Assembly (NCBI GenBank): GCA_903885195.1
Contig: CAISHQ010000127.1
Location: 1 to 39,945 of the forward strand
Source of the DNA: an uncultured Pseudomonadota bacterium
GTDB taxonomy: Bacteria > Pseudomonadota > Gammaproteobacteria > Steroidobacterales > Steroidobacteraceae
Length of the DNA stretch: 39,945 nucleotides
Reading direction: 5' to 3'
The stretch's first letter is position 1. Each line of letters begins with the position of its first letter. The notes beneath the pieces were generated by a model. It searched no databases and was not told the DNA's origin. It saw only the letters and a list, made by a program, of their open reading frames with translations. Both the position numbers and the translations under genes were made by a program. Positions 1-39,945 of this stretch are shown piece by piece.

Positions 1-749
1 CGCTGCAGCGTGGCATCGGTGTACTTCGGCTCGCCCGGATAACTCGTCGCATAGATCCACTGCGGACTCGGTACGCAGACGATGACGTGCGCGTCGGCGG
101 GCATCTGCGAGGCGATATCGACGAAATATTTTTCCTGCGGCTCATCGATCTGCGCACCGAACTGCAGATCGATCGCCAGCAACCACCAATTGCCCGGCAG
201 TTGCAGCGCGAAATAACTGCGGGTCTGTCCGGTCTGGCAGCCGGCGAAGCCGCGCGCGGGTCGGCAAAACGTGCGCGAGAACGCGACCAGACTGTCGTAC
301 CAGTCGTGGTTGCCGGGCAGCGCAAACACGCGCGGCCTACGACCTGCCGCATCGAACGCGGCCGCATACGGCTGTTCGGTGCGCTGCTCATACGCCTCGC
401 GGGTCGGATAGGGGTAGACCTCATCGCCGCCGAACACGAGCACCTCACCACCGCGGCTTAAATGCGTGTGGCCAGCGGCGTCCTTTACCTCGAGCTCAGC
501 TGCAGCGAGGGCCGTAGCGATGGCATAGGTGGAACTGAAGCCATCGCCCACATCGCTCACGAAATCGAATCCGACTTCATCGGCTGCAAAATCAAAAGCA
601 CCTTGCGGCTGGCTGGCAAGCGCCTCGATCAGGCGCGAATCCGAATGCCGCCCGAAGATGTTCGACAGCGTGAGCATCCAGGCCGACTGCAACAGCACTT
701 TCGGGTCATACCACCCGACCATGCCGTGGCGCGTCGGCTGCGGGCTCAC
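1..749 (-). CDS. Metallophosphoesterase (partial, C-terminus outside window)
   Basis: Calcineurin-like metallophosphoesterase, read on the minus strand and cut by the left edge after about 249 codons. Visible metal-site motifs are SDVGDGF (motif I, with Gly where many relatives have His), VFGGDEVYPYP (GD motif) and LPGNHDWYD (GNHD motif); together they support a dinuclear-metal phosphoesterase. The substrate cannot be told. The GTG start at 749 overlaps the ybbP stop as GTGA, which suggests translational coupling; an in-frame ATG at 722 is the alternative. It is therefore the third gene of a ybbA-ybbP operon, an inference that links it to envelope or lipid work. The family is sure, the role is not. 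Confidence 0.85.
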   Translation of the reverse strand, partial: MSPQPTRHGMVGWYDPKVLLQSAWMLTLSNIFGRHSDSRLIEALASQPQGAFDFAADEVGFDFVSDVGDGFSSTYAIATALAAAELEVKDAAGHTHLSRGGEVLVFGGDEVYPYPTREAYEQRTEQPYAAAFDAAGRRPRVFALPGNHDWYDSLVAFSRTFCRPARGFAGCQTGQTRSYFALQLPGNWWLLAIDLQFGAQIDEPQEKYFVDIASQMPADAHVIVCVPSPQWIYATSYPGEPKYTDATLQ

Positions 750-3247
750 GGCGCTGCACCCCGCAGGCTGCTCGCCGGCGGCTGACGCAGTACCGAACGT
801 GTCGCGAGCCACCCGCTGACGGCCACGAGGGTTGCACCCCCGAGCAGTCCGACGACCCAGATGGCCAGATCAAAGGCGTACGGCACCTGCAGCACCTGAT
901 GCGCGAGCACGTAGCCCGCGATGGAGGCGCCGGTCGCCGCGAGCAGACCGGACAGCAGGCCGAGTGCGGTGAACTCGGCGAGGATGCCGCGGGTCACAGT
1001 CGCGCGGCTCGCGCCGAGCGTGCGCAGCATGGCGCTCTCGTAACGACGCTCATCACGGGTGGCCTGCACTGCTGCGAGCAATACCGTCAGGCCGGCGAAC
1101 AGCGTGAAGACGAACACGCTCTGCACGGCAAACACCGCTTTGTCGATCACCGAGCGCACCTGGGACAGCAGATCGTCGAGATCAAACACCGACACGCTCG
1201 GGAAGCGGCGCACCAGTTCGGCGATGACTCCGCCATCACCCGGCTTGAAGTAGGCACTGGTCATCCAGGTGCCGGCCAGATCATCGAGCAGACCCGGCGG
1301 GAAGACCACGAAGAAATTGGGCTGGAAGCTGTCCCACTTGATCTGCCGCACACTCGAGACCTCGGCCTCGATGGTCTCGCCAGCCACATCGAAGGTCATG
1401 CGATCGCCGATCTTCAGTCCGAGCCCCTGCTGGTACTCGTCGGAGATCGACACCAGCGGCTTGCCGTGATCGGCCTCGCTCCACCAGCGGCCGGCCACGA
1501 TGCGATTGTCGTTACCGAGATCAGCCTGCCAGGTGATGTTCTGATCGCGTCTCGAGTAGCCCTCGCCGCGCGGATCGACGAACTCCATGGTCTCGATCGG
1601 CTGACCGTTGAGGGCCGTCAGACGCGCGCGGATCATGGGCAGCGCGCGCGCAGTCTTCGCCCCTTCGGTATCGAGGTAGTCGAAGAATTGCTCGCGCTGA
1701 GCGGGCGGGATGTTGATGAAGAAGAAATTCGGCAGATCCGCAGGCAGGCTCTTGCGCCAGTCGGTGAGCAGATCGTTACGCACCACGGCAAGCAGCAGCA
1801 GGATCATGATGCCAAGACCAAAGGCAACGATCTGCACGATGCTCTCGGCGCGACGACGACTGAGGTTGGCGACCCCGTAGCGCCACGACACACCGACCGT
1901 ACCGCGCAGCGCCGCGGCAAACTTCACGAGCAGCGCGCCCGCACCGGCGAGCACCACGATGAAGAGGGCGAGCCCCGCGACGAAGATCAGGAAGAACGTC
2001 CAGTCGCGCACCACCCAGTACACGAGGAAGGTCACCGCTGCGACCGCAGGACCGAAGGCGAGCCACACCGCCGGCGGCGGTGGACCCATGTCGCGGCGCA
2101 GCACACGGATGGCCGGCACGCGCGACAACTGCAGCAGCGGCGGCAACGCGAAGCCCGCGAGCAGCGAGACGGCCGTGAGGAAGCCGAGCGCCAACGGCAC
2201 AAGATCGGGGGGCGGCAGATCGGCGCGCAGCAGACCCTGCAAGGCCTGCACGAGCCAGGCCTGCACCAGATACCCGAACGCTGAACCGAGCAGCGCTGCT
2301 GCCAACGCGATCAACAGCAACTGCACCAGGCTCACCGTGAGCGTGAAATTGCTCGAAGCACCCAACGTCTTCAGCAGAGCGACCGAGTCGAGGTGACGCT
2401 TGACGTAGCGACGCGCCGACATGGCTACCGCAATGGCGCACAGCAGCACGGCCACGAGACTCGCCAGACTCAAAAAGCGACCGGCGCGATCGATGGCGGA
2501 TTGGATCTGCGGGCTCGCCTCACGCACGTCTCGCAGCCGCTCGCCACGCTCACGCTCGCGATCGAGCCAGGGCTTGAATTCGGCAATCGCCTCGCGCTCG
2601 CCGGCAAAGAGCAGCGCGTGACTCGCGCGCGAGCCCGGCTGCAGCAGTTGCGTCGAGGGAAGATCGGCAAGATTCATGAGCAAGGAAGGCGCAAGCTCGC
2701 CGAAGCCGCCACCTTGATCGGGCCGCGAGATCAGCACCTGCGAGACGCGGAAACTGCGCGCGCCCACCGAGACCGTATCGCCGACTTTGATGCCAAGCGC
2801 AGCCAGCAACTTCGAGTCCGGCCATACCTCGCCAGACTTGGGGCCGGTCGCGCGCAACTGCGCGGTGCCGAACACGGTCGAGGACACGCCGATCGAGCCG
2901 CGCAACGGGTAGGCGTCACTCACCGCGCGCAGGTTGGCGAGCTGGTTTTGATCGCCTGCGAATACGACGCTGAGTACGCTCGTGTTCCGTGCGGTGCGCA
3001 AGGAACGACGCTCGGCTTCGCGTGCGTAGCGCTCGTCCGGCGCACTCGAAGCATCGAGACGCAAGTCAGCAGCCAACACTTCGTTCGCCTGCAGGGCGAC
3101 CGATTGGCTGATGCGGTTGACGAGAAAGCCGACGCCCGTGAGTGCACCGACCGCCACGGTCAGCGCAAGCAGCAGAACGCCGAGCTCGCCGGAACGCCAT
3201 TCGCGTCCCAGCATGCGCAGACCCAATTGCAAGGCGCGTTGCAGCAT
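746..3247 (-). CDS. ybbP: ABC transporter permease, FtsX/MacB-like, YbbP family
   Basis: Inner-membrane permease of 833 aa, partner of the adjacent ATPase YbbA. The layout is an N-terminal membrane segment (about residues 20-45), a large periplasmic domain, a first FtsX-type membrane block (about 260-390), further membrane segments and a second periplasmic domain, and a last FtsX block (about 700-825) ending in LRGAAP. This double-FtsX arrangement and length are typical of YbbP. The E. coli YbbAP complex acts with the esterase TesA at the periplasmic face; tesA is the divergent neighbour here too. The ATG at 3247 lies 3 nt after the ybbA stop, and the TGA stop overlaps the next GTG start. The exported substrate is unknown. 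Confidence 0.9.
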   Translation of the reverse strand: MLQRALQLGLRMLGREWRSGELGVLLLALTVAVGALTGVGFLVNRISQSVALQANEVLAADLRLDASSAPDERYAREAERRSLRTARNTSVLSVVFAGDQNQLANLRAVSDAYPLRGSIGVSSTVFGTAQLRATGPKSGEVWPDSKLLAALGIKVGDTVSVGARSFRVSQVLISRPDQGGGFGELAPSLLMNLADLPSTQLLQPGSRASHALLFAGEREAIAEFKPWLDRERERGERLRDVREASPQIQSAIDRAGRFLSLASLVAVLLCAIAVAMSARRYVKRHLDSVALLKTLGASSNFTLTVSLVQLLLIALAAALLGSAFGYLVQAWLVQALQGLLRADLPPPDLVPLALGFLTAVSLLAGFALPPLLQLSRVPAIRVLRRDMGPPPPAVWLAFGPAVAAVTFLVYWVVRDWTFFLIFVAGLALFIVVLAGAGALLVKFAAALRGTVGVSWRYGVANLSRRRAESIVQIVAFGLGIMILLLLAVVRNDLLTDWRKSLPADLPNFFFINIPPAQREQFFDYLDTEGAKTARALPMIRARLTALNGQPIETMEFVDPRGEGYSRRDQNITWQADLGNDNRIVAGRWWSEADHGKPLVSISDEYQQGLGLKIGDRMTFDVAGETIEAEVSSVRQIKWDSFQPNFFVVFPPGLLDDLAGTWMTSAYFKPGDGGVIAELVRRFPSVSVFDLDDLLSQVRSVIDKAVFAVQSVFVFTLFAGLTVLLAAVQATRDERRYESAMLRTLGASRATVTRGILAEFTALGLLSGLLAATGASIAGYVLAHQVLQVPYAFDLAIWVVGLLGGATLVAVSGWLATRSVLRQPPASSLRGAAP

Positions 3248-3250
3248 GGA

Positions 3251-3928
3251 TTAGCCGGGGACGAGTCGTCCCGCCTCCATTACCCACATGCGCGCGCAGC
3301 GCGCCGCGAGCGTCCGATCATGGGTCACGAGCACGAGCGTGGTGTGCGAGCGGGCATTGAGATCAAACAGCAGATCGGCAATGCGCGCACCGGTGACGGT
3401 GTCGAGATTGCCGGTCGGTTCGTCGGCAAACAGCACGGCAGGTTCCGTGACGAAGGCCCGCGCGATCGCCACGCGTTGCTGCTCACCGCCCGACAACTGC
3501 CGCGGATAGTGACCCGTGCGTCCCTTGAGACCCACGCGCTCGAGTGCCGCAAGCGCCACCGGACGCGCGTCCGACCGACCCGCCAGTTCGAGCGGCAGCA
3601 TCACGTTCTCGAGCGCAGTCAGCGCCGGCACGAGGTGAAACGACTGGAACACGAAACCGACCCGCGCCGCACGCAAGCGGGCGCGCCCGTCCTCATCGAG
3701 ATGGGTCAGATCCTCGCCGGCCAGCAGCACGCTGCCTCGGGTCGGCGTATCGAGACCGGCGAGCAGCGCCAGCAAAGTCGACTTGCCGGCACCCGATGCA
3801 CCGACGATGGCGACCGACTCACCGGCGGTGACCTGAAAGTCGACGTCATCGACGATGGTCAGCGGCCCTTCCGGGCTGCTAACCTGTTTAACCAGTTTTC
3901 GGGCTTCGAGGACGATATCTTTGGTCAC
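3251..3928 (-). CDS. ybbA: ABC transporter ATP-binding protein YbbA
   Basis: Cytoplasmic ATPase subunit that powers YbbP. With the start chosen here it is 225 aa, close to the E. coli protein. Walker A GASGAGKS is at residues 43-50, the signature LSGGEQQR near 140 and Walker B LFADEPTGNLD near 160, with a switch His in LVTHD. It belongs to the LolD/MacB-type family of exporter ATPases. I chose the GTG at 3928 because GAAGGA (plus-strand 3936-3941) sits 7 nt upstream, and the protein then begins like known YbbA. Upstream in-frame ATG codons (for example at 3952) have no such ribosome site. The 5' end overlaps the 5' end of divergent tesA by 8 bp. Confidence 0.92.
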   Translation of the reverse strand: MTKDIVLEARKLVKQVSSPEGPLTIVDDVDFQVTAGESVAIVGASGAGKSTLLALLAGLDTPTRGSVLLAGEDLTHLDEDGRARLRAARVGFVFQSFHLVPALTALENVMLPLELAGRSDARPVALAALERVGLKGRTGHYPRQLSGGEQQRVAIARAFVTEPAVLFADEPTGNLDTVTGARIADLLFDLNARSHTTLVLVTHDRTLAARCARMWVMEAGRLVPG

Positions 3929-4556
3929 GAAACGATCCTTCGTTGCATGCATGTTGCTCGCGTTGGCAGCCTTGCCCGCCAGTGGCACGACGGCCACCGT
4001 TCCGCCGCGCACGATCCTCGTGCTGGGCGATAGCGTCAGTGCGGGCTATGGCCTCGCCATCGGGGAGGGCTGGGGCTCCCTGCTGCAAGGCCGACTGAAG
4101 ACGCAAGGGTACGGTTACCGCGTCGTCAATGCCAGCGTTAGCGGCGAAACAACCACCGGCGGTCTCGCCCGGCTGCCCCGCGCCCTCAGCGTGCACCGCC
4201 CGCAGATCGTGGTACTGGAACTCGGCGGCAACGACGGGCTGCGCGGCCTGCCCCTCGAAACCTCGCGGGCAAATCTCGAAGAAATGATCCAATTATCCAA
4301 GGCGGCAGGCGCACAAGTCGTGCTGCTCGGCATGAAAATGCCGCCGAACTACGGTCCGCGTTACGCGCAGGGCTTCGAGCGTACCTTCGCAGAGCTTGCC
4401 CGCAAGCACCGGCTGCCCTTCGAGCCGTTTTTCTTGGACAAGATCGCCCTCGTACCCGGCATGCTGCAGGCGGATGGCCTGCACCCGACGGCCAAGGCAC
4501 AGCCCGCCATGCTCGATTCGGTATGGCCGGTACTCAAGCCGCTGCTGAAGCGTTGA
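3921..4556 (+). CDS. tesA: Arylesterase / acyl-CoA thioesterase I (SGNH hydrolase)
   Basis: Periplasmic SGNH/GDSL hydrolase (thioesterase I / protease I / lysophospholipase L1 family), 211 aa from the TTG start. Ser38 lies in LGDSVSAGYG (block I), Gly and Asn of blocks II and III are in NASVSGE and ELGGNDGLRG, and the Asp185/His188 pair is in DGLHP. An N-terminal signal peptide (KR, then a hydrophobic stretch ending PASG) is complete only from the TTG at 3921, which has GAGGA (3908-3912) 8 nt upstream; the ATG at 3951 has no ribosome site and would lose the basic end. It is divergent from ybbA with overlapping 5' ends. A hairpin at 4570-4592 follows the stop. Confidence 0.92.
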   Translation: MVTKRSFVACMLLALAALPASGTTATVPPRTILVLGDSVSAGYGLAIGEGWGSLLQGRLKTQGYGYRVVNASVSGETTTGGLARLPRALSVHRPQIVVLELGGNDGLRGLPLETSRANLEEMIQLSKAAGAQVVLLGMKMPPNYGPRYAQGFERTFAELARKHRLPFEPFFLDKIALVPGMLQADGLHPTAKAQPAMLDSVWPVLKPLLKR

Positions 4557-4569
4557 GCGGATACGTCGC

Positions 4570-4592
4570 GCCCGTTGCCTGAAGCAATGGGC
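4570..4592 (+). terminator. Hairpin after tesA
   Basis: GCCCGTTGC (4570-4578), loop CTGAA, GCAATGGGC (4584-4592): a 9-bp stem with one G-U pair, 14 nt after the tesA stop. It lacks a clear U tract, so termination is only partly supported; it could instead be a processing stem before fadD. Confidence 0.4.
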
Positions 4593-4610
4593 TGCCGCTA
4601 GAGTCGGGGC

Positions 4611-6284
4611 ATGTCAAAACCATGGCTTGCCTCCTACCCATCCGGCGTACCCGCCGAAATCGACTCCAACCGCTACCGCTCCCTCGCGCACCTCGCCGAG
4701 GAGAGCTTCGCGAAGTTCGCTGCACGGACTGCCTACGTACAGATGGACAAGTCGCTGAGCTTCGGCGAACTCGATCGGCAATCGCGTGCCTTCGGTGCCT
4801 GGCTGCAACAGCGTGCCGGACTGAAGCGCGGCGATCGCGTCGCCATCATGATGCCGAACGTGCTGCAGTATCCGATCGCCCTGTTCGGCGTACTGCGCGC
4901 GGGTGGCACGGTCGTCAATACCAACCCGCTCTACACGGCCCGCGAACTGCGGCACCAACTGGTCGATTCCGGTGCCGAAGTGATCGTGATCCTCGAGAAC
5001 TTCGCGCACGTGCTCGAGGAAGTCATCGGACAAACCAGCGTGCGCAAGGTGGTGGTCACCAGCGTCGGTGAACTGCTCGGGTTCCCGAAGGGCAGCATCG
5101 TCGATTTCGTGGTGCGCCGCATCCGCAAGGGCGTGCCGGTATGGAATATCCCCGGAGCGCTGCGCTTCGGCAAGGTACTGGCGGAGGGTGCGGGCCTCAG
5201 CCTGCAGGCGGTGGATCTCAACCACGACGATATCGCCTTCCTGCAGTACACGGGCGGCACCACCGGGGTGTCCAAGGGTGCGATGCTGAGCCACGGCAAC
5301 ATGGTGGCGAACGTCATGCAGTCCTCGGCATGGACCGAGTGGGCGCTGCCGCAGGACGAGTCCGGCATCGCGATCACAGCGCTGCCGCTCTATCACATCT
5401 TCGCCTTGACGGCGAACTGCATCGTTTTCCTGCGGCTCGGCTGGACCAACATCCTCATCACGAACCCGCGCGACTTCCCCGGGTTCGTCAAGGAGCTCAA
5501 AAAATACCCCTTCACCTACATCGCCGGCGTCAACACGCTGTTCAACGCGCTGCTGCACACGCCCGGCTTCGATCAGGTGGATTTCAGCAAGCTGCGCTGC
5601 TCACTGGGCGGTGGCATGGCCGTGCAGCGCGCCGTCGCCGAGCACTGGAAGCGCGTCACGGGTAACGTACTGACGCAGGCCTGGGGCCTTACGGAAACCT
5701 CGCCCGGCGCCTGCATCAACCCGATCGACGAAGACTTCAACGATTCAATCGGCCTGCCCATCTCTTCGACCGAAATCGGCATCGCGGACGATGCGGGCAA
5801 CATGCTGCCGATCGGTGAGGTCGGCGAGATCTGCGTGCGTGGTCCGCAGGTGATGAAGGGCTACTACAACCGGCCGGAGGAGACCGCGAAGGTCATGCTG
5901 CCGGACGGGTGGCTGCGTACCGGCGACATCGGGCGGATGAACGACAAGGGTTACGTGTTCATCGAAGATCGCAAGAAGGACATGATCAACGTGTCCGGCT
6001 TCAACGTGTACCCGAACGAGGTCGAGGGCGTGGCAGTGACCCACCCCGGCATCCTCGAAGCTGCAGCGGTCGCCAAAGCGGACGAGAAGTCAGGCGAAGT
6101 CGTCGCGCTCTTCGTCGTGCGCAAGGACCCCTCGCTCACCGAAGAAGACGTGATCGAGCACTGTCGCACCGCGCTCACCGGCTACAAGATCCCGCGCCAC
6201 GTGTACTTCCGCAAGGAATTGCCAAAGACCAACGTCGGCAAGATCCTGCGCCGCGAACTGCGCGACGAGGCGCAGAAGCTCTAG
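4611..6284 (+). CDS. fadD: Long-chain fatty acid-CoA ligase
   Basis: Acyl-CoA synthetase of the adenylate-forming family, 557 aa, which activates long-chain fatty acids with ATP and CoA for beta-oxidation and lipid use. Motifs: P-loop-like AMP signature [16 protein letters not shown] (about 210-225), LTETSPG, and the FadD box [10 protein letters not shown] followed by [11 protein letters not shown] with the hinge. The catalytic Lys lies near the C-terminus in [10 protein letters not shown]. Length matches FadD (about 560 aa). The ATG at 4611 follows GGGG-type purines. The gene is preceded by the tesA hairpin, so it may have its own promoter. Its TAG stop lies within a CTAG shared with convergent dgt. 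Confidence 0.95.
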
Positions 6285-7450
6285 GAACGAGCGTCGGGAT
6301 TGAACAGACGGCGGTGTTCGACGATCGCATAGCGATCCGTCATGCCCGCCACGTAATCGGCGACGACCCGGGCACGAGCGGCCTTGCCGCCGCTCTGCTC
6401 GGCCTGTGCTGCGGCCGCGCGATGCTCACCGGGCAGCAGGTCCGGATCCTCGAGCAACACCGCGAACAATTCCTTGAGCACGCGGCGTGCCTTGTTGGTC
6501 ATGCGCAGCACGCGGTAGTGCCGGTACAGCGCTTCGTTGAGAAAGCGCTTGAGCTCCTGGTGCTCGGCATGCACGGCCTCGCTCATCGTCACGAGCGGGC
6601 GAGGCAGTTCGCGAACCGCGTCGATGTCACGCGGTGCGGCCGCGGCGATTTGGGCGGCCGAGGTGGTGATCACGTCGGCAACGACACGGTTGATCATGCG
6701 GCGGATGGTCTCGTGGATCACGCGCCGGCCCGTCAGCTGCGGATATTGGCGACGAACCTCCGCATGCGCCCTGCCAAAGAGTGCGAGTTCGCACAACGCC
6801 TCGGTCTCGATCAACCCCGCGCGCAGACCGTCATCGACGTCATGGTTGTTGTAGGCGATGGCGTCGGCGAGGTTGGCCAGCTGCGCCTCGAGCCCCGGCT
6901 GACGACGCTGCAGGAAGCGCTCGCCGAGCGCGCCGAGCGTACGCGCGTTGGCCGCCGAGCAGTGCTTGAGGATGCCCTCGCGCGTCTCGAAACACAGGTT
7001 CAGACCGGGAAACTCCGCGTAGCGCTCCTCAAGCAGGTCGACCACGCGCAGCGACTGCAGGTTGTGTTCGAAGCCGCCGTACTCGCGCATGCATTCGTTG
7101 AGCGCGTCCTGTCCGGCGTGGCCGAACGGCGTATGACCGAGATCGTGCGCAAGACAGATCGCCTCGGTCAGCGTTTCATGCAGTCCGAGCGCGCGCGCAA
7201 TCGTGCGGGCGATCTGCGCGACCTCCATCGAGTGCGTGACCCGCGTGCGATACAGATCACCCTCGTGGTTGACGAACACCTGGGTCTTGTAGACCAGCCG
7301 CCGGAACGCGTTCGAGTGGATGATGCGATCACGATCGCGCTGAAATTCACCGCGCCATTCGGGCGGCGCTTCAGGGTGCACCCGCCCTCGGCTACGACTG
7401 TCGTCGGCCGCATAGGGCGCAAGCGCAGGCTGTGTGCCCACGGAAGTCAT
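6281..7450 (-). CDS. dgt: Deoxyguanosinetriphosphate triphosphohydrolase-like protein
   Basis: HD-domain dNTP triphosphohydrolase, 389 aa, which releases triphosphate from dNTPs and so tunes nucleotide pools. HD metal ligands are visible as the His in [10 protein letters not shown] (about residue 74) and the His-Asp in [15 protein letters not shown] (about 100), with a later Asp in [15 protein letters not shown]. It is the shorter dgt-like type rather than the 505-aa E. coli type. The ATG overlaps the aroB stop as ATGA (7447-7450), indicating coupling in an aroK-aroB-dgt operon. Its stop shares the CTAG at 6281-6284 with fadD. Confidence 0.93.
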
Positions 7451-8523
7451 CCGAAGTGTCTCCGCAGCGTGTTCTCGAGCGCTGCCGCGGGGTAGTCGGC
7501 CGTGACGAATGCCGCGCCGATGCCGCGCATCAGCACGAAGCGCAACTGCCCGGCGCGTACTTTCTTGTCGAGCGACATCGCCGCGCGCGCCTGCGCGGCG
7601 GGGACTTCCGCCGCATCAGTCCGTAGACCGAGCCGCCGCAGCAGGGTCGAAAGCCTCGCCACCTGCGCCTCGGGCATCCAGCCGGCCTCGGCCGACAGCG
7701 TCGCCGCCATCAGCAGACCTGCCGCCACCGCCTCGCCGTGCAGCCAGGTGGAATACCCCGTCACGGTTTCGATCGCATGCCCGAAGGTGTGACCGAGATT
7801 GAGCAGCGCCCGATCGCCCTGCTCGCGCTCATCGCGCGCGACGATGGCCGCCTTGATGGCGCAGGAGCGATGCACCGCGTGCGTGAGCGCTGCAGCATCG
7901 AGCGCCAGTAACGGCTCGGCATGCGCCTCGATCCAGTCAAAGAATTCGGCATCGCAGATCAGACCGTACTTGACGACCTCGGCCAGACCCGCGCGCAGTT
8001 CACGCGGCGGCAGCGTGCGCAGCGTCGAGATGTCGGCCACCACGGCCTGCGGCTGGTGGAAGGCGCCGATGAGGTTCTTGCCGCCCGGATGGTTGACGCC
8101 CGTCTTTCCGCCCACCGACGAGTCGACCTGCGCGAGCAACGTGGTCGGGATCTGCACGAAGCCCATACCGCGCTGATAGCAGGCGGCGGCAAAGCCAGTC
8201 AGATCGCCAACGACACCACCGCCGAGCGCGACGAGCAGATCGTCGCGACCGAAGCGATGCTCGACGAGCGCGTCGATGATGTGCGAGAGGGTCGCAAGTG
8301 TCTTGTGCGCCTCACCGTCGGGCAGAACGATGTCGTGCGTCTCCCGACCCGCCCGCGCCTTGTGTACGGCTGCGGCGTAGAGCGGCGCCACGGTGGTGTT
8401 GCTGACCACGGCCACCTTGCGCGCCGACAACACGCCTGCAAGCCAGGCCGAGTCCTCAAGCAGACCCGCCCCGATGTGGATCGGGTAGGAACGTTCACCG
8501 AGTTCGACCAACAACGCTGTCAT
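7447..8523 (-). CDS. aroB: 3-dehydroquinate synthase
   Basis: Second enzyme of the shikimate pathway, converting DAHP to 3-dehydroquinate with NAD+ and a divalent metal; 358 aa, normal length. The NAD site is [13 protein letters not shown] (about residues 98-110), followed by [17 protein letters not shown]. Metal ligands are the Glu in GLAEVVKYG, and the His residues in NLGHTFGHA and [10 protein letters not shown]. The start overlaps the aroK stop as ATGA (8520-8523) and its own stop overlaps dgt, so all three genes are probably made from one message. Confidence 0.97.
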
Positions 8524-9059
8524 AGCCGCGGCAGTATACGGTGGTCAGGCAATTGCCCGAGGATGCGCGCGACGACCCCCCCGACTCGGCTGCCGTCAGT
8601 GCTCACGGTGAGGTGCGCCACACCCTCGTAGAGCGGTGCGCGTTGGCTCATCAACGCGGCGAGTCGTACCGACGGATCCTCTGCCCCGGCGAGCAGCGGC
8701 CGATTCGCGCTGCGTCGGACCCGTCGGGCCTGCTGCGCCACCGACGTCTTTAGGTACACCACGGTGCCGTGGCTGCGCAGCGCCTCTCGATTCTCAGGCA
8801 GCAGTATGGCGCCGCCGCCCGTCGACAGTACGATGCCGCGCCGCATGACAAGATCGGCGATCACCTCCCGCTCGCGGGTGCGGAACCCGGCCTCGCCTTC
8901 CTTGTCGAAAATCAGCGGAATGTCGACACCGGTGCGTTGCTCGATCTCGGCATCCGCATCGACGAACGGCAGACCGAGCGCCCGGGCGAGCTGCTTGCCC
9001 ACCGCGGTCTTGCCCGAGCCCATCGGACCCACCAGAAAAATGTTAGCTGCCTCGTCCAT
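8520..9059 (-). CDS. aroK: Shikimate kinase
   Basis: Phosphorylates shikimate with ATP; 179 aa. Walker A is GPMGSGKTAVGK near the N-terminus, the shikimate-binding Asp/Arg motifs are VDADAEIEQRTG and GFRTREREV, GGGAILLPENR is the glycine loop, and the lid Arg lies in RRSANRPLL. I chose the ATG at 9059, which gives the usual N-terminus; an in-frame GTG at 9080 would add seven residues. It is first in aroK-aroB-dgt and divergent from mrcA, so the 86 bp between them should hold both promoters. The pilMNOPQ genes that often lie between mrcA and aroK are absent here. Confidence 0.95.
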   Translation of the reverse strand: MDEAANIFLVGPMGSGKTAVGKQLARALGLPFVDADAEIEQRTGVDIPLIFDKEGEAGFRTREREVIADLVMRRGIVLSTGGGAILLPENREALRSHGTVVYLKTSVAQQARRVRRSANRPLLAGAEDPSVRLAALMSQRAPLYEGVAHLTVSTDGSRVGGVVARILGQLPDHRILPRL

Positions 9060-9145
9060 CGTCTCTCGCCTGACTGCCACTGCAAGCCTACCGCAGGCGA
9101 TGCCGCCGCAGGGGGTTGGGCCCGCGGCGGGTGCATTCCGGTAAC

Positions 9146-11728
9146 ATGTCTCCCCTCGTGAAGTACCTGCCCAAACTCGTCTACTGGCTCGCGGCGCTGC
9201 TGCTTGGCGGGCTGATGCTCATCGTTGCCGGTATCGCCGGGGCGTACATCTATCTGCAACCCTCGCTGCCGAGCGTCGAGGCGATGCGGCGGATCGAATT
9301 GCAGGTGCCGCTGCGGGTCTACTCGAGCGACGGCAAGGTCATCGCACAGATCGGCGAGCAGCGCCGCAATCCGGTGAGCTACGAGCAGATCCCGGAACTG
9401 GTCAAGCAAGCCTTCATCGCTGCCGAGGATGACCGCTTCTTCGAGCATGCCGGCTTCGACTATCAGGGCATCCTGCGCTCGATCATCGTCAATCTCATTC
9501 CCGGCTACCGGCTCGAAGGCGCGAGCACCATCACGCAGCAGACCGCGAAGAACCTCTTCCTCACCAACGATCGAACTTGGCGACGCAAGGGTCAGGAGAT
9601 GTTCCTCACCTACCGCATCGAACGCGAGTTCACTAAGGAGGAGATCCTCGGGCTCTATCTGAACGTTATCCACTTCGGCAAGCGCACCTATGGCATCGCC
9701 GCTGCGGCCGACCTGTACTTCGGCAAGACGCTCGACCAGTTGACGCTCGCCGAAGCCGCCACGCTCGCGCGTGTGCCTCAAGCGCCCTCGCGCTACAACC
9801 CAATCAACAACCCGGAAGCGGCCGCCCAGCGCCGCGGCTACGTGCTGCGACGCATGCGCGAGCTCGGCTATATCGACGAACTGGCCGAACAACGTGCCGC
9901 AGCCGAAGTGGTACAAGCACGCCTGCACGCGCAATCGTTCGACGTCGAGGCGCCCTACGTCGCCGAGATGGCGAGACTCGAACTCGTGCAGCGCTTCGGT
10001 GCGGCCGCACAGAACGAAGGCTATCGGATCTACACGACCGTCGATTCGACCAAGCAGGAAGCAGCCAATGCAGCCTTACGCGCCGGGCTCATCGACTACG
10101 ATCGTCGGCATGGCTGGCGCGGCGCACGCAGTAAAGTCGAGCTGCCGGCTGAAGAAACGGCGCCCGCACTCGAAGCGCTGCTCGATGAGGCGGTAGCCAC
10201 CGGCTCGCTGACTCCTGCGGTAGTGCTCAAAGTCGAGCCGCGTTCCGCACGCGTGTATGTCCGCGGCAGCGGCTTCGCCGAGATCGGCTGGGAGGGACTC
10301 TCCTGGGCGCGCCGCAAGCAGGGCAAGGGCTTGGGTCCCTCGCCAAAGAGCGCCGGGGAAATCCTTGCGCGCGGCGATCTCATCCACGTCACGAGCGAAC
10401 TGGCCGAAGCGAAGCCCGGCAACGCGACGACGCAACCGCCGGCGCAGCGCAGCCTCGTCTTCAAGCTCGCGCAGATCCCCGAGGCCTCCGCGGCACTCGT
10501 CGCCCTCTCGCCCAACGATGGCGCCATCAAGGCGCTCGTCGGCGGCTTCGATTATTTTGATCAGGCCAACGGCAAGTTCAACCGCGCCATCCAAGCCAAG
10601 CGTCAGCCGGGTTCGGGATTCAAGCCCTTCCTGTACTCCGCGGCACTCGACAACGGGCTGACGCCGTCCTCGGTGGTGCTCGATGCGCCCTTCGTCATCG
10701 ACGATCCGAACATGGAAGAAGCGTGGCGACCGGAAAATTCAAGCGGTGATTTCGGCGGCCCGACGCGTCTGCGCGAGGCGCTCGTCAAGTCACGCAACCT
10801 CGTCTCCATCCGCGTGCTGCAGGCGATCGGCATGGAGCCTGCGCTCACCTACGCGCAGCGCTTCGGCTTCGAGCGCACGAGCCTGCCGCGCAATCTCACG
10901 CTCTCGCTCGGCACGATGAGCACCACGCCGCTGCAAGTGGCCGCGGGCTACGCCGTGTTCGCCAATGGCGGCTACCGCATCCAGCCGTACTTCATCGAGC
11001 GCATCGAAGATCCGCAGGGCAAGGCGGTATTCCAGGCCGCCCCGCGCGTGGTGGCGCCGGAATGCGATGTCGCCGTGCCTGCAGCGAGCAGCGTCGATGC
11101 GCGGGGTCTCGACGAAGAGACCGCTGCAACCACAGCCGCTGCTCCTACAGCCACTGCACCGGCAGCCGATGCAGCTGCAGCGCCCGCGGCAGTGTCCCGC
11201 GCCTGCACGCGGGCTGCGACCGAGGTCGCCCCGCGCGTCATCAGCGCGCAAAACGCCTGGCTGATGACCGACATGCTGCGCGAGGTCATCACCCGCGGCA
11301 CGGGACGCCGGGCCCTCGCGCTCGGTCGCAGCGAACTGGCCGGCAAAACCGGTACGACCAACGAGGCGCGCGATACCTGGTTCAACGGCTACGGACACAC
11401 CCTGGTGGCCTCGGTCTGGGTGGGCTTCGATCAATCGAAACCGCTCGGTGAAGGCGAAGAAGGCAGCCGTACCGCCGTGCCGATCTGGGTCGACTTCATG
11501 CAAGACGCGCTGAAAGGCGTACCCGATCGCAGTTGGCCGATGCCGGGTGGCCTCGTGCAGGTACGAATCTCGCCCGACACCGGCGAGATCGCCAGTGCCG
11601 ATGATCCGACAGCAATCTTCGAGACCTTCATGATGGATCGACTGCCCACGGGTGGTCTGATCGGTGGCGATGCAGCCATGCCCGGACAGCCGGCGAGCCC
11701 GGATGCACCCTCCGAGCCGCTCTTCTGA
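9146..11728 (+). CDS. mrcA: Penicillin-binding protein 1A (bifunctional)
   Basis: Class A PBP, 860 aa: an N-terminal membrane anchor (about 10-33), a GT51 glycosyltransferase with the catalytic Glu in AAEDDRFFEHAGFDY (about 92-106), an OB-like insert, then the transpeptidase with Ser490 in SGFK, SRN at 549-551 and KTG at 734-736. It polymerises and cross-links peptidoglycan. The ATG at 9146 gives the usual short cytoplasmic tail; a TTG at 9116 would add ten unlikely residues. Residues 640-687 are an Ala/Thr-rich insert between the only two cysteines of the protein. It is divergent from aroK, with an uncharacterised gene 15 nt downstream. Confidence 0.96.
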   Translation: MSPLVKYLPKLVYWLAALLLGGLMLIVAGIAGAYIYLQPSLPSVEAMRRIELQVPLRVYSSDGKVIAQIGEQRRNPVSYEQIPELVKQAFIAAEDDRFFEHAGFDYQGILRSIIVNLIPGYRLEGASTITQQTAKNLFLTNDRTWRRKGQEMFLTYRIEREFTKEEILGLYLNVIHFGKRTYGIAAAADLYFGKTLDQLTLAEAATLARVPQAPSRYNPINNPEAAAQRRGYVLRRMRELGYIDELAEQRAAAEVVQARLHAQSFDVEAPYVAEMARLELVQRFGAAAQNEGYRIYTTVDSTKQEAANAALRAGLIDYDRRHGWRGARSKVELPAEETAPALEALLDEAVATGSLTPAVVLKVEPRSARVYVRGSGFAEIGWEGLSWARRKQGKGLGPSPKSAGEILARGDLIHVTSELAEAKPGNATTQPPAQRSLVFKLAQIPEASAALVALSPNDGAIKALVGGFDYFDQANGKFNRAIQAKRQPGSGFKPFLYSAALDNGLTPSSVVLDAPFVIDDPNMEEAWRPENSSGDFGGPTRLREALVKSRNLVSIRVLQAIGMEPALTYAQRFGFERTSLPRNLTLSLGTMSTTPLQVAAGYAVFANGGYRIQPYFIERIEDPQGKAVFQAAPRVVAPECDVAVPAASSVDARGLDEETAATTAAAPTATAPAADAAAAPAAVSRACTRAATEVAPRVISAQNAWLMTDMLREVITRGTGRRALALGRSELAGKTGTTNEARDTWFNGYGHTLVASVWVGFDQSKPLGEGEEGSRTAVPIWVDFMQDALKGVPDRSWPMPGGLVQVRISPDTGEIASADDPTAIFETFMMDRLPTGGLIGGDAAMPGQPASPDAPSEPLF

Positions 11729-11743
11729 CGTCTCGACATCGCG

Positions 11744-12343
11744 ATGAAAAAGCCTGCGCCGCGAACCGAACACCTGCGCCGCGCCCTCGCCCAGGAAGCG
11801 GCCCGGGTGATGGCCGAGCACGGCGTGCGCGACTTCCTGCTCGCCAAACGCAAGGCCGCTGAGCGCTTCGGCGTGGTCGATGGCAGCGTGTTGCCCCGCA
11901 ACACGGAAATTGAAGAGGCCCTACAGGAGTATCAGCGCCTCTTCGGTGGCGAGGGGCACGAGGCCTCACTGCACGCGCAGCGACAAGTCGCGCTCGATGT
12001 GATGCATCGGCTGCAAGAGTTCAAACCCCGCCTCGTCGGTGCCGTACTCACCGGAACGGCCACCGCACACGACGATGTGATCCTGCACGTGTTCGCCGAT
12101 CGCATGGAGGCAATCACCCTGCGCCTGCTCGAGCACGGCGTACCGTTCGAGCTTGCCGAGCGGCGAACGCGATTCAATAGCGAACGGGTGGTGAATCAGC
12201 CGAGCGTACGGCTCGAGGTGGACGATCAGCCCGTCGAACTCGTGGTGTTCGGCATCGACGGCATCCGTCAGGCACCGGTCAGTCCCATCGACGGCAAACC
12301 GATGCGCCGCGCGGACGCGAACGAGGTGGCTGCGCTGCTGTAG
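11744..12343 (+). CDS. Conserved protein of unknown function, possible nucleotidyltransferase-fold
   Basis: A 199-aa soluble protein of a family I recognise by pattern from other gammaproteobacteria but cannot assign a reaction. The N-terminal half is helical (EHGVRDFLLAKRKAAERFG, then LPRNTEIEEALQEYQ). The middle carries VGAVLTGTATAHDDVILHVFAD (near residues 98-120), which resembles the G..D.D core of nucleotidyltransferase folds, followed by a strand-rich segment ending VELVVFGIDG. From memory, some database entries give relatives a muramate-ligase name, which the sequence does not support. It lies 15 nt after mrcA and is probably cotranscribed. No signal peptide or membrane segment is seen. 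Confidence 0.8.
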   Translation: MKKPAPRTEHLRRALAQEAARVMAEHGVRDFLLAKRKAAERFGVVDGSVLPRNTEIEEALQEYQRLFGGEGHEASLHAQRQVALDVMHRLQEFKPRLVGAVLTGTATAHDDVILHVFADRMEAITLRLLEHGVPFELAERRTRFNSERVVNQPSVRLEVDDQPVELVVFGIDGIRQAPVSPIDGKPMRRADANEVAALL

Positions 12344-12359
12344 GGCGGCCCGTTGGTCA

Positions 12360-12376
12360 GTCGGCGTGCCGCCGAC
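12360..12376. terminator. Hairpin between convergent genes
   Basis: GTCGGCG (12360-12366), loop TGC, CGCCGAC (12370-12376): a perfect 7-bp stem in the 42-bp gap between the plus-strand gene ending at 12343 and gltA ending at 12386. It has no U tract on either strand, so it is a weak bidirectional terminator candidate. Confidence 0.4.
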
Positions 12377-12385
12377 GGCGGCAGA

Positions 12386-13681
12386 TCAGCGCTTGCCGAT
12401 CGCGACGTAATCGCGCTTCGGTGCACCCGTGTAGAGCTGTCGCGGCCGACCGATCTTGTAACCGGGGTCGCTGATCATCTCCTGCCAGTGCGACACCCAG
12501 CCCGCCGTGCGCGCGATGGCGAACATCACGGTGAACATCGAACGCGGGATGCCGAGTGCGCTGTAGATGATGCCCGAATAGAAATCGACGTTCGGGTACA
12601 GCTTGCGGGCGATGAAGTAGTCGTCCTTGAGGGCGATTTCTTCGAGCCGCTGCGCGAGCTCGAGCAGCGGGTTGTCGGCGCGGCCCATCTTCGCGAGCAC
12701 CTTGTGGCACATCTCGCGGATGATCTTAGCGCGCGGGTCAAAATTTTTGTATACGCGGTGGCCGAAGCCCATCAGTCGTACGTTGCTCGTCTTGTCCTTC
12801 ACCTGCGCGAGGAACTTCGGAATGTTGTCGACGGTACCGATCTCCTCGAGCATCTCGAGTACGGCCTCGTTCGCGCCGCCATGTGCGGGGCCCCAAAGCG
12901 CCGACACGCCGGCGGAGATCGCTGCGTACGGATTGGCGCCGGTGGAGCCTGCGAGACGCACCGTCGAGGTGCTCGCGTTCTGCTCGTGATCGGCATGCAG
13001 GATCAGCAACAGGTCGAGCGCCTGCGCAGCGAGCGGATCGACGTGATACGGCTCGCAGGGCACGGCGTAATACATGTTCAGCAGGTTGCTGCAGTAGTCG
13101 AGATCGTTGCGCGGGTAGATGAACGGCTGGCCGATCGAGCGCTTGTAGGCGGCCGCGGAAATCGTCGGCAGCTTGGCGATGATGCGGTGGGCAAAGATCT
13201 CGCGATGACGCGGGTTATTGATGTCCATCGAGTCGTGATAGAACGCCGACATCGAAGCGACAATCGCGCTCACCATCGCCATGGGGTGCGCGTCGTAGTG
13301 GAATCCGTTGTACATGCGCAGCAACGACTCGTTGATCATCGTGTGCCGCTGAATGTTCACGCTGAAGTCGGCGAGCTGCTTGGCATCCGGCAGTTCGCCG
13401 TTGAGCAGCAGATAAGCCACTTCGATGAAGGAGCTCTGCGCCGCCAGCTGCTCGATCGGGTAACCGCGATAGAGCAGCACGCCGGCATCGCCGTCGATGT
13501 AGGTGACCTTGCTCTCGGTGCTCGCCGTGGCCATGAAGCCCGGGTCGAAAGTGAAAACGCCGTGTTCCTTGTTGAGGGCGGCGATGTCGAGCACGTCGGG
13601 GCCAACGGTGCCGGAGCGAACCGGCAGCGTGGACTTCTTCCCCGAGGCGACGTCGAGCAGTTCGAATGTCTTGTTTGTCAT
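12386..13681 (-). CDS. gltA: Citrate synthase (type II)
   Basis: Condenses acetyl-CoA and oxaloacetate at the entry of the TCA cycle; 431 aa, the usual size of the NADH-sensitive hexameric bacterial type. Catalytic residues are visible as His in [12 protein letters not shown], His in [15 protein letters not shown], and the Asp in [14 protein letters not shown]. The [15 protein letters not shown] segment is diagnostic. I chose the ATG at 13681 (MTNKTFELL), which matches family N-termini; an upstream in-frame ATG at 13720 would add 13 residues. The 78-bp gap to the M48 gene should hold its promoter, but I see no convincing -35/-10 pair there. Confidence 0.96.
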
Positions 13682-13759
13682 GGGCAGATCTTTCGTCAGC
13701 GTGTGGCAGAAAGTTGACACGCTCGCGTGACGGAATCAAGGCAAGCCGGCGCTATTTCG

Positions 13760-15223
13760 TCACTCGACCACCTTGTAGCGATCACCCGGGCGCAGCGTGC
13801 GGTTCGGGTACAGGCCGTTGATGAGCAGCAATTCCTCTTTCTGGAAGCGCTCCACAGGCACATTCTCCGCGTGGTCCTCGAGGCGCGTGTCGGCTGTGGC
13901 GGTGCGGATGCGGATCCGGTAGGGCTCGGCGAGCGGAAACTCTGCAGGCTTCAAGCCGCGTAGCGTTTGGGCAACGCTGACGAACAGCCCGTCGGACTCG
14001 GGGATACCGCCGCGCGAGGCACGACTCGCACCGGCGAAGATGTAGGCGCTCTTGCCCCGGTACAGCACGATCCAGCGCACGGGCCCGGCGCCCCGATCGA
14101 GCGGCGAGCCGGAGTTTGTCCGCACCGTGTAGCCCTCCATGCCGTTGGCCGTGATGGGCTCGCCGCCGCTCAGGCTGGCGCCGCGCAGCTGCGAGAGCAG
14201 AAACTCGCGTGGGCCCTGCGTCGGTGGATACTCCTGCAGGGTGATCTGCATCACCGTGTCCTTGTTCGGCGTGAACGCGAGCAGCCGGTCACGCTGGTTG
14301 TCGACCGTCCAGGCGCGCGGGAACGCGAGCGTGATGCCGAGATCGGCGTGATAGAGGCGGTTGCCGCGCACGATGCCCTGAGCACGGCTCGAGCCGTAGG
14401 TCATGCCATCGAGCGCCTGCAGGTACCGGTCGCGGTTGTCGAGCCAGCCGCCGGGCGGCGAGTCGACTACGTTGGCGGACATCTTCGCCGCCTGGATGGC
14501 CCGTGCATCCGGGGTCGGGTGCGAGGAGAACAGGCCGTGGTAGATCCGTGGCTCGCGGCCCTCGGCCCGCGCCCGGTCACGCTCGAAGCGCTCGCCCTGC
14601 TTGAACATCTCGAATACTTCGGTCATCGCCTCGGGTCGATAGCCGGCGCGGGTCGAATACTTGAGCCCAAGACGGTCCGCCTCGAGTTCGTTCTCGCGGC
14701 CATAGCCCTGCATCCAGGCCGATGCGCCGAGACTGGCGAGATCCGCCACCGCCCCCGAGCCCGTATACATGGCGGCAGCCGTGGCCGCGAGCGTTGCGAG
14801 CACTCCTCGCGTGGTTCGCTCCTGCGGATGTCGCGCGGTGACATGCGCCACTTCATGGCCGAGCACCGAGGCCAGTTCGGATTCCGAATTCAGGTTGCGC
14901 AGCAGGCCACGGTGCACATAGACGTAGCAGCAACCGGTGGTGAAGGCGTTGATGGAGTCATCGTCGATGACGACGAACTTCCACTCCGCATCGGCGAGCT
15001 CGCTCATCTTGGCGACGCGCTGCCCGATCTCGCTGACGTAGTCCTGCAGCGCCTGATCCTCGTAGACGCCGTAGGCCTTGAGGATCTGCTCGTGCGCCTT
15101 GCGTGCGCTCGCGCTTTCCTTGGGCTTCTTCGCCTTCGTCTGGCTGAAGCCCACCGGAGCGGTAGCCAGCAGCAGCAATGCCAAGCCTGCCGTGATGAAC
15201 CGTCGCATGTTGCGCATCGTCAT
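13760..15223 (-). CDS. M48 family metalloprotease, secreted
   Basis: Periplasmic zinc protease of the M48 (Ste24/BepA-like) family, 487 aa. The signal peptide covers about residues 1-27 (MRRF, a Leu-rich core, then GFSQ). The zinc site is HEVAH at 123-127 with the third ligand Glu179 in ENELEAD. The C-terminal 200 residues include a stretch of mixed strands and a LysM-like end (ELLLINGLYPNRTLRPGDRY), which may bind the cell wall. Homologues handle misfolded outer-membrane proteins, but the exact orthology with BepA or LoiP is not settled. The ATG at 15223 has GAGG 5 nt upstream. Confidence 0.9.
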   Translation of the reverse strand: MTMRNMRRFITAGLALLLLATAPVGFSQTKAKKPKESASARKAHEQILKAYGVYEDQALQDYVSEIGQRVAKMSELADAEWKFVVIDDDSINAFTTGCCYVYVHRGLLRNLNSESELASVLGHEVAHVTARHPQERTTRGVLATLAATAAAMYTGSGAVADLASLGASAWMQGYGRENELEADRLGLKYSTRAGYRPEAMTEVFEMFKQGERFERDRARAEGREPRIYHGLFSSHPTPDARAIQAAKMSANVVDSPPGGWLDNRDRYLQALDGMTYGSSRAQGIVRGNRLYHADLGITLAFPRAWTVDNQRDRLLAFTPNKDTVMQITLQEYPPTQGPREFLLSQLRGASLSGGEPITANGMEGYTVRTNSGSPLDRGAGPVRWIVLYRGKSAYIFAGASRASRGGIPESDGLFVSVAQTLRGLKPAEFPLAEPYRIRIRTATADTRLEDHAENVPVERFQKEELLLINGLYPNRTLRPGDRYKVVE

Positions 15224-15293
15224 GATGACCTCGGAGGCCCGAAAACTAGCAGAAGTTCCCTCGCGCGCTAAGTTCGCCGAGCCAGAAATGCAA

Positions 15294-15315
15294 CGGGGCG
15301 CCCGAAGGCGCCCCG
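15294..15315 (-). terminator. rpmE terminator with UUCG tetraloop
   Basis: On the minus strand CGGGGCGCC, loop TTCG, GGCGCCCCG forms a perfect 9-bp stem closed by C(UUCG)G, followed by TTGCATTTCT. It lies 46 nt past the rpmE stop. The strong stem and partly U-rich tail support intrinsic termination; on the plus strand the loop reads CGAA with no U tract. Confidence 0.75.
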
Positions 15316-15360
15316 AGAAGAAGACTGTCGTGCCGGCGACGGGCCGGCAGGACGATGCGG

Positions 15361-15573
15361 TCAGCGTGCCGCAGCGGCGGCGTACTTCTTGCGGAACTTA
15401 TCGACGCGGCCAGCCGTGTCGACGATCTTCTGCTTGCCCGTATAGAAGGGGTGGCAGCTTGAGCAGACTTCGACCTGCAGGTCGTTCCCGAGCGTCGAGC
15501 GCGTCTTGAACGTGTTACCGCAGGAGCAGTTGACGTTGATTTCGGAGTATTCCGGGTGGATCGAGGCTTTCAT
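15361..15573 (-). CDS. rpmE: 50S ribosomal protein L31 (zinc-binding form)
   Basis: Ribosomal protein L31, 70 aa. It keeps the zinc ligands: the CSCG pair (Cys16, Cys18) and [13 protein letters not shown] (Cys37, Cys40), so it is the C+ paralogue used when zinc is plentiful. The C-terminus carries an Ala run (KKYAAAAAR). It is monocistronic, with a promoter at 15613-15641 and a UUCG terminator downstream. Confidence 0.97.
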
Positions 15574-15938
15574 GGGCGGCCTACCGAGACAAGCGGGTCA
15601 AAAAGGGCGCGCAGTCTATCGGTGTCCCGGCTCAGGCACAAGGGCTCTGTCGACCCATCTGCACCCGGCTGCCCCAGGGCGGCGGCCCCGCCACGGTTTC
15701 TGTCCACAGTTTCTGTGGATAACTCTGTGGACGAGACCCCGTCTGAGCGGGTTTTCAGCGGAGATTTAGGCATTTCTGCGGTATTGCTCAAAAAATGAGA
15801 CCGTCATTTTATATATTTAATTCAATGAGTTACGTTTCTGTTCTTGCAACAAATCTGAAAAAAACGCGCGAAATGCCGTTACTGCTGAGTTTTTTCCCGG
15901 GCTGTGCATAGCCCTGGCGAATTCGTCGACGAAAATGC
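15574..15938. other. Intergenic region: DnaA-box cluster beside AT-rich tract
   Basis: This 365-bp gap has no convincing gene. It holds the rpmE promoter, then three DnaA-box-like 9-mers: CTGTCCACA (15700-15708, plus), a perfect TTATCCACA (15714-15722, minus) and TCGTCCACA (15726-15734, minus). The first two form an inverted repeat TCCACAG-TTT-CTGTGGA (15703-15719). An AT-rich tract follows (about 15783-15866, including TTTTATATATTTAATTC). A fourth box, CTATGCACA, lies at 15903-15911 on the minus strand. A 10-bp inverted repeat, TTAGGCATTT (15766-15775) and AAATGCCTAA (15933-15942), brackets the AT tract. It could be a DnaA-binding or titration site, an origin-like element, or simply regulatory DNA for rpmE. 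Confidence 0.5.
15613..15641 (-). promoter_or_regulatory. Probable sigma70 promoter of rpmE
   Basis: On the minus strand TTGTGC (plus 15636-15641), a 17-bp spacer and TAGACT (15613-15618). Four of six bases fit the -10 consensus and the first three fit the -35. The spacing is ideal, and the start point would lie about 30-35 nt before the rpmE ATG. Confidence 0.5.
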
Positions 15939-17114
15939 CTAAGTGCCCGATTCGCTTGGCAGGAATTCGACCAACAGGTCGTTGAGATACTGCAAACCGG
16001 AGGGCGTGGGTCGGACCCGCTCGCCCTCGATGGTCAGCAGGCCTCGCTTCGACAGGCGCTCGAGGGTGGGCCATACGGTCCGCCAGGGCAGGCCGGTCGC
16101 CACCTCGAACTGCGGGGCGGCAAAGCCCTCGAGCAGTCGCAGGGCATTGAGCATGAATTCGAACGGCCGCTGCGCCGGGGCAACGTCCGTCTGCACCAAG
16201 GCCACGCGCGGATCACGCTGGAAGCGGCGCGGATCGCGCGGCTGCGTGGTGCGCACGATGCGCCACTCGCCGCTCGCCGGATCCCGTCCGCTGAGTTTGC
16301 CGTGCGCCCCGGCACCGAGACCCAGGTAATCGCCGAAGTTCCAGTACAGCAGGTTGTGGGCGCAGGCCCGACCGGAGCGGGCGTAGGCGGAGACCTCATA
16401 ACGCTCGAAGCCGGCGGCCTGCAAGGCGGGCAGACAGGCGGCGAGAATCTCAACGGTGGTGTCTTCGTCGGGCAGAGCCGGCGGCGGCTGCGCGGCGAAG
16501 GGCGTACCGGGCTCGAGCGTGAGGTGATAGTGCGAGATCTGCGCGGGTGAAAACGACAGCGCCGCCTGCACGTCCGCGAGCGCCTCGGCGACACCTTGCC
16601 CAGGCAGCCCATACATCAAGTCGATGTTGAAGTTGTCCACGCCGGCCGCATGCAGCTCGGCCAGAGCGCTCGCCGTCTCGGCGGGTGAATGCACACGACC
16701 GAGCGCACGCAGCCGCGAGGCATCGAAGGTCTGCGCACCAACCGAGACGCGATTCACGCCGGCCGCGGCGTATTCCGCGAAGCGCCCGCGCTCGATGGTG
16801 CCGGGATTCGCCTCGAGCGTGATTTCTGCAGACGCGGCGATGGGCAGTTCGTCACGCAGTGCTTGCAACACCCGACCGATCGCGGCCGGCGAAAACAGGC
16901 TCGGCGTACCACCCCCGAGAAAGATACTCGTCACCGACCGACCGCCCAGAAACTGCGCGTGGCGCTCGACCTGTGCACGCAGATCAATACACAGTGCATC
17001 GACGTAGGCCTGCTCAGGCAGTGGTCCGCGCAAGGCGTGCGAGTTGAAGTCACAGTACGGACATTTGCTCACGCACCATGGGAAGTGCAGGTAGACGCCG
17101 AGCGGGATCGTCAT
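15939..17114 (-). CDS. hemW: Radical SAM heme chaperone HemW
   Basis: Radical SAM protein of the HemW (oxygen-independent coproporphyrinogen oxidase-like) family, 391 aa, thought to deliver heme to membrane targets. The FeS motif CVSKCPYCDF lies at about residues 14-23, the glycine-rich SAM site is FLGGGTPSLF (about 66-75), and NPGTIERGRF and VGAQTFDASRLRALGR are family blocks. The C-terminal winged-helix-like part ends LLVEFLPSESGT. The ATG overlaps the rdgB stop as ATGA (17111-17114), so it is the last gene of rph-rdgB-hemW. Confidence 0.95.
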   Translation of the reverse strand: MTIPLGVYLHFPWCVSKCPYCDFNSHALRGPLPEQAYVDALCIDLRAQVERHAQFLGGRSVTSIFLGGGTPSLFSPAAIGRVLQALRDELPIAASAEITLEANPGTIERGRFAEYAAAGVNRVSVGAQTFDASRLRALGRVHSPAETASALAELHAAGVDNFNIDLMYGLPGQGVAEALADVQAALSFSPAQISHYHLTLEPGTPFAAQPPPALPDEDTTVEILAACLPALQAAGFERYEVSAYARSGRACAHNLLYWNFGDYLGLGAGAHGKLSGRDPASGEWRIVRTTQPRDPRRFQRDPRVALVQTDVAPAQRPFEFMLNALRLLEGFAAPQFEVATGLPWRTVWPTLERLSKRGLLTIEGERVRPTPSGLQYLNDLLVEFLPSESGT

Positions 17115-17710
17115 GCAGCGGCGCGCGGCAGCCGCTGCAGCAGATCGCGCAGCGCCTGACCCCGATGACTCGCAGCGTGTTTGCGCGCTGCATCAAGCTC
17201 GGCCACGCTCGCACCTGCGGCGTCGAACGGCGCGAACACCGGGTCGTAGCCGAATCCGCCCGCGCCGCGCGGCGCGGTGAGGATCAAGCCTTCCCAACTG
17301 CCCGTACCGAACACGGGCTGCGGGTCTTCGGCATCGCGCACGAAGGCGATCACGCAACGAAAACGTGCACGGCGTGCAGCGGGGTCTACGCCCTCGAGCG
17401 CGGTCAGCAACTTGGCGATGTTGGCCGCGTCATCCGCGGCGGGGCCTGCGTAGCGGGCCGAGTACACCCCGGGCGCACCGCCGAGTGCATCGACCTCGAG
17501 ACCCGAGTCGTCGGCCATCGCGGGCATGCCGCTGCGCGCCGCGGCGTGGCGCGCCTTGAGCAGTGCGTTGTCGGTAAAGGTCTGTCCGGTTTCTTCCGCC
17601 GATTCGATGCCGAGGGCGCCCTGCGCGACGAAGTGCAACTCTAGCGGGGCCAGCATCTCGGCGAACTCGCGAACCTTGCCGGCATTGCCGGTGGCCAGCA
17701 CCACCTTCAC
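17111..17710 (-). CDS. rdgB: dITP/XTP pyrophosphatase
   Basis: Non-canonical purine NTP pyrophosphatase (Ham1/RdgB), 199 aa, which cleans dITP and XTP from the pool. Motifs are TGNAGKVREFAEML at the N-terminus, ADDSGLEVDALGGAPGVYSARYAG (about 67-90) and GGFGYDPVFAP near 150. The start is GTG at 17710, read after GAGGGTGG. Upstream lie two exact copies of a 14-bp unit whose third, imperfect copy is the rdgB start itself (17699-17740). The stop overlaps hemW as ATGA. Confidence 0.95.
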   Translation of the reverse strand: MKVVLATGNAGKVREFAEMLAPLELHFVAQGALGIESAEETGQTFTDNALLKARHAAARSGMPAMADDSGLEVDALGGAPGVYSARYAGPAADDAANIAKLLTALEGVDPAARRARFRCVIAFVRDAEDPQPVFGTGSWEGLILTAPRGAGGFGYDPVFAPFDAAGASVAELDAARKHAASHRGQALRDLLQRLPRAAA

Positions 17711-17740
17711 TGGGCCACCCTCACTGGGCCACCCTCACTG
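17699..17740 (-). repeat. Three 14-bp tandem copies at the rph/rdgB junction
   Basis: On the minus strand CAGTGAGGGTGGCC occurs at 17727-17740 and 17713-17726, then CAGTGAAGGTGGTG at 17699-17712. The first copy holds the rph stop (CAG TGA) and the last holds the rdgB GTG. Each copy contains GTGA, and each inner GTG opens a 5-codon ORF (GTG AGG GTG GCC CAG TGA) that stops on the next GTGA. Removing 28 bp would restore a direct GTGA overlap of rph and rdgB. Confidence 0.9.
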
Positions 17741-18463
17741 AGCAAGCGCCGCCGTCTGCAGCGCGTGCAGCTCGTCGATGCCGCGTGCGGCGAGGGCCAG
17801 CAGCGCATCGAGTTCGTCGCGACGGAACGCGTGGCCCTCGGCCGTGCCCTGGATCTCGACGAACCGGCCCCCATCGCGCATCACGACGTTCATGTCAGTC
17901 TCTGCCTGCGAGTCCTCGGCGTAATCGAGATCGAGCACGGGCACACCACCACAGATACCAACCGACACCGCAGCCACCTGGCCATGCAACGGCAGCTCGG
18001 TGAGCAGACCACGCCGCTTCAGGGCATTGCAGGCATCCACCAGCGCCACGTAGCCGCCAGTGATCGCCGCGGTGCGCGTGCCGCCGTCGGCCTGCAGCAC
18101 GTCGCAATCGAGCGTGACCGTGCGCTCGCCAAGCGCCGACAGATCGATGATGGCGCGCAGACTGCGCCCGATCAGTCGCTGTATTTCCTGCGTGCGACCG
18201 CTCTGCTTGCCCTTGGCCGCCTCGCGCGGCGAACGCGTATGCGTCGCCCGCGGCAGCATGCCGTACTCGGCGGTGACCCACCCCTGTCCGCGTCCGCGCA
18301 GAAAGCCCGGCACTCCCTCTTCGATACTCGCCGTGCACAACACGCGCGTGCCGCCGAATTCGACCAACACCGAACCTTCGGCATGGCGGGTGAAATGACG
18401 CTGGAAGTTGACGGCACGCAGCGCATCGGCGCTGCGGCCACTCGGCCGTTTGAACTGGGTCAT
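17735..18463 (-). CDS. rph: Ribonuclease PH
   Basis: 3'-5' phosphorolytic exoribonuclease that trims tRNA 3' ends, 242 aa, the full length of active enzymes. Blocks seen are [54 protein letters not shown] and [18 protein letters not shown], covering the phosphate and metal sites. I chose the ATG at 18463 ([10 protein letters not shown]), which fits family N-termini; the open frame continues upstream across the divergent yicC promoter region and is not coding. The stop codon is part of the tandem 14-bp repeat at the rdgB junction. Confidence 0.95.
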
Positions 18464-18560
18464 GACAATGAACTCATAGAAAAGCGATGACAGGGAAAAG
18501 GAACGACAGGTCGGGTTGCGATAGACTGCCCGCTTTATACACCATGATGCAGCGGCCACC

Positions 18561-19442
18561 ATGATCAGCAGCATGACGGGCTTCGCCCGGCGCGAAGTCT
18601 CCGGCGCCTTCGGCCAATTGACCTGCGAACTGCGCAGCGTCAATCACCGGTATCTGGAACCCGGCTTTCGCCTGCCGGAGGAATTGCGCTCCGTCGAGAC
18701 GGAGCTGCGGCAAATCCTTGCCCGCGAACTGCGTCGCGGCAAACTCGACTGCACGATCCATCTGCGCGGCGCGCATCAGGCCGAGCGCGAGTTGCTGGTC
18801 GACGAGGCGGCACTCGCCCGCGTGCTCGCGCGCGCGCAGGACATCGCAGGCCGCGTCACCGCAGGCCAGCTCACCGGCAGCGCACCGATCAACCCGTTCG
18901 ACGTGCTGCGCTGGCCCGGCGTACTGAAGGACGAGGCGCCTGACAGCGAGAGCCTGCAGACGGCCTGTCGCGCCCTATTCGGCGAGACCGTGCGCGAGCT
19001 CGCCGCAGCGCGCGCGCGTGAAGGCGAGCGGCTACGTGAGCTCATCGAACAGCGCTGTGAGGCCCTCGCCGTGCTGGTGTCGAGCGTGCGAGCTCGCATG
19101 CCGGAAATCCGCGAACGACTGCGCAGCAAACTGCACGAACGGCTCGCCGAAGTTGCGGCCAGCGTCGATGCCGAGCGCTTCGAGCAGGAACTCGTACTGA
19201 TCTTGCAGCGCGCCGATGTCGACGAGGAGCTCGATCGGCTCGACGGTCACATCATCGAGATCCGTCGTGTCATCGGCGGCACCGAAGCCGCAGGCCGCCG
19301 CCTCGATTTCCTGATGCAGGAACTGAATCGTGAGGCCAACACCCTCTCGTCCAAGTCGCAGGAACTCGACACCACGCGGCTCGCCGTCGACATGAAGGTG
19401 CTGATCGAGCAGATGCGTGAACAGGTGCAGAACATCGAATAG
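18561..19442 (+). CDS. yicC: YicC family endoribonuclease
   Basis: YicC-type RNase, 293 aa, full length. The N-terminal YicC domain begins [12 protein letters not shown], close to the E. coli start, and the C-terminal DUF1732 carries [15 protein letters not shown] and [19 protein letters not shown]. coli YicC has been linked to turnover of a small RNA. It is divergent from rph (97 bp between starts). TTTATACACC at about 18533-18542 may contain a -10, but I see no good -35. A CGCGCG-TGA-CGCGCG hairpin (19463-19477) follows. Confidence 0.93.
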
Positions 19443-19462
19443 CTCGCACCCGTCGACAGAGG

Positions 19463-19477
19463 CGCGCGTGACGCGCG
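19463..19477. terminator. Hairpin between yicC and the cNMP-binding gene
   Basis: CGCGCG (19463-19468), loop TGA, CGCGCG (19472-19477), in the 46-bp gap between two convergent genes. The stem is short but all G-C, and no U tract follows, so this is a weak candidate for a shared terminator. Confidence 0.3.
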
Positions 19478-19488
19478 ATGGCGCGCTT

Positions 19489-19962
19489 TCAGAGCATGCG
19501 ATCGGCGAACTGCTTGGCCCAAGCCACAGTCTTGCGGTTCGAGTTGCGCACGCGCTTGACCTGCAGCTTCGCCATGTTCTTGTAGATCACCGCAGCAATG
19601 TCGGGGGCGGCGTCGATCTTGCGGCCATCGAAGGACAGCGAGACGCAATCCTCGAGTGCCCGAATGCGTGCCGAGCGCGGCTCGCCATCAATCAACGCCA
19701 TCTCGCCGAAGGTTTCGCCCGGCCCGAGTTCAGCCAGTTTGGCCCACTCGTGTCCGTCCTTCTTTTCGACGATGGCCTGCCCCTTGAGCAGAATGAAGAA
19801 GTTGTAGCCGGTGTCGCCTTCGTTGAAGAACAACTTGTCCTTAGTGATGTTCACTCGCTCGGCACCGGTCACCAGCCGCTCGAGCCGCGGCACGTCGAGC
19901 CCGTTGAACAAGGCGACGTTGGTGGACAATTTCTGCAGGAACTCGTCGATGGCACGAACCAC
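19489..19962 (-). CDS. Cyclic nucleotide-binding domain protein
   Basis: Single cNMP-binding domain (Crp N-domain fold) without a DNA-binding helix-turn-helix: 157 aa from the GTG at 19962, or 177 aa from a TTG at 20022. The beta-roll is clear: FFNEGDTGYNFFILLKGQ, LGPGETFGEMALIDGEPRSA (phosphate-binding cassette with Glu and Arg) and a C-terminal helix ending AWAKQFADRML. I favour the GTG because GAGGAGGA (plus-strand 19967-19974) lies 4 nt upstream. The ligand is unknown; the GEMALIDGEPRSA cassette has the Arg that binds cyclic-nucleotide phosphate. With no output domain it may act by protein contact. It is convergent with yicC and divergent from gmk. Confidence 0.88.
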   Translation of the reverse strand: MVRAIDEFLQKLSTNVALFNGLDVPRLERLVTGAERVNITKDKLFFNEGDTGYNFFILLKGQAIVEKKDGHEWAKLAELGPGETFGEMALIDGEPRSARIRALEDCVSLSFDGRKIDAAPDIAAVIYKNMAKLQVKRVRNSNRKTVAWAKQFADRML

Positions 19963-20071
19963 TGGATCCTCCTCGACGACCTTCGACTGGGCATTGCTCG
20001 GCCGCCGGTCGAAGAATAGCAAGGCGGTGGCCGCTTGAAACTTGGCTTACTATTCCGTCTCAACGAATCCG

Positions 20072-20111
20072 GCCCTGACCGCATGAACCTAGCCCTGACT
20101 GCATGAATCCG
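20072..20111 (+). repeat. 20-bp tandem duplication over the gmk start
   Basis: GCCCTGACCGCATGAACCTA (20072-20091) is followed by GCCCTGACTGCATGAATCCG (20092-20111), 16 of 20 identical. Part of the unit (AATCCG) also precedes copy 1 at 20066-20071. The second copy holds the gmk ATG (20103); the first holds an ATG at 20083 that opens MNLALTA and stops at TGA 20104-20106, overlapping the gmk start as ATGA. Confidence 0.85.
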
Positions 20112-20786
20112 CATATCCCGAGCGCCCCGTCTGGCGACGCTGCCCCGCGATCTCGCGGCGGCCGGCTGTTCGTCATCGCCGCGCCGTCCGGCGCCGGCAA
20201 GACCAGCCTCGTCAAGGAGCTTTTGGCTCGCGAACCCAACCTGCGCGTCTGCGTCTCGCACACCACCCGGCCGCGACGGCCCAATGAGGTAGACGGTCGT
20301 GACTACCATTTCGTCGAGGTGCCGACGTTTCGGCAGATGATCGACGCGGACGGTTTCCTCGAACACGCGCTGGTGTTCGACAACCACTACGGCACGAGTC
20401 GCGCCGCACTGGCCGAAGCGTTCGGCCGAGGGCACGACGTCATACTCGAGATCGATTGGCAGGGTGCCGAACAGGTTCGCGAGCGGACCCGGGACCCGGC
20501 GCGCGGTACGGCCGGCTGCATCGGCATCTTCGTTTTGCCGCCCTCGCGTGCCGAACTCGAAGCTCGCCTGCGCAATCGCAAGACGGACAGCGACGAGGTC
20601 ATCGCCCGCCGCCTGCGCGATGCGGTTTCCGACATGAGTCATGCGGGCGAATTCGACTACGTGATCATCAACGACCACTTCGAAACGGCGGTGCGCGACC
20701 TGCAGCGCATCCTCGATGACGACGCCCGGGACCTGCAGTCCGACCGGGCGGCACTCGCTACGCTGATGACCCAGTTGCTGGCCTAG
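20103..20786 (+). CDS. gmk: Guanylate kinase
   Basis: Phosphorylates GMP to GDP; 227 aa, slightly longer than E. coli Gmk because of a 20-residue Pro/Ser-rich N-terminus. The P-loop is [15 protein letters not shown] (about 28-42), the GMP site [19 protein letters not shown], and the lid region [16 protein letters not shown]. There is no clear ribosome site before the ATG; a 7-codon mini-ORF from a 20-bp duplication ends on this start, so translation may depend on re-initiation. It heads the gmk-rpoZ-spoT-ridA-recG cluster. Confidence 0.95.
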
Positions 20787-20804
20787 GCCCTCGCCAGAAG
20801 GGCC
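20786..20804 (+). terminator. Hairpin between gmk and rpoZ
   Basis: GGCCCT (20786-20791, using the last base of the gmk stop), loop of 7, AGGGCC (20799-20804). There is no U tract. It may be an attenuator or processing stem ahead of rpoZ. Confidence 0.3.
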
Positions 20805-20833
20805 GCCGGCTGGCCTGAAAGGTGCGCCTGCCG

Positions 20834-20839
20834 TATACT
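20834..20839 (+). promoter_or_regulatory. Possible -10 element upstream of rpoZ
   Basis: TATACT, five of six consensus bases, 30 nt before the rpoZ ATG. No convincing -35 lies 16-18 bp upstream, so a promoter here is only suggested. Confidence 0.35.
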
Positions 20840-20868
20840 GCTCGGCCCTGTTTGGAAGGCCGCAGCAC

Positions 20869-21159
20869 ATGGCACGCATCACCGTAGAAGACTGTCTCCA
20901 GAACGTCGACAACATCTTCCAGCTTGTGATCCTGGCGTCGCAGCGTGCACGTCGGCTGGCCAACGGTGCCGAAGCCACCGTGCCCTGGGAAAACGACAAA
21001 CCGACGGTCGTGGCCTTGCGCGAGATCGCTGCCGGTAACATCACCCCGGAGATGCTGCTCGAGCCGGAACCGGAGCCGGAACCGGAACCGAGCCTGCTGC
21101 CCGACATCATGGAGCCGGATCCGGGCTTCCGCGCGCCGCAGTTCGGCCTCGGAGACTGA
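20869..21159 (+). CDS. rpoZ: RNA polymerase omega subunit
   Basis: Small RNAP subunit that helps assemble beta-prime and forms part of a ppGpp site; 96 aa. The conserved core is [20 protein letters not shown], followed by ASQRARRL and [18 protein letters not shown]. After residue 64 the tail is unusual: a run of five EP dipeptides encoded by GAGCCG/GAACCG units (21061-21090), then an acidic end. It lies directly upstream of spoT, as in many relatives. Confidence 0.95.
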
Positions 21160-21187
21160 CCCAAAGACCCTGCGGGGCGGAGTTCGC

Positions 21188-23380
21188 TTGGACTATGCGC
21201 AGACGCTGCTTGGCTTTCTGCCTGGCGGATCCCGCAGGACGCCGGGGCTCAAGGAACTGCTGAGCGCCGCAGGCGCGTACCTGCCCGCCGAACAAGTCGA
21301 TCGAATCCGCCTTGCCGCCGAATTCGGCGCCGAGGCCCACCGCGGCCAAAAGCGCAAAACGGGTGAGCCCTACATCGCCCACCCGGTGGCAGCGGCTGAG
21401 ATCCTTGCCAATCTGCGCGTCGACACCGACACCATCGTCGCCGCGATCCTGCACGACGTCATCGAAGATACGCCCATCGCGAAGGACGAGATCGCCTCGC
21501 GTTTCGGTGACGGCGTCGCTGAGATCGTCGATGCGGTAACCAAGCTCGACCAGATCCAATTCAAGAGCCGCGAGGAAGCGCAGGCCGAATCGTTCCGCAA
21601 GATGCTGCTCGCGATGGTGCGCGATCTGCGCGTCATCCTCGTCAAGCTCGCCGATCGGCTGCACAACATGCGCACGATCGAAGGCATGTCGCCGGTACGC
21701 CGTCGCGCCATCGCCCGCGAAACGCTCGACATCTACGCGCCGCTCGCCGAGCGCCTCGGCCTCTACGCCATGAAACTCGAGCTCGAGGATCTCGGCTTCC
21801 GTGCACTCTATCCGCAGCGCTACCGCGTCATCGAACGCGCGCTGAAGCGGGCCCGCGGCAACCAGAAAGAATTCCTTGGACGCATTTCGGAGAGCATCTC
21901 GACTGCGCTCGCCAAGGCGGAGATCTCGGCCGAGGTCGACACCCGCGAAAAGCACCTCTACAGCATCTACCGCAAGATGCTGCGCAAGCGCTCTGCGCTG
22001 GCCGAAATCGTCGACGTCTACGGATTGCGCGTGATCGTCGATTCGGTGGATCACTGCTATCGCGCACTCGGCGTGGTACACAGCCTGTTCCGGCCGATGC
22101 CGGGTCGATTCAAAGATTACATTGCCATCCCGCGCGTCAACGGCTATCAATCGCTGCACACGACGCTGTTCGGACCCAACGGATTGCCGATCGAAGCGCA
22201 GATCCGTACGCGCGACATGCACCGTATCGCCGAATCGGGCATCGCCGCACACTGGAAGTACAAGTCCGGCGACTTCTCCTCCACCTTCGGCAACGCGCAG
22301 GCCCGCGAGTGGCTCGCGAACCTCATCGCGATGCAGGAGAGCGGCACCTCGGAGGAGTTCCTCGAGAGCGTGCGGGTCGATCTTTTCCCGGACAAGGTCT
22401 ACGTCTTCACGCCGAAGGGCAAGATCCTGCGACTGCCGCGCGGCGCCACGGTGGTCGACTTCGCCTACGCGGTGCACACGGATGTCGGCAACCGCTGCGT
22501 CGCCGCCAAGGTCGATCGGCGTCTGGCGCCGCTGCGCACGCAATTGAAGAACGGTCAAACAGTCGAGATCGTCACCGCGCCGGGTGCGATACCCAATCCC
22601 GCCTGGGTGAATTTCGTCGTCTCCGCCAAGGCGCGTGCCGCAATCCGCCAATACCTCAAAGGTCTGCGTCGCTCGGAGGCCATCGAACTTGGCCAGCGGC
22701 TCATCAACCAGTCGCTGGCGGAGTTCAAGCTGTCGCTGACCGACATCAGCGATGCCGCCATCGCCGCCACCGTGGCCGAACTCGGCATGACGGATGTCGA
22801 CGAACTGTTCGAAAAAGTGGGTCTCGGCGAGCGGCTCGCACCGCTGATCGCCCGGCGACTCGGGCCGGCGGCAAGCTCTGTATCCGTCGATGGCGAGAGC
22901 GTCGCGGCAGCACCCGCACCGCTCGCGGTTGCCGGCACCGAAGGTTTGCTCGTCAGTTATGCGCGCTGCTGCTTTCCGGTACCGGGCGATGCCATCCTTG
23001 CGCACCTCTCCAGCGGGCGCGGCATCATCGTGCATCGCGAGGAGTGCGCCAACGTCGACGACTACCGCAAGCATCCGGAGAAGTGGCTCTCGGTGGTCTG
23101 GGCAGAGGGTACGGAACGCTTGTTCAGCAGCGAGATCCGCGTCGAGGTGGCCAACCGCATGGGCGTGCTTGCTGCAGTGGCTGCCGCAATTGCGGGGACC
23201 GAGACCAACATCGACCACGTCGAACTCGAGGAGCGCGACGCACAGACCTCAGCACTCGTCTTCGAGATCAAGGTGCGCGATCGCAAGCACCTCGCCAACG
23301 TGCTGCGTGTGATCCGCCGCATGCCCGACGTACTGAAACTCTCGCGTACACTTGCGGTACGCACCCGCGACGACAAGTAA
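21188..23380 (+). CDS. spoT: Bifunctional (p)ppGpp synthetase/hydrolase SpoT
   Basis: RelA/SpoT-family enzyme, 730 aa. The hydrolase HD site is intact: His51 in AHRGQKRKTGEPYIAHP and His89-Asp90 in LHDVIEDT, with Asp156 in LADRLHNMR. The synthetase block has YGLRVIV and RFKD at 307-310 in the RxKD form of bifunctional enzymes, then YQSLHTT. A TGS domain (VYVFTPKGKILRLPRG, about 400), a conserved-Cys region (YARCCFPVPGD) and a C-terminal ACT domain follow. I chose the TTG at 21188 with CGGAG 5 nt upstream; the upstream open frame only overlaps rpoZ. It makes and degrades the starvation signal. Confidence 0.93.
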   Translation: MDYAQTLLGFLPGGSRRTPGLKELLSAAGAYLPAEQVDRIRLAAEFGAEAHRGQKRKTGEPYIAHPVAAAEILANLRVDTDTIVAAILHDVIEDTPIAKDEIASRFGDGVAEIVDAVTKLDQIQFKSREEAQAESFRKMLLAMVRDLRVILVKLADRLHNMRTIEGMSPVRRRAIARETLDIYAPLAERLGLYAMKLELEDLGFRALYPQRYRVIERALKRARGNQKEFLGRISESISTALAKAEISAEVDTREKHLYSIYRKMLRKRSALAEIVDVYGLRVIVDSVDHCYRALGVVHSLFRPMPGRFKDYIAIPRVNGYQSLHTTLFGPNGLPIEAQIRTRDMHRIAESGIAAHWKYKSGDFSSTFGNAQAREWLANLIAMQESGTSEEFLESVRVDLFPDKVYVFTPKGKILRLPRGATVVDFAYAVHTDVGNRCVAAKVDRRLAPLRTQLKNGQTVEIVTAPGAIPNPAWVNFVVSAKARAAIRQYLKGLRRSEAIELGQRLINQSLAEFKLSLTDISDAAIAATVAELGMTDVDELFEKVGLGERLAPLIARRLGPAASSVSVDGESVAAAPAPLAVAGTEGLLVSYARCCFPVPGDAILAHLSSGRGIIVHREECANVDDYRKHPEKWLSVVWAEGTERLFSSEIRVEVANRMGVLAAVAAAIAGTETNIDHVELEERDAQTSALVFEIKVRDRKHLANVLRVIRRMPDVLKLSRTLAVRTRDDK

Positions 23381-23396
23381 CGCGACGATAGATAAC
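23367..23396 (+). repeat. 15-bp tandem duplication at the spoT/ridA junction
   Basis: GCGACGACAAGTAAC (23367-23381) then GCGACGATAGATAAC (23382-23396), 12 of 15 identical. The first copy contains the spoT TAA; the second provides another TAA in the same frame, a tandem back-up stop. Confidence 0.7.
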
Positions 23397-23407
23397 AGGA
23401 GCCCACC

Positions 23408-23791
23408 ATGACCCGCCAGATCATCAGCACGCCGGACGCCCCGCAGGCCATCGGCACCTATTCGCAGGCTGTTCGCGTCGGCCCGACGGTCTATATCTCC
23501 GGCCAGATCCCCCTCGATCCCGCCACCGGCACGCTGGTCAGCGGCGACATCGAACTCGAGATCCGCCGCGTGTTCGACAATCTCTCCGCGATCGCCAAAG
23601 CCGCGGGCGGCTCGTTGCAGCACGCCGTCCGCGTGACCGTCTATCTCACCGACCTCGCAAACTTCGCCAAGGTCAACGAAATCATGGCGCAGTACTTCCC
23701 GCAGCCGTGGCCGGCACGCGCCGCGATCGGCGTGGCGCAATTGCCGCGCGGATCGCGGGTCGAAATCGACTGCATCCTGCATCTCGACTGA
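23408..23791 (+). CDS. ridA: RidA family reactive intermediate deaminase
   Basis: Rid/YjgF protein, 127 aa, which hydrolyses reactive enamine/imine intermediates of PLP enzymes. It has GTYSQAVRVGPTVYISGQIP near the N-terminus and the catalytic Arg in PRGSRVEIDCI near 118. It probably forms a trimer. The start has AGGAG 6 nt upstream. The spoT-ridA-recG order is common in gammaproteobacteria. Confidence 0.95.
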   Translation: MTRQIISTPDAPQAIGTYSQAVRVGPTVYISGQIPLDPATGTLVSGDIELEIRRVFDNLSAIAKAAGGSLQHAVRVTVYLTDLANFAKVNEIMAQYFPQPWPARAAIGVAQLPRGSRVEIDCILHLD

Positions 23792-23810
23792 GTCACGACT
23801 GCAGCGCCGG

Positions 23811-25892
23811 ATGACTGAGCCGCGCGAACAGCGACCGGTGACCGCGCTGCGCGGCGTGGGTGAGGCGCTGGCGGCGCGGCTCGCCGTGCTCGGCGTGGAG
23901 CAGGTGCAGGATCTGCTGTTCATCCTCCCCACGCGCTACGAGGACCGTACGCGGATCCAGCCGATCGGCGCACTGCTCGCAGGCGGCAGGGCGGTCATCG
24001 AGGGTGAAGTGCAACTGACCGAAGTCGTGTTCCGACGACGACGACAGATGCTCTGCCGCATTGCAGACGGATCAGGTTTTCTAACGCTGCGGTTTTTCCA
24101 TTTCTCGACATCGCAGCAGCAAGGTCTCGCCCGTGGGCATCGCATTCGCTGCTTCGGTGAAGTACGCCGCGGCCCACTCGGTCTCGAAATGGTCCACCCC
24201 GAGTATCGGCGCGTGTTCGACACCGATGCCGCGCTCGAGGAATCACTCACGCCCGTATATCCAGCCACCGAGGGTGTCAGTCAGGGCCGCTTGCGCGCGC
24301 TGATCGGCCAGGCCTTGCGCGAGGTGGAGACCGCGGGCGTGCGCGACTGGCTGCCCGCGCCGCTGCTGGCGCCGCTCGGCCTACCCGAACTGCGCGATGC
24401 GCTGCGTCAGGTGCATCGACCGCCGGTGGATGTCGAGCTCGAGGAACTTGAGGCGGGTCGTCACCCGGCGCAGCGCCGTCTGGCCTTCGAGGAGCTGCTC
24501 ACGCACCAGGTGGTGATGCGGCGACTGCGCGAAACCGCAACTGCGGATCCCGCCTGGCCGTTGCAAGATGCCGCCGGGCTCGAGAACCGCTTCATCGCCG
24601 GGTTGCCGTATGCGTTGACCGGCGCGCAGCAACGCGCGCTCGCAGACATCGCGCAGGATCTCAGTCTCGATCGACCCATGGTGCGCCTCGTGCAAGGCGA
24701 TGTCGGCTGCGGCAAGACGGCGGTGGCCGCCGCTGCGGCTGCGCGGGCAATCGGCAGCGGACATCAAGCCGCGCTCATGGCGCCGACCGAGCTCCTCGCC
24801 GAGCAACACCAAAGAAATCTCGCCGCGTGGTTCGCGCCGCTCGGGATCGAGGTAATCCTCGTCAGCGGCTCGCAGCCGGCGCGTACGCGACGCAGCGCAC
24901 TCGAGCTCGTCGCCAACGGCACGGCACGCCTCGTGGTCGGCACCCATGCGCTGTTCCAGGACGGGATGCAGTTCGCGGATCTGGCGCTGGTCATCGTCGA
25001 CGAACAGCACCGATTCGGCGTGCAGCAGCGCCTGCGTCTGGCCGAAAAAGGCCAGCGCGACGGTCGCCATCCGCATCAACTCATCATGACGGCGACGCCG
25101 ATCCCGCGAACTCTCGCCATGACCGCCTACGCCGATCTCGACGTGTCGGTGATCGACGAGTTACCGCCCGGTCGTACGCCGGTGAAAACCGTAGTGGCTC
25201 CGGAGACGCGTCGCGACGAAGTGGTGGCGCGCATCGACGTCGCCTGTCGCGCGGGGCGCCAGGCCTACTGGGTCTGCCCCTTGATCGAGGAATCCGAGGA
25301 GTTGCGCCATCAAGCCGCCGAAGAGACGGCAGCGGCACTCGCCGAGGCGCTGCCGCATCTGCGCGTCGGGCTCGTGCACGGGCGCATGCCGCCTGCGCAG
25401 AAGGATCGCGCCATGCTCGAATTCAAGGCGGGCCAGATCCAGTTGCTGGTGGCGACTACAGTGATCGAGGTCGGCGTCGATGTACCGAACGCCACGCTGA
25501 TGGTGATCGAAAATGCCGAGCGCATGGGGCTTGCGCAGTTGCACCAGCTGCGCGGTCGGGTGGGTCGCGGGTCCCACGAGAGCAGTTGCGTGCTGCTCTA
25601 CCGCGCGCCGCTCGGCATGCTCTCGCGCGCGCGGCTTAATGCAATCCGCGAATCCAACGACGGCTTCGTAATCGCCCAGCGCGATCTCGAACTGCGCGGT
25701 CCCGGTGAACTGCTCGGCACGCGACAGACGGGACTCGCACAGATGCGGGTGGCGGATCTCGCCCGCGATGCCGACCTGCTGCCCGAGGTGCAGCGGGCCG
25801 CGGAAGTCCTCCTGCGCGAATATCCAGATAGAATCGCGCCCCTCACTTCGCGATGGATCGGAACGGATGACAGATATGGCCGCATCGGTTGA
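23811..25892 (+). CDS. recG: ATP-dependent DNA helicase RecG
   Basis: Branch-migrating helicase that regresses forks and resolves recombination intermediates, 693 aa, full length. An N-terminal wedge domain with an OB fold is followed by SF2 motifs: Walker A QGDVGCGKTAVA (Cys replaces the common Ser), DEQHRFGVQQR (motif II), TATPIPRTL (motif III), then TTVIEVGVDVPNA and QLRGRVGRG (motifs V, VI). The C-terminal block has LGTRQTGLAQMRVADL. The last 26 bp overlap the ubiC start region. Confidence 0.96.
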   Translation: MTEPREQRPVTALRGVGEALAARLAVLGVEQVQDLLFILPTRYEDRTRIQPIGALLAGGRAVIEGEVQLTEVVFRRRRQMLCRIADGSGFLTLRFFHFSTSQQQGLARGHRIRCFGEVRRGPLGLEMVHPEYRRVFDTDAALEESLTPVYPATEGVSQGRLRALIGQALREVETAGVRDWLPAPLLAPLGLPELRDALRQVHRPPVDVELEELEAGRHPAQRRLAFEELLTHQVVMRRLRETATADPAWPLQDAAGLENRFIAGLPYALTGAQQRALADIAQDLSLDRPMVRLVQGDVGCGKTAVAAAAAARAIGSGHQAALMAPTELLAEQHQRNLAAWFAPLGIEVILVSGSQPARTRRSALELVANGTARLVVGTHALFQDGMQFADLALVIVDEQHRFGVQQRLRLAEKGQRDGRHPHQLIMTATPIPRTLAMTAYADLDVSVIDELPPGRTPVKTVVAPETRRDEVVARIDVACRAGRQAYWVCPLIEESEELRHQAAEETAAALAEALPHLRVGLVHGRMPPAQKDRAMLEFKAGQIQLLVATTVIEVGVDVPNATLMVIENAERMGLAQLHQLRGRVGRGSHESSCVLLYRAPLGMLSRARLNAIRESNDGFVIAQRDLELRGPGELLGTRQTGLAQMRVADLARDADLLPEVQRAAEVLLREYPDRIAPLTSRWIGTDDRYGRIG

Positions 25893-26439
25893 CGCCTCCG
25901 CCGCGCCGATCCCCGCTGCTGCCGCGGCGCCGGCCGTGCCGGAGTCGGCCATGTGGCTCGATACGCGCGCGCTCAATTGCTACGAGGGCGACGCCGCGCG
26001 GCGCTCGTGGCTGCTGACACCCGGCCTGCTCACCCAGCGCATTCGCGAGGCAGCCGGCGAGGGCTTCTCGATGCGAGTGCTGCAAGAGGCCGCCGTGGGC
26101 GGTGAACACATCCGCGAAATCGAGATGAGTGCGGCGGGCGTGCCGTGGTTGTTTGCGCAGACGCGCATCCCGCGCAGCACGCTCGAGTCCCAAGATTGGT
26201 TATCGCGCATCGGCAAGCAGACGCTCGGCGAAGCACTCGCCACGCGCGCGGACATCAGCCGCGCACCGTTTCGTTATGCGCTGTTGACGGCCGATGCTGG
26301 CGTAGTGGCGCGCGCACTGCAGACGGCCACCTTGCCGCCGCAGTCGCTGTGGGTGCGTCACTCGGCGTTCGCGGTAGGCGGTGCACCATTTGATCTTTAC
26401 GAGGTGTTCCTGCCGCAGATGGGCCGCGCGCCGTCATGA
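25867..26439 (+). CDS. ubiC: Chorismate pyruvate-lyase
   Basis: Forms 4-hydroxybenzoate from chorismate, the first committed step of ubiquinone synthesis; 190 aa with an Ala/Pro-rich N-terminal 25 residues. Family blocks seen are SWLLTPGLLTQRIRE, EIEMSAAGVPWLFAQTRIP (with the active-site Glu/Arg pair) and a C-terminal LWVRHSAFAVGGAPFDLYEVF. The ATG at 25867 or the in-frame ATG at 25876 are both possible. It overlaps recG by 26 bp and ends in an ATGA overlap with ubiA. Confidence 0.9.
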   Translation: MTDMAASVDASAAPIPAAAAAPAVPESAMWLDTRALNCYEGDAARRSWLLTPGLLTQRIREAAGEGFSMRVLQEAAVGGEHIREIEMSAAGVPWLFAQTRIPRSTLESQDWLSRIGKQTLGEALATRADISRAPFRYALLTADAGVVARALQTATLPPQSLWVRHSAFAVGGAPFDLYEVFLPQMGRAPS

Positions 26440-27302
26440 CGGGGCTGCAGCGGCGGCTGCGCGAGTATGTGCTGCTGACTCGCCTCGATCGGCCGATCGG
26501 CATCCTGCTGCTGCTGTGGCCGGTGCTCTGGGCTCTGTGGCTTGCCAGTGACGGCGTGCCGGAACCGAAGCTGCTCGTCATCTTCGTGCTCGGCACCGTG
26601 CTCACCCGCTCGGCCGGCTGCATCGTCAACGATTTAGCCGATCGTGATTTTGATCCGCACGTCAGTCGCACGCATTCGCGGCCACTCGCCGCGCGCCGCG
26701 TCTCACCGCACGAGGCAGTCGCGTTGTTCGTGGTGCTCTCGTTACTGGCCTTCGCCCTCGTCTGGCAACTCGATGCCCGCACGATCGCGCTGTCGGTGAT
26801 CGCCATCGGCCTGATGCTGTCGTACCCGCTCTTCAAGCGCTTCTTCCCGGCACCGCAGGCCTATCTCGGCATCGCCTTCGGCTGGGGCGTGCCGATGGCC
26901 TACATGGCAACACAGGGGACGATCCCGCTCGAAGGCTGGCTGCTGTTCGTTGCGGCGGTGGCGTGGGCGGTGATCTACGACACGTTCTACGCGATGGTCG
27001 ACCGGCCCGACGACCTGAAGCTCGGACTGAAGTCGACGGCCATCCTGTTCGGCAAGGCGGATCTCGTCATCGTCGCGCTGTGTCAGCTCGCCATGCTCGC
27101 TGTACTCGTGTTCGTTGGCGTTCGCCGTGGTCTTGATGCGTACTATTTCATCGGACTCGCCAGTGCTGCCGCGCTGTTCGCTCGGCAACTGTGGAGCAGC
27201 CGGCAGCGCGAGCCCGGCGCCTGCTTCAAGGCCTTCCTCAACAACAACTACGTCGGCTTCGCAATCTTTGCCGGCATCGCCATCGCCACCGTCCAGCGGT
27301 GA
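26436..27302 (+). CDS. ubiA: 4-hydroxybenzoate polyprenyltransferase
   Basis: Membrane prenyltransferase that attaches the isoprenoid tail in ubiquinone synthesis, 288 aa, with about eight or nine membrane helices. The two Asp-rich motifs are NDLADRDFDPHVSRTHSRPLA (about 66-86) and YDTFYAMVDRPDDLKLGLKS (about 183-202). Its start overlaps the ubiC stop as ATGA. Its last 55 bp are antisense to the end of comF. Confidence 0.96.
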   Translation: MTGLQRRLREYVLLTRLDRPIGILLLLWPVLWALWLASDGVPEPKLLVIFVLGTVLTRSAGCIVNDLADRDFDPHVSRTHSRPLAARRVSPHEAVALFVVLSLLAFALVWQLDARTIALSVIAIGLMLSYPLFKRFFPAPQAYLGIAFGWGVPMAYMATQGTIPLEGWLLFVAAVAWAVIYDTFYAMVDRPDDLKLGLKSTAILFGKADLVIVALCQLAMLAVLVFVGVRRGLDAYYFIGLASAAALFARQLWSSRQREPGACFKAFLNNNYVGFAIFAGIAIATVQR

Positions 27303-28003
27303 AGATCGACTGCAGCGCCGAACGCGGTGGCGGCAGCCTGCAACGTCGCCCCGGTGGTCAGCACGTCATCGAGCAGCAGGATGCGTAGGCGCGGCGACGT
27401 CGACGCAGGAGGGCCCAACGCAGGCTCGGTCAACGCAGCCCTCGCGAGTGCGCCGCAGCCGCGCGTCGAGAGCGCGAATGCCCCCTGCACGTTGCGACGA
27501 CGTTCGGGCGCCGGCAGCGAAGTCTGCGCGGCAGTGTCGCGGCTACGCAGCAGCCACTGCTCTTGTAACGGCACGCCCAGCCAGGCGGCGAGTTCACGCG
27601 CCAAACGACTCGTTTGGTTGAAACCGCGCTCACGCAGTCGCTGCCCATGCAGCGGCACGGGCACGATGCCATCGACCGCAACTCCATCGAGTGCGATGCG
27701 CGCCGCACACAGCGCACCGAGCACCCGTGCCGGTCGTAGGTCGCCGTGGAATTTCAGGGCGCGAAGATCCTCATCGATAGGCGATTGGTAGGCGAACAGG
27801 GCTCGTGCCTCGCGGTCACCATGGCCGCCTGCGGGCAACCACGGCAGGGACGTCAGACAGGCTTCGCACAGATCAATCGCCCCGAGATCGCCCCGGCCAC
27901 CGCAATACACGCAGCGGGCGCTTATGCAGAAGAAGGTCCAGCGCCGTCCGAAAGACAGTGCGGAGCTGCGGCAGCGCAGCCAGTTAGCGACGTCACCGCC
28001 CAT
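27248..28003 (-). CDS. comF: ComF family amidophosphoribosyltransferase-like protein
   Basis: ComF-type protein, 251 aa, needed for DNA uptake in competent relatives. An N-terminal zinc motif (CVYCGG and CEAC) is followed by a PRTase domain with [18 protein letters not shown] and the PRPP loop [14 protein letters not shown] (about 205-218). The start is uncertain: the ATG at 28003 keeps the zinc motif but has no good ribosome site, and it falls within the left half of the BirA-like operator. The frame continues far upstream opposite bioB, which is not coding. The C-terminal 18 codons overlap ubiA tail to tail. Confidence 0.87.
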
Positions 28004-28035
28004 TGTCGACCGATGGCATTCCTGCAAGTTGACAA
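28003..28035 (+). promoter_or_regulatory. BirA-like biotin operator
   Basis: TTGTCGACC (28003-28011), a 15-bp spacer and AGTTGACAA (28027-28035). Each half agrees at 7 of 9 positions with the proteobacterial BirA consensus TTGTAAACC-N14/15-GGTTTACAA, recalled from comparative work. The right half contains the bioB -35 TTGACA, and the left half touches the comF ATG. Its place before bioB fits repression by biotinyl-AMP-bound BirA. Confidence 0.65.
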
Positions 28036-28057
28036 TCTCCCAGCCGTTGCCGACCAT
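28029..28057 (+). promoter_or_regulatory. Probable bioB promoter
   Basis: A perfect -35, TTGACA (28029-28034), a 17-bp spacer and GACCAT (28052-28057), which matches three of six -10 bases. The overlap with the BirA-like operator makes a repressible promoter plausible. The leader to the bioB ATG would be about 75 nt. Confidence 0.5.
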
Positions 28058-28138
28058 CCCGCGCGGCGGCCCGGAAGGCTGCCCGGCAACCGCGTCGGCA
28101 GGCACGGCCCGAAACCCGCGCAAACGACGGAAAACACC

Positions 28139-29134
28139 ATGGCCGCACCCTCCAAGAGCACCACGAACGACCTGCGACACGACTGGACCGTTGACGAGGT
28201 CGAGGCGTTGTTTGCGCTGCCCTTTCAGGATCTGCTGTTCCGTGCGCAGCAACGGCACCGCGAGTATCAGCAGCCGAACGCCGTACAGATGAGCACGCTG
28301 CTGTCGGTGAAGACCGGGGCCTGCCCCGAGGACTGCGCCTACTGCCCGCAAAGCATCCGCTACGACACGGGTCTGGATCGCGAAGCGCTGCTGGCCGTGG
28401 CCGATGTCGCCGAGCGGGCCAAGGCCGCGCGCGATGCCGGTGCCACCCGCTTTTGCATGGGTGCCGCATGGCGCTCGCCGAAGAAGCGTGACATGGAAGT
28501 GATGACGGCGATGATCCGCGAAGTGCGTTCGCTCGGCATGGAAAGCTGCGCCACACTCGGCATGCTGACGCGCGAACAGGCGCAGGAGCTGCGCGAAGCG
28601 GGTCTCGACTACTACAACCACAACATCGACACCTCGCCCGAGTACTACGAGAAGATCATCACCACCCGCGATTTCCAAGACCGTCTCGACACGCTCGAAG
28701 CCGTACGCGAAGCGGGAATGAGCGTGTGCTGCGGCGGCATCGTTGGCATGGGCGAGACGGTGCGCGATCGTGCACGCATGCTGCAGGTGCTCGCCAATCT
28801 GCCGCAGCATCCGGAAAGCGTGCCGATCAACCAATTGGTCGCCGTGCCGGGCACACCGCTCGCCGATCAAGCGCCCATCGATCCGTTCGATTTCGTACGC
28901 ATGATCGCTGTGGCACGCATCCTCATGCCCCGCTCGGCAGTCCGCCTGTCCGCGGGACGCGAGCGCATGTCGGACGAGTTGCAGGCGCTGGCGTTCTTTG
29001 CCGGTGCAAACTCGATTTTCTACGGCGAGAAACTTCTCACTACCGGCAATCCGGACGTCGAGCACGATCGCATGCTGTTGACGCGACTCGGCATGCACGC
29101 CGCGGCCGGAGCTGCCGGTGCGCTGCACGCCTGA
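28139..29134 (+). CDS. bioB: Biotin synthase
   Basis: Radical SAM enzyme that inserts sulfur into dethiobiotin, 331 aa. Cys62, Cys66 and Cys69 (CPEDCAYC) hold the 4Fe-4S cluster; residues of the 2Fe-2S site lie in [19 protein letters not shown] and [11 protein letters not shown], and an Arg in [12 protein letters not shown]. The ATG at 28139 follows GGA and gives a normal N-terminus (MAAPSKSTT). First gene of bioBFHCD, behind a BirA-like operator. Confidence 0.97.
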
Positions 29135-30269
29135 GGCCGTTGCCGCCGCCCTGCGCGACATCGATGCGCGCAACCTGCGCAGGCGACGAGTCCTCGCCGG
29201 CGATGGGCGCGTCAACTTCTGCAGCAACGATTATCTCGGTCTCGCACAGGATCCCCGCGTTGCCGGTGCGATGGCCGATGCGGCACGCCGACTCGGTGCG
29301 GGCTCCGGTGCGTCGCACCTGATCAGCGGCCACTGCGCCGAACACGAGGCTCTCGAGCGGGAAGTAGCCGAATTCATTGGGCGCGAGCGTGCGCTGGTTT
29401 TTTCGACCGGCTACATGGCCAATCTCGGCGTACTCGGTGCGCTGGCCGACCGACGCGACCTGTTGATCGCCGACGAACTCAACCATGCCTCATTGATCGA
29501 TGCGGTGAGGCTCGTCCGCTCACCGCAAAATCTGCGCTACGTGCATGCCGATGCGAACGCAGCCCACGCGCTGCTCGATGCGTACGCGCCGGCGGCGGCC
29601 GCAGAGGGTGGCGGTGCATTCGTCATCACCGACGGCGTGTTCAGCATGGATGGAGACGTGGCGCCACTGCCCGCCCTGGCGGCCGCTGCTCTGCAACATG
29701 CCGCATGGCTCATCGTTGACGATGCGCATGGCATCGGCGTGATCGGCGCCACGGGCCGCGGCAGTTGCGAGCACCACGCGCTTGGCACACGCGAAGTCCC
29801 CGTACTCATCGGCACCTTCGGCAAGGCGCTCGGTACTTTCGGCGCCTTCGTCGCGGGCGATGCCGATGTCATCGAACTGATCCTGCAGCGCGCTCGCTCG
29901 TACATCTACACCACGGCGCTGCCACCGGCGGTGGCGGCAGCCACGCGATGCGCACTCGAGATCGTGCAGACGGAGTCGTGGCGTCGGCAGCATGTGCAGT
30001 CGCTCGTCGAGCGGTTTCGCACGGGCGCACGCCAACGCGGGCTGCAACTCGTCGAATCGGCGACACCGATTCAACCTTTGATTCTCGGCGCTGAAGACAA
30101 GGCGCTCGCGGCCAGTGCGCAGTTGGCCGAAGCCGGCTATCGCGTCACCGCGATCCGCCCGCCGACCGTACCGCCCGGCACCGCACGGCTGCGCATCACG
30201 CTCTCGGCTGCGCACACGCCGGAGCAGGTGGACGGTTTGCTCGCAGCTCTCGAGAGGGCCTGCGTGTGA
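29118..30269 (+). CDS. bioF: 8-amino-7-oxononanoate synthase
   Basis: PLP enzyme joining pimeloyl-ACP and alanine, 383 aa. The PLP Lys is Lys236 in [23 protein letters not shown] (about 201-210) and [11 protein letters not shown] are also conserved. The GTG start at 29118 (GGAG upstream) overlaps bioB by 17 bp. Its stop overlaps the bioH GTG as GTGA. Confidence 0.96.
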
Positions 30270-31048
30270 GCGCCGCACCGCTCGTCATGCTGCACGGCTG
30301 GGCCCTTAACCTGCGGGTGTTCGACGATCTCGCAGCACAGCTGCGTGCGGAGCCGCTGGTGCCGCACCGCGACATCCTGCGACTCGACCTGCCCGGTCAT
30401 GGTCGTGCCGCAGAGCCCGCGAGTCTGTATGGCCACGACGCCGAGGGCGCCTGGGACATCGTTGCCGTAGCACGACACGTGCTCGCACAGTTGCCGCCGC
30501 GGTGCGCGCTACTCGGTTGGTCACTGGGTGCGAAACTGGCGCTGCACATCGCGGCGATTGAACCCGCGCGGATCGAGCGGCTGGCGCTGCTCTGCGCCAC
30601 GCCGCGCTTTGCGCAAGCGCCTGACTGGCCGTATGGCTCGCCCTCGAGCGTACTCGGCGCGTTCGCGGATCATCTGCAACGTGACTACCGACGCACCGTC
30701 CGGGAATTTCTGGAATTACAGGTGCGCGGCAGCGCGAACGCAGACACGGCGCTCGCCGCGCTGCAGGCGGCACTGCTCGCCCAGGGAGAGTGTCCGCCCG
30801 ACACACTGCGCCGCGCGGCACGCATGCTGCACGCCGTCGATCAGCGAGCGGCGCTTCGCGACGTACGCGTACCAACGCTCGTCATCGCAGGTGAATACGA
30901 CAGACTCGTGCATCCGCGAGCCTCGGCAGCGCTCGCGGAGCTGTTGCCCGACGCACGATTCGTGCAGATCGCCAAAGCGGGGCACGCGCCGTTCCTCTCG
31001 CATCCAGCTGAAGTCATCGCCGTGCTGCGCGCATTTCTCGAAGCATGA
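30266..31048 (+). CDS. bioH: Pimeloyl-ACP methyl ester carboxylesterase
   Basis: Alpha/beta hydrolase, 260 aa, that removes the methyl group from pimeloyl-ACP methyl ester. Nucleophile Ser86 lies in LGWSLGAKL, with the acid in IAGEYDRLVHP and the His in KAGHAPFLSHP; LHGWALN near the N-terminus forms the oxyanion region. The GTG start is coupled to bioF. After its stop comes a start-codon repeat leading to bioC. Confidence 0.93.
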   Translation: MSAAPLVMLHGWALNLRVFDDLAAQLRAEPLVPHRDILRLDLPGHGRAAEPASLYGHDAEGAWDIVAVARHVLAQLPPRCALLGWSLGAKLALHIAAIEPARIERLALLCATPRFAQAPDWPYGSPSSVLGAFADHLQRDYRRTVREFLELQVRGSANADTALAALQAALLAQGECPPDTLRRAARMLHAVDQRAALRDVRVPTLVIAGEYDRLVHPRASAALAELLPDARFVQIAKAGHAPFLSHPAEVIAVLRAFLEA

Positions 31049-31085
31049 GCCGCGACGCATGAGCCCTCGACGCATGAGCAATGAC
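31045..31085 (+). repeat. Repeated ATGAGC units at the bioH/bioC junction
   Basis: ATGAGCCGCGACGC (31045-31058), ATGAGCCCTCGACGC (31059-31073) and the partly matching ATGAGCAATGAC (from 31074). The first ATG overlaps the bioH TGA and opens MSRDA, stopping at TGA 31060-31062 on the second ATG. The second and third ATG are both in the bioC frame. Confidence 0.85.
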
Positions 31086-31796
31086 CCGCAAGATGACGCA
31101 CGCATCGAGCTGCTCTCGCGGCTCGAGCATTTCGCGCTGCAGCCGCGCACAGTGCTCGATCTCGGCGGCGCCGTCACCGGAACCGACGATCGCGTGTTGC
31201 GAGGGCGCTTTCCACAGGCGCGCATCATCCTCAGCCGCAGTGTTAGCCGCAGTCTCGGCCGCCGTGCAACGGCCACTTCGATCGCGGATGTTGAGCACGG
31301 CGCGCAAGCGACGAACGTCGTCGGCCGACTGCAGCAGTGGTGGAAGCGCCTCGTGCGCAGTGGCGGAGCACCGCTGGAACGCATCACGGCTGAGCCCGAC
31401 GCCCTGCCATTGCCGGATGGCAGCGTGGATCTCGTGCTCGGTCACTGGCTGATGCCCGGTGTGGAGTCGCTCGATGCCGTGCTCGTGGAGATTCGCCGCT
31501 GCCTCGCACCAGGCGGGCTATTTCTTTGGACGAGCGCGGGACCCACGCCCGGCGAGACGTCGAGCCAAGATGCGATCGACATGCACGATCTGGGTAGTGC
31601 ACTCACCCGCGCGGGGTTCATCGAACCGGTGCTCGATGTCGATCGGTATCCGGCCGCGCGTCTCGAGATCATCCATGCCGCAGCGTTCGCGGGCGAAGCC
31701 GTGCGCAACATGCCGGACGAAGTGCTCGTGCCACTCGATTCGCTGCGGCGTCGCCGCGAGCCGATCCCGACGCCACCACCCGGAGAGTCGTCATGA
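31059..31796 (+). CDS. bioC: BioC-like malonyl-ACP methyltransferase (divergent)
   Basis: Class I SAM-methyltransferase-like protein, 245 aa, placed between bioH and bioD where bioC is expected. BioC methylates malonyl-ACP to start pimelate synthesis. The middle aligns in style with BioC: LPLPDGSVDLVLGHWLM, EIRRCLAPGGLFLWTSAGP, then DLGSALTRAGFIEPVLDVD. SAM motif I, however, reads VLDLGGAVTGTDD rather than the usual VLD.G.G.G, the N-terminal helix of BioC is short, and NLALQW is replaced by LGHWLM. Start may be ATG 31059 or 31074. It may be a diverged active BioC or a partner protein. Confidence 0.75.
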   Translation: MSPRRMSNDPQDDARIELLSRLEHFALQPRTVLDLGGAVTGTDDRVLRGRFPQARIILSRSVSRSLGRRATATSIADVEHGAQATNVVGRLQQWWKRLVRSGGAPLERITAEPDALPLPDGSVDLVLGHWLMPGVESLDAVLVEIRRCLAPGGLFLWTSAGPTPGETSSQDAIDMHDLGSALTRAGFIEPVLDVDRYPAARLEIIHAAAFAGEAVRNMPDEVLVPLDSLRRRREPIPTPPPGESS

Positions 31797-32542
31797 GCTC
31801 GGCGCCCAAGGCGGCCCGCCGGCTATTCATCGCGGGCACCGATACCGAAATCGGCAAGACGCACGTAGCCTGCGCGCTGCTCAGGGCGGCGCGTCAGCGC
31901 GGCCAGCGTGTTGCAGCGATCAAACCCATCGCGGCCGGCGCCGAACCGACACCGGACGGTCTGCGCAATGAGGATGCCCTCGCGCTGCTAGCCGCCGCAC
32001 GCGGCCTGCCTGCGGGCACGGCATTCGCTGCCGAGGACTATGCCGAGGTCAACCCTTACTGCTTCGCCGCCCCGGTCTCGCCGCACATCGCGGCGGCGGA
32101 AGCCGGAGTCGAGGTGAACCTCAACCTCATTCGAGCTCTGGCCGACCGGGCCGCCGCCAAAAATGACTGGCTGGTGGTCGAGGGTGCGGGGGGTTGGCGC
32201 GCACCTCTCAGCGACACGGCCTCGATGGCCGACCTCGCAACGACCCTCAGCGATCCCGTTCTGCTCGTGGTCGGCGTCCGCCTCGGCTGCCTCAACCATG
32301 CCGTACTGACCGCCGAAGCGATCCGTCGCTCGGGACTGCCACTCGTCGGCTGGGTCGCCAACCACATCGATCCGCAGATGCCGCGCGTGGCGGAGAACCT
32401 CGCCATGCTGGAGCGTCTGCTCGGCAGCGCACCGCTCGGGGTATTTCCCCACGACCGCTCGGGCGAGGGTACCTCGCAGGCGGCGCTGACCGCATTCGAC
32501 CGCCTGACGGTCGTGATAGAACAAGTCGCGAACCTGCGCTAA
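31793..32542 (+). CDS. bioD: Dethiobiotin synthetase
   Basis: ATP-dependent carboxylase that closes the ureido ring of dethiobiotin, 249 aa. The P-loop GTDTEIGKT is at residues 15-23, the substrate Lys in AIKPIAAGAE, and EGAGGWRAPLSD holds the Mg2+/substrate loop. The start overlaps bioC as ATGA. Last gene of the biotin operon; 78 bp separate it from the DUF2244 gene. Confidence 0.96.
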   Translation: MSSAPKAARRLFIAGTDTEIGKTHVACALLRAARQRGQRVAAIKPIAAGAEPTPDGLRNEDALALLAAARGLPAGTAFAAEDYAEVNPYCFAAPVSPHIAAAEAGVEVNLNLIRALADRAAAKNDWLVVEGAGGWRAPLSDTASMADLATTLSDPVLLVVGVRLGCLNHAVLTAEAIRRSGLPLVGWVANHIDPQMPRVAENLAMLERLLGSAPLGVFPHDRSGEGTSQAALTAFDRLTVVIEQVANLR

Positions 32543-32620
32543 GCCATTGACTGGCAGGGCTTTTAGGGCTGCACCTATCATCCTTTGCCACCTTTCCCTT
32601 GAGTCGACGGCGGAGTGCCG

Positions 32621-33091
32621 ATGACGAGGATCGAAATTTCTCCCCACTGCTCCCTGAGCCCGCGTGGGGCGCGAATTTTCCTGCTCACTGCCGCAGCGGC
32701 CTCGCTGTCGGTGGCCTTGCCGCTGACCCTGCTCGGCTTCTGGCCGGTGCTGCCGTTCGCAGGAATCGAACTCGCCCTGCTGACCTGGGCACTGCGTCGC
32801 AGCATGGCCCGCGGCGCCCATCGTCAATGCATCACCGTGTCGGAAAATTCCGTGCTGATCGAGGACTTGGAGCCGCCTCGGGTCTCGCGCGTGGAGTTCC
32901 CGCGACACTGGACGCAAGTTAGAATTCGCGCCGGGGGTTCGCCGCTGCATCCGAGTCGACTGACCGTCGAATCGCGGGGTCGCCAGCACGAAATCGGTCG
33001 GTTCCTGAACGAACAGGAACGGCTCGGTCTCGCGCAGCGACTCCGGCGTCTGATCGGGCGCATGGATGAATCTCCACCGCTGTCGGTCTGA
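32621..33091 (+). CDS. DUF2244 domain membrane protein
   Basis: 156-aa protein with two adjacent membrane segments (about residues 22-60) and a C-terminal soluble part. It belongs by sequence style to DUF2244, often found just upstream of cytochrome oxidase genes. Function is not established. The ATG at 32621 has GGAG 6 nt upstream. A hairpin at 33094-33118 separates it from coxB. Confidence 0.85.
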   Translation: MTRIEISPHCSLSPRGARIFLLTAAAASLSVALPLTLLGFWPVLPFAGIELALLTWALRRSMARGAHRQCITVSENSVLIEDLEPPRVSRVEFPRHWTQVRIRAGGSPLHPSRLTVESRGRQHEIGRFLNEQERLGLAQRLRRLIGRMDESPPLSV

Positions 33092-33093
33092 CG

Positions 33094-33118
33094 GCGTTGT
33101 CGGCATCGCCGGCAACGC
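33094..33118 (+). terminator. Hairpin before coxB
   Basis: GCGTTGTCGGC (33094-33104), loop ATC, GCCGGCAACGC (33108-33118): an 11-bp stem with one G-U pair just after the DUF2244 stop. There is no U tract, so termination or RNA processing are both possible. I see no strong promoter pair in the remaining gap to coxB. Confidence 0.45.
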
Positions 33119-33173
33119 GGCAAACCGCCCGCGCCGTATCGAATTTTTGGCTTAGTGCACTATCGGGTATTCC

Positions 33174-34067
33174 ATGACCAAAGCAATCCGTCGCGTCCCG
33201 TCGGTTCTCGCCCTGAGCGCCGCGGCATTCGCCTCCCTCAGCGCCCACGCCGAGTGGGGCAACCTCAACATGCCGGTGGGCGTCACCGAACTGTCCAAGG
33301 AAATCCACTCGCTGCACATGACCATCTTCTGGTGGTGCGTGGCGATCGGCGTGTTCGTGTTCGGCTGGATGATCTGGTCGCTGGTGGCGTTCCGCAAATC
33401 GCAGGGCGCCAAACCCGACACCACCATGGTGCACAGCACCAAGGCGGAGATCATCTGGACGGTGATTCCGGTCGGCATCCTCGTCATCATGGCCATCCCG
33501 GCGGCGCGTACGCTGATCGCCATCGAAGACATGCGCGGTTCGGAGATCAGCATCAAGGCCACTGGGTACCAGTGGAAATGGCAGTACGAGTATCTCGGCG
33601 AGGATGTCAGCTTCTTCTCGCAACTCGACCGTCAGAGCGATGAAGCGCGTCAGCTGAAGTCGGGCGTCGATCCCAACTCCGTGCAGGACTACCTGCTCAA
33701 TGTCGACAACCCGATGGTCGTCCCCGAGGACACCAAGATTCGCATGCTGCTGACCGGCCAGGATGTGATCCACGCCTGGTGGGTGCCGGCATTCGGCATG
33801 AAGAAGGATGCCATCCCCGGCACCATCAACGAATTGTGGTTCAAGGTCGATGCCGGCAAAACCGGCATCTATCGCGGCCAGTGCGCGGAACTCTGCGGCC
33901 GTGACCACGGCTTCATGCCGGTGGTCGTCAAGGTCGTCACCAAGGAAGAGTACAAGGCTTGGCTCGCCGCGCAGAAAGCGGCCGCTTCGCCGGCACCCGC
34001 CGAAGCCCCAGCAGATGCTCCGGCGGCCGATGCCGTAGCCGCCCTGCCTGCCGCACCGCGCGGTTGA
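33174..34067 (+). CDS. coxB: Cytochrome c oxidase subunit II
   Basis: CuA-bearing subunit of the aa3 oxidase, 297 aa. A signal peptide ending SAHA, two membrane helices (about 45-70 and 90-115), then the periplasmic cupredoxin domain. CuA ligands are in DVIHAWWVPAFG and GQCAELCGRDHGFMPV (two Cys, His, Met). The C-terminus is an Ala/Pro-rich tail of about 30 residues. It accepts electrons from cytochrome c. First subunit gene of the cox cluster. Confidence 0.97.
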   Translation: MTKAIRRVPSVLALSAAAFASLSAHAEWGNLNMPVGVTELSKEIHSLHMTIFWWCVAIGVFVFGWMIWSLVAFRKSQGAKPDTTMVHSTKAEIIWTVIPVGILVIMAIPAARTLIAIEDMRGSEISIKATGYQWKWQYEYLGEDVSFFSQLDRQSDEARQLKSGVDPNSVQDYLLNVDNPMVVPEDTKIRMLLTGQDVIHAWWVPAFGMKKDAIPGTINELWFKVDAGKTGIYRGQCAELCGRDHGFMPVVVKVVTKEEYKAWLAAQKAAASPAPAEAPADAPAADAVAALPAAPRG

Positions 34068-34100
34068 TCCAAAGAATTCAGCAAAAGAGCACATAACATC

Positions 34101-35705
34101 ATGGCCAACTCCACCACCGCCCACGCCCACGACGACCACGATCACAAGCCGCACGGCATCAAGCGCTGGCTGTACGCGACCAACCACAAGGACATCGGCA
34201 CGATGTACCTGGTATTCGCCTGCGCCATGTTCTTCATGGGCGGTGCGATGGCGCTCGTCATCCGCGCGGAGTTGTTCCAGCCGGGACTGCAGTTCGTCGA
34301 CCCGGGCTTCTTCAACTCCATGACCACGATGCACGCGCTGCTGATGATCTTCGGCGCCGTGATGCCGGCGTGGACGGGGCTCGCCAACTGGATGGTGCCG
34401 ATGCAAGTGGGCGCCCCCGACATGGCGCTGCCGCGACTCAACAACTTCAGCTTCTGGCTGCTGCCCTTTGCCTTCACGCTGCTGCTGCTGACGCTGTTCG
34501 TGCCCGGTGGCGCGCCGGCCGGCGGCTGGACGCTGTACCCGCCGCTGTCGCTGCAGGCCGGTGACAGCTTTCCGCTCACCATCTTCGCCATCCACTTGAT
34601 GGGTATCTCGTCGATCCTCGGCGCCATCAACGTCGTCGTTACCATCCTCAACATGCGCGCACCGGGCATGGGCCTGCTGAACATGCCGCTGTTCTGCTGG
34701 ACTTGGTTGATCACGGCTTATCTGCTGATCGCCGTGATGCCGGTGCTCGCGGGCGCCGTCACCATGCTGCTCACCGACCACTTCTTCGGCACGAGCTTCT
34801 TCACGGCTTCAGGCGGCGGCGATCCGGTGATGTTCCAGCACATCTTCTGGTTCTTCGGTCACCCCGAGGTGTACATCCTGATCCTGCCGGCGTTCGGCGT
34901 CGTGTCGGAGATCATCCCGACCTTCGCGCGCAAGCCGCTGTTCGGCTACGAGTCGATGGTCTATGCCACGGCGTCCATTGCCTTCCTGTCGTTCATCGTC
35001 TGGGCGCACCACATGTTCACCGTGGGCATGCCGCTCGCAGGGCAGTTGTTCTTCATGCTCTCGACCATGCTGATCGCCGTGCCGACCGGCGTGAAGGTCT
35101 TCAACTGGTGCGCCACGATGTGGAAGGGCTCGATCAGCTTCGAAACACCGATGCTGTTTGCGCTCGCCTTCCTGTTCCTATTCACTCTGGGCGGCTTCTC
35201 GGGTCTGATGCTCGCGATCGTGCCGGCCGACTTCCAGTACCACGACAGTTACTTCGTCGTCGCGCACTTCCACTACGTGCTGGTGCCGGGCGCCGTATTC
35301 GCCATCATGGCGGGCGTCTACTACTGGCTGCCGAAGTGGAGCGGTCGCATGTACAACGAGAAGGTCGGCAAGCTGCACTTCTGGCTGTCGACCATCGGCG
35401 TGAACGTGCTGTTCTTCCCGCAGCACTTCCTGGGTCTTGCCGGCATGCCGCGGCGCATCCCGGACTACTCGACGCAGTTCGCCGACTGGAACATGGTCTC
35501 CTCGATCGGCGCGTTCATCTTCGGCTTCTCGCAGTTGCTGTTCGTCTACGTCGTCTGGAACGCGGTGCGCTCGGGCGAGAAGGCCCCGGCCCGTCCGTGG
35601 GAAGGCGCACACGGCCTCGAGTGGGAGCTGCCGACGCCGGCGCCGTACCACAGCTGGGACACGCCGCCGCCGCGTAACGTCATCACTCAAGGCGCGATGC
35701 ACTGA
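34101..35705 (+). CDS. coxA: Cytochrome c oxidase subunit I
   Basis: Heme a/a3-CuB catalytic subunit, 534 aa with 12 membrane helices. Heme a His lies in [10 protein letters not shown], CuB His in [10 protein letters not shown] (with the cross-linked Tyr) and WAHHMFTVG, and the a3 and a His in [10 protein letters not shown]. The D-channel Asp is in [11 protein letters not shown] and the K-channel Lys in PTGVKVF, so it is an A-type pump. A His/Asp-rich N-terminus (HAHDDHDHK) precedes the first helix. Confidence 0.98.
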
Positions 35706-35713
35706 GACTCGCC

Positions 35714-35842
35714 ATGGCACAGACACCCGATGACGCCGAGCGATCGCGCCGCGTAAGACGCAGCGCGATCATCCTTGGTTTGGTTGCAGCAAGCTTCTAC
35801 GTCGGGTTTATCCTCATGTCCGTGCTCGGATGGCGGCAGTGA
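35714..35842 (+). CDS. 42-aa single-pass membrane protein in cox operon
   Basis: Small ORF of 42 aa: a charged N-terminus ([12 protein letters not shown]), one membrane helix ([18 protein letters not shown]) and end SVLGWRQ. It lies 8 nt after coxA, and its TGA overlaps the in-frame GTG (35839) of cox11. Basic residues before the helix predict the N-terminus inside. The place and shape match the small oxidase assembly proteins annotated next to cox11 in other proteobacteria. Function is unproven. Confidence 0.75.
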
Positions 35843-36393
35843 GCGAAGACACCCGCGAACGACGCAACCGTCGGCTGACGCATCAATTGCTCGGCATGGC
35901 GGTGGGCGCGTTCGCATTCGGTTTCGCCCTGATCCCGCTCTACGACGTGCTCTGCGAGGTCACGGGTGTCGGCAATCCGAAGGATCTGCTGAAGGCCTCC
36001 ACGGTGACCGTGGAGACGCCCGACGAAAACCGACTTGTGACGGTCGAGTTCATCGCCGAACTGCCCACGGTGGGCAGCTGGACGTTCAAGCCCGTCGTCG
36101 CGGAAATGAAAGTGCACCCCGGTCGGCTCTACGAGATCGACTACGTCGCGCATAACCTCACCGGCCGCGACACCGTCGCGCAAGCGGTGCCTACGGTGTC
36201 TCCCGGCAAGGCCACGGCGTTCTTCCGCAAGACCGAGTGCTTTTGTTTCGTACCGCAAAACTTTGCGCGTGACGAAACGCGAACAATGCCCGTGCGCTTC
36301 GTCGTCGACCCGGCGCTGCCGAAAACGCTCGACCGAATCACGCTCTCTTATACTTTTTACGACAACTCGACGCGGGTCGCCGCGCTGAACTAG
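35830..36393 (+). CDS. ctaG: Cytochrome c oxidase assembly protein Cox11/CtaG
   Basis: Copper chaperone that delivers copper to CuB of subunit I, 187 aa. One N-terminal membrane helix (about 18-40), then a periplasmic Ig-like domain with the copper-binding CFCF in [14 protein letters not shown] (about 137). The start may be ATG 35830 or GTG 35839, the latter giving a GTGA overlap with the small upstream gene. Confidence 0.96.
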
Positions 36394-36403
36394 GAAGAAG
36401 ACC

Positions 36404-37297
36404 ATGGCCAACGCCCACACCAACGATCATCCTGCCGACAAATATTACGTACCGCACGAAAGCCCGTGGCCGATCTACGGTTCAGCAACCCTGTTCGTGT
36501 TCATGATCGGCCTGTGCGGCTGGTTGAACGAGTGGTACGGCCCTTGGATCTTCGCAGTGGGCGTGCTGATGCTGGTGGGTCTGTTCGTCGGCTGGTTTGC
36601 CGTTGTCATCGGCGAGCACCAGCGCGGCATGTACAACATGCAAGTCGACAAGTCCTTCCGCATGGGGATGATGTGGTTCATCTTCTCGGAAGTGATGTTC
36701 TTCGCAGCGTTCTTCGGCGCGCTGTTCTACGCTCGGCAGTTGTCGGTGCCATGGATCGGCGGCGAGGGCGTCAAGTTCCTCAACGGTTTGCTGCTCTGGC
36801 AGGACTACAGCCCGGCCTGGCCCACGAACGGTCCGGAGGCGCTCGGCCCGCGTGACGACGGCAGCTTCGAGACGATCCCCGCGTTTGGTTTGCCGGCGAT
36901 CAACACCGCCATCCTGCTGCTGTCGGGCGTGACCATCACCATCGCGCATCACGCGCTGAAGGAAGGCAACCGCCGCATCCTCAACATCTTCCTCGCGGCC
37001 ACCTTCCTGCTCGGCTTCCTGTTCCTCGGTCTGCAGGCCGAAGAATACATCCATGCCTATACCGAGCTCGGTCTGACGCTCTCTACGGGCATCTACGGCT
37101 CAACGTTCTTCATGCTGACCGGGTTCCACGGCATGCACGTCACGCTCGGCGCCATCATGCTGCTCGTGATCTGGTTCAGGACGATGAAGGGCCACTTCAC
37201 GCCGCAGCGACACTTCGGCTTCGAAGCTGTCGCCTGGTACTGGCACTTCGTCGACGTGGTCTGGCTCGGCCTGTTCGTATTCGTCTACTGGGTCTGA
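36404..37297 (+). CDS. coxC: Cytochrome c oxidase subunit III
   Basis: Seven-helix subunit III, 297 aa, which stabilises the oxidase and its D-pathway. Typical blocks are PHESPWPIYGS, MMWFIFSEVMFFAAFFGALFYA with the membrane Glu, ATFLLGFLFLGLQ, FFMLTGFHGMHVTLG and the final WYWHFVDVVWLGLF. A 10-bp stem terminator follows. Confidence 0.97.
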   Translation: MANAHTNDHPADKYYVPHESPWPIYGSATLFVFMIGLCGWLNEWYGPWIFAVGVLMLVGLFVGWFAVVIGEHQRGMYNMQVDKSFRMGMMWFIFSEVMFFAAFFGALFYARQLSVPWIGGEGVKFLNGLLLWQDYSPAWPTNGPEALGPRDDGSFETIPAFGLPAINTAILLLSGVTITIAHHALKEGNRRILNIFLAATFLLGFLFLGLQAEEYIHAYTELGLTLSTGIYGSTFFMLTGFHGMHVTLGAIMLLVIWFRTMKGHFTPQRHFGFEAVAWYWHFVDVVWLGLFVFVYWV

Positions 37298-37336
37298 GCC
37301 CAGATCCGGCGACTCCGCCGTTTGATGGTTCAGCAG

Positions 37337-37360
37337 TTCGGGCCGGGCAACCGGCCCGAA
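37337..37360. terminator. Terminator between coxC and the DUF2909 gene
   Basis: TTCGGGCCGG (37337-37346), GNRA-type loop GCAA, CCGGCCCGAA (37351-37360): a perfect 10-bp stem followed by TGCTTTCT on the plus strand. It lies between convergent genes and could serve both. Confidence 0.65.
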
Positions 37361-37376
37361 TGCTTTCTGGGCGCTG

Positions 37377-37589
37377 TCAGCGGCCGGCGCCGAGGGGCTG
37401 TATCAGGCCGAGCGCCCAAGCACCCATCAGAGCGAGAAACAGCGCGACGGACAAGGCTACGCGGACCGTCAACGCCCGCACCATTTTTTTCGAGTCGCCC
37501 TTGTCGGTCATGAGGTGGAACAACGCCGAGCCCAGACTGAAGAGGATCCCGAGCATCACGAGGCCGACAAAAATCCGAAAGAGTTCCAT
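37377..37589 (-). CDS. DUF2909 twin-transmembrane protein
   Basis: 70-aa protein with two membrane helices (about 6-26 and 43-65) joined by a charged loop (TDKGDSKKMVRALTVRVA). This is the DUF2909 pattern, found beside cox genes in gammaproteobacteria, but no reaction is known. It points against the cox genes and its ATG lies 18 bp from the SURF1 start. TATAAT (plus-strand 37597-37602) ends 7 nt before the ATG, so the mRNA may be leaderless. Confidence 0.88.
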   Translation of the reverse strand: MELFRIFVGLVMLGILFSLGSALFHLMTDKGDSKKMVRALTVRVALSVALFLALMGAWALGLIQPLGAGR

Positions 37590-37595
37590 ACCGGG

Positions 37596-37602
37596 TATTA
37601 TA
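37596..37602. promoter_or_regulatory. Symmetric -10 element (TATTATA) between divergent genes
   Basis: On the plus strand TATTAT (37596-37601) ends 6 nt before the SURF1 GTG. On the minus strand TATAAT (37602-37597) ends 7 nt before the DUF2909 ATG. Neither side has a good -35. If used, both transcripts would start at or next to the start codon. Confidence 0.4.
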
Positions 37603-37607
37603 GGCCC

Positions 37608-38372
37608 GTGCCACTTCGAATCGCCGTTGGCCGCAGGGTTTTTTCCCCATCGTGGCTGATGACCGTCCTCACGCTCGTCCTGCTCGTGCTGTTCGTCAGC
37701 CTCGGGCGCTGGCAGTGGGGTCGGGCCGAACTCAAAAGTGTCCAGCAAGGCGAGTTCGCTGCCGGTGCGCAGCAACAGCAAGCGCTGGGCAATCGCTCGA
37801 CGCAAGACCTCGCGCGTTATACGCGCGTGAACGTCAGCGGCGAATGGGATGTGGCGAGACAGTTTCTGCTCGACAACCGCACGCGCGACGGTCGAGCCGG
37901 ATACGAGGTGTTGACGCCGCTGCGACTTGAAGACGGTCGCTGGTTGCTCGTCAACCGCGGCTGGGTGCCGTTCAGTGGTTATCGTGATGCCTTGCCGGAG
38001 GTGGCTGCGGCACTTTCGGGCACAGAGGGTCGAGTCGGTATCCGTGGTGTGCTCGATGAGTTGCCGACGGCGGGGCTCGCCGGCGGACGCGCACCGCCGG
38101 CCGTGCAGGGAGGGTGGCCTCGCGTCACCGCGTTTCCGACTGCGGCGGAATTGCGTGCGGCGTTGGCCAATCCGGACGAGCCGGCGCCACGACTCGAGGC
38201 GCGCGTGCTGTTGCTCGATGAGGGCGAGGCCAGCGGATATGTTCGGGGCTGGAAGCCCTTCGCCAAGGGGCCGGAGCAGAACTGGTCCTACGCGATCCAG
38301 TGGTGGGCTTTCGCCGTAGTGCTGCTGGTGTTGTACGTCGCACTGAACTTGAAGAAGGACGATGGAGCATGA
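37608..38372 (+). CDS. SURF1 family cytochrome oxidase biogenesis protein
   Basis: SURF1/Shy1 homologue, 254 aa, which helps insert heme a into subunit I. Two membrane helices: one near the N-terminus (LMTVLTLVLLVLFVSLGRWQ) and one near the C-terminus (WWAFAVVLLVLYVALNL), with a periplasmic loop between carrying GRWLLVNRGWVP. The GTG at 37608 gives a normal N-terminus; upstream frame would run over the DUF2909 gene. The stop overlaps the next ATG as ATGA. Confidence 0.92.
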   Translation: MPLRIAVGRRVFSPSWLMTVLTLVLLVLFVSLGRWQWGRAELKSVQQGEFAAGAQQQQALGNRSTQDLARYTRVNVSGEWDVARQFLLDNRTRDGRAGYEVLTPLRLEDGRWLLVNRGWVPFSGYRDALPEVAAALSGTEGRVGIRGVLDELPTAGLAGGRAPPAVQGGWPRVTAFPTAAELRAALANPDEPAPRLEARVLLLDEGEASGYVRGWKPFAKGPEQNWSYAIQWWAFAVVLLVLYVALNLKKDDGA

Positions 38373-38974
38373 GTACTTCCACAAATGCCGGTGATACCGC
38401 ACCCAAGGGACGAGGCGCGCTGATCGGCCTTGCGGCCCTGTTCTTTTTGCCTCTGCTCGGTGCGTTCTGGCTGTATTACGCGGGCGGCTGGCGCCCCGCA
38501 GGCGCCACCAACTACGGCGAACTCATCAGCCCGGCGCGACCCCTCATCGCGACAACGCTGCTCAACATGGACGGGATCGTCGCGTCGCCGGAACTCTTCA
38601 AGGGCAAATGGACGCTGGTCCACCTCAACGACGGCACCTGTGACGAAACCTGTCGCAAAGCGCTGTGGACCGCTCGACAGACCCGCCTGCTGCTCGCGGA
38701 GGACATGGATCGGGTGCAGCGCGCCTTCGTCGTCACCGGCAATTGCTGCGATCGAGACTTCCTCACGAGGGAACACCCGGGACTGCTGACGGTCTCACCT
38801 TCGGGGCCTGCAGCGGCTGAGTGGCTCGCGCAGTTTCCGCAGAAACCCGGCACACCGTACGTCTACATCGTCGATCCGCTCGGGAACCTGATGATGCGCT
38901 TCGATGTACGGGAAAATCCGAAAGGCCTGCTGTCTGACCTCGAAAAGCTGCTCAAACTCTCACACATCGGCTGA
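38369..38974 (+). CDS. SCO-like thioredoxin-fold membrane protein
   Basis: 201-aa protein with one N-terminal membrane helix (about 17-36) and a periplasmic thioredoxin-like domain. WTLVHLNDGTCDETCRKALW carries a CxxxC motif at the place of the copper/redox Cys pair of SCO1/SenC. A second pair, GNCC, follows. The later conserved His of SCO proteins is not obvious. The place between SURF1 and heme A synthase argues for a role in oxidase assembly, by inference. Its ATG is coupled to SURF1. Confidence 0.8.
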   Translation: MSTSTNAGDTAPKGRGALIGLAALFFLPLLGAFWLYYAGGWRPAGATNYGELISPARPLIATTLLNMDGIVASPELFKGKWTLVHLNDGTCDETCRKALWTARQTRLLLAEDMDRVQRAFVVTGNCCDRDFLTREHPGLLTVSPSGPAAAEWLAQFPQKPGTPYVYIVDPLGNLMMRFDVRENPKGLLSDLEKLLKLSHIG

Positions 38975-38977
38975 GTC

Positions 38978-39945
38978 ATGAACGCACACACCATCCCCGC
39001 AGGCGCTGTGGCGCTGCGTCGTCTTGCCTTCACCGGCATGCTGCTGTGTCTGGTCGTCGTGGTACTCGGGGCCTGGGTGCGCCTGACCGACGCCGGTCTC
39101 GGCTGTCCGGACTGGCCCGGCTGCTATGGCCACGTCACGCCCGCCGGCGCCGAGAAAAACGAAGGTAAGATCGAATCGTATTCGCCGGGCTGGGACTACG
39201 ACTCGGGCAAAGCCTGGCGCGAGATGATCCATCGTTATGCGGCTACCGCGCTCGGTCTGATCATCGTGCTGATCACCGCAATCGCGCTGGCCTATCGACG
39301 TGAGCGCCCCGTCAGTCCGCTGTTCGCCACGGCCTTGCTCGTTGTGGTGCTACTGCAAGGCATGCTCGGCGCTTTCACGGTGTGGTGGCTCGTCAAGCCA
39401 CTCGTCGTCGTGCTGCATCTGACCGGCGGATTGACCACGCTGTCGTTGCTGACCTGGCTCTGGCTCGACATGCGGCGTCGTACGAAATTGGTGTCGCCAC
39501 CACCTGGCGCCACCAAGATCGCCGTGCTCGATGCCGCGCGTCGTATGGCGATTGTCGCGACCGTCGTGGTATCGCTGCAGATCATGCTCGGTGGTTGGAC
39601 CAGCAGCAACTACGCGGCCGTCGCCTGCCCGGATCTGCCCCAATGCCAGAACCAATGGTGGCCCGAGGGCATGAACTTCGATGAGGCCTTTGTGCTCTGG
39701 CGCGGCCTCGACATCAACTACACGGGCGGCGTGCTCGAACATCCTTCGCGCGTCGCCATCCATTTCACGCATCGACTCGGTGCCATCATCGCCACCCTCG
39801 CCGTAGTGCTGGCCGCGTGGCTTGCTATCCGCAATGCCCCCACAGCACTCGTCCGTCGCGCGGGTTGGTGGGCACTCGGTGCACTGGGTCTGCAATTGCT
39901 CATAGCGGTGATGATGATCCTCAAGGCGTTTCCGCTGTGGCTCGC
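38978..39945 (+). CDS. ctaA: Heme A synthase, COX15/CtaA (partial)
   Basis: Membrane enzyme that oxidises heme O to heme A for the aa3 oxidase. 322 codons are present, with the C-terminus beyond the window. Visible marks are VRLTDAGLGCPDWPGCYG near the N-terminus, the heme His in MIHRYAATALG, VLHLTGGLTTL and FTHRLGAIIA, and a second Cys loop, YAAVACPDLPQCQNQWWP. About seven membrane helices are seen before the cut. The ATG lies 3 nt after the SCO-like gene. Confidence 0.95.
   Translation, partial: MNAHTIPAGAVALRRLAFTGMLLCLVVVVLGAWVRLTDAGLGCPDWPGCYGHVTPAGAEKNEGKIESYSPGWDYDSGKAWREMIHRYAATALGLIIVLITAIALAYRRERPVSPLFATALLVVVLLQGMLGAFTVWWLVKPLVVVLHLTGGLTTLSLLTWLWLDMRRRTKLVSPPPGATKIAVLDAARRMAIVATVVVSLQIMLGGWTSSNYAAVACPDLPQCQNQWWPEGMNFDEAFVLWRGLDINYTGGVLEHPSRVAIHFTHRLGAIIATLAVVLAAWLAIRNAPTALVRRAGWWALGALGLQLLIAVMMILKAFPLWL

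Follow-up and report, generated by a model that had tools for sequence, protein, structure and literature searches.

A probable BirA operator in front of bioB overlaps the start region of a divergent comF gene in Gammaproteobacteria

The biotin switch itself is known from Escherichia coli, where the operator bioO overlaps both divergent promoters. According to the account in PMC5438404, BirA bound to bioO represses both transcripts, bioA and bioBFCD, and this known switch serves here as the model for repression of bioB. The published BirA consensus is TTGTAAACC-[N14/15]-GGTTTACAA (as given in PMC545781), and the BirA proteins of beta- and alphaproteobacteria are described in PMC5343134 as having no DNA-binding domain. 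PMC10268837 describes a class of bidirectional promoters with divergent start points 7-25 bp apart; among those with one -10, a distance of 18 bp between the start points is reported there as the commonest geometry.

We analysed a stretch of 39,945 nucleotides (the window) on contig CAISHQ010000127.1 from an uncultured member of the gammaproteobacterial family Steroidobacteraceae. Computed here were a palindromic site in front of bioB, its conservation, the bioB promoter, the helix-turn-helix (HTH) of BirA, the disappearance of the site together with the HTH, and the reading of comF through the site. The features are listed in Table 1.

Table 1. Features of the bioB/comF region in the window
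Feature	Position	Strand	Remarks
comF, ComF/GntX-type protein	27248..28027	-	259 aa from TTG 28027; in-frame alternatives ATG 28057 and ATG 28003
BirA operator (almost certain)	28003..28035	.	left half 28003-28011 TTGTCGACC, 15-base spacer, right half 28027-28035 AGTTGACAA
Likeliest comF start, TTG	28025..28027	-	first base inside right half-site
bioB promoter -35, TTGACA	28029..28034	+	inside right half-site
comF Shine-Dalgarno, GGGAGA	28036..28041	-	directly before TTG 28027; -7.3 kcal/mol
bioB promoter -10, GACCAT	28052..28057	+	17 bases from -35; weak
Possible comF -10, GATGGT	28053..28058	-	would share -11/-7 positions of bioB -10
bioB, biotin synthase	28139..29134	+	TIGR00433 408.3 bits, above cut-off
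bioF	29118-30269	+	downstream of bioB, overlapping neighbours
bioH-like	30266-31048	+	202.4 bits, just under cut-off of 206.95
BioC-like methyltransferase	31050-31796	+	BioC family weakly, 24.3 bits vs cut-off 184.95
bioD	31793-32542	+	last of overlapping run 29118..32542 after bioB

The letters TTGTCGACC-N15-AGTTGACAA are found exactly in the window sequence, and the left half pairs with the right half at 7/9 positions. Palindromy alone has little meaning, since 124 positions in the window show an inverted match of at least 7/9 at a spacer of 15. With the consensus halves TTGTAAACC/GGTTTACAA (spacer 14-15) the site agrees at 14/18 positions, at a spacer of 15. The first-pass annotation had seen here the half-site form and spacing of known BirA sites, with a perfect TTGACA -35 within the right half, and both observations are borne out. 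The left half of the genus, TTGTCGAC, is two positions off the BirA consensus. A BirA-type pattern gave one match in the window and none in 100 shuffles. Across the genome of 2.72 Mb, the genus pattern has a single perfect match, the window site, and the next best has two mismatches. When up to three mismatches were allowed in the same genome, the backwards control yielded more matches (27) than the genus pattern (15). Because the control outnumbered the pattern among such weak matches, a second genomic candidate with two mismatches, C135:6600, was taken as chance.

The conservation of the site was determined in two sets of sequences. bioB was searched in 60 genomes, our own included; 42 were above the cut-off and 500 bases upstream of each bioB were taken. 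The palindrome with spacer 15 (at least 16/18 positions of a motif that was drawn from the same upstream sequences in which it was counted) stands before bioB in 36 of these 42 genomes, our own included, and all 21 members of the genus with bioB have it. Six sequences below 16/18 (L024, L025, L040, L041, L047 and L048) were left out of the column count. With a BirA weight scheme, 72 of 80 named loci score at least 14 and 68 score at least 15, compared with a maximum of 15.0, a 99th percentile of 14.4 and a mean of 12.39 in a simulated background of 800 upstream sequences. This test is not fully independent, as the weights were set after the relatives had been seen, the 80 loci are the best of 582, and, judged by their lengths, L060-L063 and L080 are contigs of genomes in the first set (G008, G009, G002, G011 and G024). 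The 12 loci scoring below 15 (L078, L079, L080, L111, L119, L122, L123, L126, L129, L130, L135 and L139) include both Pandoraea loci, where the site is missing. The preservation of the palindrome in relatives is confirmed by 36/42 genomes and by 68/80 named loci at a score of at least 15. At the level of the class, a strict pattern matched 27 of 274 genomes, as opposed to three for the backwards control; 27/274 is not the frequency of BirA control, since the strict pattern leaves out sites with spacer 16. Besides the window's own site, 25 of the 26 class-level sites are located before bioB. A check proposed in the first-pass annotation, for a site before further biotin genes, came out negative at the bioA and birA of our own genome, whose upstream regions scored at best 12.4 and 11.9, near the background mean. 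This bioA (G000:C71:14791-16056, L186) lies apart from the bio operon.

Regarding the bioB promoter, TTGAC in the right half is followed 16-18 bases on by NANNNT in all 68 named sites scoring at least 15. The -11 A and the -7 T are among the best-kept positions of the bioB -10 in relatives, and the commonest -10 in the genus is GAACAT. A stricter scan for consensus promoters on both strands of the operator region called none, because GACCAT has only 3/6 bases of TATAAT. In the bioB leader, GGCTGCC and GGCAGC-like repeats occur at 28074-28105 and in the same region of several genus members, where they might form a hairpin; the leader also contains a partly conserved AGGCTG.

The BirA protein of our own genome (G000:C26:882-1901, 340 aa) carries HTH_11 at residues 6-57 together with BPL and BPL_C according to Pfam, and it aligns to E. 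coli BirA (PDB 1bia) over residues 9-336. The N-terminal helix-turn-helix that was to be looked for in this genome is present. Hence neither of the two findings that the first-pass annotation had named as speaking against an operator, a BirA without a DNA-binding domain or an unconserved palindrome, was obtained. A search of the same 60 genomes for BirA found it in 32 of the 36 with the site (not in G001, G005, G008 and G016), and in all 32 the alignment extends to residue 10 or closer to the N-terminus. Among the proteins tested with Pfam, the HTH was confirmed in our own BirA and in that of G030, and elsewhere it was judged by the start of the alignment; a single TGA occurs in each of four alignments, and that of G059 is cut at residue 119. 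Six bioB-bearing genomes have no good site. In four of them, G037, G038, G047 and G052, BirA has no HTH, and the site was lost in every bioB-bearing genome with such a BirA (4/4; L178, L179, L181 and L180, respectively). In the fifth, G041, BirA has diverged and gives no HTH_11 call. The sixth, G030, has kept the HTH, yet its site is degenerate, which makes it a counter-example to the pairing of HTH and site. Among the genomes with BirA found, site and HTH are associated (Fisher p = 2e-4 with kinship ignored), a value that overstates the association because relatives are not independent. G037, G038, G047 and G052 are order-level relatives, and the losses amount to about three separate lineages, since G037 and G052 belong to one genus.

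The manner of the loss is informative as well. G037, G038 and G052 have lost the left half and retain an intact promoter, TTGACA...AATACT; upstream of bioB in G047, a promoter of this type was not found. Loss of the left half with retention of TTGACA would be expected if the left half existed only for BirA. The lineages with HTH-less BirA can be regarded as a natural experiment, in which the repressor half-site is gone and the half containing the -35 stays in three of four genomes. On the sequence evidence, it is almost certain that the palindrome serves as a BirA operator for bioB, and as such it is an ordinary, textbook and widely conserved switch. We put the probability that BirA controls bioB at roughly 90%. 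Binding of BirA in the window organism would follow the known scheme: when biotin is plentiful, BirA with biotinyl-5'-AMP would dimerise, bind to 28003-28035 and cover the bioB -35, and RNA polymerase would be unable to start bioBFHCD. When biotin is scarce, BirA would be consumed as a ligase and the operon would be on.

The less ordinary aspect of the locus is its overlap with comF. The product of the window gene resembles the ComF/GntX family (TIGR00201, 67.9 bits; GntX NF008616, 77.5 bits) and stays below the curated cut-offs of 233.55 and 304; a Pfam search at E 0.001 assigned no family. The former label "competence-type" can be kept as a family resemblance, not as an assignment by curated cut-offs. 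Counting our own, the genus has 20 loci with comF; in every one of them the comF match and the site are separated by a multiple of three bases, and the comF frame is open through the operator. In the 19 loci where a CxxC was found, the first one lies at 11 different distances from the site. As the frame is kept in 20/20 loci despite these 11 distances, translation of comF starts at or beyond the left half. In one further genus member, G016 (L026), the operator before bioB is present, no comF match was found and the region in the comF frame has stops.

Most likely, judging from the codon and its Shine-Dalgarno sequence, the start of comF is TTG 28027. A TTG at this position (site+24) occurs in 13 of the 20 genus loci with comF, and its Shine-Dalgarno has a mean strength of -8.45 kcal/mol (range -11.7 to -3.0) in these 13, compared with a mean of -2.36 kcal/mol for 3546 other start codons of the same loci, 3.6% of which equal the -7.3 of the window. 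ATG 28057 (-2.5 kcal/mol in the window) is kept as an alternative start with a weak Shine-Dalgarno. An ATG at this position (site+54) is in frame and open in 14/20 loci, including all seven without the TTG at +24, and it is unusable in the other six (five out of frame and one followed by a stop), all of which have that TTG. ATG 28003 was ruled out as the start, being present in 3/20 genus loci with comF and having a weak Shine-Dalgarno (-2.4 kcal/mol). The first-pass annotation had the left half touching the comF ATG. An ATG does lie at 28003-28001 on the minus strand, but it is not a conserved comF start. As comF is read right across the operator, the overlap is in fact deeper than was supposed.

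Outside the genus, the overlap takes a more regular form. A divergent comF match is present at 49 of the 72 named loci with a site scoring at least 14 and not at the other 23. The codon whose final base is also that of the left half is ATG, GTG or TTG in 24/49 loci with comF as opposed to 1/23 without (p = 1e-4), and this edge start codon is in the comF frame in 21/49. Of the 26 class-level sites besides the window's, 22 have a divergent comF, and at 14 of these (14/26 sites, 14/22 with comF) the left half-site's edge is where a full-length comF of 232-242 aa begins. The 14 edge starts, one of them a GTG, read Met-Val-Tyr or Met-Val-Asn, with residues 2-3 encoded by the half-site. No full comF start lies at the left-half edge in the remaining 8/22, and in the window the left-edge start is also absent, the start having moved. 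Two loci with no comF match found deserve mention. At L199 (G285) the frame that opens with the half-site ATG has a stop after 13 codons, yet it still encodes MVYKWL, as though a gene had been lost and its start kept by the operator. L198 (G169) reads MVYKWL too and stops after 13 codons; it is near a contig end, with only 97 bases beyond the site.

A possible generalisation, to which we give slightly less than an even chance, is that in many Gammaproteobacteria the operator is the comF start region: the spacer holds the Shine-Dalgarno, and the left half encodes residues 2-3. BirA would in this way have a second, inherent target in comF, by which biotin status is coupled to a DNA-uptake-type protein. 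The genus of the window would then represent a rearranged version, with the start at the right half-site or beyond. The recurrence of the overlap in the class is a modest new variant of an operator that is itself ordinary. A literature search for comF with biotin or BirA, covering titles and the openings of abstracts, brought up no description of a BirA site at comF, which does not imply its absence from print; a search by the letters of the operator returned mostly unrelated papers. The sharing of bases between a regulatory site and the start of a protein, in many genomes of one class, is a clean example of its kind, and the overlap offers a concrete, inexpensive way to find out if a ComF-type gene is part of the biotin regulon.

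If comF starts at TTG 28027 with its Shine-Dalgarno, the comF transcript must start to the right of 28041. Read on the opposite strand, the bioB -10 could give a comF transcript from approximately 28046, and BirA would sit on its first transcribed bases. The predicted start points, approximately 28064 on the plus strand and 28046 on the minus strand, are 18 bp apart. By analogy with the described bidirectional promoters, bioB and comF perhaps have a bidirectional -10 in common. With the ribosome-binding site and the start codon of comF in or beside the operator, bound BirA may block comF; repression of comF by BirA is plausible from this position, though we hold it only tentatively, a little on the doubtful side of evens.

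Just as tentative is the opposite view, which contests only the comF part, that the operator controls bioB alone and that the overlap merely reflects a compact divergent pair with comF unregulated by biotin. In G037, BirA lacks the HTH, the operator is lost and comF still overlaps the bioB promoter, so the overlap alone is no proof of regulation. In line with this view, a conserved comF promoter element was sought and none was recognised, and 28/49 named loci and 8/22 class-level loci with comF have no full comF start at the left-half edge. In contrast, where the start codon lies exactly on this edge (21/49 in frame and 14/22, respectively), BirA would cover the start of the comF transcript.

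Two other explanations concern the palindrome itself. It might be bound by a regulator other than BirA, as the left half TTGTCGAC departs from the canonical TTGTAAAC; the match to the BirA consensus, the location of nearly all other class-level sites before bioB and the loss of the site together with the BirA HTH make this very improbable. Slightly more improbable still is that the palindrome is kept as code for the N-terminus of comF and not as a protein-binding site. The frame open across the site in 20/20 genus loci would suit this explanation, as would the bases at offsets -1 and 23 beside the half-sites, which are fixed while their opposite partners are not. However, in these 20 loci the third-codon positions of both half-sites are invariant, whereas variation is seen at every codon position of the 15-base spacer. 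Its mean entropy is 1.52, 1.43 and 1.46 bits at positions 1, 2 and 3, without codon-position bias, and the comF residues encoded by the spacer therefore look unconstrained. Moreover, the site is kept without a comF match in G016 and at 23/72 named sites, and outside the genus comF is read in other frames relative to the site. A BirA operator thus remains the preferred reading of the palindrome.

Compared with known systems, the site has nearly the same letters as BirA sites predicted in Geobacter and Desulfovibrio, for example TTGTcAACC-[N14]-aGTTgACAA before bioB of Geobacter sulfurreducens (as listed in PMC545781). It differs from these in its spacer of 15 and in its divergent gene, which is birA in Desulfovibrio according to the same source. 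The predicted spacing of 18 bp resembles that of bidirectional promoters and would suit a comF leader that begins just before the Shine-Dalgarno, with the caveat that every NANNNT -10 has the same symmetry and that the spacing here is a prediction. A comF family gene (comFC/gntX) divergent from a biotin gene is also described for Serratia and some other bacteria in PMC5438404; unlike here, the partner there is bioH, which is stated in that source not to be under BirA in E. coli. As in E. coli bioO, a single BirA site is located between divergent genes. Unlike in E. coli, bioA is found elsewhere without a detectable site, the divergent partner is comF, and the reading frame or start region of comF contains the site.
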